A stretch of 64,000 nt of DNA from Parafrankia sp. EUN1f (GTDB taxonomy: Bacteria; Actinomycetota; Actinomycetes; Frankiales; Frankiaceae): positions 1-64,000 of the forward strand of contig NZ_ADGX01000038.1 of the NCBI RefSeq assembly GCF_000177675.1, given 5' to 3'. This document shows, one piece after another, positions 1 through 64,000 of this stretch. Within the stretch, counting starts at the first letter, position 1; each line of letters opens with the position of its first letter. The position numbers were made by a program, and so were the translations under genes. Below the pieces are notes generated by a model. The model was not told the origin of the DNA. It saw nothing but the letters and a program-made list of their open reading frames with translations, and did not search any database.

Positions 1-78
1 CCGCGCGTTGCTGGCCGCTGGCCGCGGCCGGGACCCGATCGGGCGCTCCCGCGGCCCGTCGGGTCCCGGCCGGCGCGG

Positions 79-822
79 TCAGCGGGCCCGCTTGGCGCTG
101 GCCTGCTCGACGGCGGCCCAGTGCTCGTCAGCCACCCACAGCCGGGCGAATGTCCGGGCGGCGTCCTCGGCGTGCTCCTCGGTCAGCGGCGCACCGGCGG
201 CGCGGCGCAGGACGTGCTTGATGCCGCGGGCGGGCGCGCCGGTGAGGGAGTGGGCCAGCGCCCGCCAGCCCTCGTCGAACCCGGCCCGGGGCAGGACCTG
301 GTCGACCAGCCCGAGGCCGAGCGCCTCGGCGGCGGTCAGGACCCGGCCGGTGCCGGCGAGCAGCAGCGCGCGGCCGGGCCCGACCAGCGCGGCCAGCCGT
401 TCGGCGCCGCCCCACGCCGGCATGATCGCCAGCGTCGACTGGGTGAATCCGATCTTGATGTCGTCGGCGGCGACGCGGATGTCGGCGGCCACCGCGACCT
501 CGGCGCCGCCGCCCAGGGCGTGCCCGTTGACGGCGGCGATCACCGGGGCGGGAAACGCGGCGAGCCGGTCGCAGATGGCGCGCATCCGCAGGGCCATGGC
601 TGTCGCCTCGTCCTCGGTGCGCAGGGCGGCGAGTTCCTTGAGGTCGCCGCCGGAGACGAACGCCCGGTCGCCGGCGCCCCGGATGACCAGGGCCCCGGCG
701 CCGTCGGCGGCGTCGAGGGCCTTCTCCAGCTCACCCATGGTGGCCAGGGAGATGGCGTTGCGCGCCTCGGGCCGGTCGATCGTGATGACGGCGAGCCCGG
801 CATCCAGCTCTAGATCAATCAT
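79..822 (-). CDS. Crotonase (enoyl-CoA hydratase/isomerase) family protein
   Basis: The 247-residue product has the normal crotonase length and fold motifs: the first oxyanion segment around SGGDLKEL (57-64) and the second around NGHALGGGAE (99-108). The first hydratase glutamate is kept (Glu108), but the second, normally in a QPE motif, is Thr130 (FTQST). That loss argues against simple syn-hydration and leaves isomerase, decarboxylase or C-C cleaving activity open. It acts on acyl-CoA esters in the cytosol. It is divergent from the acyl-CoA ligase gene, with a two-copy operator-like element in the shared promoter, so both are probably under the same TetR-type control. Family call is firm; the reaction is unknown. 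Confidence 0.85.
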   Translation of the reverse strand: MIDLELDAGLAVITIDRPEARNAISLATMGELEKALDAADGAGALVIRGAGDRAFVSGGDLKELAALRTEDEATAMALRMRAICDRLAAFPAPVIAAVNGHALGGGAEVAVAADIRVAADDIKIGFTQSTLAIMPAWGGAERLAALVGPGRALLLAGTGRVLTAAEALGLGLVDQVLPRAGFDEGWRALAHSLTGAPARGIKHVLRRAAGAPLTEEHAEDAARTFARLWVADEHWAAVEQASAKRAR

Positions 823-840
823 GGACCCAACTCCAGGTTG

Positions 841-874
841 AGAATACTATTCTAATTTGAGAGAGTAGCATTCC
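841..874. promoter_or_regulatory. Double palindromic operator (AGAAT-N3-ATTCT)
   Basis: Positions 841-853 read AGAATACTATTCT, a perfect 5-3-5 palindrome. A degenerate copy, AGAGTAGCATTCC, lies at 862-874. The centres are 21 bp apart, two helical turns, which suits cooperative dimer binding on one face. It lies between the divergent crotonase and ligase genes and matches the element at 19731-19743 beside the TetR gene. Binding by that TetR is inferred. Confidence 0.6.
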
Positions 875-1019
875 CGCCCGAAATGCACCGTTCCCTGTGA
901 GATTGCCGGCGCCTCGCCACATGAGGGGCGTCCACGGCCCGCGGGGACGGGGGAAAGCTGTGGAACCTGCCCCGTTGTCCTGGGAGAGTCTGGGAATCGC
1001 ACAGATCGGAGCTCGCGCG

Positions 1020-2645
1020 ATGCGCACCGTCCCCCCTGAGCTGGTCAAGCGGTACGAGTCCGAGGGCTGGTGGACGCCCGAGACGCTGGGCGACATTCTG
1101 GCCACGGGCCTGGCCGCCGCGCCAGACGCGCAGTTCCGGGTCCATTCGGCGGCGCGGCCCTTCAGCGGCACGTTCCGCGAGGTCGAGCTGGTCGCGCGCC
1201 GGCTCGCGGCCGGGCTGCGCGCCCGCGGGGTCGGCCCCGGCGACGTCGTGGTGTTCCAGCTGCCGAACTGGATGGAGGCGGCGGCGACCTTCTGGGCCTC
1301 GGCGTTACTCGGCGCGGTCGTGGTGCCGGTGGTCCACTTCTACGGCCGCAAGGAGGTCGGCTACATCCTGGAGCGGACGTCGCCGAAGGTCTTCGTCACG
1401 GCGCAGGGCTTCGGGCGGCTGGAGTTCCAGCCCGATCTCGTCGCCGGGGTGCCCGTCGTCGGCGTGGTGGGGCGCGGGAGCGGCGAGCCGCTGGCGTTCG
1501 ACGACCTGCTCGCCGACGACCCGATGCCCGGCACCGTCGCGGCGGACCCGGGTGCCCCGGCGGTGATCGCCTTCACCTCGGGCACCACCCGCGACCCCAA
1601 GGGCGTCATCCACAGCCATCAGACCCTCGGCTTCGAGACGCGCCAGCTCGCCGGGCTCTACCCGCCGGACCGCGGCCGCCAGCTCACCGCCGCGCCGGTC
1701 GGGCACTTCATCGGCATGCTGAACGCCTTCCTCATCCCGGTGCCGGAGGGACGTCCGATCAACCTGGCCGACGTCTGGGACCCGGCGCAGGCGCTGGAGC
1801 TGATGCGCACCGGCGGCCTCACCGTCGGCGGCGGCGCCACGTACTTCATGACCAGCCTGCTGGACCACCCCGACTTCACCCCCGAGCACCTGGTCGGGAT
1901 GCGCTACGCCGGGCTCGGCGGGTCGTCCGTCCCGGCGGCGGTCACCACCCGGCTGGACGAGCTGGGCATCACGGTGTTCCGCTCCTACGGCAGCACCGAG
2001 CATCCCTCGATCACCGGCTCCCGGTACACCGCGGCTGCGGACAAGCGCCTGTTCACCGACGGGGACGTCCTGCCCGGGGTGGAGATCCGGCTCGAACCGG
2101 ACGGCGAGATCCTCAGCCGGGGGCCGGACCTGTGCCTGGGCTACCTCGACGAGGAGTTGACCGCGCAGGTCTTCGACGCCGACGGCTGGTACCACACCGG
2201 TGACGTCGGGGTGCTCGACGCCGACGGCTACCTGACGATCGTCGACCGCAAGGCCGACTTCATCATTCGCGGCGGGGAGAACATCAGCGCGCTGGAGGTC
2301 GAGGAGGTGCTGCTGACCATGCCCGGTGTCGCCGAGGCCGCGGTGGTCGCGGCGCCCGACGCCCGGCTCGGTGAGCACGCGGCCGCGGTGCTGCGCCTGC
2401 AGGACGGCGCCGTGCTGCCGACCCTGGACGAGGTGCGCGCCCACTTCCAGCAGGCGGGGCTGGCCAGGCAGAAGTGGCCCGAGGAGCTGGTTGAGATCGC
2501 GGACTTCCCGCGGACCCCCAGCGGTAAGATCCAGAAGGCTGTCCTGCGGGCAGGCATCGCGCGCCGGGACACCGCGCAGCAGGCAGACATCGCGCGGGAC
2601 ACCGCGCAGCAGGCAGACATTGCGGCACGGCAGGGAAGAGAATAG
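1020..2645 (+). CDS. AMP-dependent acyl-CoA synthetase (FadD-type)
   Basis: This 541-residue ANL-family enzyme should activate a carboxylic acid to its CoA thioester with ATP. Visible motifs are the AMP-binding loop FTSGTTRDPKG, the adenylate-side motif YHTGDVG, the hinge region IIRGGENISALEVEE and the C-terminal catalytic lysine in PSGKIQK. The ATG at 1020 is chosen because GGAG at 1008-1011 lies eight bases upstream; the open frame extends 41 codons further without a ribosome site. The C-terminus carries a perfect ten-residue duplication (RDTAQQADIA) from a 30-bp tandem repeat, beyond the usual end of the family. It heads a co-directional run with the amidohydrolase, a second ligase and the mutase. 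Substrate unknown. Confidence 0.9.
   Translation: MRTVPPELVKRYESEGWWTPETLGDILATGLAAAPDAQFRVHSAARPFSGTFREVELVARRLAAGLRARGVGPGDVVVFQLPNWMEAAATFWASALLGAVVVPVVHFYGRKEVGYILERTSPKVFVTAQGFGRLEFQPDLVAGVPVVGVVGRGSGEPLAFDDLLADDPMPGTVAADPGAPAVIAFTSGTTRDPKGVIHSHQTLGFETRQLAGLYPPDRGRQLTAAPVGHFIGMLNAFLIPVPEGRPINLADVWDPAQALELMRTGGLTVGGGATYFMTSLLDHPDFTPEHLVGMRYAGLGGSSVPAAVTTRLDELGITVFRSYGSTEHPSITGSRYTAAADKRLFTDGDVLPGVEIRLEPDGEILSRGPDLCLGYLDEELTAQVFDADGWYHTGDVGVLDADGYLTIVDRKADFIIRGGENISALEVEEVLLTMPGVAEAAVVAAPDARLGEHAAAVLRLQDGAVLPTLDEVRAHFQQAGLARQKWPEELVEIADFPRTPSGKIQKAVLRAGIARRDTAQQADIARDTAQQADIAARQGRE
2565..2624 (+). repeat. 30-bp tandem duplication in ligase C-terminus
   Basis: Two adjacent 30-bp units (2565-2594 and 2595-2624) differ at a single base and encode the same ten residues. 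Because the unit is a multiple of three the frame is kept. It lies after the catalytic lysine motif, so it probably does not affect activity. Confidence 0.9.
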
Positions 2646-2674
2646 GGTTCTCCGTATCAGTAAGGGAGGATCTC

Positions 2675-3853
2675 ATGCCTACGCGAGTGTCGCCGTACCC
2701 CGTCTTCGACGCGGACAACCACCTGTACGAGACCGAGGACGCCTTCACCAAGTTCCTGCCGGAGGCGTATCGGGGCGCGATCCGGTACGTCCAGGTGGAC
2801 GGCCGCACGAAGATCGCGATCCGGGGCCAGATCAGCGACTACATCCCCAACCCGACCTTCGAGGTCGTCGCCCGCCCGGGCGCCCAGGAGGAGTTCTTCA
2901 AGATCGGGAACCCCGAGGGCAAGTCCTACCGTGAGATCATCGGCAAGCCGATGCGGTCGATCCCGGCTTTCCGTGAGCCGAAGTCCCGCATCGAGCTGAT
3001 GAACGAGCAGGGCCTCGAGCGGACGCTGATGTTCCCGACGCTGGCGAGCCTCATCGAGGAGCGCATGCGGGACGACCCGGAACTGACGCACGTCGTCATC
3101 CACGCCCTCAACGAGTGGCTGTACGAGACCTGGCAGTTCAACTACGAGAACCGCATCTTCACCACGCCGGTCATCACCCTGCCGATCGTCGAGAAGGCGA
3201 TCGAGGAGCTGGAGTGGGTCGTGGCGCGCGGGGCGAAGGCCATCCTGATCCGGCCGGCGCCGGTTCCCGGTTTCAACGGCTCGCGGTCCTTCGGCCTGCC
3301 GGAGTTCGACCCGTTCTGGGAACGGGTCGTGCACCACAACATCCTGGTCGGCCTGCACTCCTCGGACAGCGGCTACAACCGCTACACCCAGGACTGGGAG
3401 GGCAAGGTCCGCGAGTACCTGCCGTTCCAGCCGGACGCCTTCCGCATGTTCGGCCAGTGGCGCCCCATCCAGGACACGGTGGCCGCGCTGGTCTGCCACG
3501 GTGCGCTGTCCCGGTTCCCGACCCTGAAGATCGCGGTCATCGAGAACGGCGCGTCCTGGGTCGCCCCGCTGCTCTCCGAGCTGAAGGACATCTACAAGAA
3601 GTACCCGCAGCAGTTCCTGGAGAACCCGATCGAGGTGGTCCGGCGCAGCGTCCACGTCAGCCCCTTCTGGGAGGAGGACATGGCCAGGCTCTCGGAGCTG
3701 ATCGGGGTCGACCGGGTGCTCTTCGGCTCCGACTACCCGCACCCCGAGGGCCTGGGCGACCCGGTGAGCTACGTCGAGGTGCTCAAGGACCTCAGCGCGG
3801 AGGACCAGGCCAAGATCATGGGCGGCAACCTGGCCAGGCTGATCGACGCATGA
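2675..3853 (+). CDS. Amidohydrolase-2 / ACMSD-like metal-dependent hydrolase or decarboxylase
   Basis: The 392-residue product belongs to the COG2159 TIM-barrel group that includes ACMSD and related non-oxidative decarboxylases and hydrolases. The N-terminal metal motif is DADNHLYE (usually D-x-H), a further metal histidine lies in GLHSSDSGYNRY, and the C-terminal motif FGSDYPHPEG carries the conserved Asp. GGGAGG a few bases before the ATG is a strong ribosome site. The stop codon overlaps the next ATG (ATGA at 3850-3853), so it is translationally coupled to the second acyl-CoA ligase. It may hydrolyse or decarboxylate the compound being activated; which of these cannot be read from sequence. 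Confidence 0.85.
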   Translation: MPTRVSPYPVFDADNHLYETEDAFTKFLPEAYRGAIRYVQVDGRTKIAIRGQISDYIPNPTFEVVARPGAQEEFFKIGNPEGKSYREIIGKPMRSIPAFREPKSRIELMNEQGLERTLMFPTLASLIEERMRDDPELTHVVIHALNEWLYETWQFNYENRIFTTPVITLPIVEKAIEELEWVVARGAKAILIRPAPVPGFNGSRSFGLPEFDPFWERVVHHNILVGLHSSDSGYNRYTQDWEGKVREYLPFQPDAFRMFGQWRPIQDTVAALVCHGALSRFPTLKIAVIENGASWVAPLLSELKDIYKKYPQQFLENPIEVVRRSVHVSPFWEEDMARLSELIGVDRVLFGSDYPHPEGLGDPVSYVEVLKDLSAEDQAKIMGGNLARLIDA

Positions 3854-5283
3854 AATGGGAGACCATCCCGGAGATGGTGCTCAGCGCCGCCGACCGCTTC
3901 GGTGACGCCGAAGCGGTCGTCGACGGGGCACTGCGCCTCACCTACACCGATCTGGTGGGCCGGGTCCGTACCGCCGCGGGTTCCTTCGCGGCGGCGGGCG
4001 TCGGCAAGGGTGACCGGGTGGCGATCTGGGCGCCGAACTCCGCCGAGTGGATCATCGCGGCCTTCGGGCTGCTGACCGCCGGTGGGGTGCTGGTGCCCGT
4101 GAACACCCGTTACAAGGCCGAGGAAGCGAACGACATCCTCACCCGCAGCGGGGCGAAGATGGTCCTGGTCCAGGAGGGCTTCCTCGGGCAGGCGTACACC
4201 GGCATCACCGCCGTGCCCGCCGTCGACATCAAGTCGGGCTTCCTGACCTCCGGGGCGCCGCTGGACGCACCGGTGGTCACCGATGGTGACGACATCGCAG
4301 ACATCCTGTTCACGTCCGGGACGACCGGGCGTCCCAAGGGCGTCATGATGAACCACCACCAGACGCTGCGGCTGTACGCGGAGTGGTGCTGCCAGGCGGA
4401 TCTGCGGGAGGGCGACCGGTACCTGATCGTCAACCCGTTCTTCCACAACTTCGGCTACAAGGCGGGGATCGTCGCCGCCCTGATCCGGGGCGCGACCATC
4501 GTGCCGGTGGCCGTCCTGGAGATGGACCGGCTGCTCGAGCTGATCGAGCGGGAGCGGATCACCATGCTCCCCGGCCCGCCGACGCTGTACCACTCGCTGC
4601 TGGCGGCGCGGGGCAGCGCGGACGTCTCCTCGTTACGGTGCGCCGTCACCGGTTCGGCCGACATCCCGGTCGAGCTGATCCGGCGGATGAAGCAGGAGCT
4701 GCCCTTCCAGTCGATCATGACCGGGTACGGCCTCACCGAGGCGGGCACCGCCACCGCCTCACGGCCGGGGGACTCCTTCGAGGACATCGCCACCACCGTC
4801 GGCAAGGCCTGCGACGGCGTGGAGATCTCCATCGCCGACGACGGCGAGGTGCTGATCCGCGGCTACACGGTGATGCAGGGCTACCTGGACGACCCCGCCG
4901 CCACCGCCGAGGCGATCGACCCCGACGGCTGGCTGCACACCGGCGACCTGGGCACCCTCGACGAGCGCGGGTACCTGCGGATCATCGGCCGCAAGAAGGA
5001 CATGTTCATCGTCGGTGGCTTCAACGCCTACCCGGCCGAGATCGAGGGCTTCCTGCTGGGGCATCCCGCGGTCGCGCAGGTCGCGGTCATCGGTGTGCCC
5101 GACGATCGCCTCGGCGAGGTCGGCAAGGCGTTCGTGGTCCGGCGCGGGCCGGTCACCGCCGACGAGCTGATCGCGTGGAGCCGGGAGAAGATGGCCGGCT
5201 TCAAGGTGCCCAGGCACGTCGAGTTCCTGGAGAGCCTGCCGCTGAACGCGTCCGGAAAAGTGATGAAGGACCAGCTGCGCTAG
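3850..5283 (+). CDS. AMP-dependent acyl-CoA synthetase (FadD3-like size)
   Basis: This 477-residue ANL ligase starts at the ATG at 3850 overlapping the amidohydrolase stop. It shows TSGTTGRPKGVMMNH (AMP/phosphate loop), GYGLTEAG, LHTGDLG, RKKDMFIVGGFNAYPAEIEG and the terminal lysine motif NASGKVMKDQLR. It is compact, as for FadD3-type ligases that activate ring-derived carboxylates such as HIP in steroid catabolism, but that resemblance is by size and motif only. The mutase genes follow 70 bp downstream, implying that an activated acid is fed toward the mutase. Substrate unknown. Confidence 0.88.
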   Translation: MKWETIPEMVLSAADRFGDAEAVVDGALRLTYTDLVGRVRTAAGSFAAAGVGKGDRVAIWAPNSAEWIIAAFGLLTAGGVLVPVNTRYKAEEANDILTRSGAKMVLVQEGFLGQAYTGITAVPAVDIKSGFLTSGAPLDAPVVTDGDDIADILFTSGTTGRPKGVMMNHHQTLRLYAEWCCQADLREGDRYLIVNPFFHNFGYKAGIVAALIRGATIVPVAVLEMDRLLELIERERITMLPGPPTLYHSLLAARGSADVSSLRCAVTGSADIPVELIRRMKQELPFQSIMTGYGLTEAGTATASRPGDSFEDIATTVGKACDGVEISIADDGEVLIRGYTVMQGYLDDPAATAEAIDPDGWLHTGDLGTLDERGYLRIIGRKKDMFIVGGFNAYPAEIEGFLLGHPAVAQVAVIGVPDDRLGEVGKAFVVRRGPVTADELIAWSREKMAGFKVPRHVEFLESLPLNASGKVMKDQLR

Positions 5284-5353
5284 CACCGCACCGAACACCG
5301 AACAGGGCAAGTCGAGGTATCGGTTTCCGCCTCCAGAAAGTAATGAAGCGACG

Positions 5354-6931
5354 ATGAGCGATTCTGTCCAGACCAATTCCGGCCTGCCGGTCAGTCCGGT
5401 GTACGGCCCCGCCGACCGCGGGGCCGAGCCACCGGAGCCGGGCCGCTTCCCCTTCACCCGCGGCAACTACGCCAAGGGGTACCGGGGGCGCACGTGGACC
5501 TTCCGCCAGTACTCCGGCTTCGGCACCGCGGAGGAGTCCAACAGTCGGTACCGCTACCTGCTCGACCAGGGCGGGACGGGCCTGTCGGTGGCGCTCGACC
5601 TGCCCACCCAGTGCGGGTACGACTCCGACGACCCGGAGGTGACCGAGGAGGTCGGCCGGGTCGGCGTCGCCGTCGACACGCTCGCCGACGCCGAGGTGCT
5701 CTTCGACGGCATCCCGCTGGACAAGATCAGCACCAGCTTCACCATCAACGGCACCGCCGCGATCCTGCTGGCCTTCTACGTGGCCGCCGCGGAACGTTCC
5801 GGGGTGCCCCGGTCGAAGCTGACCGGCACGATCCAGAACGACATCCTCAAGGAGTACGCTTCCCGCGGGACGTGGATCTGGCCGCCGACGCCGTCGCTGC
5901 GCCTCATCGCCGACACGATCGAGTTCTGCGCCGCCGAGGTGCCGCGCTTCAACGCCATCTCGGTCGCCGGCGCGCATTTCCGCGACGCCGGCGCCAACGC
6001 GGTGCAGGAGATGGCATTCACCCTCGCCGACGGTGTCACCTACTGCGACACCGTGATCGAGCGCGGACGCCTGACGATCGAGCAGTTCGCCCCGCAGGTC
6101 TCCTTCTTCTTCTACACCCACGGTGACTTCTTCGAGGAGATCGCGAAATACCGGGCCGGCCGCCGACGCTGGGCGACCATCGTGCGTGAGCGGTACGGCG
6201 CGACCGCCGACAAGGCGTCGATGTTCCGCTTCGGCTGTGTCGCCGGCGGCGCCTCGCTGTACGCGCCGCAGGCGCAGAACAACATCGTGCGGGTGGCCTA
6301 CGAGGCGATGGCCTCGGTGCTCGGCGGCGTCCAGTCGATGTTCACCGCCGCCTGGGACGAGCCGTTCGCGCTGCCCAGCGAGGAGTCGGCGACCCTCGCC
6401 CTGCGCACCCAGCAGATCCTCGCCCTGGAGACCGGCGTCACCCGCACCGCGGACCCGCTCGGCGGCTCCTACTTCGTCGAGGCGCTCACCGACGCCACCG
6501 AGGCCCGCATCGTCGAGATCATGGACGACCTCGAGGCGCACGGCGGCATGGTCCGCTGCATCGAGGACGGCTACCTGCAGGGCCTGATCGCCGACGAGGC
6601 CTACCAGCTGCACAAGGACATCGAGGACGGCACGGTGCCCATCGTCGGGGTGAACCGGTTCGTCGCCGACGAGCCGGCACCCGACCTGGCCACCTACGAG
6701 CTGGACGCCGACGGGCGCGAACGACAGCTGAAGCGGCTGGCGAAGGTGAAGGCCGAGCGGGACGGCGCCGCCGTGCGGGCCAGCCTCGACGCGCTCGCCC
6801 GCGCCGCCGAGGGAGACGGGAACCTGATGCACAACCTGATCGACTGCGCCAACGCCTACTGCACGGTCGGCGAGATGGTCGCCGCCCTCAAGGCGGTCTG
6901 GGGCGAGTTCCAGCAGCCGGTGGTGTTCTGA
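5354..6931 (+). CDS. B12-dependent acyl-CoA mutase, large (catalytic) subunit
   Basis: The 525-residue product is the TIM-barrel subunit of the methylmalonyl-CoA mutase family, lacking the B12-binding domain, which is encoded by the next gene. It rearranges the carbon skeleton of an acyl-CoA by a radical mechanism. Hallmarks are PFTRGNYAKGYRGRTWT, GLSVALDLPTQCGYDSD and GTIQNDILKEYASRGTW. Substrate-selecting residues can be read: Tyr53 (RQYSGF) and Arg171 (SRGTW) match Tyr89/Arg207 of methylmalonyl-CoA mutase rather than Phe/Gln of isobutyryl-CoA mutase or Ile of 2-hydroxyisobutyryl-CoA mutase. His208 (GAHF) matches the catalytic His244. A carboxylated acyl-CoA substrate is therefore inferred. 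It overlaps the small-subunit gene by one base; a MeaB gene lies at 18008. Confidence 0.92.
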   Translation: MSDSVQTNSGLPVSPVYGPADRGAEPPEPGRFPFTRGNYAKGYRGRTWTFRQYSGFGTAEESNSRYRYLLDQGGTGLSVALDLPTQCGYDSDDPEVTEEVGRVGVAVDTLADAEVLFDGIPLDKISTSFTINGTAAILLAFYVAAAERSGVPRSKLTGTIQNDILKEYASRGTWIWPPTPSLRLIADTIEFCAAEVPRFNAISVAGAHFRDAGANAVQEMAFTLADGVTYCDTVIERGRLTIEQFAPQVSFFFYTHGDFFEEIAKYRAGRRRWATIVRERYGATADKASMFRFGCVAGGASLYAPQAQNNIVRVAYEAMASVLGGVQSMFTAAWDEPFALPSEESATLALRTQQILALETGVTRTADPLGGSYFVEALTDATEARIVEIMDDLEAHGGMVRCIEDGYLQGLIADEAYQLHKDIEDGTVPIVGVNRFVADEPAPDLATYELDADGRERQLKRLAKVKAERDGAAVRASLDALARAAEGDGNLMHNLIDCANAYCTVGEMVAALKAVWGEFQQPVVF

Positions 6932-7332
6932 TGCCGGCCCGGGTTCTCGTCGCCAAGCCCGGCCTGGACGGGCACGACCGCGGCGCGAAGATCATCGCGC
7001 GGACGCTGCGGGACGCCGGTTTCGAGGTCGTGTTCACCGGCATCCGCCAGCGCATCGAGGACATCGTCACGATCGCGCTGCAGGAGGACGTGGCGCTGGT
7101 CGGCCTGAGCATCCTCTCCGGCGCGCACATCGCGCTGACGGCCCGCACCATCGAGGCGCTGCGCGCGGCCGACGCGGGCGACATCGCGGTCGTGGTCGGC
7201 GGCACCATCCCGCCGGCGGACGTCCCGAAGCTGCTGGAGGCCGGCGCCGCCGCGGTGTTCCCGACCGGTACGCCCCTCGACGAGGTGGTCACCCGGGTCC
7301 GGGAGCTGACAGCGGCCTCCACCACGTCCTGA
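6931..7332 (+). CDS. B12-binding small subunit of acyl-CoA mutase
   Basis: The 133-residue product is a stand-alone cobalamin-binding domain. The base-off/His-on signature DGHDRG is at 13-18, with His15 the predicted cobalt ligand, followed by LSILSG and VVGGTIP, the other two segments that hold the nucleotide tail. Its length matches the small subunits of two-part mutases such as isobutyryl-CoA and 2-hydroxyisobutyryl-CoA mutase. The start overlaps the large-subunit stop (TGATG), giving coupled 1:1 translation. It must act with the large subunit; it has no catalytic activity alone. Confidence 0.94.
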   Translation: MPARVLVAKPGLDGHDRGAKIIARTLRDAGFEVVFTGIRQRIEDIVTIALQEDVALVGLSILSGAHIALTARTIEALRAADAGDIAVVVGGTIPPADVPKLLEAGAAAVFPTGTPLDEVVTRVRELTAASTTS

Positions 7333-7340
7333 CGTCGGCC

Positions 7341-7357
7341 GCCGCACCGGGTGCGGC
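7341..7357 (+). terminator. Short hairpin after mutase genes
   Basis: A perfect 7-bp stem (GCCGCAC / GTGCGGC) closes a three-base loop nine bases after the small-subunit stop. There is no U-tract, so it may be an attenuator or processing site within the operon rather than a full terminator. Confidence 0.4.
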
Positions 7358-7417
7358 TGCCGGGCTGCAGGGAAGCGCGCGAGCGCGACATCGATGTGAC
7401 GAGATCGGGAGGGTCCA

Positions 7418-8374
7418 GTGCGGGTCGGCGTGATGATCGGACCGGAGCGGGGTGACTCCGCGCGCAAGGTCGGGCGGATGATCGACGACGTCCTGTGGGC
7501 CGAGGGCGCGGGGATGGACACCGCCTGGATCCCCCAGGTGCCCTCCGACTTCGACGCGCTCATCGCGGTCGCCCTGATGGGTGCCCGCACCGAGCGGATC
7601 GAGCTCGGCACGGCGGTCGTCCCGCTGCAGCCGCAGCACCCGATCGCGCTCGCGCGCCAGACCCTGTCGGCGCAGGCGGCCACCGGCGGGCGGCTCGCGC
7701 TCGGCATCGGGCCGTCGCACCACTGGATCGTCCGCGACATGCTCGGCCTGCCCTACGACAAGCCGGCCGGGTTCACCCGCGACTACCTCGAGGTCCTCAA
7801 GGCCGCGCTGAGCGGGCCGGGGCCGGTGGACGTCGAGAACGGCACCTTCACCGTCCACAACCCGATGGAGATCGGGCCGGTCGCCCCGCTGCCGGTGTTC
7901 CTCGCCGCTCTCGGGCCGGTCATGCTGCGCATCGCCGGTGAGCAGGCCGACGGCACCGTGCTGTGGCTCGCCGACGAGCGTGCCGTCGGCGAGCACGTGG
8001 TGCCGCGGATCACCAAGGCGGCGGCCGACGCCGGCCGCCCGGCGCCGCGGATCGTCGCCGGCATCCCGGTGTGCCTGTGCGCGCCGGGGGAGGAGGACAA
8101 GGCCCGGGAGCGGGCGAACCGCATCCTCGGCGAGGCCGAGGTGTCCCCGAACTACCAGCGCCTGCTTGACCAGGGCGACGCCACCAGCGTCGGGGACATC
8201 GCCGCGGTCGGCGACGAGGCCGCCATCCTCGCGGCCTTCCGGCGGTTCGCCGACGCCGGCTGCACCGACCTGTCGGTGCGGCTGCTGCCCATCGGCGACA
8301 ACCGCGACGAGCTGATCGCCTCCAAGCGGCGGACCCGGGAAGTGATCGCGGCCCTCGCGGCGGAGGTCAGATGA
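7418..8374 (+). CDS. LLM-class F420-dependent oxidoreductase
   Basis: The 318-residue product has the luciferase-like TIM-barrel pattern: N-terminal GVMIGPERGDS, the strand TERIELGTAVVPLQPQHP, GGRLALGIGPSHHWIV and a C-terminal VGDEAAILAAFRRFADAG. It resembles the actinobacterial F420-dependent subfamily (TIGR03564-like) that reduces or oxidises small organic substrates with coenzyme F420. The GTG start is preceded by GGGAGGG. Its stop overlaps the next gene's ATG (8371), so the two are coupled. It probably carries out a hydride transfer on an intermediate of this pathway; the substrate is not deducible. Confidence 0.88.
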   Translation: MRVGVMIGPERGDSARKVGRMIDDVLWAEGAGMDTAWIPQVPSDFDALIAVALMGARTERIELGTAVVPLQPQHPIALARQTLSAQAATGGRLALGIGPSHHWIVRDMLGLPYDKPAGFTRDYLEVLKAALSGPGPVDVENGTFTVHNPMEIGPVAPLPVFLAALGPVMLRIAGEQADGTVLWLADERAVGEHVVPRITKAAADAGRPAPRIVAGIPVCLCAPGEEDKARERANRILGEAEVSPNYQRLLDQGDATSVGDIAAVGDEAAILAAFRRFADAGCTDLSVRLLPIGDNRDELIASKRRTREVIAALAAEVR

Positions 8375-9420
8375 GCCCGGGACCCCTGGCCGGCATCCGC
8401 ATCCTGGAGGTCGGCCACATCCTCGCGGGCCCGTACGCGACGATGATGCTCGCCGATCTCGGCGCCGAGGTGACGAAGCTCGAGCCGCCCGGCGGGGACC
8501 TGTCCCGGCAGGTCAGCGACGCCTATTTCGCCAGCCTCAACCGCGGCAAGCGCAGCATCCGCCTCGACCTGACCAGTGAGGAAGGGCAGGCCCGCCTGCA
8601 CGAGCTGGCGGCCGACGCGCACGCGCTGCTGGTCAACCTCAAGCCGTCGGCGATCCGCGCCTTCGGCCTGACCTACGACGCGCTGCGCCAGTACAACGAG
8701 AAGATCGTCTGTGTGGCGCTGACCGGATTCGGGCTGTCCGGGGGCGACGAGCCGGCGTTCGACTACGTCATCCAGGCGGCCACCGGGGTCGCCGCGCTCA
8801 CCGGTGACCCCGACGGCCCGCCGACCCTGCCCGGGTACTCCTCGGCGGACAACTCCGCCGGCCTGACCGCGGCGCTGGCGCTGCTCGCCCAGATCGTCTC
8901 CGGCCGCGGCGGGCAGCTGGAGGTGTCGCTGCGCGACGTCATGCTCTCCCAGCTGAACTACCGGGCCTCGGCCTACCTCAACGAGGGCACCGAGCCGCGG
9001 CGGATGGCGTTCGGCGCGCACTCCTTCTACGTCCCGGCGCAGCTGTTCCCGACCGCCGACGGCTACCTGGCGCTGTTCGTCACCCACGACGGCTTCTGGA
9101 AGAAGTTCTCCACCGAGGCCGGCGTGACAGGCTTCGAGACGATGGCGGAGCGGGCGGCCCGGCGGGAGGAGGTCCTCGCCGTGGTCACCAAGGCGCTGGC
9201 CGGCGACACCGCCGAGGGCTGGGAGTCTCGGCTTCGTCGCCTCGGTGTCCCGGCGGCCCGGGTGCGCACCCTGCCCGAGGCGCTGGAGGCGACCCCCGAC
9301 ATGGTCGTGCGCGCCGGCGACTTCCGGCTGGTCGCCAACCCGATCCGGATCGCCGGCCACGAGCCCGACTACGGGCCCCCGCCGCGCCTGGGCGAGCACG
9401 GAGACTCGGAGCAGCGGTAG
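8371..9420 (+). CDS. CaiB/BaiF class III CoA-transferase
   Basis: The 349-residue enzyme should move CoA between acyl groups through an aspartyl-CoA thioester. It shows the opening GIRILEVGHILAGPYATMMLADLGAEVTKLEPP and a candidate catalytic Asp in EPAFDYVIQAATG. It is shorter than the usual 380-410 residues, mainly in the C-terminal part. It is translationally coupled to the LLM gene and is the last gene of the run. Together with the ligases it offers an ATP-sparing way to activate the substrate. Family certain; specificity unknown. Confidence 0.87.
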   Translation: MSPGPLAGIRILEVGHILAGPYATMMLADLGAEVTKLEPPGGDLSRQVSDAYFASLNRGKRSIRLDLTSEEGQARLHELAADAHALLVNLKPSAIRAFGLTYDALRQYNEKIVCVALTGFGLSGGDEPAFDYVIQAATGVAALTGDPDGPPTLPGYSSADNSAGLTAALALLAQIVSGRGGQLEVSLRDVMLSQLNYRASAYLNEGTEPRRMAFGAHSFYVPAQLFPTADGYLALFVTHDGFWKKFSTEAGVTGFETMAERAARREEVLAVVTKALAGDTAEGWESRLRRLGVPAARVRTLPEALEATPDMVVRAGDFRLVANPIRIAGHEPDYGPPPRLGEHGDSEQR

Positions 9421-9592
9421 CGGGTCCGGCGGAGGCGACTCCGAAGTGTCGAGGATCTTGGGCGTTCTGGACTGGAGCCCGTCGCCGAATCCCGAGCCTC
9501 GGGCTTCCGCTTCCGCCGATTCCGTCGCCGCTGCTCCCGAGCAAGAAGTGAGGATTGGGGTTGCTGCAGCAACCGAAATCCTCATTTCTTGC
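9408..9592. repeat. Long fold-back region with 52-bp palindrome between convergent genes
   Basis: Positions 9541-9592 form a near-perfect palindrome. Its outer 16-base arms have one mismatch that would be a G-U pair, and its core GGTTGCTGCAGCAACC is a perfect 16-bp palindrome. Upstream, 9408-9446 and 9503-9538 are a second, looser inverted repeat. It separates the convergent CoA-transferase and ABC genes, so it may be a two-way terminator or a mobile palindromic repeat. Nothing coding was recognised in 9421-9828. Confidence 0.7.
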
Positions 9593-9828
9593 GGACTGCC
9601 GGGTGACTTCGTGTCCTGATTTGTCGATATCGGGGTGAATTGCTGGTGCTGTGCGGCGGCGCGGGATCCCCGGTGGGTCGCCGTGCGGTGGGTGGGCGCA
9701 GACCGCCAGGTCATTATCGGTGCCCCGGGGTCCGCCACTCCTCGAGATCTTGCTACGCGCTCTCTGACGACGAAAATCCTCCACACCTGCCCGGCGGCAA
9801 CGGCCCGTAAGGCGCGGCCGGCCGGGGC

Positions 9829-10581
9829 TCAGGCGCTCTGGCGCTGGAAGACCCGGGTCCCCCACAGCGCCAGCAGGGCTGTCAGCGCCACGGTGACCAG
9901 CGTGCCCACCCACACGTGCTGGTCGCCGAAGTCGCCGCGGAACAGCGCGCGGCTGGCGTCGACGACGTAGCTCAGCGGGTTGGCCTGGGAGGTGTGCCGC
10001 AGCCACGCCGGCGCCAGCGACATCGGCAGCAGCACACCGGACAACAGCAGCAGCGGCAGCGAGACGCCCTGCACGAACGGGGCGAACGCGTCCTCGTCCT
10101 TCAGGATCAGACCCATCGCGTAGGACGCGGCCGAGATGCCCAGGCCCAGCAGACAGACGAGGACGAGTGTCGACGCGACGCCGCTCCACGAGGCGCGCAG
10201 CCCGAACGGCAGGGCGACGACGACCAGCAGCAGGGCCTGGACGGCCGTCACGACCATGTTGCTCAGGGTCCGGCCGAGGATGAGGGAGGCGCGGCTGGCG
10301 GGGGTGACCCGCTGGCGTTCGATCACGCCTTCACGCAGTTCCTGGATGATGCCGAAACCGGCGAAACCCGCGCCGAAGATCGTCAGCTGGAGCAGCAGGC
10401 CGGGGACGAACACCCGCCAGGCGTCGTCACCGCCGAGGCCGCCGCCGGTGACGTTCTTCAGCAGCGGGCCGAACAGCACCAAATAGATGATCGGCTGGGT
10501 CAGGCCGAAGAACACCCACACCGGGTTGCGCAGCAGCACGCGCATCTGTCGCTGGAAGACGACCCAGATCTCGGTTCGCAT
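9829..10581 (-). CDS. ABC-2 type exporter permease (DrrB-like)
   Basis: The 250-residue protein has about six hydrophobic segments and the layout of ABC2 membrane permeases of daunorubicin-type exporters. Examples are VWVFFGLTQPIIYLVLFGPLL near the N-terminus and a segment rich in Leu and Val near residue 120. The ATG at 10581 overlaps the ATPase stop (TGATG); a GTG one codon upstream is the alternative. It should form a dimer in the membrane with the ATPase encoded upstream and export a hydrophobic compound, perhaps a toxic catabolic substrate or intermediate. It is co-transcribed with the PadR regulator. Confidence 0.88.
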   Translation of the reverse strand: MRTEIWVVFQRQMRVLLRNPVWVFFGLTQPIIYLVLFGPLLKNVTGGGLGGDDAWRVFVPGLLLQLTIFGAGFAGFGIIQELREGVIERQRVTPASRASLILGRTLSNMVVTAVQALLLVVVALPFGLRASWSGVASTLVLVCLLGLGISAASYAMGLILKDEDAFAPFVQGVSLPLLLLSGVLLPMSLAPAWLRHTSQANPLSYVVDASRALFRGDFGDQHVWVGTLVTVALTALLALWGTRVFQRQSA

Positions 10582-11558
10582 CACGCCGCCGCCTCGTCGC
10601 GCAGGGTCCGGCCGGTCAGGGTCAGGAAGACGTCGTCGAGCGTCGGCCGCTCGACGCTGATCGAGGTCGGGCTCAGGCCGGCGGCGTCCAGACCGCGCAG
10701 GATCGGCGCGACGGCGACCGTGCCGTCGTCGACCGTCACATGCAGCCCGGTGTCGGTGGCGACCAGGTCGCGGATCGGATGCGCCTCCTTCACCACCGCC
10801 TCGGCGCGGTCGCGGGCCTGCAGGTCGGGCAGGCCGAGCCGGACGACGTCACCGGCGACCCGGGACTTCAGCGCGGCCGGTGTGTCGTTCGCGACGATCA
10901 GGCCGCCGTCCATGACCAGGATGCGGTCGGCGAGCGCGTCCGCCTCGTCGAGGTAGTGGGTGGTCAGCACGACCGTCACTCCCGCGTCGTCGCGCAGGGA
11001 GCGGATGTGCGTCCACAGGTTCGCGCGGCTCTGCGGGTCGAGCCCCGCGGTCGGCTCGTCGAGGAACACCAGCCGCGGCCGGTGCATCAGGCCGATAGCC
11101 ACGTCGAAGCGGCGCCGCTGACCACCGGACAGCTCCAGCAGCGCGCGGCACTCCAGGCCGGCGAGGTCGAGCCGCGGGGCGAGCTCCGCGACACGGGCCC
11201 GCGCGTCCGCCGCGGACATGCCCTGCAGCCGGGCCTGGGTGACGAGCTCCTCGCCGACCCGCAGCCCCGCGCTGGGCGCCGCGCCCACCTGCGCGACGTA
11301 GCCGATGCGCCGGCGCACCTCCCGGGCCTGGCGGACCAGATCCAGGCCGGCGACCGTCGCTGTGCCCGAGCTCGGGAGAAGCAACGTGGTGAGCATGCGC
11401 AGGGTGGTGGTCTTGCCGGCGCCGTTGGGACCGAGCAGACCGACGATCTCGCCTGCGCGGACGTCGAGGTCGATGCCGCGGACCGCGTCGAGGGGACCGG
11501 TCTTCGTTTTGAAGGTGCGGGTGAGGCTCCGCGCCTGAATCAGATCATCCGCTGCCAC
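10581..11558 (-). CDS. ABC exporter ATPase (DrrA-like)
   Basis: The 325-residue ATPase has Walker A GLLGPNGAGKTTT, the signature LSGGQRRR, Walker B LVFLDEPTAGLDPQ and the H-loop TTHYLDEADALADR, plus the roughly 80-residue C-terminal extension seen in DrrA-type proteins. The GTG at 11558 (reading MAADDLIQARSL) is preferred because the open frame upstream is not homologous and overlaps the PadR gene. It powers the permease encoded immediately downstream. An operator-like palindrome at 11589-11602 lies just upstream. Confidence 0.88.
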   Translation of the reverse strand: MAADDLIQARSLTRTFKTKTGPLDAVRGIDLDVRAGEIVGLLGPNGAGKTTTLRMLTTLLLPSSGTATVAGLDLVRQAREVRRRIGYVAQVGAAPSAGLRVGEELVTQARLQGMSAADARARVAELAPRLDLAGLECRALLELSGGQRRRFDVAIGLMHRPRLVFLDEPTAGLDPQSRANLWTHIRSLRDDAGVTVVLTTHYLDEADALADRILVMDGGLIVANDTPAALKSRVAGDVVRLGLPDLQARDRAEAVVKEAHPIRDLVATDTGLHVTVDDGTVAVAPILRGLDAAGLSPTSISVERPTLDDVFLTLTGRTLRDEAAA

Positions 11559-11588
11559 GGGCGCAGCATCACACAGGGGCCTACGACT

Positions 11589-11602
11589 AGTCAAACTTGA
11601 GT
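11589..11602. promoter_or_regulatory. PadR operator, copy 1
   Basis: AGTCAAACTTGAGT is an imperfect dyad with TCAA and TTGA half-sites. It overlaps the PadR stop codon and lies 31 bp upstream of the ATPase start. It matches 12281-12294 in ten core bases (TCAAnCTTGA). The pairing of both copies with padR and its exporter supports local PadR control; this is inference. Confidence 0.55.
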
Positions 11603-12268
11603 AAATGGAGCCTCGTCGTTGCCGGGTGTGGCCGTGCCGGGGAGCGTGCCCGCGCCGGTGCCGCAGTCGGGCCCGGGCGCGGGGGGGGCGGGATCGCCGG
11701 CGAAGCGGTACGCGCCGGCGCGGATCCGGTTGATGAACTGGCGGGCCCAGGTGATCTCGGCGCGGATCCGGCCGGAGGTGAAGTCGAAGATCTCGCGGAC
11801 GTGCTCGGGGATGCCGCCGTCGGCGCCGGTGGCCCCGTCGACGATGGAACCGCGTGTGAACGCGGCCTCGGCCAGCTCCGACTCCAGGGCGGTGACGCGC
11901 GACTGCAGCGCCCGCACCAGCTCGTCGCGCGGCATGAAGAGCATCAGGCACAGGGCGGGGATCAGCGGTTCCGCCGGGCGGCGCACCGTCCACCAGGCCT
12001 CCCGCAGCAGGAGGGTGAACTCCTTCTCACCCTCCGGGGTGAGGACGTAGGCCGTCCGCTCCGGCCGGTTGCTCTCGCTGTCCCGCGCGTGCACCGCGAT
12101 GCACCCGTCCCGTTCCAGGGTTCGGATCGCGCCGTAGACCGAGCCGGGGCGGACGTTGGCCACCTCCTCCAGCCGCCAGGTCACCAGCTCGCGGCGCACG
12201 TGGTAGCCGTGCACCGGCTGCATGACCCGGATCGCGCCGAGGACGAGGAGGCGGGTCGCTGACGACAT
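11591..12268 (-). CDS. PadR-family transcriptional regulator
   Basis: The 225-residue protein has an N-terminal winged helix of the PadR type: LLVLGAIRVMQPVHGYHVRREL, then RPGSVYGAIRTLERDGCIAV and the wing TAYVLTPEGEKEF. A C-terminal helical dimerisation region and a Pro/Gly-rich tail follow. PadR proteins next to DrrAB exporters are usually repressors released by the exported drug. Here two matching operator candidates flank the gene, one in its own promoter and one before the ATPase, which fits autoregulation and exporter control. Confidence 0.9.
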   Translation of the reverse strand: MSSATRLLVLGAIRVMQPVHGYHVRRELVTWRLEEVANVRPGSVYGAIRTLERDGCIAVHARDSESNRPERTAYVLTPEGEKEFTLLLREAWWTVRRPAEPLIPALCLMLFMPRDELVRALQSRVTALESELAEAAFTRGSIVDGATGADGGIPEHVREIFDFTSGRIRAEITWARQFINRIRAGAYRFAGDPAPPAPGPDCGTGAGTLPGTATPGNDEAPFTQV

Positions 12269-12280
12269 GTGACTACTTTA

Positions 12281-12294
12281 ATCAATCTTGACTG
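12281..12294. promoter_or_regulatory. PadR operator, copy 2
   Basis: AATCAATCTTGACT lies 12 bp upstream of the PadR start codon and shares TCAAnCTTGA with the copy at 11589-11602. Its position in the promoter fits autorepression. Confidence 0.55.
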
Positions 12295-12320
12295 AGTCGA
12301 GCCGGCAGTCGGAGGGGGTG

Positions 12321-13349
12321 TCACTCGTACCGGACGACCGCCGAGGCCGAGTCCGGGACGCCCTGGCAGGTGAGCACGTAGCCCTCCTCGATCTCCTCCT
12401 CGGTGAGGGCCTCGTTGACGCGCATGGTCGCCGTGCCCTCCACCAGCTTGGCGATGCAGGTGGCGCAGGTGCCGGACTCGCAGGAGAACGGTGGGGCGAG
12501 CCCGCCGCGCCGGGCGCTCTCCAGGAACGTCTCACCGGGCCGCCGGGGCACCGAGATCTTCTTGTTGCGCAGGATGATGGTGACGGTGCCCTCGACCTCC
12601 GGCTCGGCGTTCGCCGCCCCGTCGGCCCCGTCGGCGCTGTCGTCCTCGGGGGCGATCACCGCGGCGGCGCCGAAGCGCTCGGTGAAGACCTTGCCCGGGC
12701 CGGGAAAGGCGTTCTCGACGAGGTCCATGAACGGCTCGGGACCGCACACGTAGACGTCGGCGTCGGTGTCGGTGCCGACGAAGGCCAGCACGGCGGCGGC
12801 GTCGAGATAGCCGCTGTCGCTGTCGAGGTGACGCACCACGGTGAGCCGGTCGGGATACCGCGCGACCAGATCGGCCAGGGCGGCCTCGAAAATCATCGAG
12901 GGCGCGTCCCGGTCGGCGCACAGCAGCCGGACCTCACGCTTCGTGCTGGCGAGAGCGCTTTTCGCCAGCGAGATGACCGGCGTGATGCCGCTGCCGCCGC
13001 AGAATCCCAGCAGCGGGGCGTCGTTGTCCTGCAGGCAGAACACGCCGAACGGCCGGGTGATCTCGACTTCGTCACCCGCGGCGACATTGTCGATGAGCCA
13101 GTTGGAGACGCGCCCGCCGGCAACCCGCTTGATGGTCGTCATCAGCTCGGTGTCGGTCTCGGGTGCGCTGGACATCGAATAGGAGCGCAGCAGCTCCTCG
13201 CCGTCGATCTGGACCCGGAACGTGCAGAACTGGCCGGCACGGTAGGTGAACGGGCCGCTGCTCGGAGCGAGGACGAAGGTGCGGGTGTCGGCGGTCTCGC
13301 GGATGATCCGGGTGACGGTCGCCCTCTGGAACAGAGGGGGTCTCGGCAT
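12321..13349 (-). CDS. Oxygenase reductase, FNR-type with C-terminal 2Fe-2S ferredoxin (KshB-like)
   Basis: The 342-residue product joins an N-terminal FAD domain (RSYSMSS near 55-61), an NAD(P)H domain (GGSGITP near 118-124) and a C-terminal plant-type 2Fe-2S domain with CESGTCATC and a distal Cys. This order matches KshB and phenylacetyl-CoA epoxidase reductases, which pass electrons from NAD(P)H to an oxygenase. The likely partner is the Rieske oxygenase at 26600-27865, which has no reductase beside it. It is divergent from the third ligase gene with a partly conserved TetR-type element between them. A short acidic Ala-rich insert precedes the ferredoxin domain. Confidence 0.88.
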   Translation of the reverse strand: MPRPPLFQRATVTRIIRETADTRTFVLAPSSGPFTYRAGQFCTFRVQIDGEELLRSYSMSSAPETDTELMTTIKRVAGGRVSNWLIDNVAAGDEVEITRPFGVFCLQDNDAPLLGFCGGSGITPVISLAKSALASTKREVRLLCADRDAPSMIFEAALADLVARYPDRLTVVRHLDSDSGYLDAAAVLAFVGTDTDADVYVCGPEPFMDLVENAFPGPGKVFTERFGAAAVIAPEDDSADGADGAANAEPEVEGTVTIILRNKKISVPRRPGETFLESARRGGLAPPFSCESGTCATCIAKLVEGTATMRVNEALTEEEIEEGYVLTCQGVPDSASAVVRYE

Positions 13350-13369
13350 CTACGGCCTCCTTCTGGTAT

Positions 13370-13400
13370 GAAGATTCTACTGAGGTGAGAATATAATTTC
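13370..13400. promoter_or_regulatory. Degenerate copies of the AGAAT-N3-ATTCT operator
   Basis: AGAATATAATTTC at 13388-13400 keeps the left half-site and part of the right. An isolated ATTCT at 13374-13378 gives a second half-site about 22 bp away. The spacing resembles the double element at 841-874, and the site again lies in a divergent promoter. Confidence 0.35.
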
Positions 13401-13504
13401 CGGGAGTGGGAGGGGAGCCTTCCACCGGCGTCTCGGACGTGCTGCTGGCAGCGTGGTGACCATTCGATTCGATCCGCGTGATGACCCGTTCGAAAGGAGC
13501 GGCG

Positions 13505-14923
13505 ATGAGTGATCAAGCCGCGCTCGTCTTCGAGGAACGGCAGTACAGCCTGGCACATCTCGAGGCGCTGACCGACGGGATGGCGGGAGCACTGGCGAAG
13601 CACGGGGTCCGGGCCGGTGAGCGGGTGGCGCTCATGGCCTCGAACCGACCCGAGTTCGTGCTCGCCGTCCGGGCGGCCTGGCGTCTGGGAGCCGCCATCG
13701 TAGCGCTGAGCCCCTCCTGGAAGCAGGCCGAGATCGAGCACGCGCTGGCCATCACCGGTGCGCGCCTGGCCGTCGGCGACCAGGAACTGCTCGGGAACCT
13801 GCTGCCGATGTGGCACCTGGACGAGCCGATCCCCACCGGCGGCGGGCCGTTCCCGGCCACCGACCCGGACGCGGACGCGCTGCTGGTCTTCAGCTCGGGC
13901 ACCACCGGCCTGCCCAAGGCCGTCCGGCACACGGCGAGATCCTTCGCCACCGCCGTCGGGCAGTGGCGCGACGTGCTGGGCCTGACCGGCGCCGACCGTA
14001 TCCAGGTGACCACCCCGCCGTCGCACATCCTGGGCATCCTCAACATCGTCACCGCGCTGGAGACGGGCGCCTGGTTACGGCTGCACCGCCGCTTCGACCT
14101 GGACCTGGTGCTGCGCTCGATCGAGCGCGACCGGATCACCGTGGAGATGGCGGTCGCGCCGATCGCGCTGGCGATGGCCTCGCACCCGGCGCTGGAGTCC
14201 TACGACCTGTCGTCGCTGCGCTACATCATGTGGGGCGCCACCCCGGTCACCGCCAGTGTCGCCGAGACGGTCACCCGCCGCAGCGGCGTCGGCTGGGTGC
14301 CCGCCTACGGGGCCAGTGAGCTGCCCGTCATCGCCTGCAACCCGCTGACCGGCGCCCGGCTCGACAGCGTCGGGAAGGCCGCCCCCGGGGTGACCCTGCG
14401 TGTGGTCTGCCTGGAGACCGGCGCCGTGCTCGGCCCCGGCGAGACCGGCGAGATCCAGGCCCGCTCCGACTCGCTGATGGCCGGCTACCTGCCCGCCGAG
14501 GCCACCGCGGACGCCTTCGCCGACGGCTGGTACCGCACCGGCGATGTGGGTGACCTGGACGCCGACGGCTGGCTGCGGCTGACCGACCGGGTCCGGGAGA
14601 TGGTCAAGGTCCGCGGGTTCCAGGTCGCCCCAGCCGAGGTCGAGGGCGTCCTGCACGGCCACCCGGCGGTGGCCGACTGCGCGGTGTTCGGCATCCCCGA
14701 CCCCGCGGACGGCGAGGCCCTGGTAGCAGCCGTGACAGTCGCGGCCGGGGCGACGAGCGCCCCGGTGGACGCCGAAGCGCTCGTCGCCTGGGTGGGCGAG
14801 CGGCTCGCCTCCTACAAGCGGCCACGCACCGTCGTGTTCGTCGACGACATTCCCCGCCTGCCGTCCGGCAAGGTACTGCGGCGAGTTCTCAAGGAGCGCT
14901 ATGGACGTACGTCTGACCACTGA
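13505..14923 (+). CDS. AMP-dependent acyl-CoA synthetase
   Basis: The 472-residue ANL ligase shows FSSGTTGLPKAVRHT, YGASELPV, YRTGDVGDLDADGWL, KVRGFQVAPAEVEG and the terminal lysine motif LPSGKVLRR. The ATG at 13505 follows AGGAG at 13495-13499 with five bases between; an in-frame ATG further upstream lacks a ribosome site. The stop lies inside the next gene, which starts at 14901, so translation is coupled to the acyl-CoA dehydrogenase pair. The order ligase, ACAD, ACAD suggests activation followed at once by alpha,beta-dehydrogenation of the same acid. Confidence 0.9.
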   Translation: MSDQAALVFEERQYSLAHLEALTDGMAGALAKHGVRAGERVALMASNRPEFVLAVRAAWRLGAAIVALSPSWKQAEIEHALAITGARLAVGDQELLGNLLPMWHLDEPIPTGGGPFPATDPDADALLVFSSGTTGLPKAVRHTARSFATAVGQWRDVLGLTGADRIQVTTPPSHILGILNIVTALETGAWLRLHRRFDLDLVLRSIERDRITVEMAVAPIALAMASHPALESYDLSSLRYIMWGATPVTASVAETVTRRSGVGWVPAYGASELPVIACNPLTGARLDSVGKAAPGVTLRVVCLETGAVLGPGETGEIQARSDSLMAGYLPAEATADAFADGWYRTGDVGDLDADGWLRLTDRVREMVKVRGFQVAPAEVEGVLHGHPAVADCAVFGIPDPADGEALVAAVTVAAGATSAPVDAEALVAWVGERLASYKRPRTVVFVDDIPRLPSGKVLRRVLKERYGRTSDH

Positions 14924-15842
14924 GCAACGCGACCTGCGGGACGCGGCCGCGCGGCTGGCCGACGACCTCGGCCCCGGATCCGTGCTGGATCTCGACGACA
15001 CCGAGCGCGTCGAGCGGCTGGAGAAGGCGGTCGCGGCCACCGGCTGGCGGTCGCTGCGCTCCGACGGCGCCTCCGGGGTGGAGGTCGCACTCGTCGTCGA
15101 GGAGTTCGCCCGCGGGCTGGTCGACGTCCCGCTGCTCGGGCCGCTGCTCACCGACGACCTGCGCGCGCGGCTCGGGAACGAGGCCGAGCCGGCCGAGCCG
15201 GTGGCGCTCGCCGTCGGCGACGAGGCCGTCGACGCCCGCGGTCTGCGTGGCGCGCTCGGCCTGCGCGCGGCCGGCGCCGGCGCCGGCGGTGCCGGCGGCA
15301 CGGTCGGCACAGTCGGTGTCGGCGAGCCCGTGTTCGGGATCGACCTGACCCGGACCACCGCCGCGGCGAGCGGGCCCTTCGAGCCGGTCGGCGAGCTCTC
15401 CGCGGATGACGCGCTGCGCTGGCAGGCGCTGGCGCTCACCGTGACGACCGCCGACATCCTGGGCGCGGCCCGCGGCGCGTACGCGCTGGCGTGCGAGTAC
15501 GCCAAGGTGCGCTCGCAGTACGGCCGCACCATCGGCTCGTTCCAGGCCATCGCCCACCTGCTCGCCGAAAGCCTCGCGCTGATCGAGGGCTCGGTGAGCG
15601 TGCTGCGCTACGCGGCGTGGGCCGTCGACGAGCTGGAGCCCGCCGAGGCGGTTCGCGCCGGGCAGGTCGCCAAGGTCTACACCGCCCGCGCGGCGCAGAC
15701 CATCTGCGAGACGTCCGTGCAGGTCCACGGCGGTATCGGCAACACCTGGGAGTGCCTGGCCCACGTCTTCCTGCGGCGCGTGCTGACATCCGGCGCGCTG
15801 TTCCCGGTTTCTCTGGAGGAGATCGACCTTGGACTTTCGTGA
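14901..15842 (+). CDS. Acyl-CoA dehydrogenase, short subunit of a pair
   Basis: The 313-residue product is a short ACAD (usual length 380-400). The N-terminal helical region and C-terminal FAD-contacting domain are present (EYAKVRSQYGRTIGSFQAIAHLLAES and QVHGGIGNTWE), while the middle beta domain is reduced and Ala/Gly-rich. No helix-G catalytic glutamate of the HER type is seen. It overlaps the ligase upstream and the second ACAD downstream. Such pairs form alpha2beta2 enzymes in steroid side-chain catabolism (ChsE type), where only one subunit carries the base. A heteromeric enzyme with the 15829-16917 product is the natural reading. Confidence 0.85.
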   Translation: MDVRLTTEQRDLRDAAARLADDLGPGSVLDLDDTERVERLEKAVAATGWRSLRSDGASGVEVALVVEEFARGLVDVPLLGPLLTDDLRARLGNEAEPAEPVALAVGDEAVDARGLRGALGLRAAGAGAGGAGGTVGTVGVGEPVFGIDLTRTTAAASGPFEPVGELSADDALRWQALALTVTTADILGAARGAYALACEYAKVRSQYGRTIGSFQAIAHLLAESLALIEGSVSVLRYAAWAVDELEPAEAVRAGQVAKVYTARAAQTICETSVQVHGGIGNTWECLAHVFLRRVLTSGALFPVSLEEIDLGLS

Positions 15843-16917
15843 TTCGCCGGAGGAGGCCGCGTTCCGCGCGCGGCTGCAGGCGTGGCTGGCCGAAAACGCG
15901 AAGAAGTTCCCCACCTCGGGCGACGAGTACTGGGCGAAGGCGGGGGAGTGGCATCAGGCCCTGCACGCCGCCGGGTTCTTCGGGAGCACCTGGCCGAAGG
16001 CGTACGGGGGGCAGGAGCTGCCGGCCGTCTACGACGTGATCGTCGACGAGGAGCTGGCCCGCGCCGGCGCCCCGGCCCGGCCGAGCCTGGGCTACCTGGT
16101 GATCGGCCTGGGCCGGCACGGCAGCGAGGCGCTGCGCCAGCGGTTCCTGCCCGGGATGATCAACGGAACCGAGCGCTGGTGCCAGGGCTTCAGCGAGCCC
16201 GGCGCGGGCTCCGACCTGGCCTCGCTGACCACCACGGCCACCCTGGAGGGCGACCACTACGTCCTGCACGGCCACAAGATCTGGACGAGCTACTCCGACG
16301 AGGCCGACTGGTGCCTGGTGCTGGCCCGCACCGACCCGGCCGCGCCGCGGCACAAGGGCATCTCCGGGTTCATCGTGTCGATGCACCAGCCCGGCATCGA
16401 GCAGCGCCCGCTGCCGATGATGAACGGGGTGACCAAGGAGTTCGGCCAGGTCCTGTTCGACGGGGCGACGGTGCCGGTCGACCAGATGGTCGGCGCGCCC
16501 GGCGAGGGCTGGAAGCTGGCGATGACCGTCGTCGGGCACGAGCGGGAGCCCTCGACGCTCGGCTTCACCGCGCGGTACGGCAAGACCGTCCGCAACCTGG
16601 CGGCGACCGTCGACGGGCCGCCGTCGGACGAGCTGCGCTGGGCCGCGGTCCAGACCGAGATGCTGCGGCTGCACGTGCGCCGGCGGCTGTCCGAGCAGCT
16701 CGACGAGGTCAGCCACGGCCCGGACGGATCCCTGGACAAGCTGCTGATGACCTGGGTCGAGCAGTCGGTCGGGCACGCCTGCCTCGCCTCGGGTGGCACC
16801 CGTGACCCCGAGCTGCTGGGCACCTATCTGTACAGCCGCGCGCAGAGCGTCATGGGCGGCACGTCGCAGATCCAGAAGAACATCATCGCGGGCCGGATCA
16901 TCGGCCTCGAGGTCTGA
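15829..16917 (+). CDS. Acyl-CoA dehydrogenase, catalytic subunit of a pair
   Basis: The 362-residue ACAD begins at TTG 15829, seven bases after GGAGGA and 14 bases inside the preceding gene. It shows WCQGFSEPGAGSDLASL (flavin-binding strand), GHKIWTSYSD, VVGHERE (a glutamate in the position used by long-chain and isovaleryl dehydrogenases) and the C-terminal MGGTSQIQKNIIAGRIIG. The glutamate of medium-chain enzymes is replaced by Gly (MGGTSQ). It should oxidise an acyl-CoA at the alpha,beta bond and pass electrons to ETF, working with the short subunit encoded upstream. Confidence 0.9.
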   Translation: MDFRDSPEEAAFRARLQAWLAENAKKFPTSGDEYWAKAGEWHQALHAAGFFGSTWPKAYGGQELPAVYDVIVDEELARAGAPARPSLGYLVIGLGRHGSEALRQRFLPGMINGTERWCQGFSEPGAGSDLASLTTTATLEGDHYVLHGHKIWTSYSDEADWCLVLARTDPAAPRHKGISGFIVSMHQPGIEQRPLPMMNGVTKEFGQVLFDGATVPVDQMVGAPGEGWKLAMTVVGHEREPSTLGFTARYGKTVRNLAATVDGPPSDELRWAAVQTEMLRLHVRRRLSEQLDEVSHGPDGSLDKLLMTWVEQSVGHACLASGGTRDPELLGTYLYSRAQSVMGGTSQIQKNIIAGRIIGLEV

Positions 16918-16976
16918 GCACGGGCCTGGGCGAGGCCTGGGCCCGGCCGGGGCTGGACTGGGCGCGGAACCGGCGA

Positions 16977-17022
16977 GCCGGTCATCCCGATGCGGCGGCA
17001 ACCGCGGGGTGGGATGACCGGC
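16977..17022. terminator. Two-way hairpin terminator
   Basis: A perfect 12-bp stem (GCCGGTCATCCC at 16977-16988, complement at 17011-17022) with a 22-base loop lies between the convergent ACAD and SDR genes. There is no U-tract, as with other terminators here. Confidence 0.65.
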
Positions 17023-17039
17023 CTCGGCCGGGTGCCTAA

Positions 17040-17804
17040 CTACTTGGGCGGGAAGCGCAGCGCGCCGTCGAGGCGGATGACCTCGCCGTTGAGGTAGTCG
17101 TTGGTGATGAGCTGCTCGGCGAGCGAGCCGTACTCGACCGACTGGCCCATCCGCTTCGGGAACGGGACCTGCGGGCCCCAGTAGGCCTCCAGCTTGTCGG
17201 CGGCCTTGCCGTAGGCCGGGGTGTTGATCGTGCCCGGCGCGATCGCGTTCACCCGGATACCCAGCGGCGACAGGTCACGCGCGGCGACCAGCGTCATGGA
17301 GATGACGCCACCCTTGGCGGCGGCGTACGCGATCTGGCCGATCTGGCCCTCGAAGCCGGCGATCGAGGCGGTGTTGACGATGGCGCCCCGGGCTCCGCCT
17401 TCCAGCGGCTCCTCCTGGGCGATGGCCGCGGCCACCAGCCGGGTCACGTTGAACACCGAGGTGAGGTAGTACGTGATGGTCGTCGTGAAGGCGTCCAGGC
17501 TGTGCGGCGAGCCGTCCTTGCCGACGAGGCGCCCACCGCCGGCGGGGCCGCCGTGGGTGTCGACCGAGATCCGCAGCGGGCCGAGGGCCTTGGCCTCGGC
17601 GATCGCGGCGAGGATGTCCTCCTCGGAGGTGGCGTCGGTGCGGACGTAGCGAATGCCCAGCTCGGACTCGAGGGCCTTGCCCTTCTCGTCCGCGACGTCG
17701 GCCACCACGACCTTCGCGCCCGCGGCGTGCAGGCGGCGGACGGTGGCCTCGCCCAGGCCGCCGGTCCCACCGACGACGAGCGCGGAGTTTCCGCTGATCT
17801 CCAT
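17040..17804 (-). CDS. Short-chain dehydrogenase (17beta-HSD10 / 3-hydroxyacyl-CoA dehydrogenase type 2-like)
   Basis: The 254-residue SDR has the NAD motif VVGGTGGLGEA (GxxxGxG), a preserved Asp in VVVADV typical of NAD preference, IVNTASIAGFEGQIGQ with the catalytic Ser, and YAAAK. The length and the SIAGFEGQIGQIAY region resemble type-2 3-hydroxyacyl-CoA dehydrogenases, which oxidise hydroxyl groups on branched or ring acyl-CoAs. It would follow a dehydrogenase and hydratase step. It is divergent from meaB with an operator-like site between, so both probably belong to the same regulon. Confidence 0.87.
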   Translation of the reverse strand: MEISGNSALVVGGTGGLGEATVRRLHAAGAKVVVADVADEKGKALESELGIRYVRTDATSEEDILAAIAEAKALGPLRISVDTHGGPAGGGRLVGKDGSPHSLDAFTTTITYYLTSVFNVTRLVAAAIAQEEPLEGGARGAIVNTASIAGFEGQIGQIAYAAAKGGVISMTLVAARDLSPLGIRVNAIAPGTINTPAYGKAADKLEAYWGPQVPFPKRMGQSVEYGSLAEQLITNDYLNGEVIRLDGALRFPPK

Positions 17805-17844
17805 TAAGGTTTCCCTCTCTTGCTAGTCAAGCTCTCGCTCTGGA

Positions 17845-17857
17845 AGACTAACATTCT
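17845..17857. promoter_or_regulatory. TetR-type operator, one mismatch
   Basis: AGACTAACATTCT differs from AGAAT-N3-ATTCT at a single base. It is 41 bp upstream of the SDR start and 151 bp upstream of meaB, in their shared promoter region. Confidence 0.45.
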
Positions 17858-18007
17858 CATGAATGCGATCCCGATCAGAAATATCGCGTCTTCCGCCGCC
17901 TGCCGGCCCCGGTTCACGCGGGCTGGCGATCAGACCCGGGGTGCCGGAACAACCGGCCACGGCACGTCTGCCAGGCGGCGGGCCGATGGATCCCCCGGCG
18001 GTCCCCG

Positions 18008-18940
18008 ATGAACATTCTGGAGAATGTCGCCGCCGCGCGCGCTGGTTCACTGCGCGCTGTCGGGCGGTTGCTCAGCATGGCCGAGGGTGCCGGCCGCGGC
18101 GAGCTGCTGGCGGTGCTCGAACCGGCCCCGGTCCGGGTGCTGGGAGTGACCGGTCCGCCCGGTGCCGGCAAGTCGACCACCATCGGTGCGCTGGTCGGCG
18201 CCTACCGGGAACGCGGGCTGAGGGTGGCGGTGCTCGCGGTCGACCCGTCCTCGCCGTACAGCGGCGGCGCGCTGCTGGGTGACCGCATCCGGATGGCGGC
18301 GCACACGACCGACCCGGGGGTGCTGATCCGTTCGCTGGCGGCCCGGGGCCACCTGGGCGGGCTGTCCGCGGCCGTGCCGGCCGCGGTCCGGGTGCTCGCC
18401 GCGCTCGGCTATGACCTGGTGTTGCTGGAGACCGTGGGCGTAGGGCAGTCCGAGATCGAGATCGCCGCGGTCGCGGACCCGACCCTCGTCGTGCTGACAC
18501 CGGGCGCGGGGGACGCCGTCCAGGCCGCCAAGGCCGGCCTGCTGGAGGTCGCCGACCTGCTCGTGGTCAACAAGGCGGACCGCGACGGCGCCGAGCAGAC
18601 CGTGCGCGAGCTGCGTCAGGAGACGGACGTGCCGGTGCTGACGCTGGTCGCCTCGCGGGGAGAGGGGCTGCCCGCCCTCCTCGACGCGATCGACGCCCAC
18701 CACCGGGCGGACACGGTGGCCCGCCGGACGGCCCGGGCGCACGCCCAGATCCTGTCCCTGGCGCAGAGCCGCCTGCGTGAGCATCCCGACCTGGCGGCCC
18801 TGGCCGCCGAGGTCGCGCAGGGTCGGCGCGACCCCTACACGGCCGCCGAGCTGCTGCTGGGCGGCACCGAGGATGTGCGCGCCGCGGATGCACGCGCGGC
18901 GGATGCGCGCGCCGCGGGTGTGCTCAGGCCTGGCTCGTAG
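18008..18940 (+). CDS. meaB: MeaB/ArgK-family GTPase chaperone of B12 mutase
   Basis: The 310-residue G3E GTPase has Walker A GPPGAGKST at 49-57, DPSSPYSGGALLGDRIRM, LLETVGVGQSE and the base motif NKAD. MeaB proteins guard B12-dependent mutases: they gate delivery of adenosylcobalamin and expel damaged cofactor. The only mutase in the window is at 5354-7332, so this is probably its dedicated chaperone even though it lies 11 kb away. The last 20 residues are a repeat tail (VRAAD, ARAAD, ARAAG) made by three 15-bp units. The gene overlaps the convergent TetR gene by 17 bp. Confidence 0.93.
   Translation: MNILENVAAARAGSLRAVGRLLSMAEGAGRGELLAVLEPAPVRVLGVTGPPGAGKSTTIGALVGAYRERGLRVAVLAVDPSSPYSGGALLGDRIRMAAHTTDPGVLIRSLAARGHLGGLSAAVPAAVRVLAALGYDLVLLETVGVGQSEIEIAAVADPTLVVLTPGAGDAVQAAKAGLLEVADLLVVNKADRDGAEQTVRELRQETDVPVLTLVASRGEGLPALLDAIDAHHRADTVARRTARAHAQILSLAQSRLREHPDLAALAAEVAQGRRDPYTAAELLLGGTEDVRAADARAADARAAGVLRPGS
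18875..18919 (+). repeat. Three 15-bp tandem repeats at the end of meaB
   Basis: Units 18875-18889, 18890-18904 and 18905-18919 encode VRAAD, ARAAD and ARAAG in frame. They sit just before the 17-bp overlap with the TetR gene on the other strand. Confidence 0.8.
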
Positions 18941-19637
18941 CCGAGCCCGTCACCGCGCCCGGACCGGCGAAGCCGGAAAAGCAGAACTCCCAGGCCTCGT
19001 CGACGGTGATGGGATGAGCGTTCTCACTCGCGGCGACGCCGTTGGACTGGGAGAGGAACATGGCGGTCTGCATCACCATCGCGGCCGCCCGGCGGGGCCG
19101 CAGGCCGGTACGCAGCTGACCGGCTTCCGCCGCCCGGGTCATCATCTCGGTGATGAGGGTGAGCAGCGGTGCGTGCGCCACCCGTACCTCGGCCGGATGC
19201 GACACCAGCAGCTGGGGCGCGAAGTCCGTGAACAGCGGCCGGCGCTGCCGGGCCTGGTCGGTATGACTCTGCTCGAACAGCAGGTGGACGGCGATCCGCA
19301 GTTGGTTGACGGGGTCGTGCTCGGCCTCGGTGGCGGCGCGGATCTCCTCGGCCGACTCGTTCAGCGCGTTCTCGAACAGGGCGAGCAGCAGTTCGTGCTT
19401 GCCGCTGAAGTGCTGGTAGAAGCTGCGCAGCGACTGGCGGGACCGGTCGACGACCTCCTGGACGGTGAGGTCGAGGGAGCCCTTCTCGGCGATGATCGCC
19501 TGGGCGGCGTCCAGGAACTGGACCACCCGCTGCTCGGCCCGGATCTTGGCGGCCCGGGTCGAGCGCTCGACGGCACGCTGCTTCCAGGCAGGCTCTTCCT
19601 TCGTCGTGCTCACGGGCAGCTCCGTCTTCTGGGCCAT
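18924..19637 (-). CDS. TetR-family transcriptional regulator
   Basis: The 237-residue protein has an N-terminal helix-turn-helix (about 40-85): RVVQFLDAAQAIIAEKG, LTVQEVVDRSRQSLRSFYQHFSGKHELLLALF. A helical ligand domain follows, and there is a long basic N-terminal extension. A perfect 17-bp palindrome (19729-19745) lies 92 bp upstream of its start in the promoter shared with the second crotonase gene. The same palindrome core occurs at 841-853 and in weaker forms at 13388 and 17845. It is therefore the best candidate for a repressor of the whole catabolic set, probably released by an acyl-CoA intermediate. Confidence 0.9.
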   Translation of the reverse strand: MAQKTELPVSTTKEEPAWKQRAVERSTRAAKIRAEQRVVQFLDAAQAIIAEKGSLDLTVQEVVDRSRQSLRSFYQHFSGKHELLLALFENALNESAEEIRAATEAEHDPVNQLRIAVHLLFEQSHTDQARQRRPLFTDFAPQLLVSHPAEVRVAHAPLLTLITEMMTRAAEAGQLRTGLRPRRAAAMVMQTAMFLSQSNGVAASENAHPITVDEAWEFCFSGFAGPGAVTGSATSQA

Positions 19638-19728
19638 GTATCAGAACGTACTGCACTGGCGCTACAACATTCGGCCAACCGCGGCTGGTAGCCGCACCAC
19701 AGAGGTGGGAGACCCTGGTTTCGGATGT

Positions 19729-19745
19729 CGAGAATGTTATTCTCG
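19729..19745. promoter_or_regulatory. Perfect TetR operator palindrome
   Basis: CGAGAATGTTATTCTCG is a perfect 7-3-7 inverted repeat in the gap between the divergent TetR and crotonase genes. It is the best copy of the element found in several other promoters of this region and defines the consensus AGAAT-N3-ATTCT. Confidence 0.7.
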
Positions 19746-20008
19746 CACCGGGATGGCCGGGCTGGCTACCAGCGGGTCGGCGTTGGGTGGAACCTGCGAC
19801 CCGACTCTGGGATGTTGGGAGATCCGAGGCGGTCCAGCGGACGTCGGAGCAGGTGACGAAGTGGGTGACGAAGGCGGCGAGGCTGGCCGCACCTGGTACA
19901 TCCGGGTTCGGGCGGGCCGTACGCTCACCTGAACCTCGAAGTCGTCTTGATGGTTCGGGCGCTGCCGGTACTGCGTGCTCGGGCTGCCCCGGAACTGAGG
20001 AGCCTGGT

Positions 20009-20800
20009 GTGTACATCAACTACGAAGTCGCCGACCGGATCGCGACGATCAGCCTCAACCGGCCCGACGCCGCGAACGCACAGAACATGGAGCTCCTGGA
20101 GGAGCTCGACGCGGCCTGGACGAAGGCCGCGTCGGACAACGACGTCGCGGTCATCGTGCTGCGGGGAGAAGGCAAGCACTTCTCCGCGGGGCACGACCTG
20201 AAGTCCAGCTCTCCCGGCCCGGAGAAGATCACCCTGGAGTGGATCTACCAGGTCGAGGCGCGGCGGTACCTGGAGTTCTCGCTGCGGTGGCGCAACGTCC
20301 CGAAGCCGTCGATCGCCGCGGTGCAGGGTCGGTGCATCGCCGGCGGGCTGCTGCTGGCCTGGCCCTGTGACCTGATCGTGGCCGCCGAGGACGCGCTGTT
20401 CTCGGACCCGGTGGTGGCCATGGGCATCGGCGGCGTCGAGTACCACGGGCACACCTGGGAGCTGGGGCCCCGCAAGGCCAAGGAGATCCTGTTCACCGGC
20501 CGCGCGGTCACCGCCACCGAGGCGGAGCAGATCGGCATGGTGAACAAGGTGGTGCCCCGCGAGGAGCTCGACGCGCAGACCCGGGCGCTCGCCGCGCACA
20601 TCGCCACGATGCCGAGCTTCGGGCTGCGCCAGGCCAAGCGGGCGGTCAACCAGACCCTCGACGTGCAGGGCTTCTACGCGGCGATCCAGTCCGTGTTCGA
20701 CATCCACCAGACCGGGCACGGCAACGCGCTGAGCGTCAGCGGCTGGCCGGTCCTGGTCAACCTCGACCAGATGAAGTCCGCGATCAAGCAGGCGAACTAG
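20009..20800 (+). CDS. Crotonase-family protein lacking both hydratase glutamates
   Basis: The 263-residue product starts at GTG 20009, six bases after GAGGAG at 19997-20002; the longer open frame has no such site. Oxyanion segments SAGHDLK (59-65) and RCIAGGLLL (108-116) are present. The positions normally holding the two hydratase glutamates read GGLLLAW and SDPVVAM, so neither is kept. A segment with GGVEYHGHTWELGPRKAKEIL replaces the usual loop after them. Hydration by the classic route is unlikely; decarboxylation, ring opening or thioester cleavage are options. It is followed by a CoA-transferase gene and lies opposite the TetR gene. Confidence 0.85.
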   Translation: MYINYEVADRIATISLNRPDAANAQNMELLEELDAAWTKAASDNDVAVIVLRGEGKHFSAGHDLKSSSPGPEKITLEWIYQVEARRYLEFSLRWRNVPKPSIAAVQGRCIAGGLLLAWPCDLIVAAEDALFSDPVVAMGIGGVEYHGHTWELGPRKAKEILFTGRAVTATEAEQIGMVNKVVPREELDAQTRALAAHIATMPSFGLRQAKRAVNQTLDVQGFYAAIQSVFDIHQTGHGNALSVSGWPVLVNLDQMKSAIKQAN

Positions 20801-20922
20801 GGCCCTGCCCGGGCCTGGGGTCGTGCCCGGTCCGTCCGGCTCGATCCCGCGCCCTGCTCCATCCCGCACCGCACCAGTGCGACGCGTCATCCGACGGCGT
20901 CGGCCGAGTTGGAGGAGGCGCC

Positions 20923-22149
20923 ATGACCGCAACGGACGAGCGGGAGCTGCCCGGGCCCGCGACAGGCGGCCGGCGCCCGCTCGAAGGGCTCGTCGTCGTC
21001 GGCCTGGAGCAGGCCGTCGCGGCCCCGATCGCCACCCGGCACCTGGCCGACATGGGGGCGCGGGTGGTGAAGGTCGAGAACCCGCGCGGCGGCGACTTCG
21101 CGCGCCACTACGACGGCGCGCTCAACGGCATGGCGGCGCACTTCGTGTGGTGCAACCGGGGCAAGGAGTCGGTGACCCTCAACTGGACGGACCCACGCGG
21201 AGCCGAGGTGCTGGAACGGCTGCTGAGCCGCGCCGACATCCTCATCCAGAACCTCGGCCCGGGTGCGGCGAGCCGCCGGGGCGTCGCCGCCGAGCAGGCG
21301 TGCGCCCGTCACCCGCGGCTGATCGCGGTCGACATCTCCGGCTACGGCGAGGGCGGCCCGCTGTCCCACAAGCGGGCCTACGACCTGCTGGTCCAGTCCG
21401 AGGGTGGCTCCTGCGCGGTGACCGGTGAGCCGGGCCGACCGGCCAAGGCGGGCATCCCGCTGGTCGATCTCGCCACCGGCATGTACGCGCTGAGCTCCGT
21501 GCTGGCGGCCCTGCACGCCCGGTCGGCGACCGGGCGGGGCTCCGCGATCGCCGTCAGCCTGTTCGACGTCGTCGCCGAGTGGATGGGGTACCCGCTCAAC
21601 TACACCCAGGGGACCGGCGTGGAGCAGGAGCCGGCCGGGGTCGGCTCGCCCGCGGTCGCGCCCTACGGCGCCTACCTGACGGCGGACGGCCAGACCGTCG
21701 TGCTGGGAACGACGAATGACCGCGAGTGGCAGCGGCTGGCCCGCCAGGTCCTCGACCGCCCCGACCTGGCCGACGACCCGGCCTTCGCCGGCAACGCCGA
21801 CCGGGTCCGGGAGCGGGCCCAGCTGGACGAGGTGATCGCGGCGTGGGCGAAGGGCGTCACCCTGGACCGCGCGCAGCAGATCCTGGACGACGCGGAGCTC
21901 GGCAACGCCCGGCTCAACGGGGTGCAGGACGTCCTCGACCACCCACACCTGGCCGCGCGGGACCGCTGGCACGAGATCGACACCCCCACCGGCCCCACCC
22001 GCGCGCTGCTGCCACCCCCGATCGCGGCCGAGTGGGCCCCGCCGATGGGCGCCGTGCCGGCGCTCGGTGCGCACACCGACTCCGTCCTGGCCGAGCTCGG
22101 GTACGCCCCGGAGGAGATCACCGCGCTGCGCCGGGATCGAGTGGTCTGA
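20923..22149 (+). CDS. CaiB/BaiF class III CoA-transferase
   Basis: The 408-residue enzyme has normal family length. It shows GLVVVGLEQAVAAPIATRHLADMGARVVKVENP, GDFARHYDG, CNRGKESVTLNW and the candidate catalytic Asp in KRAYDLLVQSEGG. A GGAGGCGCC ribosome site precedes the ATG. It follows the crotonase by 122 bp and is likely in the same operon. With the 8371-9420 product it makes two class III CoA-transferases in one pathway, suggesting two different acids are loaded with CoA by exchange. Specificity unknown. Confidence 0.9.
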   Translation: MTATDERELPGPATGGRRPLEGLVVVGLEQAVAAPIATRHLADMGARVVKVENPRGGDFARHYDGALNGMAAHFVWCNRGKESVTLNWTDPRGAEVLERLLSRADILIQNLGPGAASRRGVAAEQACARHPRLIAVDISGYGEGGPLSHKRAYDLLVQSEGGSCAVTGEPGRPAKAGIPLVDLATGMYALSSVLAALHARSATGRGSAIAVSLFDVVAEWMGYPLNYTQGTGVEQEPAGVGSPAVAPYGAYLTADGQTVVLGTTNDREWQRLARQVLDRPDLADDPAFAGNADRVRERAQLDEVIAAWAKGVTLDRAQQILDDAELGNARLNGVQDVLDHPHLAARDRWHEIDTPTGPTRALLPPPIAAEWAPPMGAVPALGAHTDSVLAELGYAPEEITALRRDRVV

Positions 22150-22197
22150 CGCCGGGCCCGCGGCGGGCGCCCGGGATGACTCCGCCGGGGGACTTCC

Positions 22198-22242
22198 GCG
22201 CGGCGGACCTCTGCGCGGCGGACCTCTGCGCGGCGGACCTCT
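22198..22242 (+). repeat. Three perfect 15-bp direct repeats
   Basis: GCGCGGCGGACCTCT is repeated three times without spacing in the gap after the CoA-transferase gene. In one forward frame it reads AADLC repeatedly, like a pentapeptide repeat, but no gene with a ribosome site contains it. The rest of 22150-22471 holds an AT-rich stretch near 22320-22380 that may be a promoter. Confidence 0.7.
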
Positions 22243-22471
22243 ACGGGAGGCTTCCACAGGGACCACCGGGTTCGGAAGATCGTGTACGGACAGGTGCGCG
22301 GTCAGGAATGCGGTCGACTTAATACAAACGACCTTGTGCGACTGCCCCATAATGTGGCTAACATCATGCTCCGTCATGTGAGTATGAAGATCCGCGTATG
22401 TGGGGAGTGTCGGAGCCGTGCTTTGTGGCATCGCCGGGCGCCCCCTCTCGCTCGTCCAGCCTGGGGGAAAA

Positions 22472-23686
22472 ATGCGCACGGGTGGTTTACGGTGCCTGTT
22501 ATGCGCGGCGGTGGCGGTTCTGCTCGCGGGCGTGTCGGGCTGTGCCGCGCAGTCGGGAGCACCGGAGGCCACCGCCGCTGCCTGTGACAGCCCCGGCGTC
22601 ACGGCCGACCAGGTCCGGATCGGCCTCGTGGTCTCCGACACCGGCACCGGTTCCCTCGCGTTCTCCTCCGCGCGCGCCGGGGTGGACGCCCGTCTCGGCC
22701 TCGCCAACGCCGAGGGCGGCGTGCACGGGCGCAAGGTCGTCTACGACTGGCAGGACGACAAGGCCTCCCAGAGCGACAACGCCCAGGTCGTCAGGGACCT
22801 CGTCGACGGAGACTCCGTGTTCGGGATCCTGTCCGTCAGCATCGCGCTCGGCGGCTCGCTGGACGACACAGAGAAACAGGGCGTCCCCGTCGTCGGTCTC
22901 GCGGTGGAAAGCTGGGCCCGGTACCAGAACCTGTTCGCCTACGCCTACCAGACCTCCCCACAGACCGTGGGCCGCTACATCCAGGCCGCGGGTGGCAAGA
23001 AGGTCGGCATCCTGGTCACCGGCTCGCAGGACTCCGTCCTGTCGACCACCAACCTCTACCGGGACGCGTTCCGGCAGATCGGCCTCGACAGTACGGACGT
23101 CGTGTCCTTCGCCAGCGCCAGCACGAGCCCGCTGCGGGCCGCCCAACAGCTGGCCGCGGCCGGCGCCGACTCCCTGCTGGGTTTCACCTCCGCCGAGGAC
23201 ATGGCCGCCGTGATCGGCGCCGCCCGTCAGGCGAACCTCAACCTCGCCGCGAGCGTCTCGCTCAGCGGCTACGCCCGTTCCACACTGTCGTCGCTGGGGC
23301 GTGGGCTCGCCGGGGTCTCCATTCCCGTGTACTTCCGGCCCTTCGAGGCCGGTGGTGCCGGCCTCGATCGTTACCGCGACGCCATGGTCAGGTACTCGCC
23401 CGAGACCACGCAGCCCGAGCAGGAGTTCGCCATGTACGGCTACCTGTTCGCCGACATGTTCCTGCGCGGCCTTGAAGTGGCCGGCGACTGCCCGACCCGG
23501 AACTCGTTCATGACCGGCCTGCGCCAGCAACGCAGCTACGACGCCGACGGCCTGCTCGCACCGATCAACCTGGGCACCAACGCGAAGAACCCGCTCAGCT
23601 GCTACGCCTTCGTGAAGGTCAACCCCGCCGGCACCGCCTTCGACGTGGCCAGTGAACGTCTCTGCGCCGACGGCACCACTGGCTGA
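22472..23686 (+). CDS. Solute-binding lipoprotein, branched-chain amino-acid (Peripla_BP_6) type
   Basis: The 404-residue product has a lipoprotein signal: basic start MRTGGLRC, hydrophobic core and lipobox VSGC with the lipidated Cys near residue 24. The mature part opens with VTADQVRIGLVVSDTGTG and has a two-lobe LivK/amide-binding fold. GGGGGAAA precedes the ATG at 22472. No permease or ATPase genes adjoin it, so it either serves a transporter elsewhere or acts as a sensor. In this setting it may capture the pathway substrate outside the cell. A strong hairpin ends the unit. Confidence 0.88.
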   Translation: MRTGGLRCLLCAAVAVLLAGVSGCAAQSGAPEATAAACDSPGVTADQVRIGLVVSDTGTGSLAFSSARAGVDARLGLANAEGGVHGRKVVYDWQDDKASQSDNAQVVRDLVDGDSVFGILSVSIALGGSLDDTEKQGVPVVGLAVESWARYQNLFAYAYQTSPQTVGRYIQAAGGKKVGILVTGSQDSVLSTTNLYRDAFRQIGLDSTDVVSFASASTSPLRAAQQLAAAGADSLLGFTSAEDMAAVIGAARQANLNLAASVSLSGYARSTLSSLGRGLAGVSIPVYFRPFEAGGAGLDRYRDAMVRYSPETTQPEQEFAMYGYLFADMFLRGLEVAGDCPTRNSFMTGLRQQRSYDADGLLAPINLGTNAKNPLSCYAFVKVNPAGTAFDVASERLCADGTTG

Positions 23687-23698
23687 CCCGAGTCCGCG

Positions 23699-23739
23699 GC
23701 ACCGTCGGCGCACCGCCGCCGGCGGTGCGCCGACGGTGC
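23699..23739. terminator. 19-bp perfect hairpin, two-way terminator
   Basis: Arms 23699-23717 and 23721-23739 pair perfectly around a GCC loop between convergent genes. Neither side has a U-tract. The loop matches that of the icd terminator at 48141-48177. Confidence 0.8.
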
Positions 23740-23741
23740 GG

Positions 23742-24563
23742 TCAGAGGTTGATCAGGCGCGGGGCGTGACCCTGCTCGCGGATGTGCGCGCCGGCCTGGC
23801 GGGTGAGGTCGCGAGCGCTGCCTAGCAGCCCGTCGAGGGTGAGGGTGCGCCGCAGGTGATGGTGGAAGTCGTGCTCGGCGGTGAAGCCGATGCCGGCGAG
23901 GACCTGCTGGCAGTGGCGGGCGGCGTCCAGGGAGGCGCGGCCGGCCGCGGCCTTGGCGAGCAGGCAGGTGAACGGCTCCGGCGACGCGGTGGCGGCGTTC
24001 AGGGTGGCTTCGGCGCCCTCGAGCGCGACGAGGGTCTCGGCGAGCCGGTGACGGACCGCCTGGAACGACGCGATGGGCCGACCGAACTGGGTACGGGCCA
24101 ACGCGTGCTCGCGGGCGAGGGCGAGCATCGCGCGGCCGGTGCCGAGCAGCCACCAGCCGAGCGCGCGACGGGCCGCGGCGAGGTGGAGATCCGGGTCACC
24201 GGGCTCCGCCAGGCGCAGCGGCAGCGTCGGGTCGAGGAGATCGCCGGCGCCTTCGGAGGGCGGCTGCGCCGCGGGGGCGTCGGCGCGTTCCCAGCGGACC
24301 CAGCGGCCGCCGGTGAACGGCAGCGTCACGGTGGTGCCGAGCGGCTCACCGCCGGCCTGGGCCACGACGTCGTTGAGGACGGAGGCGTGGCTGCCGGTCT
24401 CGCCCAGCAGGGTGAACACCACCGGGATGGCGGTGTCCGGCTCCTCGGCGAGCAGGTCGGCCCAGCCGAGCTCGTCCAGGGCGGCATCCAGGGCGGCCCC
24501 GCTGCTGCCGGTCATGGCCTTGCGGAAGGTCTCGACGATCAGGTCGTGTTCGGCGGTGTCCAC
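23742..24563 (-). CDS. Acyl-CoA dehydrogenase, short subunit of second pair
   Basis: The 273-residue ACAD is short. The GTG at 24563 (MDTAEHDLIVETFRKAM) follows an AGGGG site ten bases after the stop of the larger ACAD gene. The C-terminal flavin domain shows EHALARTQFGRPIASFQAVRHRLAE and GIGFTAEHDFHHHLRR. The middle beta domain is eroded, and no catalytic glutamate of either known position is evident. It is the last gene of the operon that starts with the SnoaL-like gene. It most likely pairs with the 379-residue ACAD encoded just upstream to form a heteromeric dehydrogenase. Confidence 0.86.
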   Translation of the reverse strand: MDTAEHDLIVETFRKAMTGSSGAALDAALDELGWADLLAEEPDTAIPVVFTLLGETGSHASVLNDVVAQAGGEPLGTTVTLPFTGGRWVRWERADAPAAQPPSEGAGDLLDPTLPLRLAEPGDPDLHLAAARRALGWWLLGTGRAMLALAREHALARTQFGRPIASFQAVRHRLAETLVALEGAEATLNAATASPEPFTCLLAKAAAGRASLDAARHCQQVLAGIGFTAEHDFHHHLRRTLTLDGLLGSARDLTRQAGAHIREQGHAPRLINL

Positions 24564-24573
24564 GGTTACCCCT

Positions 24574-25713
24574 TTACTCCTTGCCGAGGTCGAGCAGCCG
24601 GCGGGCGATGATGTTCCGCTGGATCTCGGCGGTGCCGCCGTAGATGGTCGCGGCACGGGAGTAGAGGTACTCGGAGCGCCAGCGGGGGTCCGTGAGCTCG
24701 ACGGCGCCGGGAAGCAGGTCGCGGGCGGTGTCGAACAGGCGCTGTTCGGCGGTGGCGAGCAGCACCTTGTCGATGGACGTCTCCGGGCCCAGGCGGGCGC
24801 CGTCGGCGAGGCGGCGCTGGGTCGCGTGGGAACGGCAGCGGATCGTGTGCAACGCCAGGTACGCCGCGCCCAGATCAGCGTCATCGGCCCCGGCCGCGCC
24901 TGTGGTCGCGGTCGTGGTCGCGGTCTCGCCGACGAGCCGCTCCAGCCGCTCGTAGAGGAACGCGACCCGATGCCAGAAGCAGGTGGACCGCTCGTGGGGG
25001 AGCAGGTCCATCGCGAGCTGCCAGCCGTCACCCGGCCGGCCGAGCATCCGATCGCCCGGTACGACGACGTCGTCGAAGAACACCTCGGCGAACTCGTCGA
25101 TGCCGTGCATGGTGCGCAGCGGACGGACCGTGATCCCCGGCGTGTCCATGTCGACGAAGAACGCGGTGATCCCGCCGTGGCCCGGCGCGGTGCGGGTGAG
25201 GAGCACACAGCGCTGGGAGTACTGCGCCAGGCTCGTCCACACCTTCTGCCCGTTGACCACCCAGTCGTCGCCGTGGGGCTCGGCGCGGGTCGACAGCGAG
25301 GCCAGGTCACTGCCCGATCCGGGCTCGGAGAAGCCCTGGCACCACTGCTCGGCGCCGGACAGCAGCAGCGGCACCATCTCGGCGGCCAGCGCCGGCGGCG
25401 CGTAGGAGATCATGGTGGGGGCGAGGACCTCGATCATCGAGTAGATCCCCGGCTCCGCCAGGTCGCGGCTGGCGACCTCCTCACCGAGTACCGCGCGCAG
25501 CGCCGCGGGCCCGCCCAGGCCCCCCACCTCGGCCGGCCAGCCGTACCGCATCCAGCCGGCGTCGTACAGGGCGCGGCGCACCCGGGCCAGCTGCGCGACC
25601 TGACCGTCGAGGGAGTGGTCGGGGCCGGCGGAGAGGTCGTTGTGCGTGAACCACTCCCGGACGGCCGCCCGGAACTCTCCGATCGTCGCGGGCTCGGTCA
25701 CGGGGCTGGTCAC
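24574..25713 (-). CDS. Acyl-CoA dehydrogenase, catalytic subunit of second pair
   Basis: The 379-residue ACAD shows WCQGFSEPGSGSDLASL, NGQKVWTSLAQYS, LLPHERSTCF (candidate catalytic Glu) and the C-terminal YGGTAEIQRNIIARRLLDLG. Its GTG start overlaps the stop of the SnoaL-like gene (GTGA), so it is translated with it. The gene order SnoaL-like, large ACAD, small ACAD points to one modification step: two-electron oxidation of a ring or branched acyl-CoA to the enoyl-CoA. The sequence resembles the large ACAD at 15829, and the two pairs probably act on successive intermediates. Confidence 0.9.
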   Translation of the reverse strand: MTSPVTEPATIGEFRAAVREWFTHNDLSAGPDHSLDGQVAQLARVRRALYDAGWMRYGWPAEVGGLGGPAALRAVLGEEVASRDLAEPGIYSMIEVLAPTMISYAPPALAAEMVPLLLSGAEQWCQGFSEPGSGSDLASLSTRAEPHGDDWVVNGQKVWTSLAQYSQRCVLLTRTAPGHGGITAFFVDMDTPGITVRPLRTMHGIDEFAEVFFDDVVVPGDRMLGRPGDGWQLAMDLLPHERSTCFWHRVAFLYERLERLVGETATTTATTGAAGADDADLGAAYLALHTIRCRSHATQRRLADGARLGPETSIDKVLLATAEQRLFDTARDLLPGAVELTDPRWRSEYLYSRAATIYGGTAEIQRNIIARRLLDLGKE

Positions 25714-26132
25714 GGGGTCGGCTCGTACGCGTGTGGACGTCCCGAGTCGTGGTCACCGCTGCGGCGGATGAAGGTCATCTTCCGGGTGCGCAGGCGCCAG
25801 CCGTCCGCCGTGCGCTGGTAGGTGTCCGAGTAGTAGCCGATCCGCATGTCGTGCTTGGAGTGTTCGATGAAGCAGAGCGGCTGGGTGCCGGTGCCGCTGT
25901 CACCGTCGAGGTCGACCAGCGCGGTCCCGGTCAGGAACAGCCCCTTGGGTGCGGCCGCGACCATCTTGGGAAACAGGTCGAGGGTGAAAACGTCACCGAA
26001 GGCGCTGTAGGTGCCGTCCGGAGTGAAGACCGAAAGCAGCCCGTCGATGTCGCCCTTGGTGATGGTCACCGCGTACTTGGCGAGCAGCTGCTGGATCTCG
26101 ACGACATCGTCAGTGGACAAAGCCCTTGCCAC
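25710..26132 (-). CDS. SnoaL/NTF2-like small protein
   Basis: The 140-residue product matches the SnoaL-like cone fold: an N-terminal helix (STDDVVEIQQLLAKYAVTITKGDIDGLLSVF), DGTYSAFGD and a C-terminal strand pair (IGYYSDTYQRTADGWRLRTRKMTFIRR). Members include ketosteroid-isomerase-like enzymes, hydrolases and dehydratases. The typical catalytic Asp/His cannot be assigned with confidence. The GTG at 26132 has GAAGG immediately before it, which is very tight, so a TTG four codons further in could be the true start. It leads an operon with the ACAD pair. A 14-bp repeat array lies just upstream. Confidence 0.75.
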   Translation of the reverse strand: MARALSTDDVVEIQQLLAKYAVTITKGDIDGLLSVFTPDGTYSAFGDVFTLDLFPKMVAAAPKGLFLTGTALVDLDGDSGTGTQPLCFIEHSKHDMRIGYYSDTYQRTADGWRLRTRKMTFIRRSGDHDSGRPHAYEPTP

Positions 26133-26150
26133 CCTTCATCGCGAACATCG

Positions 26151-26198
26151 CGTTCTACCGCACGCGTTCTACCGCATATGTTCTACCGCACACGTTCC
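26151..26198. repeat. 14-bp direct repeat array in a promoter
   Basis: Units starting at 26151, 26165 and 26179, plus a partial one at 26193, follow the form YGTTCTACCGCAYR. The array lies 19-66 bp upstream of the SnoaL-like start. Each unit contains GTTCT, the half-site of the palindrome at 28053-28067, so it may bind the same regulator as a multimer. Nothing else was seen in 26133-26292. Confidence 0.7.
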
Positions 26199-26292
26199 AT
26201 GGATACCGGGTCTGTCGACCTCGCCGGGGGCCGACAGACCCGGTGCCTGGTTCCGGGTACCCGTGGAGCAGCACCCGCGAACGCCGTTCCCG

Positions 26293-26616
26293 TCAGACGA
26301 CGGGTTCGACGATCACATCCAGGTAGGCGGCACCGCTGTCGGGCACCCGCGGCTGCTTCCACACCTCGACCGGGAACGACACCATGACCAGGGACTGCAT
26401 CAGGTGCATCACGGTGCGGGCCTCCTCGGACAGGTCGTCGAGGGGGAACTTGTCGCAGAAGGTGATCGCGTCCTCGAGAAGCGGGAAGGCCGCGTCGTAG
26501 AACTCCTGCATCTCGTCCATCGTGGAGGCGAGCCGCTTGGCGTAGCGCTCCGGCTCGGTCGCCAGATCCCAGGCCAGGTACGGCTCCAGGGCCGAGAACT
26601 CAGACGGCAGAGGCAT
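26293..26616 (-). CDS. Small protein following Rieske oxygenase, function unknown
   Basis: The 107-residue product is acidic and mostly helical, starting MPLPSEFSALEPYLAWDLATEPERYAKRL and ending in a short strand region (AAYLDVIVEPVV). It has no signal peptide, membrane span or metal motif. It overlaps the end of the Rieske gene by 17 bp, so translation is coupled. It could be a small beta-like subunit, an assembly factor or a fold-stabilising partner, since the Rieske gene has no ordinary beta-subunit gene. The family was not recognised. Confidence 0.75.
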   Translation of the reverse strand: MPLPSEFSALEPYLAWDLATEPERYAKRLASTMDEMQEFYDAAFPLLEDAITFCDKFPLDDLSEEARTVMHLMQSLVMVSFPVEVWKQPRVPDSGAAYLDVIVEPVV

Positions 26617-27865
26617 CGCTGTACTCCTTCACACGGTCGCCGACTTCCTTGTGCAGGGCCCGGAGGAGAATCTCCTGGTCGCACAGCGGGAACTCACTGA
26701 CGGTACGGGTGGCCAGCATGGTCTGCGTGGCCTCGAGGGTGTTGGCGTCCTGGAGCGCGTACTCCTTGAACGTCACCGCGGCCAGCTCCTGCGCGAGGCG
26801 CTCCCGGGCGTTCTTCGGCGGGACGAAGTAGAGGTTCGCCTCGAAGATGTGCTTGTCGACCGCGGTCGGCCAGTACAGGTAGGTCAGGTACCAGCCCGGC
26901 GCCCAGATCAGCAGCGTCATGTTGGGGAAGAACTCGAACGAGTCCTGGCCCCAGGCGCGGTGCCCGGCCGGGTTGAGGGCGGCCGGCAGCGGGTCGAGCC
27001 CGTCGATGGCGGGGCGGTCCCACGGGCCGAACAGGCCGCTGCGCAGCACCCGCTCGATCGGCTTGACCATGTTCAGGTCCTTGGGCGGGGACATGCCGCC
27101 CCACGAGGAGACCATCGAGTGCGGGCTCTTGAGCTCGTAGTGCAGCGCCTCGAAGCCGAAGCCGATGAGCTTCTCGGCCTCGGCCTTGACCGCCTGCTTC
27201 TGGTGCAGGATCGGCGCGTGGTAGAACTCGGCGAAGGCGTCGATGAACAGCTTCCAGTTGGCGCCGATCTCGGCCTTGTACGAGTAGACCTCGGTCATCT
27301 CGCCGAACGGGTAGCCCTCCAGGCCCTTGGCGAAGTCGCCCAGGTACTCGGCAAGCGTCTGCTGCGGGTTGAGGTTGATGAAGATGAACCCCTCCCACAC
27401 GTCGCAGGGGACCTCCTTGAGGCCGTAGTCGGCCTTGTCGAGGTCGAAGAACTCACCCTCCTGCTGGACGAAGGTGAGCTTGCCGGTGAGGTCGTAGCGC
27501 CAGGCGTGGTACTTGCAGATGAACTGCCGGCAGCTGCCCTCGGTCTCCTCGCCCGGGAAGTCGTTCCAGACCAGCTTGTTGCCGCGGTGGCGGCACACGT
27601 TGTGGAACGCGCGGATCTTGCCGTCACCGCTGTTGACGATGATCAGCGAGGTGTTGAGGACCGGCAGTTCCTTGGTGAAGTAGCTGCCGGTGCGGGGGAG
27701 GCGCTCGACCCGGCCGACGTGCAGCCAGCTGCGCTTGAAGACCGCCTCGCGCTCCTTCTCGTAGTACGCGGGGTCGATCGAGTCGGTGTAGTCGACGGGC
27801 GCGGTGCCGAGCTCGGGATAGTGCTGGGTCCAGCTGCCCGCGTCGGGCTTCTTGTAGTGGGGCAC
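26600..27865 (-). CDS. Rieske non-heme iron oxygenase, alpha subunit
   Basis: The 421-residue product has a Rieske centre Cys91-x-His93 and Cys117-x2-His120. The loop between the pairs is 23 residues, longer than the usual 15-17, and rich in Glu/Gly. The mononuclear iron motif is NWKLFIDAFAEFYHAPILH, with His216 and His221; the bridging residue between the two metal sites is Glu213, where most ring hydroxylases have Asp. Glu at this place is known in the carnitine oxygenase CntA. The GTG start follows AGAGG. It probably hydroxylates a ring or demethylates a substrate using electrons from the reductase at 12321-13349. Confidence 0.9.
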   Translation of the reverse strand: MPHYKKPDAGSWTQHYPELGTAPVDYTDSIDPAYYEKEREAVFKRSWLHVGRVERLPRTGSYFTKELPVLNTSLIIVNSGDGKIRAFHNVCRHRGNKLVWNDFPGEETEGSCRQFICKYHAWRYDLTGKLTFVQQEGEFFDLDKADYGLKEVPCDVWEGFIFINLNPQQTLAEYLGDFAKGLEGYPFGEMTEVYSYKAEIGANWKLFIDAFAEFYHAPILHQKQAVKAEAEKLIGFGFEALHYELKSPHSMVSSWGGMSPPKDLNMVKPIERVLRSGLFGPWDRPAIDGLDPLPAALNPAGHRAWGQDSFEFFPNMTLLIWAPGWYLTYLYWPTAVDKHIFEANLYFVPPKNARERLAQELAAVTFKEYALQDANTLEATQTMLATRTVSEFPLCDQEILLRALHKEVGDRVKEYSDASAV

Positions 27866-28052
27866 AGGTCTACCTCTCGTGTTCGAGCTCTATGCCGACA
27901 GTGCTGCGGGCCGTGGCGAGCAGGTGAGCGGCCCCGATGGCGCAGGACGGATCCCGTCTCCTGGCGGCCGTCGACGTGGTCCACGGGTCAGCCGACGACG
28001 AGGCTGAGCAGAACGACACACCCATCGTCGTCCGGCCTCCCCTCGTCGTGGT

Positions 28053-28067
28053 GAGAACTCCGTTCTC
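28053..28067. promoter_or_regulatory. Palindrome GAGAAC-N3-GTTCTC upstream of Rieske operon
   Basis: A perfect 6-3-6 inverted repeat lies 188 bp upstream of the Rieske start. It has the same geometry as AGAAT-N3-ATTCT but with AGAAC half-sites, so it could bind the same TetR weakly or a sister regulator. Confidence 0.5.
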
Positions 28068-28260
28068 GCGGTCGATAATTAGGTTTCCATGCGAGGGGTG
28101 TCAGAGTCAACGCCAAGCCCCGTGGTGGCGCGGTGTCTCACTGCTTGGAGTTGGACGGTCGTGTGGCGTCACCATGGGTGGGTCGTGGCTCCCAGGCGGA
28201 CGCCGGCCCGCGGCTGCGCCCCGGCGCCGGTCGGCCGGAAGTTCTCTCCAGTCGAGAAGA

Positions 28261-28286
28261 ATCCTCCCTCTTGTGGAGAGGAGGAT
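28261..28286. other. Hairpin in long intergenic region
   Basis: ATCCTCC and GGAGGAT form a 7-bp stem, extendable by three pairs past a one-base bulge. It lies in the 27866-28401 gap, where no gene was recognised. It could end upstream transcription or be a leader structure on either strand. Confidence 0.35.
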
Positions 28287-28401
28287 GCCATATCGGGCTC
28301 GGCCCGTGTACCGCGGAGTGGACTCCGTGCCCGGCGAGGCTGCCGGGGTGGTCCGACCTGCTTTCTCGGACGGCCCCGGAACAGCCTCTTTCAGTGATGG
28401 C

Positions 28402-29262
28402 TCAGTCGCCCCGAACGAACGGATAGATGCGGGTGAAGTCGACGCCCGGCTCCGCGTCGGCGAATGCCTCCCACAACGACGAGGTGACCGTGCCCATCGA
28501 CAGCGGACCGTCCAACTCGCGGACCTCGCCGAGATACAGGCGCAGGTCCTTCGCCATCAGCGTGTTCGTGAATCCGGCGGCGTAGTTCTCGGTGAGGACC
28601 TGGCGCGGGAACTTCTCCGCGGTCGCGTTGTTCTGCCCGCTCGCGGAATTGAGCACGTCCAGCATCGTGGCCATATCCAGGCCGGCGGCGGTCCCGAACG
28701 CCACCGCCTCGCTGGTGGCGGCGAGCGCCACGGCGGCGAGGAAGTTGTTCGCCAGTTTGAGGGCCTGGGCGAGACCGGGGCGGTCGCCGACCCTGCGCCG
28801 GCGGTCGGTGAGCGCGGCCAGGACCGGTTCCGCCCGGGCACACGCCTCGTCCGTGCCGGCGTACATCACCGTCAGTGTCCGCGCCCGGGCGCCGGCCACT
28901 CCGCCGGACACCGGCGCGTCGACATGGCCGATGCCGCGGGCGGCGAGCAGCTCGGTGATGCGCCCGGCGGCGCTCACCCCGATCGTCGACGTGTCGATGA
29001 CCAGCGTGACCCGCCGGTCGGCGGCGTCGGCGAGCTGGGCGGTGACCTTCTCGGAGACGGTGCCGTCGGGCAGGCTCAGCACGACGACCTCGGCGGCCCG
29101 GGCCACGGCGGCGACGTCCTCGACGAAGGTGGTGCCTTCCGGTGCGCGGGCAGGGCCGGCGGCGTCGTGCACCACCAGGTCGACACCGGTCGCCGCCACG
29201 TTCGCGGCGAGCGCGCCGCCCATGTTCCCGAGTCCGACGAACCCGACGCTCGGCCCGGTCAC
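28402..29262 (-). CDS. 3-Hydroxyisobutyrate dehydrogenase-family oxidoreductase
   Basis: The 286-residue product has an N-terminal Rossmann motif GFVGLGNMGGALA, the substrate motif DAPVSGGVAGARA and the catalytic lysine region ALKLANNFLAAV followed by helical repeats. It should oxidise or reduce a beta-hydroxy acid with NAD(P). The GTG at 29262 overlaps the stop of the carboxymuconolactone-decarboxylase-like gene (GTGA), so the upstream open frame is not used. It is the last gene of a minus-strand run that starts with the single ACAD. Confidence 0.87.
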   Translation of the reverse strand: MTGPSVGFVGLGNMGGALAANVAATGVDLVVHDAAGPARAPEGTTFVEDVAAVARAAEVVVLSLPDGTVSEKVTAQLADAADRRVTLVIDTSTIGVSAAGRITELLAARGIGHVDAPVSGGVAGARARTLTVMYAGTDEACARAEPVLAALTDRRRRVGDRPGLAQALKLANNFLAAVALAATSEAVAFGTAAGLDMATMLDVLNSASGQNNATAEKFPRQVLTENYAAGFTNTLMAKDLRLYLGEVRELDGPLSMGTVTSSLWEAFADAEPGVDFTRIYPFVRGD

Positions 29263-29642
29263 TGCCCGGCGCGTTCTGCCCGCAGGGCCTTGACCGCGCG
29301 GCGGGCCGAGATCGCGGCCGGCGCGCCGCAGTAGGCCGCGACCTGGAACAGCAGCTCGTCGATCTCCGCGTCGCTCACGCCGGTGCGGCTCGACGAGCTC
29401 GCGTGCAGGCGGAACTCCTCCATCCGGCCCAGCGCCGCGGTCATCGCCATCACCAGCAGGCTGCGATCCCGGGTGGACAACACCCCCTCCCGGGTCCACA
29501 CCCCCCACGCCTGTGCGGTGATGTGGTCCTGGAACTGCTGGCTGATCTCGTCGGTGTCACCGGTGGCGCTGTCCACGTAGGCGTCGCCCAGCATGGCCCG
29601 GCGCATGGCGTAGGCGGCACGAAGCTGCTCGCTCTGTTCCAT
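29259..29642 (-). CDS. Carboxymuconolactone decarboxylase (PcaC-like) family protein
   Basis: The 127-residue product has the alpha-helical CMD fold: RDRSLLVMAMTAALGRMEEFRLHASSSSRTGVSDAEIDELLFQVAAYCGAPAA, very like 4-carboxymuconolactone decarboxylase. The catalytic Glu and His of the EEFRLH motif are present, and there is no CxxC pair of AhpD peroxidases. The ATG at 29642 is preferred; the upstream extension looks non-homologous. It may decarboxylate a lactone or beta-keto acid from ring cleavage. The substrate need not be protocatechuate-derived, as no other pca genes are here. Confidence 0.85.
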   Translation of the reverse strand: MEQSEQLRAAYAMRRAMLGDAYVDSATGDTDEISQQFQDHITAQAWGVWTREGVLSTRDRSLLVMAMTAALGRMEEFRLHASSSSRTGVSDAEIDELLFQVAAYCGAPAAISARRAVKALRAERAGQ

Positions 29643-29705
29643 GATCGATTCAGATCCTTCCCTGGTGCCGGTAGTGCTGTCAGGACGTGCTCTCAACAGG
29701 TGCTC

Positions 29706-31127
29706 TCAGTAGAGGGACAGGCTGACGGTCTTCACCCGGGCGTACTCGGCCAGGGCCTCCAGCCCCTTCTCCCGCCCGTACCCGCTGGCCTTGTAGCCCC
29801 CGAACGGTGTCTCGATGGTCATCGGCCCGCCGTTCACCGCGACCTGCCCGGCGTCGATGCGCTCGGCGAGGCGCAGCCCGCGCGCGACGTCGCCGCTCCA
29901 CACACTGCCGACGAGGCCGTACTCGGAGTCGTTCGCGAGCGTGAGCGCCTCGGCCTCGTCGTCGAACGGCATCGTGACCAGCACCGGGCCGAAGATCTCC
30001 TCCCGGGCGACCGGCAGGTCCGGCGCCACCCCGGCGTAGACCGTGGGACGCAGGTAGAAACCCCGGGCTCCCGGCCCGTCCAGGTAGGGTCCGCCGCCGG
30101 TCACCGGCTCCAGCCCGGACGCCCTCGTCGCCGCGAAGAAGTCCAGGACCTTCGTGTACTGCGCCTCGGTGATGATCGGGCCGAAGTCGACGCCGGGGGT
30201 GAGGCGCTCCACGCCGGCGACCACCCGCTCCACGAACGCGTCGTGCACGGACGCCTCGACGAGCAGGCGGGTGGTCGCCGAACAGACCTGCCCCGCGTTG
30301 GTCGCGGCCGACGCCACCGCGGCGGCGGCGGCCCGCTCCAGATCGGCGTCGGCGAACACCAACAACGGGGACTTGCCGCCGAGCTCAAGGGTGACCGGAA
30401 CCAGCCGGTCGGCGGCGATCCGTGCCAGATACCGGCCGGTGGGCACCGATCCGGTGAAGGTGATCCGCCCGACCCGCGGATCGGTCGCCAGCGGCGTGCC
30501 GACCTCCGGGCCCGTCCCGGTCACCACGTTCAGGACTCCGTCGGGCAGACCGGCCTCGCTGGCGAGCCTGGCCAGGCACACCGTGGAGGCCGAGGTCAGC
30601 TCCGAGGGCTTGGCGACCACCGCGTTGCCCGCCGCCAGCGCCGGGGCCAGCGCCCGGCAGGCCTGGTTCAACGGCAGGTTCCACGGGGTGATCACCGCGA
30701 TGATTCCGTACGGTTCGAGCCGGGTGTAGGTGTGGCTCGCGCCGCCCTGGTCGATCACGCGGCCGTGGTGGGCCCGCAACACCCCCGCGTAGTACCGGAA
30801 ATAGGCGGCCGACATCTCGATCTCGGCCTTGAGCTGGCGCGGAACCTTGCCGGTGGCGGCCCACTCCAGCTCCGTCAGCTCGGGCGCGTGCGCGTCCATG
30901 GCGTCGGCGACACACAGCAGGATCTCGCCGCGGTCCGCTCCGGAGCGGCGGGCCCAGTCCGGCTGCGCCGCCGCTGCCGCCGTGACGGCATGCTCGACGT
31001 CCGCGGCGGAACCCGCGGCGATCTCGTCGCCGGGCTCGCGGGTCGCCGGCTCCAGCGTGGGCAGGTAGCCCCCGCCGGTCGGCACCACGGCCTTGCCGTC
31101 GATCCAATGATCATGGCGAACGGGCAC
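29706..31127 (-). CDS. NAD(P)-dependent aldehyde dehydrogenase
   Basis: The 473-residue enzyme shows ITPWNLPLNQACRALAPALAAGNAVVAKPSE, FTGSVPTGR, the general base in LELGGKSP and the nucleophile in NAGQVCSATTR. Length and motifs are standard for class 1/2 aldehyde dehydrogenases. It should oxidise an aldehyde to a carboxylic acid, which a ligase or CoA-transferase of the region could then activate. It lies between the single ACAD and the CMD-like gene on the minus strand, with gaps of about 40 and 60 bp, so the genes are probably one operon. Substrate unknown. Confidence 0.92.
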   Translation of the reverse strand: MPVRHDHWIDGKAVVPTGGGYLPTLEPATREPGDEIAAGSAADVEHAVTAAAAAQPDWARRSGADRGEILLCVADAMDAHAPELTELEWAATGKVPRQLKAEIEMSAAYFRYYAGVLRAHHGRVIDQGGASHTYTRLEPYGIIAVITPWNLPLNQACRALAPALAAGNAVVAKPSELTSASTVCLARLASEAGLPDGVLNVVTGTGPEVGTPLATDPRVGRITFTGSVPTGRYLARIAADRLVPVTLELGGKSPLLVFADADLERAAAAAVASAATNAGQVCSATTRLLVEASVHDAFVERVVAGVERLTPGVDFGPIITEAQYTKVLDFFAATRASGLEPVTGGGPYLDGPGARGFYLRPTVYAGVAPDLPVAREEIFGPVLVTMPFDDEAEALTLANDSEYGLVGSVWSGDVARGLRLAERIDAGQVAVNGGPMTIETPFGGYKASGYGREKGLEALAEYARVKTVSLSLY

Positions 31128-31169
31128 GTCAGCTCACCTCCGGGAGCGTCGCGGTCACATCAGGAGACG

Positions 31170-32309
31170 TCACAGCCCGAGCGACTTCGCGATGATCGTC
31201 TTCATCACCTCGCTGGAACCGCCGTAGATCCGACCGACGCGCGCATCGGCCCACGCCCGCGCCACCGGGTACTCGTTGATGTAGCCGTAGCCGCCGAACA
31301 ACTGCAGACAGGCGTCGATCACGCGGCCCTGCATCTCCGTGCAGTAGAGCTTGACCTTCGCCGCGTCCGCCGGTGTCGCCTCGCCAGCCACATGCGCGAG
31401 CAGGACCTGGTCCAGCAGCGCCTGCCCCGCGTCGACCTCCGTCGCGCACCCGGCGAGCACGAACTTGGTGTTCTGGAAGGTGTTGAGGGTCTTGCCGAAG
31501 AGCTTGCGGCCGTTGACGTACTCGACGGTCTGCTCAACGATCGACGCTGCCGCGCCCTGTGCGTTGATCGCGATCGAGAGCCGCTCCTGGACGAGGTGCG
31601 AGGTCAGGTAGGTGAACCCCTGCCCCTCCTCGCCGAGCAGGTTCTCCGCCGGCACCCGCACGTCGTCGAAGAAGATCTCCACCGCTTCCTGGATGTGCAG
31701 CCCGATCTTGTGCAGCGGCGCGCCACGGCTGACTCCCGGGAGGTCGCCGGGGATCACCAGCAGCGACAGGCCGGCGTGGCGCTGCGTCGGGTCCGTCTTC
31801 ACCGCGGTGAGGAACAGATCGGCGTTCAGCCCACCGGTGATGAACGTCTTGGACCCGTTCACCACGTAGTAGTCACCGTCGCGGCGCGCGGAGGTGGACA
31901 TGCCAGCGAGATCCGACCCCGCGCCCGGCTCCGTCAGCGCCAGCGCCGCGACCAGTTCGCCGCTCGCCAGACCTGGCAGCCAGCGCTGCTTCTGCTCGGC
32001 GTTGCCGTGGTCGACGAAATACGGCACGGAGATGTCGGCGTGGATGCGCAGCGGGCCCAGCGCATAGCCGGCCCGGGCGGCCTCCTCGGTGACGACGGCG
32101 TTGAACAGGAAATCGGCGCCGCCGCCGCCGTACTCCTCCGGAATGCAAAGCCCGAGAATTCCGAGGTCGCCGGCCTTGTTGTAGAAGTCACGTGGTGGGA
32201 GGCCGGCCTCCTCCCATTCCTGGTAATGGGCCCCGATCTCTTTTTCGAAAAAGGACCTTACGGCGGCCCGGAAGGCGTCGTGTTCGGGGCCGTAGACCGT
32301 GCGTCGCAT
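31170..32309 (-). CDS. Acyl-CoA dehydrogenase (long-chain/isovaleryl type)
   Basis: The 379-residue single-subunit ACAD has ALTEPGAGSDLAGM, NGSKTFITGG, HLVQERLSIA (Glu at the long-chain/isovaleryl base position), NGRKLFGKTLNTFQNTKF and QLFGGYGYINEYPVARAWADARVGRIYGGSSEVMK. The medium-chain glutamate is replaced by Gly (YGGS). All core domains are complete, unlike the two paired short ACADs. It is the first gene of the minus-strand operon with the ALDH, CMD-like and dehydrogenase genes. Three 10-bp direct repeats lie 42-71 bp upstream. Confidence 0.92.
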   Translation of the reverse strand: MRRTVYGPEHDAFRAAVRSFFEKEIGAHYQEWEEAGLPPRDFYNKAGDLGILGLCIPEEYGGGGADFLFNAVVTEEAARAGYALGPLRIHADISVPYFVDHGNAEQKQRWLPGLASGELVAALALTEPGAGSDLAGMSTSARRDGDYYVVNGSKTFITGGLNADLFLTAVKTDPTQRHAGLSLLVIPGDLPGVSRGAPLHKIGLHIQEAVEIFFDDVRVPAENLLGEEGQGFTYLTSHLVQERLSIAINAQGAAASIVEQTVEYVNGRKLFGKTLNTFQNTKFVLAGCATEVDAGQALLDQVLLAHVAGEATPADAAKVKLYCTEMQGRVIDACLQLFGGYGYINEYPVARAWADARVGRIYGGSSEVMKTIIAKSLGL

Positions 32310-32350
32310 CCGGTCACCCTCTCGCGGTCGAGGCGGATGAAATCCGCCGT

Positions 32351-32380
32351 GGAATTGAAAGGAATCGAAAGGAGTCGAAG
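32351..32380. repeat. Three 10-bp direct repeats in ACAD promoter
   Basis: GGAATTGAAA, GGAATCGAAA and GGAGTCGAAG lie head to tail, one per helical turn, upstream of the ACAD start. The phasing suggests a regulator binding site. Confidence 0.5.
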
Positions 32381-32434
32381 AGGGGGAAAGGGAGGCCTGA
32401 CGGGCGGGGCGCCGAGGTGGACTCGGCGGATCAT

Positions 32435-32472
32435 GCTGGCCTGCTGGGGCTGCTAGCAGCCGGTGGGCCAGC
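32435..32472. other. Nested hairpin in 0.9-kb gap
   Basis: A perfect 14-bp palindrome GGCTGCTAGCAGCC is nested in outer arms GCTGGC/GCCAGC. It lies in the gap 32310-33233, where no convincing gene was found on either strand. The gap probably holds the divergent promoters of the ACAD and scoAB operons. Confidence 0.45.
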
Positions 32473-33233
32473 GCTGCCTGCCCAGACGCAGGTCAGGGCG
32501 GCGGGCCGCCGGGCCGCCTACAGCGTCCGCGCCGACCATGAATTCCCGCGCATGTGGTTCCCTTTCACCGCCGACGTGCGTGGACACTAATCCGGGCGCG
32601 GTGGTCTGGCGGCCCGGTAAGAATCCGTCGGGGACGATCCGGGTGACCTTCGGCGCTGATCTCGCCGTCGACAGCATCGGTCGGATGCCTCCAGGTCGCC
32701 TCGGGCGGGTTCGCCGCGGACGGTTCGCGGCAGGAATTGCGCGGTCGCGCGCCGGTGGATCGCTGCTTAACGTACCGTCGTGCCCCGGACGCAGTCCAGC
32801 GCGGAGTTCGTTGATCCACGGAGAGTTGCCTCGCTAATTGCCGCGATGACGGAAGGTGCCGGCACCCGCCGCCGGGGGTTACGGCGGCGGTCACGGGCGC
32901 TGCGCCGCTGCGCCGCCGGCTCGTGCCACCGGGTGGTGGGGCGTGCTGGGTGGCTCCCACGAGGGGCGGAACCTGTTCGGGTGAGGTTCACCAACACGGA
33001 TGTGAGTCTCTGCTAACGTAAGCCGTCGCCTGAAAGGTGGCATGCGTGCTGCATCACCCGGAGCACTGTTTCGCCACCGGCCGCTCCCCGGGTGTCGTGT
33101 CCTGTCCGGCACGAGGGCCTGTGAGGTCGCCGAGCGGCGGCACGGAGATCCGGCGGCGCCCAGCGACCGTTGTTGCCTGCTTGCAGTGGACGGATGAGAA
33201 CCGGCACCGATGCGCGAGTGAGGGGTGGACAGG

Positions 33234-33977
33234 TTGGACAAGGTGGTTCCGAGCGCGGCGCTCGCCGTGGCGGACGTCCCTGACGGGGCGTCGCTGGCGG
33301 TGGGCGGGTTCGGGCTCTGCGGCATCCCGAGCGGCCTCATCCGCGCGCTTCTCGACGCGGGCCCCAAGGACCTTGAGACGGTGAGCAACAACTGCGGCGT
33401 GGACGACTGGGGTCTCGGCCTGCTGCTGCGGGCGGGCCGGATCCGTCGCACCACCGGCTCGTACGTGGGTGAGAACAAGGAGTTCGAGCGTCAGTTCCTC
33501 GCCGGCGAGCTCGAGGTCGAGCTCGTCCCGCAGGGCACGCTCGCCGAGCGTCTCCGCGCCGGCGGCGCGGGGATCCCGGCCTTCTACACCCCGGCCGGTG
33601 TCGGCACCCAGGTCGCGGACGGCGGCCTGCCCTGGCTCTACGACGGTTCGGGCGGCGTCGCGGTCGCCTCGCCGCCCAAGGAGACCCGCGAGTTCGACGG
33701 CAGGAGCTACGTGCTCGAGCGTGGGATCGTCTGCGACTTCGCGTTCGTCCACGCCTGGAAGGGCGACCGGCACGGCAACCTCGTCTACCGGGCCAGCGCC
33801 GCGAACTTCAACCCGCTGTGCGCGACCGCCGGCCGGGTGACCATCGCCGAGGTCGAGGAGCTGGTGGAGCCCGGCGAGCTCGACCCCGCCCAGGTACACA
33901 CCCCGGGCATCTTCGTGCAGCGTGTCGTGCACGTGCCCGACACCCAGAAGCGGATCGAGAAGCGGACGGTGAGCTGA
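33234..33977 (+). CDS. scoA: 3-Oxoacid CoA-transferase, subunit A
   Basis: The 247-residue product is the alpha subunit of a SCOT-type class I CoA-transferase: [87 protein letters not shown] 33234 is chosen because homologues begin MDKVV and GAGGGG lies eight bases upstream; GTG 33225 overlaps that ribosome site. It exchanges CoA between succinyl-CoA and a 3-oxoacid, feeding or draining acetoacetyl-CoA or 3-oxoadipyl-CoA type intermediates. It is followed at once by the beta subunit. Confidence 0.92.
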
Positions 33978-33978
33978 C

Positions 33979-34626
33979 ATGGCCCTGACTCGTACCGAGC
34001 TCGCGGCCCGCGTCGCCAGGGAGCTGGAAAGCGGGCAGTACGTGAACCTGGGCATCGGCCTGCCGACCCTGGTTCCGAACTACCTGCCCGCCGGCGTGAC
34101 CGTGGTGCTGCACAGTGAGAACGGAATCCTCGGTGTCGGCCCCTACCCGGCGGAGAGCGCCGTCGACCCGGATCTGATCAACGCCGGCAAGGAGACGGTC
34201 ACCGTGCTGCCCGGCGCGTCCTTCTTCGACTCCGCCACATCGTTCGGAATGATCCGCGGTGGGCATGTCGACGTCGCCGTCCTCGGGGCGATGCAGGTCT
34301 CCCGCGCCGGAGACCTGGCGAACTGGATGATCCCCGGCAAGATGGTCAAGGGCATGGGTGGCGCGATGGATCTCGTCCACGGCGCCCGGCACGTGATCGT
34401 CATGATGGAGCACGTCGCCCGCGACGGCAGCCACAAGATCGTCGACGAGTGCACCCTCCCGCTGACCGGCCGTGCCTGCGCCCAGCAGATCATCACCGAC
34501 CTGGCGGTCATCGACGTCGTGGCCGGTGGCGGTCTCGTGCTTCGGGAGACCGCTCCCGGCGTGACCGTCGACGACGTGCGCGCGGCCACCGGCACGGAGC
34601 TCACCGTCGACCTGATCTCCGTCTGA
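33979..34626 (+). CDS. scoB: 3-Oxoacid CoA-transferase, subunit B
   Basis: The 215-residue beta subunit carries the catalytic glutamate in [11 protein letters not shown], plus [11 protein letters not shown] and [30 protein letters not shown]. Its ATG is one base after the stop of subunit A, so the two are translated together into a heterotetramer. It completes a SCOT/PcaIJ-like enzyme. Which 3-oxoacid is used cannot be told from sequence. A hairpin follows at 34712-34739. Confidence 0.93.
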
Positions 34627-34711
34627 GACCGGCGGCCGGCCGCAGCGGGAGCCGGTCGCGGATCGGTTTCGATCGGCCCGGCCGAGAGCGGCGCGGCCAC
34701 GACGAGTGAGC

Positions 34712-34739
34712 GGGGGGCGGTTCCGCGGTACCGCCCCCC
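34712..34739. terminator. Hairpin after scoAB
   Basis: GGGGGGCGGT and ACCGCCCCCC pair perfectly (10 bp) around an 8-base loop, between scoB and the convergent membrane-protein gene. No U-tract follows. Confidence 0.7.
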
Positions 34740-34821
34740 GGGAGACTGCTGGGGCCTGCTTCAGATCTCTCGGCCGGCCGACGGGACTGCGGATCGGCCG
34801 GCCGCGCACCGCGGGCTCAGC

Positions 34822-35874
34822 TCACGTTCCCCCCTCGCCTCCGCGGGTCGGATTCCCGTCACAAGCAGACATGTTTCCTCCGTGTCCGTAGTTCGGTGAC
34901 CGCCAGGGCTCGTCCCGTACGCCGAGCCCCGGCCGCCGCTTCGCCGGCGGGCGGCTCACGGCGAACGGAACTCTGGCTGATGTGCGAGGCGAGCCCTGAC
35001 GGCCACCGCCCCACCGGCCGCCGTTCAGAGCGCCCTGCGGGTGATCGTCCACTCGTAGCGGCGCCCCTGTGGGCTGGGGTCTCGCCACTCCACGATCCAC
35101 TCGCCGGTTTCTGCGCGGTCGGGGGCTCTTGACGGTCCCGTATCCGTTGCGTTCCGTGACGCCCGGCTTGAAGTTCGGGTCGGCGAACACGAACGTGATC
35201 GTGAAGTCGGTCAGCGGCGATCTGCCGTTGGACGGCATGATGTCGTTCCAGACAAGGCGGTCGCGGTCCTTCTCGCGTAGTTCGTTCCAGAGGCCGCGCG
35301 GCCGGTACCAGAAACGCCAGACGGTGGGTTTGGTCAGGGTCGGGGTGAAGATGAGCCAGATCTGCAGGTACTCCTGGTGGAGGATCGGCCGGGCCCGCAC
35401 GAGTACCTGCCCGTCGTCACTCTCGTCCACCGAGCAGTCGAACTCGATGTCCTCCAGGCGGTCGGTCCGGCGCCAGTGGTACGGCATGATCGGCCTGATC
35501 AGCCGGTTCACGACCTGCGAGTTCGGCGTGACATGAACCTCCTCCTCCACCCGGTCGTCCTCCTTGGTCCGCCCGATCGTGATCCTGACGTGGACGACCT
35601 CGTCGTGGGGTGCGGCCTGGCGGGTGACCACGTCCTCGATATCGCAGATAACGTCCTCCGTAGACGTCGAATCTTTCGTCCGGGAAATCCGGTAGAGGTT
35701 CATGAAGATGTAGACGAGATATAGCGTCAGGACCGCTGTAATCGCACGCAGAACGATCTGGGCGGTTCCCGCCGTCAGGCCGGCGAGCGAGCAGACGCCG
35801 CCGCCGACGGTGAACAGGAAGGCCGCTACGTCGCGGAGGCCAGCCCACGACGGACGCTGACGGTTGGTGCTCAC
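34822..35874 (-). CDS. Membrane protein of unknown function, probably frameshifted
   Basis: The GTG-started product begins with two hydrophobic helices (about 14-34 and 39-60) and continues as a soluble domain with ITFVFADPNFKPGVTERNGYG. The open frame then degenerates into a Pro/Arg-rich tail. Removing one base from the five-G run at 35121-35125 restores a coherent end, EWIVEWRDPSPQGRRYEWTIT, stopping at 35025 for about 282 residues. So either the sequence has an extra base or the gene is truly frameshifted. No family was recognised. It is convergent with scoB and has no clear operon partner. Confidence 0.65.
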   Translation of the reverse strand: MSTNRQRPSWAGLRDVAAFLFTVGGGVCSLAGLTAGTAQIVLRAITAVLTLYLVYIFMNLYRISRTKDSTSTEDVICDIEDVVTRQAAPHDEVVHVRITIGRTKEDDRVEEEVHVTPNSQVVNRLIRPIMPYHWRRTDRLEDIEFDCSVDESDDGQVLVRARPILHQEYLQIWLIFTPTLTKPTVWRFWYRPRGLWNELREKDRDRLVWNDIMPSNGRSPLTDFTITFVFADPNFKPGVTERNGYGTVKSPRPRRNRRVDRGVARPQPTGAPLRVDDHPQGALNGGRWGGGRQGSPRTSARVPFAVSRPPAKRRPGLGVRDEPWRSPNYGHGGNMSACDGNPTRGGEGGT

Positions 35875-36213
35875 CGGGGGTGCCTCACGCCTTCGGTCAG
35901 GGGCGCCACCGCCACCGCCACCGCCATCTTCGGTGAGGGTGCTCGGTGGGCGCGTATCTGGGCGAGATCCTGCGGCGGATTCTCGTGACGCCCACCGTGT
36001 GTAGGCGCCAAATGATTGAGCCTGGGTGGCCTGAAGTGCATCAGGGCTGTTCGTGCACCTGAATCTTGCTTGCCAGAAAAACCTTCACCCCAAAGGGCTG
36101 TTACGTTGCGTAATTCTTCTTGCACTGTGGGGGTTTCGCGGTGCAGAATCGAGATGCGTCGGGCCGAAGAAATGCCTGGCTGCATGGGCACATGCCTGTC
36201 GGGGGGAAGCGAA

Positions 36214-36474
36214 ATGGTCGAAGCGGTGCGGGTGACGGCGTGTTCCGGCGGCGAATCGCTACCGATCGGCCCAGGTCAAGGTGGCGAGGGTGGCCAGGCC
36301 CCGTCCGTGGCAGGGCCCAGGCCGGCGATGCAGGTCCGCGAGGGGCTCCGCGGTCGTGATGACGCGGTACGGCTGCCTTTCGGCGGGCGGCTACCGGCCG
36401 GTTTCTTCCTGGCGGCGTCTCTTCTTGCCGGGGCTTTCCTGTTGCTTCTCGTGGTGGTACCGATCAACAGGTAA
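36214..36474 (+). CDS. Small tail-anchored membrane protein, hypothetical
   Basis: The 86-residue product has a Gly/Arg-rich N-terminal half and one C-terminal hydrophobic helix (LPAGFFLAASLLAGAFLLLL) followed by VVVPINR at the stop, as in tail-anchored proteins. A GGGGGGAAG run just before the ATG is a good ribosome site, which is why this start is preferred. The upstream DNA 35875-36213 is less GC-rich and shows nothing recognisable. The reading is plausible but rests only on the site and the helix. Confidence 0.4.
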   Translation: MVEAVRVTACSGGESLPIGPGQGGEGGQAPSVAGPRPAMQVREGLRGRDDAVRLPFGGRLPAGFFLAASLLAGAFLLLLVVVPINR

Positions 36475-37193
36475 GCGGTGGCCGGCTCCGGCCGGGAGCC
36501 TTTCTGGTGACCCGGCTCACCGGGGGTGCGGCTCCGCCTGGCTCGGTACTGCCGGCCTGAACCACGACAGATGTCCGCGTGTGCCTGCGTGTGCAGCAAG
36601 GACGCGCATCGCTCCTCTTTCTGACGGAGTGTGAGATGCCGGCAGCACGGGATTCGGGTGGCGTCGAATCCGGTGCCGTCGAAGTCATCATGCTGATGTG
36701 ATCTTGGTGCGGTGAGGGGTCGGAAGGCTCTTCACCGCATACTGACCGGCTCAGAATACCCAGGCGCCGCTGGATGGCAAGTAGATGCCGGAGATGTGGC
36801 TTGACCTGGCGTGCCGGCCGCCGGTGTTTTGTGGCGCTCTCGGGGGCGTCTGCCTGCGCATTCGGCCGCGCCGGTACCGGTCGTGACCAGAGAACTCCGA
36901 ACTGTTCCCGGCCAATTGGCTGCAAGAAAATCGTTCGGAGTGAGATCACACACCCGAGAATTTCGCTTCGATTCGGCGGGATCAATGTTCTCCGCGGTGC
37001 GCAGTGAGCCTGCCGTTCGCGGTTCCGCAAGCATCGCCTCGGTCCGGAAACCCTCGGCGGCTACTGTCTCGTCAGGTCCGGTCACGGCCGGTGGGTCGCC
37101 CGGTCACGGGCAATCCACCGGCGGCGTGCCGGCCCGGTGTGGTGCGCTGTGCGGATCCTGCGGGATGGCTGCGGCGCGTCAGCCGGTTCCCCG
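36475..37193. other. Gap without recognised gene
   Basis: The stretch has mixed composition, with several AT-rich patches near 36660 and 36920-36990. Open frames on both strands lack ribosome sites and known motifs. No repeats or hairpins stood out. Confidence 0.4.
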
Positions 37194-37844
37194 CTACAGG
37201 GAGGCGACGGCCTCGGGAGCGCCCTGGACGTCCACCTGCGCCGCCGTGCGCCGCCCGAAGGCGTGGAGGAGGATCTCCTCCGGCAGCCCGGCGACGATCA
37301 CCGTCGAGGTGCCGCGGCGCAGGACCCGCCGGGCGCCGGTGTCGGTGCGCTCGGCGATCACCTCCGCGCCGGTGCCGCGGTACCCGGTGCGCCCGAGCAG
37401 CCGCACCGCCGACCAGACGCGCTCCCGCGACACGGGGTCGAGCGCCCGCGGGGTGAAGCCCGGGACGGCGCGGTCCACATCGGCGTAGTGGACGTAGAAC
37501 TCGTTGACATTGGTCGCGTCGTCGAAACGGCGCAGCCGGGCCGGGTTCCATCGCGCGGGCCCGCTTCGGAACAGTTCCACCAGCTCCGCGAAGCTGTGCG
37601 CCTGCCCCGTCGAGCGCTCGGCACGTTCGGTGACGCCGTGCAGGGCGGGGATCACCAGGCCAGGCCCGGCGCGGGGGACGCGCTCGCGGGTCACGAGGTG
37701 GGCGACGAGGTCGTGGGTCGTCCAGCCGGTGCACAGGGTCGGCCGGTCCGGCCCGACCTCGGTGAGCAGATCAGCCAGCAGGGCCCGCTCGACCCGCGCC
37801 CGGCCGGTTCCGCCGGCGGGCTCCGCCGCTTCCTCAGACGACAT
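37194..37844 (-). CDS. TIGR03085-type (DinB-like, mycothiol-associated) protein
   Basis: The 216-residue product fits the actinobacterial family near maleylpyruvate isomerase-like DinB proteins: an N-terminal helix, LCTGWTTHDLVAHLVTRERVPRAGPG with the typical metal-binding His, NVNEFYVHYADVDRA and a C-terminal domain with EEILLHAFGR. Members bind a divalent metal and some use mycothiol. The ATG at 37844 overlaps the end of the ohr gene by 11 bp, so the two are co-translated. A role in thiol or peroxide stress is suggested by that coupling. Confidence 0.82.
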   Translation of the reverse strand: MSSEEAAEPAGGTGRARVERALLADLLTEVGPDRPTLCTGWTTHDLVAHLVTRERVPRAGPGLVIPALHGVTERAERSTGQAHSFAELVELFRSGPARWNPARLRRFDDATNVNEFYVHYADVDRAVPGFTPRALDPVSRERVWSAVRLLGRTGYRGTGAEVIAERTDTGARRVLRRGTSTVIVAGLPEEILLHAFGRRTAAQVDVQGAPEAVASL

Positions 37845-38250
37845 TGAGGTCGACCTCCACGTTGCCGCTGATGGCGTTCGAGTACGGGCAGACGCCGTGC
37901 GCCTGCTGGACGAGCGTCTCGGCCGTCGCGCGGTCGAGCTTGGGGATGTGGACGTCGAGCTCGACCGCGAGACCGAACCCGCCGGTGGGCAGGGTTCCGA
38001 GGGACACGCTGGCGGAGACCTGCGACCCCTCCAGGTCGGCGGACGCGGACTTGCCGACGAGCTTGAGCGCGGAGTGGAAGCAGGCGGCGTAGCCGGCGGC
38101 GAACAGCTGCTCGGGGTTGGTGGCGCCGCCGGGGCCGCCCATCTCCTTGGGGATACGGACGTCGACGTTGAGCAGGCCGTCCTCGCTCTCGGTGTGGCCG
38201 TTGCGGCCATCTCCGGAGGCGGTTGCGATCGCCGTGTAGAGAGCATCCAT
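37834..38250 (-). CDS. ohr: Organic hydroperoxide reductase (Ohr/OsmC)
   Basis: The 138-residue product has the two catalytic cysteines of Ohr: Cys57 in AAGYAACFHSAL and Cys121 in AHGVCPYSNA. It reduces organic and lipid hydroperoxides in the cytosol through a Cys-Cys cycle reloaded by lipoyl proteins. Length is standard. It is divergent from the ohrR gene with a two-part inverted repeat between them, the usual ohr-ohrR layout. A TIGR03085 gene is translationally coupled behind it. Confidence 0.95.
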   Translation of the reverse strand: MDALYTAIATASGDGRNGHTESEDGLLNVDVRIPKEMGGPGGATNPEQLFAAGYAACFHSALKLVGKSASADLEGSQVSASVSLGTLPTGGFGLAVELDVHIPKLDRATAETLVQQAHGVCPYSNAISGNVEVDLNVV

Positions 38251-38272
38251 GATCTTCTGGCTCCTTGTAGAT

Positions 38273-38313
38273 AGATTGCATCAAACCATATTGCGCACAA
38301 TCTAATGATGCAA
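38273..38313. promoter_or_regulatory. OhrR operator region
   Basis: Two overlapping inverted repeats are present: AGATTG (38273-38278) with CAATCT (38298-38303), and TTGCATCA (38276-38283) with TGATGCAA (38306-38313). They fill the gap between ohr and ohrR, so oxidation of OhrR should switch both genes. Confidence 0.7.
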
Positions 38314-38784
38314 GAGATGTCTGCTACTGTCGGTGGCGTGGCGGAACGCCTACCCCAGCTGGAGCTGGGCAACCAGCTCTGCTTCGCGCTGTACGCGGCG
38401 AGTCGGGCCGCGACCCGTGCCTACGGGCCTGAGCTGGCCGAGCTCGGCCTCACCTACCCGCAGTACCTCACCATGCTCGTGCTGTGGGAGGCGGACGCAC
38501 CGCTCGCGGTCGGTGACATCGGCGCCCGGCTGCACCTCGACAGCGGCACCCTCACCCCGCTGCTCAAACGCCTCGAGGATCTCGGCCTGGCCACCCGCAC
38601 CCGCGACCGGGCGGACGAGCGCCGCGTCCTCATCGCCCTGACCGAGCCCGGGCGCGAGCTGCGCGCCCGGGCGGCGGAGGTCCCACTGCGCCTCTTCCAG
38701 CGCTACGGCATCGACATCGACACCGCCCAGAAGCTCATCCGAGACCTGACGGCGCTCACAGAGTCAATCCAGGCATCGACCTGA
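38305..38784 (+). CDS. ohrR: MarR-family peroxide sensor OhrR
   Basis: The 159-residue protein has the MarR winged helix (LTYPQYLTMLVLWEADAPLAVGDIGARLHLDSGTLTPLLKRLE, then RDRADERRVLIALT) and the reactive cysteine in LGNQLCFALY. No second sensing Cys is obvious, so it is probably the one-Cys type oxidised by organic peroxides with a small thiol such as mycothiol. Three starts are possible: ATG 38305, ATG 38317 and GTG 38338. The last places the sensor at Cys15, as in characterised OhrR, and clears the operator. Confidence 0.92.
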   Translation: MMQEMSATVGGVAERLPQLELGNQLCFALYAASRAATRAYGPELAELGLTYPQYLTMLVLWEADAPLAVGDIGARLHLDSGTLTPLLKRLEDLGLATRTRDRADERRVLIALTEPGRELRARAAEVPLRLFQRYGIDIDTAQKLIRDLTALTESIQAST

Positions 38785-39059
38785 CGCCAGGCCTTGACCT
38801 GAGCTGCCGCCTCGTTCTCAGACGTCGGTCTCGTCGGCCGCGCTGGCCTCGCGGGCGGCCTGGCAGAGGATGATCGCGGCGCCCAGCGTGCCCATCGGCG
38901 AATCGGCGCGCCGTGTCCAGGCGAACGGTGAACGACGACAGAAGAGCACCGGAATCGTCGTGGGCGGCCCGAAACTGGCCTTCGCTCGCACCCTGAAGAT
39001 CGACCGGCCGAGGTTGATCAAGGTCGAGCAGGGGAAAATCCTCATTCCGCGTTTCCGTC

Positions 39060-39431
39060 GACGAGAAGCTGGCACGCGCGCAGACCGCGGCGATCCTGTC
39101 CGCCCTCGCAGATCCGGCCGCCGAGGAACACGCCGGCAGGGCCGTCGAGGTCTACACCGGCACCGGCCAGGCTGGAATGCTCGGCGGCTCGTTCAACGCC
39201 CTCGCACGCAGCTACCTGCACCGTCCCGAACCGGACCCGGAGCGGGCCGCCGACGCTGCCCGCTCCGCACTCGACGCTGTCGGGGCGCAGCGAACGAGCT
39301 GGGTCGCGGACGTGTCCGCGCAGATGTGGCGGCAGTTGGACGCCCGCTGGCCGACGCTGGACGCCGTCCGGGAACTCGGCCACCTCGTCGAGGCGGGCCG
39401 CCGGAACACCCTGCCATCCACTGATGTCTGA
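39060..39431 (+). pseudogene. Possible C-terminal remnant of a larger regulator
   Basis: In one forward frame the DNA reads as ordinary coding sequence (DEKLARAQTAAILSALADP, then AVEVYTGTGQAGMLGGSFN, AADAARSALDAVGAQRTSW and HLVEAGRRNTLPSTDV before a stop). It has no start with a ribosome site upstream. The helical Ala/Leu-rich pattern resembles the C-terminal repeats of XRE-type regulators, but this is a weak call. The surrounding DNA (38785-39059 and 39432-39789) shows no gene; a 7-bp hairpin lies at 39724-39747. Confidence 0.35.
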
Positions 39432-39789
39432 CCGGGCCGGGGGCTACGGGTCGTCCCACTGCAGAATCGCGCCTACCCCTCCGACCGGCGTGTCCCAGGT
39501 CAGCGGGTCCAGAGCGGCCTGCCCGTATGCCTCACCCTCAGCCTGACGGACTGGGAATGCTGAAGAACATCGTTCGACAACAAGGACAACGGTCGGTCGA
39601 CCCGGTGTGGGGGCTGTGGCCCTCGGTATGCCCTGTCGAGGCTGTCCAGCCGCATATCCGTATGCTTCCGGAACCGAGAAGGACAGCCGGCGGCGGCGAC
39701 CAGGAACCCGTTGAATCTGTAGGTCCCCCGTACCGAGGTCCGGGGGAACCCCGACCTGCGCTGTCGGCTGACCGTCACCTTGAGGAGTG

Positions 39790-41400
39790 ATGAGCGGTGC
39801 TGGCGTGAGCAGGCCACGCGAGGATGCGATAAGGGACGCCCTGGCGCTCCGTCTCGATCTTGTCGAAAAGGGCCTGAGATGCCTGGCGACCGAGTATCGG
39901 ATCCAGAGTGGGGTCGGGGCGGGTGGCCGTATAGATATTCTCGCGAGGGACTCTGATGGCTGTTACGTGATCATCGAGTTGAAGCGCACTGACTCTGCGG
40001 CGCGAACTGCCCTGCACGAGCTGCACAAATACGTGGAACTCTTCCGGCGGGAGAGGGGGCTCGGTGATGCCGACCTGCGTGTTGTCGTGGTGGCGGTCGA
40101 GTGGCACGAACTCCACCTGGCATTTAGCCAGGCGGCTCGCGAATGGTCTGCTGACCTTCGAGGGTACCGCCTCGTGTTGGAGAGTGACGGCGTGACGCCA
40201 GCCGCTGTCGAGCAGATGAAGCCGTTTTCGGAAGCGACCGTGCGCAGCCTGACACCGGTGCAGCTTCTCGTTCAGTCCAGAACCGGTGACCTCGATGCTG
40301 TCTGGCGGTGGATGGTCGAGAAACTCCGGGCGTTCGGCGCCCGCGATTTCGTCGGATTCGACGTCACTCACCCCGTCTACGACAACGGAATATATCTCGT
40401 TCTCGGCCGTATGAATTCGGTTCTGACGGGCCAGTTGAGTCGGGTGGCGGGCGGTCGCGGGATCTTCGACGGTGAGTTCGCGCGCGGCGAGGCTGCGGTT
40501 GGCATCTCGGATGCCCCGCCGGGCTATGAGACGGAGTACGAGGCGCTGGTGCGGCTGTGCTCCTCCCCGGTTCCATTCGTTCTGGAAAAAGGCCACCCCC
40601 ACGCCCTCTCGCAGCTGGTCAGTGATCCCGACTGGTCGGTCGGAGCGCCACGCCGTACCGGTGTGTACGAGGATGAGCTGATCTTCCCGAAGGAAGACCT
40701 CGTTCTCGATTCCTCGGCGGGAGGGCTTTCTGACGTCAAGTTCACCGGTGTGGCGCGCGCGGATCACGCCGCGCGATGGACGCGCTGTCTCGAACGCATC
40801 GATTTCGCCCTCTCGGCAAACCCGACGTGGGCCCCCATCGTCGCGGCGTGGTGCCAGGAGTTGGCGGATCGCAGCGCGAGCACCAATCTGCTCGCGCATG
40901 TCTACAATCCCTGTGACTTTCCAGCGACAGTGGCGTTTGGGTGGCCGGGGCGCATCAACGACTTCATACCGATGCTGCGGTGCGTCGCCGCCGTGCCAGA
41001 TCAGCCGCGCCGGTCTCTATACGGCGGACTCATGGCCTACGACAGGGGCATGGATCCGCCCAGTGCCTTTGAACTGTCCTTCGGCACTGTGGAAAAATGG
41101 GTCATCGCTCGCAACGCTGGCCTGGCCTGGCAGCTGGACGAGCACTTTCTGCGCCTACTCGGGCTGAGGTACGCCGTTTTCGAGGTGATCGGCGGGCAGA
41201 CGTCGCGCCGCTTTCTCGACATGGAGGGCGGTGCGCTGGTCCGGCGGGTGCCCGCGGCATTCACCGGTGGGCCTGGTACCTTCGACGAGTGGCTCGATCG
41301 GCATGAACCACCGCTGGCGGGCGACCGGGCCGATGATCGAGGCGCGGCACCGATGGCAGAGCACGGTGGGTGCCTGTTCGGTCACCGCCGACGGCCGTGA
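39790..41400 (+). CDS. NucS/PD-(D/E)xK nuclease-domain protein with large C-terminal region
   Basis: The product of about 536 residues starts with an endonuclease NucS-like domain: LEKGLRCLATEYRIQS, GRIDILARDSDGCYVIIELKR (motif D-x(n)-E-x-K of PD-(D/E)xK nucleases) and TALHELHKYVELF. The remaining 370 residues are not recognised; they contain no helicase or ATPase motif. The start follows GAGGAG very closely, so it is not certain. Composition is less GC-biased than the metabolic genes around it. It stands alone among decayed genes, as defence or mobile-island genes often do. The role could be DNA repair or restriction of foreign DNA. Confidence 0.8.
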   Translation: MSGAGVSRPREDAIRDALALRLDLVEKGLRCLATEYRIQSGVGAGGRIDILARDSDGCYVIIELKRTDSAARTALHELHKYVELFRRERGLGDADLRVVVVAVEWHELHLAFSQAAREWSADLRGYRLVLESDGVTPAAVEQMKPFSEATVRSLTPVQLLVQSRTGDLDAVWRWMVEKLRAFGARDFVGFDVTHPVYDNGIYLVLGRMNSVLTGQLSRVAGGRGIFDGEFARGEAAVGISDAPPGYETEYEALVRLCSSPVPFVLEKGHPHALSQLVSDPDWSVGAPRRTGVYEDELIFPKEDLVLDSSAGGLSDVKFTGVARADHAARWTRCLERIDFALSANPTWAPIVAAWCQELADRSASTNLLAHVYNPCDFPATVAFGWPGRINDFIPMLRCVAAVPDQPRRSLYGGLMAYDRGMDPPSAFELSFGTVEKWVIARNAGLAWQLDEHFLRLLGLRYAVFEVIGGQTSRRFLDMEGGALVRRVPAAFTGGPGTFDEWLDRHEPPLAGDRADDRGAAPMAEHGGCLFGHRRRP

Positions 41401-41727
41401 ACTGTGGTGTACCGGCAGCGGCTACCGGGACGAGATGCTGGCCGGTTTCGACGTCGAGCAGACCGCGGAACGGGTCACCGTCCGGGCCTGGCTCGCCTTC
41501 GGCCCGGACGGGCCGACGTCCTTCGGTACGGGGCCGGTGCGGACTTTGCCGGACGGGTGCCGCCTGGGCAGGATGTACCGCCAGGCCGCCAGGCCGCCAG
41601 CCGCCGGTGGAGCACTGTGGTGTACCTCGACCAGCCCCTCGGCGGACGTCCGGTGGTCGACGTCGGCATCCCCGAACCCGACGGTGCCGGGCGGGCCCGC
41701 AGAGCCTGGCTCGCCGAGCGGGAATGA
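41333..41727 (+). pseudogene. Small hypothetical gene with internal frameshift
   Basis: From ATG 41333 the frame reads HRWQSTVGACSVTADGRELW and MLAGFDVEQTAERVTVRAWL. Near 41580-41615 the plausible coding frame changes, and the continuation VVYLDQPLGGRPVVDVGIPE to the stop at 41727 is in another frame. The switch lies in a repeat (CCAGGCCG) prone to slippage. The product is a short actinobacterial hypothetical protein, not recognised further. It overlaps the end of the nuclease gene by 68 bp. Confidence 0.4.
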
Positions 41728-41757
41728 CCGCGCGGCGACGGCGGTGGGACCGTTGTG

Positions 41758-41791
41758 GGGAACGTAGATAGTCAACGCTGTTGACGTTCCC
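41758..41791. promoter_or_regulatory. Nested inverted repeat upstream of putA
   Basis: GTCAACGCTGTTGAC (41771-41785) is a perfect 6-3-6 palindrome. It is enclosed by GGGAACGT (41758-41765) and ACGTTCCC (41784-41791). It lies about 170 bp before putA, so it could be its operator or the end of the preceding unit. Confidence 0.45.
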
Positions 41792-41964
41792 GTGTCACTT
41801 TGTTGATCTTGAAGGTCGGGGGTCGAAGCGCGGGCACCGGGGTGGACGGGGCACGCGGAGTGAGTCGCAGGGCCGGGGCAGGCCCGTGACACTGGAAGGG
41901 TTCCTACCGGGTAGGGCTCATGGCACCGGCGACCGGTGCCGGCGACGAGAACCTGGGAGTGCCG

Positions 41965-45582
<3,618 letters not shown>

Positions 45583-45674
45583 GTCACCAGACTGGTCAGA
45601 GCGATCGGACATGTCTGAGTCGTGCCACCGACGGCCGTAGAAGATGCGTGCAAGGCGACATCACGGTAAAAATC

Positions 45675-45693
45675 TTAAGCTCACCTAACTATT
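45675..45693. promoter_or_regulatory. AT-rich promoter region with partial iron-box-like sequence
   Basis: TTAAGCTCACCTAACTATT matches 11 of 19 bases of the DtxR/IdeR consensus, including the CCTAAC half-site. It lies in an AT-rich patch 173 bp before icd that probably contains the promoter. Iron control of icd would be unusual, so the match may be chance. Confidence 0.25.
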
Positions 45694-45847
45694 CTGAATC
45701 CTCGTGTGCCAGGTCGGAGACCGGACGGGCCCGGGTGCGGTCGTGCGACGGTCGCGACGAGCGGCGCGAGCTGTACCACACGCGCCCACGTCCGGCCGGT
45801 GGGTGCGGGACGGGCAGGGCATACCTTGATACGACACGCAGTAGTAG

Positions 45848-48085
<2,238 letters not shown>

Positions 48086-48140
48086 CAGCCGGCAGACCGA
48101 GCTCCACCGGCTGGATCCGCACTGGGTCCGCGTACTGCCC

Positions 48141-48177
48141 GGAACGGGCCCTCAACCGCCGGTTGAGGGCCCGTTCC
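48141..48177. terminator. 17-bp perfect hairpin after icd
   Basis: Arms 48141-48157 and 48161-48177 pair perfectly around a GCC loop, between icd and the convergent Rieske gene. No U-tract is present on either strand. Confidence 0.82.
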
Positions 48178-48255
48178 GCTGCCGCGGGGGCACCGCGAGC
48201 CGGCGGTTCAGCGGCGCGACCGGGTGGTTCCGACCGGGTGGTTCCAGCGGCCACG

Positions 48256-48301
48256 GTTGAGCGACCGCGGTTCAGCGGGTTGAGCGACCGCGGTTCAGCG
48301 G
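48256..48301. repeat. 23-bp tandem duplication at the end of a Rieske gene
   Basis: Two perfect adjacent 23-bp copies (48256-48278 and 48279-48301) include the stop codon of the minus-strand Rieske gene at 48295. The duplication supplies a new stop context. Two copies of ACCGGGTGGTTCC lie just to the left. Confidence 0.85.
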
Positions 48302-49371
48302 CCGCCGTCGAGGGCGTCCGCGAGGACGTCGTGGCGGTGGTGCAGCCCGGGCTCGTTCCGGCCGAACACCAGGTTCGCCCGCGCGCCGGAGGCCAGGTTC
48401 GCCTGCACCCGGGCGGCCAGCGCGTAGTCCTCGTCGCGCACGGCACCGTGGGCGTACTCGAAGATGCTCCGGGCGGCCTCGGCCATTCCCGGCTCGCTCA
48501 CGTCCATCGACGACGCGTTCTGGTGGACGGTCACCGAATGACCCGGGCGCTCCCCCGGATACACCCGGAAGATCTCCCCGTTGGCGACGGTGACCGACAG
48601 AACGATGTTGGGGAACAGGGCATAGATCAACACGAGGTTGTTCAGCGGCACCCACTCCTGCTCCGGCTGGTTCGCCAGGTCGGTGATGTGCCTCATCGGG
48701 AAGATCAGCCGGTGGTGGCGACCGAAGGAATCGAACAGGGCGCAGTTGCTCTTCGTGATCTGGCCGAAGGTGTCCCGATGCACCGTGGCGAAATGGTAGC
48801 TCTCGGCGAAGGTGTCGAGCGCCAGTTTCCAGTTGACCGGCGCATCGAGAACCTTTTCGCCGACCGGCGCCCAGTTCCCGATTCCCCAGGAGGCCAGTTC
48901 CGGGCCCAGCGGGCCCAGATGCGCGTCGACGTCCAGCGGGCCGGCCTGGGGATCCAGCCCGACCCACAGGAAGCCGGAGTGCTCGGCCGCGGGCAGCTCG
49001 GTGAGCTGGGCCTTTCCGCCGAGCGTGGCCGGGAAGCCCTCCCGCCCCGGACCGCCGACGAAAGCGCCGTGTGCGTCATACGTCCAGGCGTGCCAGGGGC
49101 AGACGAAGCGTTCGGCCGTGCCGCAGCCGGTGGCGAGCGGGGCCTGACGATGCAGGCAGATGTTCTCGAAGGCGCGGATCGCGCCGTCCGTGCCGCGGGT
49201 CAGCAGCACCGGGACGTCCATCACCGTCTTTGTGCAGTAACTGCCGGCCGCGGGCAGCTCGGAACTGTAGCCGACAAGCTGCGGTGACCGCCGGACGAGC
49301 TCGCGTTCTTTTTCGAACTGTTCCGAGCAGGTATATGCCTGGGCGGCCACGCCACCTTCTGCAGGTGTCAT
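48295..49371 (-). CDS. Rieske non-heme iron oxygenase, alpha subunit (second)
   Basis: The 358-residue product has a Rieske centre Cys72-x-His74 and Cys91-x2-His94 with a normal 16-residue spacing. The iron motif is NWKLALDTFAESYHFATVH, with His193 and His198. As in the first Rieske protein, the bridging residue is Glu190 instead of Asp. It is shorter than most alpha subunits, mainly at the N-terminus. It is isolated: no reductase, ferredoxin or beta subunit gene is near. It may hydroxylate or demethylate a small molecule using a shared reductase such as that at 12321-13349. Confidence 0.87.
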   Translation of the reverse strand: MTPAEGGVAAQAYTCSEQFEKERELVRRSPQLVGYSSELPAAGSYCTKTVMDVPVLLTRGTDGAIRAFENICLHRQAPLATGCGTAERFVCPWHAWTYDAHGAFVGGPGREGFPATLGGKAQLTELPAAEHSGFLWVGLDPQAGPLDVDAHLGPLGPELASWGIGNWAPVGEKVLDAPVNWKLALDTFAESYHFATVHRDTFGQITKSNCALFDSFGRHHRLIFPMRHITDLANQPEQEWVPLNNLVLIYALFPNIVLSVTVANGEIFRVYPGERPGHSVTVHQNASSMDVSEPGMAEAARSIFEYAHGAVRDEDYALAARVQANLASGARANLVFGRNEPGLHHRHDVLADALDGGR

Positions 49372-50113
49372 GTCGGTGGTTCTGTCGATTGCTGTCTTCA
49401 GCGCCCGTCGGGTGAGATCGACGAGTTCGTCGCGGTCGATGTGAGGCCTCCCCAGAATCGATGACGTCGCCAGCCCGCAGGCCCGGGCGGCCCGACGCGA
49501 TCAGTAGCCTGAATTGTATGTGCCTACCACGAACGGTTCCTGACGGGCCTAAGTTCCCAGCCGGACAGGAAGGGTGGCACTCCTGTGCGTCACGGGCCTG
49601 TGGGGCGACTGGGGCGAACGGGGCGGCTCCGCCGTCACAGCGAGGCGTGCGGGCGGCCTGCCGGGCGGTGGATGGCTCTGCCGTGCTGTGATCTGTGGCG
49701 AACGGCGGGGATCCGCGTCGCGGTCGCGCGACGCGCTCCCCGGTGCGGTGGCGGCGGCACCGTGTGGCCCGGATCACGGTGCGGGCTCCTGGTGCGTTTG
49801 CCGCCGGCGAAAAGGCGCCCGGTCAGGTGGGTCTGCCCGTCCACCGTTCACGCGGACGAGGTTTCCGCCGACCGTGACGCCGGTCACGGAAATGCCCCGC
49901 AAGTGATCGCCGTCACGCATTCCTGTCGCGTCCGGGACTCATTTCTGCGCAATGTGGCCCACGACATAGACGTGGCTAACACCGGACCTCGGTCGACCCC
50001 CGTGAGTGCGTCGGACGTCACGTTCGCGACCGGGATTCTTTCGGGATTGTGAGTCATTATGGATATGGCGGTGGAAATAGCGCCGCCGCTGGACAAGTCG
50101 CAAGGAGGCAGCC
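49372..50113. other. Gap with probable divergent promoters
   Basis: No gene was recognised. The stretch 49910-50070 is less GC-rich and contains several short dyads such as GTGAC-N4-GTCAC near 49875. It probably holds the promoters of the Rieske gene and of the small gene at 50114. Confidence 0.4.
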
Positions 50114-50302
50114 ATGAACCTCTTCTTCTCCGACCACTCCGGCCTGTACCGGAAGCTCGCCGCCCGGCGTGCCGTTCGCCGCGTTCGTCACCAGTTCGAG
50201 GAGATCCTCGAGTCGGCGGACACCTCGCCGGGCCTGCGGCAGGACATCCAGGCCCTCTACGCCCGTCAGGACTGGGGTATCCCGGCGAAGTCGCCGCGGT
50301 AA
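50114..50302 (+). CDS. Small basic protein, function unknown
   Basis: The 62-residue product starts MNLFFSDHSGLYRKLAARRA and ends ALYARQDWGIPAKSPR. It is basic in the first half and helical, with no signal peptide or membrane span. A strong AAGGAGG site lies just upstream of the ATG, and a 16-bp hairpin follows at 50442. These make a real gene likely despite its size. No family was recognised. Confidence 0.65.
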   Translation: MNLFFSDHSGLYRKLAARRAVRRVRHQFEEILESADTSPGLRQDIQALYARQDWGIPAKSPR

Positions 50303-50441
50303 GCGCCTCGGCAGTGGCAGTTGGAGCGGTGAACGGACTCGGACCTGGACGGGCCTCGGCTTCGCAGCGGCGGCCGGCCGTCTCGGTCTCGGCCGCAGTG
50401 GTGCAGCCGAGGTGGTGCAGCCGCATTGACGGAGTCCTGAA

Positions 50442-50481
50442 GGCGCGGTCGCGGCGGAATCGGTGCCGCCGCGACCGCGCC
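50442..50481. terminator. 16-bp perfect hairpin
   Basis: Arms 50442-50457 and 50466-50481 pair perfectly around an 8-base loop, 140 bp after the small gene. The remaining gap to 50892 shows no gene. Confidence 0.75.
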
Positions 50482-50892
50482 GCGGCTGTGAGCCGTGGTT
50501 GACCACGAGCTCCCGGAGAACCAGCTCGTGAACCGATGCGGCGCCCGGGTAGGTCCTTGCCGCCGGCCGTTTCCGTCGCTCACTGCTTCTGGCAGCCGGT
50601 GAGGAGGATGAGGGCGACGGTGTCGTACGCCTCGGTGGGTGTTGCGTCTCTCACCCGCCCCGCGGGGCGCCGGATACCCATCCCACCAACCTCGGGGACC
50701 GATGCAACCCCATTGGCGAAACCCTGAGAAGCGGCGGACCTGGGTCATCAACATCGGCCTGGCGGTCCGTGGTCGCCCGTCAGCGGCAACCTCAGCCGTC
50801 GCCACCCGGCTCCGCGGCGACCAGAATCCTCGTCTGATCACCCTTCGCCTCTTCGGATACCGGAGTGGGCGGGCAGGGACGTGGGTGGAACG

Positions 50893-52018
50893 CTAGAACC
50901 GCGTTCCGAAGGCTGCGCGCAGCGCGGTGATCTTGTCGTCGCGCTCCCGGCCCGCCCACGGGGTGCCATGGGCGGCCCCGGTGGTGCCGGTGTTGACGGT
51001 GGCGCCGTGACCTGGGACCGATCCCCGGTGCCGGCGCCAGCCAGCCTGGCCGGCGGTGCAACGTCCGGCAGCCGCGGCGAGAGAGCCGCCCGCTGTCGCT
51101 GTCGCCGGCGCGGCTGTGGCCGTCGCGGTGGCGGCGGCCGAGGTCGGCATCGGGGCCGGACCTGAGGTCGCTGCGGCGGCGGCCGGCTGGTGGCGCAGGC
51201 GGACGGGTACCCCGGCCGCGCGGAGCGCCGCGGCGTATGCGACGCCGTCGTCCCGGCGCCGATCCCCCTCGAGGACGGACACGTAGGCCGGGGGCAGCCC
51301 CCGCAGGTCGGTGGCCCGGGCTGGAGCCGCGTAGGCCGGCACATCGGCGGTCCCGGCAAGGTCCGGGCCCAGATAGGCATCCCAGCGGGCACCTGGGGCC
51401 TGGCCTGTGAGATCCACAGGGGCCGGCGTGGCGCCGGCACGTCGGTCGTCCAGCTCGGGGCGGCAGAGGCACTGGAAGCACAGGGCCGGGCCGTTGCGGT
51501 CCCGAGTGAGCAGCGTCAGCGCCGCAGCCAGGCCGGCGCCGGCGTTCACCCCGTGCACGGCGATCCGCCCGGGATCGATACCGAGGCGCTCGGCGCGGTC
51601 GACGGTCCACAGCAGGGCCGCGTAACAGTCCTCGATCGCGGCCGGGTACGGGTTCTCGGGGGCGAGGCGGTAGTCGACCGAGATCACGACGGCGCCGAGC
51701 GCCCGGCTCAGCTCGATGTTGGCCCGGTGGTCCGTGCCCAGCGCACCCGCGACGAATCCGCCGCCACGAAGATGCAGGACCGCCGGGGTCGGCCGGGTGC
51801 CGATCAGCGGTGTGTAGATGCGCACTGCCACGTCCGGTGCGTCCGGAGGGCCGGGAACGCTCGTGTCGGTGATGTTCACGCCGGTCAGGTCGATCTCGCG
51901 GGTCGCGGCGAGGATCAGCTCCATGGCCCGGGCTCGGCTCGCGGTGATGTCGTCGAGGACGGCGAACGGCGTGATCTCGACCAGCGCCGCGCGCTCGGAA
52001 TCGAACCGGTAGGGCATC
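50893..52018 (-). CDS. Degenerate hormone-sensitive-lipase family alpha/beta hydrolase
   Basis: The 374-residue product is clearly of the HSL esterase family (DYRLAPENPYPAAIEDCYAAL is intact), but key residues are missing. The oxyanion motif HGGG reads RGGG (Arg84) and the nucleophile elbow GDSAG reads GVNAG, so the catalytic Ser is Asn158. After about residue 285 the chain turns into Ala/Thr/Pro repeats and the catalytic His region cannot be found. It is therefore probably inactive, or a pseudoenzyme. ATG 52018 has GGAGGA upstream; a GTG at 52032 is possible. Confidence 0.8.
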
Positions 52019-52250
52019 GCGTCCTCCAGCACCAGTGTCGGGCATCCGCAGCCTGAATCCGCCCCCTTGCGCCCAGACCATGCCCATCGTGACCCCGGAA
52101 GCGGGTGACGAGGCCCCGAAACCCGCCTATCTGCCGGATCGGCATTCCGGGTGTCCTCGGGAGAGGATTCTGCGCGGTGTCACCGCCTGTGCCGCGCGTA
52201 ATGGCGCGCGGCCAGGGCTGCCGGGAGTCCGGGTCGGCGACGGGGAAGGC

Positions 52251-53048
52251 TCACTGGTTGGTGAGCCGGTCGGCGATCTGGTCGACGAAGCCCTGCTCGA
52301 TGTCCGGCGGCGGCACGTTCTGGACGTTGATGACCTCGAGCTGGACGGCCACCTCGCCCACGTAGAAGTAGAGCGTGTCGCGGACGTAGCCGTAGGTGCC
52401 GTACTGGTCCGTGACACCCAGTGAGGTTCGGATGAGCGCGGTGGCCCCGCGCGGCGGGGGCGGGGTCTCGACCGCGACGAGCTCGTAGGTGTATCCGTTC
52501 TCGTCCGGGCCGGCGAACTGCTCTTCCAGTGCCGCGCGGTAGCAGTCACCGAACAGGGGGCTGGTGACAATCTCGGCGTTCTGGCGGATCTGGCTCGCGG
52601 GCAGTATCTTCGCCCGGCTGACCGCCTGGAACTCGGATTCCTCGGTGCTGGTGAACAGATCGCCGGTGGTCTCGTCCGAAGGTGCCGGCGGGTCATATTC
52701 CGGGAAACCGGCGCAGGCGGCGACAGCGGTTTCTATCGCGCTGTCGCCGTCGCTGTCCGGATCGTCCGCGCCACCCGAGCTCTCGAAACCCGCGGTTTCC
52801 GGACCCGCTGCGAGCACGTAGTCCGCCGCGCTCAGCTGGCTTGCCGGTGCGGCGGTGACCTGCGTTGATGGGGTTTCCGGCCCGGTCGGGGCAGGCTTCG
52901 TCGCGGGTCGGGCGGTCGGTGACGCCGTCGGCGTGCTGAGCGTGAGGGAGCCCTCCTGGCATCCCGTGAGCACGGCTGCCAACGCCGACGCGGCGATTGC
53001 GCCGAGCACGGGTCGTCGCCCGCCCCAACCCTGCCGAATGCTGCCCAT
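52251..53048 (-). CDS. Secreted lipoprotein, unknown function
   Basis: The 265-residue product has a lipoprotein signal: Arg-rich start, hydrophobic AIAASALAAVL and lipobox LTGC with the lipidated Cys near residue 31. A Thr/Pro/Ala-rich linker follows, then a globular domain with CAGFPEYDPP, SRAKILPASQIRQNAEIVTSP and a terminal region VAVQLEVINVQNVPPPD. The domain family was not recognised; two cysteines suggest a disulphide. ATG 53048 follows GGAGG. It lies behind the PKS gene on the same strand, 233 bp away, and may be independent. Confidence 0.8.
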   Translation of the reverse strand: MGSIRQGWGGRRPVLGAIAASALAAVLTGCQEGSLTLSTPTASPTARPATKPAPTGPETPSTQVTAAPASQLSAADYVLAAGPETAGFESSGGADDPDSDGDSAIETAVAACAGFPEYDPPAPSDETTGDLFTSTEESEFQAVSRAKILPASQIRQNAEIVTSPLFGDCYRAALEEQFAGPDENGYTYELVAVETPPPPRGATALIRTSLGVTDQYGTYGYVRDTLYFYVGEVAVQLEVINVQNVPPPDIEQGFVDQIADRLTNQ

Positions 53049-53281
53049 CTCCGACCTCCATGAGGTTCGCGCAGCCGTCACGCGAACTGCGTGAATACCT
53101 TGCTGACAAGGAACACCATGCCGGAGAAAAGCGAGTGGGAGTGCATGCCTCGGATGTCTTTCATGGGACATGGGATGGGCCCGGAATACCCGCCGGGGCA
53201 ATTTCGCGGGGTGGCTTCCGGGCCCCTCTCGTGGTGCCGCCCTTGACAGGAGGGTGGCAGCCGGCTTGCCGGTTCGGCACG

Positions 53282-56200
53282 TTACGGGGAGTGAACGATC
53301 GGGATGGATCCGGGGTGTGCGGCCGCGGCCACGGGGGGTCCGCCGAAGAGGTCCAGCCAGGCGTGGACGGTGTCGGCGGTGGATCTGGCGTGCTCGTTGA
53401 GCATCGACTGGTGGCTGCCCGCGGCGTGCACGAGGTCGAAGTCGAGATCCCAGGTGTCGGCTCCGGCCGCCGACACCGCACCCGCCGGCGTCGGCCTCGG
53501 TTCGCCCCCGGTGTGGGACGCCCGGGTGTGGGCGGCCTCGGCCGGGGTGGGCGACGCCGAGGCGGCGTTGCGGCGGGGGAGGCCCTCGGTGGCGCGGACC
53601 AGGACGATCGGTGTGCGCACCGGGGTCGGCCGCCAGCCCTCGAACAGGTCCAGGTAGGCGCCCTGCGCGGTCACCTGCGCCTCGGTCATGAGCGCGAACG
53701 CCTGATCGTTGACGGCGATGCCGCGCAGCTCCTCGGCGACGTCCGCGTCGGGGATCGCGTCGCCGGGCAGCCAGGTGTCGAGCAGGACGACGGCCGCCAG
53801 CGCGATCCCCCGTGCCTCCAGCCGGGCCGCGACGGCGTGGGCGAGCCACCCGCCGGACGAGTAGCCGGCGAGCGCGACCGGGACGTCCGCGAAATGCCGG
53901 GCCATCGTGTCGGCGTGCAGGTCGACGACGAGATCGGCGGTCGCCGGCAGCAGCTCGCCGTCACCGAAACCGGGGTGGGCGAGGGCATGGACGTCCCGGC
54001 GGCCGTGCAGGTGCAGGGCGAGGCGGGCGAAGGTGTGTGGTCCTGACGGGGCCACCATCGACGGGAGGCAGACCAGCGCGGGGCCGGCCGGACCGGAGGC
54101 GAGCGTGACCGGGGATGGCCGGTGGGGGAGTGCGTCCGGGCTGGTGAAGGTGGGCCGCAGCCGCGCGGCGGCACGCAGCACACCGATTCCCGCCGCGAAC
54201 TTGCCGTCGGCACACGCCTGGCGGTAGAGCTCCCGCACACCGCCGGGCGCGGAGCCGGCTGCGGTGGTGATGCCGCCGCGGTTGCCCGGCGCGCCCCACC
54301 CGCTTTCCGGTCCCGGCCTCCGGCCCATTTCCGGCCCCGGTCCCGGCCCCGGGCCCATGCCTGCCGCGCGATCCAGGCCGCCGGCAGCGCCTCCGCTCGT
54401 GGGCGGGTCCGCGCTGGCTGCCCGGGCGGCGAGCAGTGCCGCGAGGTGGGCCGCCAGATCGGCGACGGTGGGGTGTTCGAAGACGACGGTCGTGCTCAGC
54501 CGAAGGCCGGTCAGCTCGGCGAGTCGGCGGCCCAGCCGCACGGAGGCGACGGAGTCGAAGCCGATCTCCAGGAAGCGTCGGGCGGTGTCCACGTCCGCCG
54601 GGTCGGCATGCCCGAGAATCTCGGCCACCGCAGCCCGGACGAGATCGTGCAGGACGCGCCGGCGCTCGGCGGCCGGCAGCGCGCCGAGGCTGACGGAGGT
54701 GGGCCGGCCCGGGTCGGAGCGGTCCGCGGCCTCAGCGGTGTCCTCGGCCTCTCCGGCCTGCCGGGTCGGCCAGGCCTGCCGGGCCTGCCCCGGCGCCCCG
54801 CCCGCGGTGGCCGTCGAGCCGGCGGCGTTGGCGGGCTGGGTGGTGCCGGGCCGGGAGGGACCTGTGCTCGCGGTGATCTCGTCGAACAGCCGGGACGGCC
54901 GCGCGGCGGTGAAGACCGGCAGGAACAGCTCCCAGTCGACGTCGGCGAACGTGACCACGTCTCCGCTCGGGTCCGTTGCCTGCCCCATCAGCGCGGCGAC
55001 CGCGTCATCGGCGGGCAGCGGACGCAGACCGCGACGCTGCAGGTACGCCTGCCGGGATGGCTCGGCGGCCATGCCCGACCCCGCCCACGGGCCGTAGGCG
55101 ACGCAGGCGGTGGGCAGGCCGGCGGCCAGCCGGAACGCGGCCAGCGCGTCGAGATAGGCGTTCGCCGCGCTGTAGGCGCTCTGCCCGGAGCTGCCCCACG
55201 TCGCCGCGATCGAGGACAGCAGCAGGAGAGGGACGTCGCCTGCGATCCGGTGCGTCAGCTCGGCGGCGGCGGCCTTCGGCGCGAGGACGCCCGCGATCTG
55301 GTCGAGATCGAGCTCGTGCAGCGCCGCGGTGGGCCCGAAGACGCCCGCGGCGTGGACGACCGCCCGAAGCGGCACCTCCTGGTCGGCGACGAGGCCGGTC
55401 AGGAGCGCGGCCAGCTGGTCGCGGTCGGCGGTGTCGCAGCGACGCACCACGACGTCGGTCCCGTGCCCGGCCAGCTCGGCGCGCAGGGCTGCCGCGCCCG
55501 GCGCGTCCGGGCCCCGGCGGCTCGCGAGCACCAGTCGCCGGGCTCCGGCGCGGGCGAGATCACGGGCGATCCGCGCGCCGAGCGCCCCTGTCCCGCCGGT
55601 GACCAGCACGGTCGCGCCACGCACGTCCCAGGTGGACGGACCCGCCGTGCCCGCTGTGCCCGCCGTGCCCGCTGTGCGCGCCGTGCCGGGTGTGGTCGTG
55701 GTGGTCGCCGGGGTGGCGTCGTGGACGAGGCGGGGCACGAACAGCGCAGACGTCCGTACGGCGAACTGGTCCTCGCCCTGGCCCAGGGCCAGCGCGGCGC
55801 CGAGCCAGGCGAGCGCGGAGTCGTCCAGCGCGGGAGGCAGGTCGATCAGCCCGCCCCACACCTCGGGGCGTTCGAGTGCCAGGGTCCGTCCCAACCCCCA
55901 CAGGGGCGCCCCGGTGGGGTCTCGGACGGGGTCGTCGGTGCCGGTGGTGACCGCCCCCCGGGTCAGGGCCCACAGCGGTGCCCGCAGCCCGAGGTCGTGG
56001 TGCGCCTGCGCGAGCGCGCAGGTGAGCGCGAAGCCGGTGGTCAGCGCCGGGTGGTCGGGATGCGCCGTGGTGTCCATCGGGAGCAGGGCGAGCACGCCCC
56101 CGCGGCCGACGGCGGTCGTCGGCGAGTTCGGTGCCGCAGGCGAGTTCGGTGCCGCCGGCGCCCTCGTGGCTGCCGGCGCCCTCAGGGCGTCGAGCTGGGC

Positions 56201-58210
56201 GCCAAGGCAGGCGTCGAGACGGGCGCGCAGCCGCGCGCGGTCGGCGTCGGTGTGCTCCAGCTTCAGTTCGGTGGTGGTGGCACCGAGGCGTTCCAGAATC
56301 CAGCGGATGCGGGAGACCTCCTCGTCGCCGACGCCGGCGGGAGGCCGCAGCACGACCCAGGGGCCTGACAGCGGTGAGCCGGAGCCGCCGGTGCCGGTGA
56401 GTGCCGCCGCGTCGGCGAGTGCCGCGGCTCCGGTGAGCGCGGCGTTGGCGGCGTCGGGCAGCGCGCGCCAGGCAGTGTGGTAGCGGGCCGGGCCCGGGGT
56501 CTGCGCCGAACTGTCCGTGCCGTGGGCTCCGGCCGGGGGCGCGGCGGCGGGGGCGGACGGCTCCATCCAGTACCGCCGGCGCTGGAACGGATAACTCGGC
56601 AGATGCAGCCGCACCGGCCTGGTGGCCGCTCCCGGCGAACGTGCGACCCACGTCTGGGCACGCCCCTGGGGGACGAGCTGCGGATCGAGGCGTGGATCGA
56701 GCTGCGGATCGAGCTGGGGCTGCGGTCGGAGGTCGGGCTGGTTCGCAGGCTCCCAGGCGATCGCGATGCCGTGGGTGTGCAGCTCGGCGAGGGCGTGGTG
56801 CAGCGCGGCGGGCTCGGACCGCCCACTCGCCGCGACACTGACCAGCCGCGGCATCGGCCCCCGTCCACCGTCGCGGGTGGCGGTGCCGTCGATGCCCGCA
56901 CCGGCTCCGACACCTCCGACGGCTCCGACACCTCCGACGGCTCCGACGGCTCCGACGGCTCCGGTGACGCCGTCACCGGCGACTCCGTCATCGAGGACTC
57001 CGTCGTCGAGCACGGTGTCGTCGAGCACGGTGTCGTGGAGGTGGAGGGCGAGCGTGGCCCGTGGACCGATCTCAACCCAGGCCGCGGGGCCAACCCGGCG
57101 GGCGCGGGCGACGGCGTCGCGGAACCGGACGCGCTCCCGGAGGTGGCGCACCCAGTAGCCGGGCTCCGTGACCTGGACGGGTGCCTCCGGGTCACCGGCC
57201 AGATGTCCGGTCAGCGCCGAGAGGAGCGGGACCGTCGGGGTGCGGCAGGTGACGCCGCGGACGACGTCGGCGAAGCGTTCCAGGACCGGGTCCAGATGGG
57301 CGGAGTGGAAGGCGTGCCGGACCGCGAGCCGGCGCGTCGGGCGGCCGCGCGCGGCCCAGTGCGCGGTCACGGCGGCGACGGCGTCATCGTCACCGGCGAT
57401 GACCACCGAGGTGGCGCTGTTGACCGCGGCGATCTCGACACCGTCGAAACCGGCCAGGGAGGCGCCCACCTCGTCCTCGCTGGCACTCACCGCGGCCATC
57501 GCGCCACGGCGGGCGCCGCCCATCAGCCGGCCGCGGGCGGCGACGACCGCGGTCGCGTCGGTGAGCGTCCAGACGCCGGCGACGTGCGCGGCGGTCAGCT
57601 CGCCGATGGAGTGGCCGAGCACGAGCCGGGGGACGAGCCCGAACGTCTCGAGCAGGCGGAACATCGCGACCTGGTACGCGAACAGGGCGCACTGGGTGTA
57701 CAGCGTCTCGTCGAGCAGCGCGGCGCGGCGGGTGCCCGGCGCGGCGAACATGACGTCGCGCAGCGGCTCGTCCAGGTGCGGCGCGAAGTGCTCGCAGATC
57801 GTGTCGAGGGCGCGCGCGAAAATTGGGTAGGTGGCGTGGAGACGTCCGCCCATACCGGGCAGCTGGCTGCCCTGCCCGGTGAACGCGACGGCGGGCCGGG
57901 CACCGGTGGGGTCGGCCGGGGCGCTGCCCCGGACCAGCGCCGGCGTGGTGCCGCCGGCCGCGAGGGTGGCGAGTGCCCCGGCCAGCTGCGCCGTGCGCGC
58001 CGACGACGGACCGTCGAGCACGACCGCCGCGCGGGTGGGCAGGGCCGCGCGGCCGCCGTTGAGGGTGAGTGCGACGTCGTCGCAGCGCAGTTCGGGCTGC
58101 CGGCGCAGGTGCTCGGCGAGTCGCGCCGCGTGCGCCCGCAGCGCGGTCTCGCCGCGGGCCGAGACGACCACCGTCACCGGTGCGGGTACGGATCCCTCCG
58201 GCGCCGGCAT
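53282..58210 (-). CDS. Type I polyketide synthase, 3' part (AT-KR-ACP-TE)
   Basis: This 1642-residue frame continues the KS encoded by 58426-60096 after a one-base frameshift; the true in-frame sequence begins before 58210 with SAFGISGTNAHVILAEPP. Order: AT (about 105-400) with FTGQGSQLPGMG, GHSIGEL and HAFH, which mark malonyl-CoA specificity; KR (about 560-1110) with VTGGTGALG, SSIAATWGSSGQSAYSAAN, where the Trp and lack of LDD indicate an A-type hydroxyl; ACP (about 1180-1260) with an intact GFDS serine; TE (about 1375-1620) with GYSSGG and GSHQSM. No DH or ER. Linkers hold tandem repeats. It should extend once with malonate, reduce to a 3-hydroxyacyl chain and release it. Confidence 0.9.
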   Translation of the reverse strand: MPAPEGSVPAPVTVVVSARGETALRAHAARLAEHLRRQPELRCDDVALTLNGGRAALPTRAAVVLDGPSSARTAQLAGALATLAAGGTTPALVRGSAPADPTGARPAVAFTGQGSQLPGMGGRLHATYPIFARALDTICEHFAPHLDEPLRDVMFAAPGTRRAALLDETLYTQCALFAYQVAMFRLLETFGLVPRLVLGHSIGELTAAHVAGVWTLTDATAVVAARGRLMGGARRGAMAAVSASEDEVGASLAGFDGVEIAAVNSATSVVIAGDDDAVAAVTAHWAARGRPTRRLAVRHAFHSAHLDPVLERFADVVRGVTCRTPTVPLLSALTGHLAGDPEAPVQVTEPGYWVRHLRERVRFRDAVARARRVGPAAWVEIGPRATLALHLHDTVLDDTVLDDGVLDDGVAGDGVTGAVGAVGAVGGVGAVGGVGAGAGIDGTATRDGGRGPMPRLVSVAASGRSEPAALHHALAELHTHGIAIAWEPANQPDLRPQPQLDPQLDPRLDPQLVPQGRAQTWVARSPGAATRPVRLHLPSYPFQRRRYWMEPSAPAAAPPAGAHGTDSSAQTPGPARYHTAWRALPDAANAALTGAAALADAAALTGTGGSGSPLSGPWVVLRPPAGVGDEEVSRIRWILERLGATTTELKLEHTDADRARLRARLDACLGAQLDALRAPAATRAPAAPNSPAAPNSPTTAVGRGGVLALLPMDTTAHPDHPALTTGFALTCALAQAHHDLGLRAPLWALTRGAVTTGTDDPVRDPTGAPLWGLGRTLALERPEVWGGLIDLPPALDDSALAWLGAALALGQGEDQFAVRTSALFVPRLVHDATPATTTTTPGTARTAGTAGTAGTAGPSTWDVRGATVLVTGGTGALGARIARDLARAGARRLVLASRRGPDAPGAAALRAELAGHGTDVVVRRCDTADRDQLAALLTGLVADQEVPLRAVVHAAGVFGPTAALHELDLDQIAGVLAPKAAAAELTHRIAGDVPLLLLSSIAATWGSSGQSAYSAANAYLDALAAFRLAAGLPTACVAYGPWAGSGMAAEPSRQAYLQRRGLRPLPADDAVAALMGQATDPSGDVVTFADVDWELFLPVFTAARPSRLFDEITASTGPSRPGTTQPANAAGSTATAGGAPGQARQAWPTRQAGEAEDTAEAADRSDPGRPTSVSLGALPAAERRRVLHDLVRAAVAEILGHADPADVDTARRFLEIGFDSVASVRLGRRLAELTGLRLSTTVVFEHPTVADLAAHLAALLAARAASADPPTSGGAAGGLDRAAGMGPGPGPGPEMGRRPGPESGWGAPGNRGGITTAAGSAPGGVRELYRQACADGKFAAGIGVLRAAARLRPTFTSPDALPHRPSPVTLASGPAGPALVCLPSMVAPSGPHTFARLALHLHGRRDVHALAHPGFGDGELLPATADLVVDLHADTMARHFADVPVALAGYSSGGWLAHAVAARLEARGIALAAVVLLDTWLPGDAIPDADVAEELRGIAVNDQAFALMTEAQVTAQGAYLDLFEGWRPTPVRTPIVLVRATEGLPRRNAASASPTPAEAAHTRASHTGGEPRPTPAGAVSAAGADTWDLDFDLVHAAGSHQSMLNEHARSTADTVHAWLDLFGGPPVAAAAHPGSIPIVHSP
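56675..56722 (-). repeat. Four 12-bp repeats in PKS linker
   Basis: Four degenerate 12-bp units encode a (Gln-Leu-Asp-Pro)-like repeat in the linker after the AT domain. Confidence 0.75.
56905..56958 (-). repeat. Six 9-bp repeats in PKS linker
   Basis: Units CTCCGACAC or CTCCGACGG repeat six times and encode Val-Gly-Ala/Gly triplets after the AT core. The array keeps the frame. Confidence 0.85.
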
Positions 58211-58258
58211 GCTCCGGCCGCCGTGGCGCGCGATGTGCCGGCTGCCGGCGCTCTGGGC

Positions 58259-58303
58259 GGGGATGCTCTGCGTCGGGATGCTCTGGTCCGGGGTGCTCTG
58301 GTC
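58259..58303 (-). repeat. Three 15-bp repeats between KS and AT
   Basis: Three near-identical 15-bp units encode repeats of the form DQSTP / DQSIP / TQSIP in the KS-AT linker, in the same frame as the downstream PKS part. They show that this DNA is translated as part of one protein. Confidence 0.8.
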
Positions 58304-58425
58304 CGGGATACGCGGTGCTGTGGGGGGCTCGGCGAGGATGACGTGCGCGTTCGTCCCCGAGATGCCGAACGCGGAGACCGCGGCCCGCCGCGGGCGGGCA
58401 CCCGCCGGCCAGGCGACCGGCGCGG

Positions 58426-60096
58426 TCAGCAGCTCGAGGGCGCCGCCGCTCCAGTCGACGTGCGGGGTGGGGCGGTGATGTGCAGGCTCGCCGGCAGCAG
58501 CTCGTGGCGCATCGCCTCGACGAGCTTGATGAGGCCGGCGACGCCGGCGGCGGCCTGGGTGTGGCCGATGTTGGACTTCAACGAGCCCAGGTACAGAGGA
58601 CGTCCGGGCGGTCGGGAATCGCCGTACGCGGCGAGCAGGGCGCGGGCCTCGATGGGATCACCCAGCGGAGTGCCGGTGCCGTGCGCCTCGACGGCGTCGA
58701 CGTCGCCGGGCGCCACGCCGGCGTCCGCGAGGGCCTGGGCGATGAGGCGCTGCTGGGACAGCCCGTTGGGCGCGGTCAGCCCGTTGCTGGCCCCGTCGGA
58801 GTTCACGGCGCTGCCGGCGATGACGGCGAGGACGGGCAGCCGACGCGCGCGGGCCTGCGACAGCCGGGTCAGGACGACCACCGCGGCGCCCTCGGCCCAG
58901 CCGGTGCCGTCGGCGTCGGCGGAGAACGCCCGGCACCGTCCGTCGGGGGCCAGGCCCCGTTTGCGGCTGAACTCGACCAGCATCGCCGGCGTGCTCATGA
59001 GGGTGACCCCGCCGGCGACAGCGAGATCACATTCCCCGCTGCGCAGCGAGGCCGCGGCCAGATGGACGGCCACAAGGGAGGCGGAGCACTGGGTGTCCAC
59101 GGTCAGCGCGGGGCCTTCGAACCCGAACGTGTAGGAGACCCGCCCGGCGATCACCCCGAGCGCGTTGCCGGTCAGCAGATGGCCCTGCAGGTCGGCGGGA
59201 GCCCGGTGCCAGGCCGACCCGTAGTCCTGCAGGGACACCCCGGTGAACACGCCGGTACGGCTGCCGCGCAGCGACACCGGGTCGATCCCGGCGTGCTCGA
59301 AGGCCTCCCAGGACACCTCCAGCATGAGGCGCTGCTGCGGGTCCATCGCGACGGCCTCCCGCGGGCCGATCCCGAAGAAGGCCGCGTCGAACAGATCGAT
59401 GCCGGGTAGGAAGCCGCCGCCGCGGGTGTACGTGGTGCCGGGGTGGTCCGGGTCCGGGTGGTGCAGGCCGGCGAGGTCCCAGCCGCGATCCGCGGGCAGC
59501 GGCCCGGTGACGTCCCGGCCGGCGGCGACCAGCTCCCACAGTGCCGCCGCGGAGTCCGCGCCCGGAAGGCGGCACCCGGTCCCGACGACGACCACGGGGT
59601 CGGTCACCGGCCCGACCGCCGAAACGCCTGGCGAACCGGCCATCGGGCCGGTCGCCTGGCCGCCTGCCCGGCCGCCTGCCCGGTCGGTCAGCCGCGTGGT
59701 CACCGGGGCGGCCGTCGGGTCGGACTGGGAGGACGCGCCGCGGGCGGCGTCCTCGCGCCAGCCGAGGACCGCACCGCGCAGATGCGACGCGACCGCCCGT
59801 GGGGTCGGCCGTTCGAACAGCAGCGTCGCCGGCAGCGCCACGCCGGTCGCCGCGGCCAGCCGCTCGCGCAGGGCGTCCGCGGCCCCGCGGTAGATGCCCA
59901 GCGCTCGCCAGGGCGCACCGCGGTCGACCGTGGTCGGCTCGCGGCCGCTCACCGCGACCAGGTGGTCGACGACCAGCGCCAGCAGGGCGTCCACCTGGTC
60001 GGCCGGGTCCAGGCGGACGATCCTGGCCCGCCAGGCGGCCCGGACCTGCTCGGCGGGCGGGCCGGACGGGTGCGGCTGCGGGTTGCTGTTGTCCAT
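58426..60096 (-). CDS. Type I polyketide synthase, 5' part (degenerate ACP-KS)
   Basis: The 556-residue frame starts with an ACP-like domain (about 25-110) that aligns over LGxDSLxAxELRxRL, but the Asp-Ser pair reads Tyr69-Arg70 (LGIYRGAADAL). It therefore has no phosphopantetheine site. The KS (from about 167) has VDTQCSASL with Cys337, EAHGTGTPLGDP and SNIGHTQAAAGV, so the Cys-His-His triad is complete. The frame breaks at a C-run (58469-58472 on this map): restoring one base gives HITAPTPHVDWSGGALELL and joins the AT frame. The corrected gene, 53282-60096, would encode about 2271 residues. Confidence 0.9.
   Translation of the reverse strand: MDNSNPQPHPSGPPAEQVRAAWRARIVRLDPADQVDALLALVVDHLVAVSGREPTTVDRGAPWRALGIYRGAADALRERLAAATGVALPATLLFERPTPRAVASHLRGAVLGWREDAARGASSQSDPTAAPVTTRLTDRAGGRAGGQATGPMAGSPGVSAVGPVTDPVVVVGTGCRLPGADSAAALWELVAAGRDVTGPLPADRGWDLAGLHHPDPDHPGTTYTRGGGFLPGIDLFDAAFFGIGPREAVAMDPQQRLMLEVSWEAFEHAGIDPVSLRGSRTGVFTGVSLQDYGSAWHRAPADLQGHLLTGNALGVIAGRVSYTFGFEGPALTVDTQCSASLVAVHLAAASLRSGECDLAVAGGVTLMSTPAMLVEFSRKRGLAPDGRCRAFSADADGTGWAEGAAVVVLTRLSQARARRLPVLAVIAGSAVNSDGASNGLTAPNGLSQQRLIAQALADAGVAPGDVDAVEAHGTGTPLGDPIEARALLAAYGDSRPPGRPLYLGSLKSNIGHTQAAAGVAGLIKLVEAMRHELLPASLHITAPPRTSTGAAAPSSC
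58464..58472 (-). other. Frameshift site inside the PKS gene
   Basis: Two G4 runs separated by T on the plus strand mark the point where the KS C-terminal frame is lost. Adding one G restores a continuous KS-AT linker. A sequencing error at the homopolymer, phase variation or a true mutation are all possible. Confidence 0.75.
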
Positions 60097-60823
60097 CAGG
60101 ACCTCCCGAGGGGGCTGACGCCTTCAGGTGTCCGGCGCTTTTCGGTTCTTTGTGGTTCCTTTCGGCTCCGGGATTGTTTCGTCGTCTTTCGAGTTACTCC
60201 CGGGGCCTGCCGGAAACTGAGAGGTTCCGCTGTTCCCGCGACCGGATGCCACCGGGAGAACCGGCCGGCATCCGACGTCCGGCGGTGAGTTCCGGCGTGC
60301 CGAGGTTCTCGCGGGCCACGATCCGGGATTTCAGCGTTCAGGTTGGATCCCGTCTCCGGGTGGCCCGTGGCCACGCCGCCGGTTTACGTCGGTGGGCAGC
60401 CACTCGCGAATTCTGCCGGAGCCCGGCGTCGGCTCAAAACGGCGATGGCGCTGACGGGCTACGCCGAACGGGTTTGCCGGTGGTCCGTCGGTCCCGGCCG
60501 GTCAGGGCTTTCGTCGGGCCGTCGGGTGGGAGACGGCACAGCTGCGGGTGGCGCTCTAATACGTTCGGGCCATTGGTTGGCACCGACGGATTGTCGACAT
60601 CACCGCCGATCCGTAGTGTCGCTTTCCGCTGTTACCGGGTTCATCACGCACCGACGGCGGGCCGGGTTCCTGTCGGTGGGGGCCGTGGGCTGCCCGAACA
60701 GCCCGGCCACCCGGGCTGACGGGGTTCCCGGGCTGACGAATGCCCGAGCCGTCACGTCACCGGCCCGGCGGTGCGGAGTGCGGCGGTGTACCGCTGTCTC
60801 CCGACCGAGGAGCGAGGACGCGC
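60097..60823. other. Divergent promoter region of PKS and signalling cluster
   Basis: No gene was recognised. The part next to the PKS start (60130-60200) has a strand bias: the plus strand is rich in T and G with TTCGGTTC-like repeats. Confidence 0.4.
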
Positions 60824-61267
60824 ATGCGAAAGATCATTCCGCGGGACGCGGGCCGTGACGACGGGCGGTCCGCGGCGGCACGGCGGCTGAGCATGGTGTT
60901 GGGGCGCCGGTCAGCCGGGCGGTTCGCCCAGCGGCGGTCGAGCATCGAGGTGGGTACCGACTGGCGCCGGTGCGGTGCCGGGGACGGCGGCTGCGGGGTG
61001 CTGCTGCCGCTGAGCCAGCCGACCTGCCCCCGCTGTGGTCGGACGAACCGCGAGGACCTGGCCCCGCTGGACCTGCGGCGCGCGCTGCTCGCCCCGGATG
61101 CCGGCGAGGACACGGTGAGGATCCTGCGTCCCGCGGCCGTGACCTCGGCCGTGACCTCGGCCGTGACCGCGACCGCCCCGGCTTCTGCGGCCGCCGCGGT
61201 TTCGGCCACTTCGTCGTCCCCGTCGTCCCCGTCATCCCCGGCCACACCGGGTGACTCCTGCGGGTGA
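60824..61267 (+). CDS. Cys-rich (possible zinc-ribbon) protein beside the signalling triad
   Basis: The 147-residue product has a basic N-terminal half (RRLSMVLGRRSAGRFAQRRSS), then RRCGAGDGGCGVLLPLSQP and TCPRCGRTN, a C-x6-C plus C-x2-C pattern suited to one zinc ion. The last 50 residues are Ala/Ser/Thr/Pro repeats. ATG 60824 follows GAGGA. It is the first gene of a run with the vWA, phosphatase and kinase genes. Short zinc-ribbon segments also occur with related kinases, so it may be a scaffold or substrate. Function not established. Confidence 0.65.
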   Translation: MRKIIPRDAGRDDGRSAAARRLSMVLGRRSAGRFAQRRSSIEVGTDWRRCGAGDGGCGVLLPLSQPTCPRCGRTNREDLAPLDLRRALLAPDAGEDTVRILRPAAVTSAVTSAVTATAPASAAAAVSATSSSPSSPSSPATPGDSCG

Positions 61268-61383
61268 ACGCCTGCCCTCCGGCCCGCGATTATTCATCGG
61301 AAAGTGCCCTCAGCTAACCCAGGACTCGATGTCGAGCGTGGTCGGAGCATCGAAATGTTCGCGCGCTGTGAAACGATAAGGGC

Positions 61384-62256
61384 ATGTACTCCGCCGAGAT
61401 CAATCGCAAGCAGCCGGCATGTCTGCTGCTCGTCATCGATCACTCGACGTCGATGGCAGAGACCTGGGCCGGTGGAACAATGAGCAAGGCTGACCAGCTC
61501 GCGCTCGCCGTCAATCGGCTGCTCGGTAACGCGGTGTTGCTCTGCAGTAGGGGTGACGATCGGGTCTACGACTATTTCGAGGTAGGAATTCTGGGCTATG
61601 GGCGGGGGGTCGCGCCGGTCCTGTATGGTTCGAGCGTGAGTCGCCCGCTGCTGCCTATCAGCGAGGTCGCGCTGAATCCGAACCGGGTCGACCATGTCCT
61701 GCGGAAGGTGCCTGACGGCGCGGGCGGCCTGGTCGAGGTGCAGACCCCGATACCGGCCTGGGTCGATCCGGTGGCGGACGGGTGGACGCCGATGGTCGAG
61801 GCACTGCGGGTCGCCGCCTGGGTCGTCGACGGCTGGTGCCGCACCCACACCGCCAGCTTCCCGCCGATCGTGGTCAACGTGACCGACGGGCAGAGCACCG
61901 ACGGTGATCCGCGGGCGGCGGCCGCCCAGGTGCGGGCCGCGGGCACGGCGGACGGCAACGCGCTGCTGTTCAACGCGCACCTTTCCGCGACCATGCGTCG
62001 GGCCGTGACCTTCCCCCGGGACCGCGCGGACCTGCCGGGCGAGTTCGCGCAGGTGCTGTTCGACATGTCCAGCCACCTGCCGCCCGCGATGGTCGCGGCG
62101 GCGGACAGCCTCGGCTATCCCGCGACCGCCGGGTCGAAGGGCTTCCTGTACAACGCCGACGTCACCGCGCTGATCGAATTCCTCGACATCGGTACCCGGG
62201 CGGTGACGCCGACGGGCCTGCGTGACCTCACCGTCGGGCCACGGTCGAGCGGATGA
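61384..62256 (+). CDS. von Willebrand factor A domain protein (TerY-like)
   Basis: The 290-residue product is a stand-alone vWA domain with a complete MIDAS: DHSTSM (DxSxS) near the start, a Thr in DGWTPMVEAL and the Asp in VNVTDGQSTDGDP. It lacks a signal peptide and is cytosolic. TerY-type vWA proteins bind metal and partner proteins in tellurium-resistance and stress systems. Its stop overlaps the ATG of the phosphatase gene (ATGA), so they are co-translated. It is the first member of a vWA-PP2C-kinase triad. Confidence 0.87.
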   Translation: MYSAEINRKQPACLLLVIDHSTSMAETWAGGTMSKADQLALAVNRLLGNAVLLCSRGDDRVYDYFEVGILGYGRGVAPVLYGSSVSRPLLPISEVALNPNRVDHVLRKVPDGAGGLVEVQTPIPAWVDPVADGWTPMVEALRVAAWVVDGWCRTHTASFPPIVVNVTDGQSTDGDPRAAAAQVRAAGTADGNALLFNAHLSATMRRAVTFPRDRADLPGEFAQVLFDMSSHLPPAMVAAADSLGYPATAGSKGFLYNADVTALIEFLDIGTRAVTPTGLRDLTVGPRSSG

Positions 62257-63086
62257 CACCCGTGTCCGTCACCGTCCCCACCGCGGCTCCGGCCGTTGCG
62301 GAGGGCTCCGCCGCGTGCGCCGGCTCCGCTGCCGTCGACCCCGCTGTTTCCGCCGGCTCTGCTGTGTCGGCCGGCTCCGTCGGGGCGGCGCGGCTCACGG
62401 TGACGTCCCGCACGGTGGCGAAGCTCGGCCGCGCCGACGAGGAGAACGAGGACTGCTGCGCGGCCTGCCCCGAACGGGGGAGGTTCGCGATCGCCGACGG
62501 TGCCTCGACCTCGGCGCGTCCCGAGGTCTGGAGCCGGCTGCTGGTGCACGCGTTCGTGTGCGAGGCCGTCGACCCGCTGGCCCCCGAGGTGCTGGCCGGG
62601 CTGCGGGAGCGGTGGTGGGAGCAGGTGAGCCGGCCGGGCCTGCCCTGGTACGCGCGGGCGAAGCTGCAGTCGGGGGCGGATGCGTCCTTTCTGGGCCTGT
62701 GTGTCGACGTCGAACGCCGGCGGTGGGCGGCGACCTGCGTCGGTGACTCCTGTGTGTTCCACCTGAGCGGTGGACGGACCCGCGCCGCCGGCCCGGTGCT
62801 GCGAGCCGAGGACTTCTCCCGCTTCGCGCAGCTCGTCGGCAGCCGCGGCGCGGCCGTTCCCGCTCCGACCGTGCTGGGCGGCACCTACCAGCCCGGGGAT
62901 GTGTTCGTGCTCGCCACCGACGCGCTCGCCCGGCTGCTGCTGCGCGCCGACGCCGACCGCGGGCGGATGCCCTCGCCGGGCTGGCTCGCGCACAGCGCCG
63001 GCCGGTTCGCCCGGATGGTCGCCGCTTACCGCCACCATGGATGTCTCGCCAACGACGACACGACGCTCTGTGTGGTCCAGACGTGA
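62253..63086 (+). CDS. PP2C-family protein phosphatase
   Basis: The 277-residue product has an Ala/Ser/Val-rich N-terminal 45 residues of low complexity, then a PP2C domain: ADEENEDCC, FAIADGASTSARPEVW, VGDSCVFHL, FVLATDAL and LANDDTTLCVV. The Asp residues of the two-metal site (EDCC, DGAS, ATDA, DDTT) are visible. It should remove phosphate from Ser/Thr of proteins phosphorylated by the kinase next door. It overlaps the vWA gene and is followed 61 bp later by the kinase gene. Confidence 0.88.
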   Translation: MTPVSVTVPTAAPAVAEGSAACAGSAAVDPAVSAGSAVSAGSVGAARLTVTSRTVAKLGRADEENEDCCAACPERGRFAIADGASTSARPEVWSRLLVHAFVCEAVDPLAPEVLAGLRERWWEQVSRPGLPWYARAKLQSGADASFLGLCVDVERRRWAATCVGDSCVFHLSGGRTRAAGPVLRAEDFSRFAQLVGSRGAAVPAPTVLGGTYQPGDVFVLATDALARLLLRADADRGRMPSPGWLAHSAGRFARMVAAYRHHGCLANDDTTLCVVQT

Positions 63087-63147
63087 CTGCGAGTTCTCTC
63101 GGGTGTCTGCTCCGCGAGGGCGGGCACGGGTGTGTGCGGGCGTCCGC

Positions 63148-64000
63148 ATGAAGCTGCCCACCCTGATCGACTACCAGCAGGCCGTCCAGGTGCCGCGGCT
63201 GGCCTTCCTGGACGACCAGCTGCGCCAGAGCGTGCCGCGGCTCACCCCGCTGGGCATGCCGGCGGTCGCCACCGGCGGCTTCGCGCTGACCTTCGACGTC
63301 AGCCACGGCCGGCGCCGGTACGCGGTGCGCTGCTTCCACCGGCACAGCGACAACCTGGAGCTCCGCTACGCCTGCATCGCCGACTTCGTGCGTTCCGCGG
63401 CGCTGGCGTTCCTGGTGGACGTCGACTACCTGCCGGCCGGCATCCGGGTCGGCGAGCGTGCCTGGCCGATCGTGCGGATGGAGTGGATCGACGGGGTCCG
63501 CCTCGACGACTGGGTCCAGGAGAACCTCGACCGCCCGGCCCGGCTGGATCGGGCCCGGGTGAGCCTCAACTCCGCCGTCGCCGAGCTGCGGCGCCGCGGT
63601 GCCGCGCACGGCGACCTGCAGCACGGGAACATCCTGGTGCTGCCGGACTCGTCCATCCGGCTGGTCGACTACGACGGGATGTACCTGCCCGCCCTGGGCG
63701 CCCTGGGCGCGTCCGAACGCGGCCACCGCAACTACCAGCATCCGGACCGTTCGAACCAGTACGACGTCACGCTGGACCGGTTCGCCCAGGAAGTCATCGT
63801 GGTGTCGCTGGCCGCGCTCGCCCGGGATCCGCAGCTGTGGCGCGAGTTCAACACCGGCGAGAACCTCATCCTCTCGGCGGCCGACTTCGCCGACCCGGGA
63901 GCGTCGGCCCTGTTCGCGCGCCTCGAACGGATGCCGGTCGTCGGCCCGGCCGCCCGGCGGCTGCGCGACGCCTGCCTGGTGGACTACTCCGACGCCGGCG
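63148..64000 (+). CDS. Ser/Thr protein kinase-like protein, 5' part
   Basis: At least 284 residues are encoded before the window ends. The product has a kinase fold: the glycine-rich loop region GMPAVATGGFALTF, YAVRCF where the usual beta-3 Lys is Arg61, the catalytic loop HGDLQHGN (154-161) and VDYDG (174-177) for DFG. The Lys-to-Arg change suggests altered ATP binding. ATG 63148 is chosen because relatives start near MxLPT; GTG 63130 with GAGGG upstream is the alternative. With the vWA and PP2C genes it completes a TerY-P-like triad. The 3' end lies outside. Confidence 0.85.
   Translation, partial: MKLPTLIDYQQAVQVPRLAFLDDQLRQSVPRLTPLGMPAVATGGFALTFDVSHGRRRYAVRCFHRHSDNLELRYACIADFVRSAALAFLVDVDYLPAGIRVGERAWPIVRMEWIDGVRLDDWVQENLDRPARLDRARVSLNSAVAELRRRGAAHGDLQHGNILVLPDSSIRLVDYDGMYLPALGALGASERGHRNYQHPDRSNQYDVTLDRFAQEVIVVSLAALARDPQLWREFNTGENLILSAADFADPGASALFARLERMPVVGPAARRLRDACLVDYSDAG

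What the first reader, a model, noticed from the sequence alone, without database searches (positions are those of the whole stretch)
39790..41400. Stand-alone NucS-like nuclease with an unknown 370-residue partner domain
The PD-(D/E)xK motif with GRIDILARD and IELKR is clear, but the rest matches nothing I know. The gene lies among decayed genes on lower-GC DNA, typical of a defence or mobile island, and is not the chromosomal mismatch-repair NucS, which is much shorter.
Basis: partly seen in the sequence, partly recalled or inferred. Interest (0 to 1): 0.52.

Follow-up and report, generated by a model that had tools for sequence, protein, structure and literature searches.

The report
Mobile NucS-type nuclease, unknown partner domain
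This soil actinobacterium carries a rare, travelling DNA-cutting enzyme fused to an unrecognised second half; its relatives often sit beside known antivirus systems, and a sister species keeps a CRISPR system at the very same spot, so it is most likely an undescribed phage-defence protein rather than a repair enzyme.

Summary
ORF 39790-41400 (+) encodes a NucS-type PD-(D/E)XK nuclease domain (Pfam NucS_C, residues 12-103) followed by ~370 residues with no Pfam match. It is not the host's mismatch-repair NucS, which lies elsewhere in the genome and belongs to a different clade. It belongs to a real, undescribed family of ~510-660 aa proteins: 19 aligned members from Actinomycetota, Alphaproteobacteria, a cyanobacterium, a gammaproteobacterium and prophage contigs. 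Nuclease motifs are invariant; the C-terminal half is very divergent.

The family is rare, mobile and defence-associated. Members adjoin SPARTA (TIR-APAZ + short Argonaute), a DRT2-like reverse transcriptase, type I R-M, PDC-S51 and PDC-M09. Some move as a 2-kb module with no other gene, and two are cargo in contractile-tail prophages. In the window the gene sits between marR and putA; a same-genus genome holds a type I-E CRISPR-Cas system in that interval.

The window's copy has lost its last ~20 residues through a rearrangement, so this allele may be impaired, although the body of the gene shows purifying selection (dN/dS 0.20). Best explanation: a stand-alone anti-invader nuclease with a C-terminal recognition module. 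Function is inferred, not shown.

The parts
39790..41400 (+). CDS of the NucS-type nuclease fusion protein (alternative start GTG 39787); homologous to relatives up to about 41312
39820..40095 (+). PD-(D/E)XK nuclease domain (Pfam NucS_C, PF01939)
   Evidence: fold match to EndoMS/NucS
39934..39984 (+). catalytic core: D49 (39934-39936), E63 (39976-39978), K65 (39982-39984), invariant in all 19 aligned sequences
   Evidence: aligned to the EndoMS active-site stretch
40225..41310 (+). C-terminal half of about 365 residues without Pfam match; predicted alpha/beta with a ferredoxin-like first part; proposed sensor/recognition module
41300..41312 (.). rearrangement junction: relative to G004 about 1.1 kb is missing here and the gene's native 3' end is replaced
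41300..41739 (+). remnant of a neighbouring gene (open over 306 aa in G001), read partly out of frame by the end of the ORF
38785..39407 (.). variable segment with no counterpart in G004 (about 140 bp there), small ORFs without Pfam match
38305..38784 (+). left flank of the variable site: MarR-family regulator
   Evidence: conserved flank
41920..45582 (+). right flank of the variable site: proline dehydrogenase/aldehyde dehydrogenase (putA)
   Evidence: conserved flank

Best explanation
A single-gene, horizontally moving anti-invader (anti-phage or anti-plasmid) nuclease. The N-terminal NucS-type PD-(D/E)XK domain is the DNA-cutting effector; the fast-diverging C-terminal half recognises the invader (a protein, a DNA structure or a DNA modification) and licenses or directs cutting, so that no modification enzyme is needed to spare the host. 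Shown: the nuclease fold match and invariant catalytic residues, a separate family with its own C-terminal half, mobility as a unit, association with defence loci, and a shared defence hotspot. Inferred: catalytic activity, the role of the C-terminal half, and the anti-phage outcome.
For: NucS_C domain with NucS fold at Z 13.7. All 19 aligned sequences keep E35, D49, E63, K65, R72, K80-Y81; only G413 and G458 are invariant beyond residue 105. Neighbours: SPARTA TIR-APAZ (E=0) and short pAgo (1.8e-217) directly downstream in Rhizobium sp. C4 (L043); DRT2-like RT (1.3e-124) in Sulfitobacter (L045), an RT also following the gene in L052; type I R (E=0) and S subunits and PDC-S14 in L042; PDC-S51 and IIG-like methylases in L046; PDC-M09A/B in Nocardia (L036). 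72 hand-picked neighbours from 19 loci gave 118 PADLOC families at 1e-8, against 13 for 69 control genes from 14 stretches of five contigs that carry relatives. Same-site evidence: the marR-putA interval holds Cas3e, Cas8e, Cas7e, Cas1e, Cas2e and CRISPR repeats in G005. Mobility: a 2.0-kb, 99% identical module with the nuclease alone in two rhizobial loci with unlike flanks; prophage cargo amid portal, neck, protease and sheath genes. Patchy: 2 of 6 own-genus genomes, 3 of 297 in the Rhizobium order and 3 of 298 in the Nocardia order, seeds included. No methylase among the nearby window ORFs scanned. Purifying selection, nuclease dN/dS 0.09.
Against: No activity data. Not every neighbour or locus looks defensive: of 20 neighbour proteins scanned singly, 9 had no PADLOC hit, among them all those chosen from L047 (2), L049 (1) and L028 (1). 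Four large ORFs of the 30-kb G001 insert and one G004 ORF had none either. The control is not matched for plasmid versus chromosome, covers five genomes, and PADLOC counts are inflated by several models hitting one protein. The C-terminal fold is unresolved (pLDDT 65), so 'sensor' is a guess. The window's own copy has a replaced C-terminus.
Confidence: 0.62

Rival explanations
1. A modification-dependent (type IV-like) restriction enzyme: the C-terminal half reads modified bases in phage DNA and the NucS domain cuts nearby. (A specific form of the best explanation.)
For: Stand-alone nuclease without its own methylase among the nearby window ORFs and in the 2-kb rhizobial module; repeatedly beside R-M and other defence genes. 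Nuclease-domain fold rows include restriction enzymes (PaqCI Z 10.1, MspJI Z 6.5).
Against: No match to a known modified-base reader in Pfam; the fold rows concern only the common nuclease core; the C-terminal fold is unresolved.
Confidence: 0.2
2. A DNA repair or mismatch endonuclease, i.e. an accessory NucS/EndoMS paralogue acting on mismatches, uracil, abasic sites or branched DNA.
For: The nuclease domain is closest to EndoMS/NucS. A long NucS homologue from Antarctic metagenomes (DV-NucS, 58.8 kDa) cut uracil and abasic sites and degraded single strands after long incubation (PMC10140301, passages and section 14).
Against: The NucS N-terminal DNA-binding domain is absent: the nuclease begins near residue 11. 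The host has its own NucS. The family is rare, mobile, prophage- and plasmid-borne, and defence-linked, unlike a housekeeping gene.
Confidence: 0.12
3. A competition gene of mobile elements (for example superinfection exclusion or an inter-plasmid nuclease) rather than a host defence gene.
For: Cargo in two closely related prophages; plasmid copies in Rhizobium, Acetobacter and Pseudoalteromonas near rep, transfer, integrase or transposase genes.
Against: Chromosome-type defence-island copies and the CRISPR-occupied hotspot in the sister genome. The two roles overlap biochemically.
Confidence: 0.2
4. In this particular genome the gene is a dying relic: the rearrangement that replaced its C-terminus has inactivated it. 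(Compatible with any function of the family.)
For: Homology to G004 stops at about 41312 and about 30 foreign residues follow. Decayed copies occur elsewhere: G029 remnant, Micromonospora L038 and N. anaemiae L041 broken.
Against: 507 codons are open and constrained (dN/dS 0.20); only the last predicted helix is hit.
Confidence: 0.4

Closest known systems
NucS/EndoMS mismatch endonuclease (Pfam PF01939; PDB 5GKE, 2VLD)
   Same: Same PD-(D/E)XK nuclease domain by sequence (E 1.3e-12) and by predicted fold (Z 13.7)
   Different: No N-terminal DNA-binding domain; the nuclease is at the N-terminus with ~370 unrelated residues after it; separate group from the host's NucS and 22 other chromosomal-type NucS; scores far below the NucS equivalog cut-offs (52.7 against 216, 24.5 against 252)
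PADLOC candidates PDC-S18 and PDC-S11
   Same: Weak match of the nuclease motif (E 2.4e-6 and 3.9e-5)
   Different: Only about 42 and 59 residues match, out of 365- and 347-position profiles; the C-terminal half is not covered
Shedu (SduA) stand-alone defence nuclease
   Same: Works like: single-gene PD-(D/E)XK nuclease with a further module; nuclease-core fold row at Z 7.6 (8PS5)
   Different: No Shedu model among PADLOC or Pfam hits at E<=1; here the nuclease is N-terminal, whereas the matched SduA stretch is residues 220-393
DV-NucS cluster 2 (Antarctic Dry Valley metagenomes, PMC10140301)
   Same: Unusually long NucS homologues, some over 500 aa, with nuclease activity reported
   Different: Described as extended N-terminally, the final 200 residues corresponding to the nuclease; sequences were not compared here

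Membership tests
NucS/EndoMS (mismatch-repair NucS) | NucS_C PD-(D/E)XK nuclease domain with D...E-x-K | tested here: met
   Pfam 48.2 bits over cut-off 24; D49, E63, K65 invariant
NucS/EndoMS (mismatch-repair NucS) | N-terminal DNA-binding domain before the nuclease | tested here: not met
   Nuclease starts at residue 11-12; NCBIfam matches only model positions 129-214 of 250 and 105-178 of 224
NucS/EndoMS (mismatch-repair NucS) | Groups with chromosomal NucS | tested here: not met
   19 long forms are one side of a branch (96/94); host NucS L117 with 22 others on another (99/98)
NucS/EndoMS (mismatch-repair NucS) | Mismatch cleavage helped by the sliding clamp | not testable with these tools
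   Needs biochemistry
Anti-phage defence gene | Found repeatedly in defence islands | tested here: met
   SPARTA, DRT2-like RT, type I R-M, PDC-S51, PDC-M09 next to relatives; 118 against 13 PADLOC families in controls
Anti-phage defence gene | Patchy distribution and horizontal mobility | tested here: met
Anti-phage defence gene | Protects against phage or plasmid | not testable with these tools
   Needs phage challenge
Shedu (SduA) | Match to Shedu/DUF4263 sequence models | tested here: not met
   None among Pfam and PADLOC hits at E<=1
Shedu (SduA) | Same overall fold outside the nuclease core | tested here: inconclusive
   8PS5/8PS4 rows cover only residues 5-129; the C-terminal model found no clear match
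Type II restriction-modification | Cognate methyltransferase encoded beside the nuclease | tested here: not met
   None among the nearby window ORFs scanned; the 2.0-kb rhizobial module holds the nuclease alone
PADLOC PDC-S11 / PDC-S18 | Full-length match to the candidate's profile | tested here: not met
   Only the nuclease motif aligns

The most novel reading that the evidence does not exclude
A new, widespread single-gene immune nuclease family: a NucS-type mismatch- or branch-cutting nuclease domain recruited away from repair and joined to a previously unclassified recognition module that senses invader replication intermediates or phage proteins, sometimes travelling as one cassette with SPARTA or a DRT2-type reverse transcriptase.
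Probability: 0.35. Interest if true: 0.65.

Novelty: new variant of a known kind. Interest (0 to 1): 0.48.

Why it matters
It would add a family to the single-gene defence nucleases and show that the NucS nuclease domain, known from mutation avoidance, has been reused for immunity. The NucS paper (PMC5290159, passages read) reports the NucS nuclease region in other domain architectures without giving them a role in those passages; this family is such an architecture with a testable function. The marR-putA interval also looks like a swap site for immune systems in this genus.

Tried and rejected
Housekeeping NucS: rejected, because the host's NucS is elsewhere and clusters apart. ORF artefact: rejected, because of the constrained orthologue. 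Type II R-M partner: no methylase among the nearby window ORFs scanned. Conserved two-gene operon: the ~300-aa ORF before the prophage copies is a different protein from the 285-aa ORF before the Nocardia copies, neither with a Pfam hit, and L031/L049 share the nuclease alone.

C-terminal fold: two AlphaFold models (mean pLDDT 66.8 and 65.3, 12 sequences each). Foldseek on the C-terminal model gave no PDB or BFVD match with E<=0.001. VIA rows up to Z 7.5 (ferredoxin-like designs, HP0184, viral origin-binding domains) lie in the range that the tool calls uninformative; one SpoIIAB row, Z 6.6, for the second part was not pursued. The C-terminal profile had no PDB sequence match better than E 0.26. 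Absence of a match does not show a new fold. The CRISPR neighbours in G005 were first read by eye, then confirmed by profiles.

Literature: searches with 'NucS domain-containing' (0 papers); NucS + anti-phage + nuclease (3); DUF91 (51, 20 listed); EndoMS + NucS + domain architecture (1); Shedu terms with NucS (4); defence island + NucS + others (26, 20 listed); PDC-S11 (2); NucS + defense island (2); NucS with antiphage terms (834 holding any two terms, 12 listed, none of the 12 with NucS); PADLOC/PDC-S (17, 8 listed). The NucS mentions opened in PMC12715929 and PMC12755741 were a software option and a gene annotation. No paper describing this family was found in these searches; subscription journals are mostly not held.

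The first tree was discarded because the host NucS row was read in the wrong frame; one search repeats it with that row corrected and four rows (L082, L111, L020, L025) dropped as long branches. The control set lost one of 70 ORFs (a 2193-aa one) that I left out for length. Ten neighbour proteins scanned were not among the 72.

Full report
Observation. The window holds an intact reading frame at 39790-41400 on the + strand. Its first 103 residues match Pfam NucS_C (E 1.3e-12), and no other Pfam family passes its cut-off. NCBIfam NucS models match only the nuclease part and far below their cut-offs. A PDB profile search with the 19-row alignment finds only EndoMS and NucS at E<=0.01, aligned over the nuclease stretch. 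GC3 of the gene is 0.74 against 0.88-0.96 for five other genes of the window. An orthologue at 90% identity lies at the same place in one same-genus genome, G004. Counting substitutions between the two gives dN/dS 0.20 over 507 codons, 0.09 in the nuclease and 0.25 in the rest. dS is 0.27 for this gene but 0.077 for putA and 0.13 for marR, so its history may differ from that of its flanks.

Correction to the reported limits. Homology to G004 ends at about 41312. There G004 has about 1.1 kb more, and the window continues directly into the middle of a neighbouring gene that is open over 306 aa in G001. The last ~30 residues of the window's ORF are therefore not native, and the end of the last predicted helix is lost. 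The allele may be impaired; relatives elsewhere are also found decayed (G029 remnant, Micromonospora L038, Nocardia anaemiae L041).

Not the repair NucS. The same genome has a second NucS_C gene on another contig (G000:C129, 122.5 bits, open frame of 304 aa), with a long stretch before the nuclease as in NucS. In a tree of 48 nuclease domains the 19 long forms fall on one side of a branch with support 96/94, while the host NucS joins 22 other chromosomal-type NucS (99/98). The long form has no room for the NucS N-terminal domain.

The family. Full-length relatives of about 510-660 aa were found in Nocardia, Nonomuraea, one further genome of the Nocardia order (G1023), Rhizobium, Novosphingobium, Caulobacter, Sulfitobacter, a Hyphomicrobiales MAG, Acetobacter, Pseudoalteromonas, Desmonostoc and three IMG/VR contigs. 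In the 19-row alignment 16 columns are invariant: 14 lie within the first 105 residues (including E35, D49, E63, K65) and two, G413 and G458, in the C-terminal half. An effector held constant with a fast-changing second half is what a nuclease plus sensor would look like; that reading is inference. Some relatives (L027, L079) carry an extra C-terminal stretch with two Cys pairs.

Rarity and movement. Long forms occur in 2 of 6 genomes of the own genus, with one further remnant (G029) among the 97 relatives searched; in 1 of 396 of the phylum sample, the window's own, the other 17 matches covering only the nuclease part; in 3 of 297 genomes of the Rhizobium order, seed included; in 3 of 298 of the Nocardia order, two of them seeds and one of those broken; and in 1 of 194 of the cyanobacterial phylum, the seed. 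Two rhizobial loci share a 2.0-kb, 99% identical segment that holds just this gene, plus a 0.47-kb piece, in otherwise unlike surroundings. Two Nocardia species share 2.9 kb at 98%, and Sulfitobacter and an IMG/VR contig share 3.7 kb at 92% that includes a reverse transcriptase. In L050 and L051 the gene lies between neck and head-protease genes of a contractile-tail prophage, at 77% identity between flanks of 96% and 87%. Plasmid copies lie near rep, transfer, integrase or transposase genes.

Defence association. Directly downstream in Rhizobium sp. C4 is a complete-looking SPARTA pair, TIR-APAZ (E=0) and short pAgo (1.8e-217); in Sulfitobacter a DRT2-like reverse transcriptase (1.3e-124); in a Hyphomicrobiales contig type I R-M genes; in Novosphingobium PDC-S51 and IIG-like methylases; in Nocardia PDC-M09A/B. 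PDC stands for 'phage defence candidate' (PMC11514479, passages). For 72 hand-picked neighbours of 19 loci PADLOC returned 118 families at 1e-8, among them Pycsar cyclase and Hhe; for 69 control genes from 14 stretches of five contigs that carry relatives, 13. Families are redundant, and the control covers only five genomes, so this is a strong tendency, not a measured rate. Of 20 neighbour proteins scanned singly, 9 had no hit, including all those chosen from L028, L047 and L049.

The site itself. In the window the gene lies between marR and putA. In G001 the same flanks are 30 kb apart; four large ORFs of that insert have no PADLOC hit. In G005 the contig with marR ends 130 bp after the marR flank, just past a CRISPR repeat, and the contig with putA starts in the same repeat and runs through Cas3e, Cas8e, Cas7e, Cas1e, Cas2e and a 61-nt-period array up to the putA flank. 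The contig join is inferred from the shared repeat. So one interval holds this nuclease in two genomes, CRISPR-Cas in a third and a large insert in a fourth; in G002 and G003 the left flank differs.

Mechanism. Most likely the NucS domain cuts DNA when the C-terminal half meets its target, as in other one-gene defence nucleases; no methylase was seen beside it in the window or in the 2-kb module, so self-protection must come from recognition. Whether the target is a phage protein, a replication structure or a modified base is open. The C-terminal structure could not be resolved. DV-NucS, a long metagenomic NucS homologue, has reported uracil, abasic-site and single-strand activity (PMC10140301), which shows that long NucS relatives can be active nucleases, but its architecture is described as different.

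Verdict. A real, undescribed (in the searches made), mobile family, best explained as a single-gene defence nuclease; a new variant of a known kind. Function is inferred from the company it keeps.

Noticed in passing
L151 1-10900 (G005:C2) and L154 3604-3620 (G005:C1 end): A type I-E CRISPR-Cas system with arrays occupies the marR-putA interval in a same-genus genome; the site looks like an immune-system swap site.
   Followed up: yes
L149-L150 (G001:C47:153000-184700): About 30 kb insert between the same flanks, with large ORFs (1239, 1046 and 754 aa); four ORFs scanned had no PADLOC match; content unexplained.
   Followed up: partly
L036 6456-7310, L037 7085-7939, L039 1440-2294: A 285-aa ORF sits about 50 nt before the nuclease gene in three Nocardia loci and is shared with it; no Pfam match for the L036 copy; it contains the string EYDGGYWH, which recalls Vsr/DUF559-type nucleases (recall only).
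   Followed up: partly
L026 6825-7661: In Nonomuraea an RNase_T-type exonuclease (E 1.1e-14) is encoded upstream of the nuclease gene.
   Followed up: no
L043 and L049: Rhizobium sp. C4 carries two different full-length members of the family.
   Followed up: no
L027 7944-9797; L079 1483-3465: Some relatives have an extra C-terminal stretch with two CxxC-like pairs, possibly a zinc ribbon.
   Followed up: no
L031 8789-10285: Weak Lamassu LmuA match (2.2e-10) in an ORF about 2.2 kb downstream of a rhizobial copy.
   Followed up: no
G000:C318:28825-29769: The window's own genome has a Cas1-like gene (41% identity to the I-E Cas1 of G005) elsewhere.
   Followed up: no

Follow-up and report, generated by a model that had tools for sequence, protein, structure and literature searches.

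What does a set of vWA, PP2C-type phosphatase and protein kinase genes, headed by a small Cys-rich gene and divergent from a polyketide synthase (PKS) gene, do in Parafrankia sp. EUN1f? We addressed this question in a stretch of 64,000 nucleotides (the window) of contig NZ_ADGX01000038.1, which has 67,079 bases in total and belongs to a genome of 9.35 Mb. The initial annotation had described a TerY-P-like triad that might control the PKS or a stress response. The layout is as described there: four genes in the given order on the plus strand, the Cys-rich gene first, the vWA and PP2C genes overlapping, and the PKS gene starting at 60096 on the minus strand. The features of the locus are as follows.

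60096 (start), minus strand: PKS gene, divergent from the zinc-ribbon operon.
60425..60480, strand not given: weaker conserved non-coding block, GCTCAAAA...GGCTACGC..AACGGG.
60562..60631, plus strand: promoter-like block of 70 bp, conserved in six Parafrankia genomes.
60824-61267, plus strand: zinc-ribbon (Cys-rich) gene, 147 aa, at the head of the operon.
61384-62256, plus strand: TerY-type vWA gene, 290 aa.
62253-63086, plus strand: PP2C-type phosphatase gene, 277 aa.
63148 to contig position 64854, plus strand: kinase (STK-OB) gene, 568 aa, of which the window holds 63148-64000.
64985-65572, minus strand: pyridoxamine-phosphate-oxidase (PNPOx)-like gene, beyond the window, past the end of the kinase gene.
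65718 onwards: PknB/AfsK-type kinase gene, the third gene after PP2C; end of the contig at 67079.

The three TerY-P genes lie next to each other within one operon, in the same order in six Parafrankia genomes. The vWA and PP2C genes share a 4-base ATGA overlap, and 61 bases separate the PP2C gene from the kinase gene. The PKS gene is split near 58.47 kb into two minus-strand frames (58426-60096 and 53282-58210). In a close relative (G019) it is a single open frame of 2288 codons, and the two sequences differ at the break site in the length of a C run; hence the frame break is likely a sequencing or assembly error.

Here, we find that the locus is a real TerY-P system of the STK-OB form. The initial annotation of a TerY-P-like triad with a Cys-rich first gene is supported, and all three PADLOC component models are matched: the vWA protein by TerY (E 6.8e-79, residues 2-274), the phosphatase by PP2C (E 5.6e-24), and the kinase part by STK_OB (E 6.6e-81, a match that ends at residue 284). 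Pfam gives weak matches only for the three proteins, that to PP2C_2 (6.5e-4) lying under the cut-off. Chance is ruled out by the strength of the PADLOC matches together with the recurrence of the whole order in five other Parafrankia genomes. The vWA protein has an intact MIDAS, comprising DxSxS (D19, S21, S23), T135 and D168, residues that are invariant in an alignment of ten diverse sequences; a sequence search for a solved structure of this vWA family returned no match at E 0.01. In a tree of vWA proteins, Parafrankia groups with Dactylosporangium and Micromonospora, with support of 0.875 for the ten-member group. The aligned phosphatase likewise keeps the metal-binding Asp motifs of PP2C (FAIADGAS, GDS, ATDAL, NDDTT).

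The assignment to the STK-OB form follows from the OB fold at the C-terminus of the kinase. The kinase domain spans residues ~20-290 and the OB fold residues ~365-515. The N-terminal 300 residues were modelled as a protein kinase with a pLDDT of 92, and the domain model superposes on protein kinases in the PDB with Z ~16 and an rmsd of ~3.5 across ~230 residues. Modelled separately, residues 340-529 have a mean pLDDT of 68, with core blocks at ~80-90, and VIA-align matches the core of this model at Z ~9-10 to the OB folds of asparaginyl-tRNA synthetase, Teb1, HIN domains, RPA and POT1. The Pfam OB family tRNA_anti-codon is the top match, sub-threshold, in five of the six Parafrankia kinases. 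The OB region also aligns with kinases of Dactylosporangium, Micromonospora and Nocardia and with one archaeal kinase, and in the Micromonospora and archaeal proteins the PADLOC STK_OB match itself reaches across this region. Thus the C-terminal OB fold is a predicted one, based on modelled structure and intermediate homologues. Within it, the Parafrankia kinases carry a variable low-complexity insertion.

How does the locus compare with known systems? The STK-OB form of TerY-P (Gao et al. 2020; PADLOC; PMC10889362) has the same three genes side by side and the same kinase-OB architecture, and the TerY match of the Parafrankia vWA protein is full-length. The Parafrankia locus differs in having an extra, free-standing zinc-ribbon gene in front and a long insertion within the OB domain, and in being fixed throughout the genus, whereas the known form occurs patchily. 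The TerY-P sets of Type II and III-A CoCoNuT systems (PMC11090510) share the vWA, PP2C and kinase triad and include a zinc ribbon; there, however, the ribbon forms the kinase C-terminus, whereas in Parafrankia it is separate. A C-terminal ribbon was not found in the Parafrankia kinase, which ends in the OB fold and has no Cys pairs there. Nor were genes for the McrB-like GTPase, CnuH helicase or CnuE nuclease of CoCoNuT systems noticed in the stretch inspected, 53-67 kb. Actinobacterial GAP1-N2 GTPase systems (Kaur et al. 2020, PMC7159879) also combine a kinase, a PP2C phosphatase and a stand-alone vWA protein, but a GTPase-centric system of this kind can be rejected, as the single GAP1-N2 place of the genome sits on another contig (C329). 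Finally, the triads of ter operons, as cited in a later account (Anantharaman et al. 2012, in PMC11090510), resemble ours in their TerY-type vWA protein, phosphatase and kinase; those operons have terD-type genes, and the contig of the Parafrankia triad has none. The locus is a variant of a known system, characterized by a free zinc ribbon, genus-wide fixation and a promoter-like block of its own.

The zinc-ribbon protein has the core IEVG.DWRRCG.GDGGCGVLLPL.Q.TCPRCGRT.R.DLAPL, which is nearly invariant in the six Parafrankia genomes; both ends of the protein have diverged. The region of its start codon, GAGGAGCGAGGACGCGCATG, is present in all six, offset in the alignment in one of them. A profile search found no match to the protein outside the genus. 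Zinc ribbons recur with triads of this general kind, in several positions. Frankia triads of another type (L048-L051) encode their own, unrelated-looking ribbon between kinase and vWA; some kinases elsewhere (L077, L080, L087) end in a ribbon; and ribbon fusions to such kinases have also been reported (PMC11090510, PMC7159879). In one of the Frankia triads (L048, 14230-15924), the order is kinase, membrane/zinc-ribbon protein, vWA and PP2C, followed by what by eye is a groEL-like gene.

The DNA between the PKS and zinc-ribbon genes is mostly unalignable across species outside two conserved blocks. The 70-bp block is 88-99% identical to that of the window in the five other Parafrankia genomes. 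It contains TTGTCG (60591-60596) and TAGTGT (60614-60619), separated by a 17-base spacer and oriented to the zinc-ribbon gene, and would fit a dedicated promoter of an operon that begins with this gene. A generic sigma-70 scan called no site in it. An imperfect inverted repeat, TCGGGCCA...TGGCACCGA, stands directly upstream of the -35-like box and could be an operator. Neither the loci of the PKS orthologues nor the triads outside Parafrankia have the block. No second good copy exists in any of the six genomes (the next match has E 0.01), and with one good copy per genome a role as a regulon element can be rejected. The weaker block at 60425-60480 is 79-100% identical across 40-55 bases at the five other Parafrankia loci. 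An Rfam search of 60000-61500 came back empty, and a riboswitch or other RNA element ahead of the first gene was likewise rejected.

All six Parafrankia genomes have the full locus (PKS, zinc ribbon, vWA, PP2C, kinase) in identical order. Each of the six also has the PNPOx-like gene beyond the kinase, and five of the six stretches read include the PknB/AfsK-type kinase gene further on. In a sample of 396 genomes from across the phylum, TerY and STK_OB are both strongly matched in the identical four, Parafrankia EUN1f included, and 18 further loci with a strong STK_OB match all have vWA and PP2C genes. Among 80 relatives of the vWA protein from bacteria and archaea, all three genes are present for 68, the remainder lying mostly at contig ends. 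Related triads reach across many phyla of bacteria and into some archaea. Two cyanobacterial plasmids, of which one is mobilizable and the other conjugative, carry them as well. In Nocardia, such triads are found close to a DUF5131 gene (with matches to PADLOC candidate-defence models), an IS3-type transposase gene and an HNH endonuclease gene (L070, 2522-3454; L072, 3312-4627 and 10894-11436), a more mobile setting than that in Parafrankia. The EUN1f genome itself contains a second TerY-P-type triad (contig C279; L038, 8661-12083), in which the C-terminus of the kinase consists, by eye, of membrane helices instead of an OB fold; next to it lies a gene whose 1217-residue product combines kinase, FHA and ABC-transporter domains.

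We propose, with a probability of roughly 0.6, that the Parafrankia locus is a stand-alone anti-phage phospho-switch, an STK-OB TerY-P system that has become fixed at a single chromosomal position in Parafrankia. Anti-phage activity is ascribed to it by homology. According to PMC11090510, which cites Gao et al. 2020, TerY-P-like modules of the OB type are stand-alone anti-phage systems. T7-like phages are named as their target (PMC7699616), and P. aeruginosa is protected by TerY-P such that most cells survive infection (PMC10889362). Homology to these modules supports the proposal, as do the three PADLOC components in one operon with an OB fold, the co-occurrence of TerY with STK_OB across genomes and of STK_OB with vWA and PP2C at further loci, and the presence of related triads on plasmids or near a transposase, HNH or candidate-defence gene. 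Mechanistically, the OB fold of the kinase, perhaps aided by the zinc ribbon, might bind a nucleic acid or nucleoprotein that forms as infection proceeds. Binding would then lead to phosphorylation of a target that the vWA protein, as a putative metal-dependent adaptor, gathers through its metal site, and the PP2C phosphatase would strip the phosphates, keeping the switch off or resetting it. Three observations count against the proposal. The locus is syntenic in all six genomes and thus not variable, unlike most defence systems; no defence genes were noticed among the genes adjoining the operon; and the kinase is without the usual beta-3 Lys or a conserved alpha-C Glu.

The fixed, syntenic state of the locus leaves room for its main rival, in which a former defence module now serves Parafrankia as a housekeeping switch, for example in DNA or envelope stress or in development, and is no longer mainly anti-phage. 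Selection is in line with this idea. Comparing the genes of each other Parafrankia genome with the window copy, we obtained dN/dS values of 0.08-0.17 for vWA, 0.23-0.34 for PP2C, 0.05-0.25 for the kinase core, 0.20-0.38 for the OB part of the kinase and 0.47-0.63 for the whole zinc-ribbon gene. Purifying selection is strong on the vWA protein and the kinase core. The synteny in six of six genomes, the conserved promoter-like block belonging to the operon, and the AfsK/PknB-like kinase gene that lies third after PP2C point the same way. On the other hand, the closest triads outside the genus, those of Dactylosporangium, Micromonospora and Nocardia, have other surroundings. On balance, we consider a housekeeping role possible but unlikely. 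A more specific idea is doubtful: TerY-P would be a four-part system here, with the zinc ribbon as an obligatory sensor or substrate and a kinase that works with Arg for the ATP-anchoring Lys, and it would have become fixed in this one genus as a housekeeping phospho-switch that senses nucleic acid.

Another conceivable reading makes the kinase a scaffold (a pseudokinase), with the system acting via binding, not phosphate transfer. The initial annotation drew attention to Arg61 in place of the beta-3 Lys. The residue is indeed there, within YAVRCF, but it does not mark this copy as odd or dead: of 92 homologous kinases, 79 have Arg there, 12 have Lys and one has a gap, and Arg occupies the position in each of the 17 rows (from 16 distinct genomes) in which the OB match is strong. 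Arg being the majority state in this alignment, Arg61 is a family feature; it may still mean unusual catalysis, though as a trait of the family. A Glu is typical of the alpha-C helix of protein kinases; no conserved one was found among the 92 aligned sequences. Residue R73 of the alpha-C helix is Arg in 90 of them (two gaps), and together with the beta-3 Arg it suggests a different ATP-site geometry. Loss of the Lys and of a conserved Glu would suit a pseudokinase, as would the alignment of Arg61 with the beta-3 position of PAK1 in PDB entries that have Arg there, which we take to be kinase-inactivating Lys-to-Arg constructs. Against this, Asp156, Asn161 and the Mg-binding Asp174 are kept in 87-88 of the 92 kinases (the remainder nearly all gaps), and the constant PP2C companion makes most sense if something gets phosphorylated. 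Overall, a pseudokinase seems improbable.

Regulation of the divergent PKS by the triad, as proposed initially, is highly unlikely: the divergent arrangement is kept in six Parafrankia genomes, but the stretch read at orthologous PKS loci of nine Frankia/Pseudofrankia genomes (KS ~62-71% identical) contains no triad gene, and the promoter-like block is closer to, and directed at, the zinc-ribbon gene. Nor was a PKS recognised (by eye, with Pfam for few genes) near the OB-type triads of Dactylosporangium, Micromonospora and Nocardia. The PKS-triad adjacency is thus seen in Parafrankia only and lends no support to control of the PKS. A simple empty-site comparison is precluded by the distance of 340-380 kb that separates the PKS from the PNPOx-like gene in two complete Frankia chromosomes.

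Scarcely any weight can be given to the other initial suggestion, a Ter-type phospho-signalling system for tellurite or metal stress: it has in its favour the TerY homology, the metal-binding vWA protein and zinc ribbon, and a metal-sensing hypothesis (Anantharaman et al. 2012, as cited in PMC11090510), but all ten TerD-domain places of the genome are on other contigs, and the OB-type kinase is that of the stand-alone anti-phage form. That no terD-type gene was in view had already been stated, and this remains so when the contig is followed to its end at 67079. Beyond 64000 lie the end of the kinase gene, the PNPOx-like gene and the PknB/AfsK-type kinase gene, and no ter gene.

Returning to the anti-phage phospho-switch, the phage-blocking effect of TerY-P is known, and the literature searched gave no trigger, substrate or mechanism for it. 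The Parafrankia locus offers a vertically inherited series of such systems together with a conserved zinc-ribbon partner, a candidate substrate or sensor. It also raises a question for the family as a whole, that is, whether a kinase can transfer phosphate when Arg fills the ATP-anchoring position and the alpha-C helix lacks a conserved Glu. If the Arg kinase transfers phosphate, it would represent an unusual catalytic solution; if it does not, TerY-P would act by binding.
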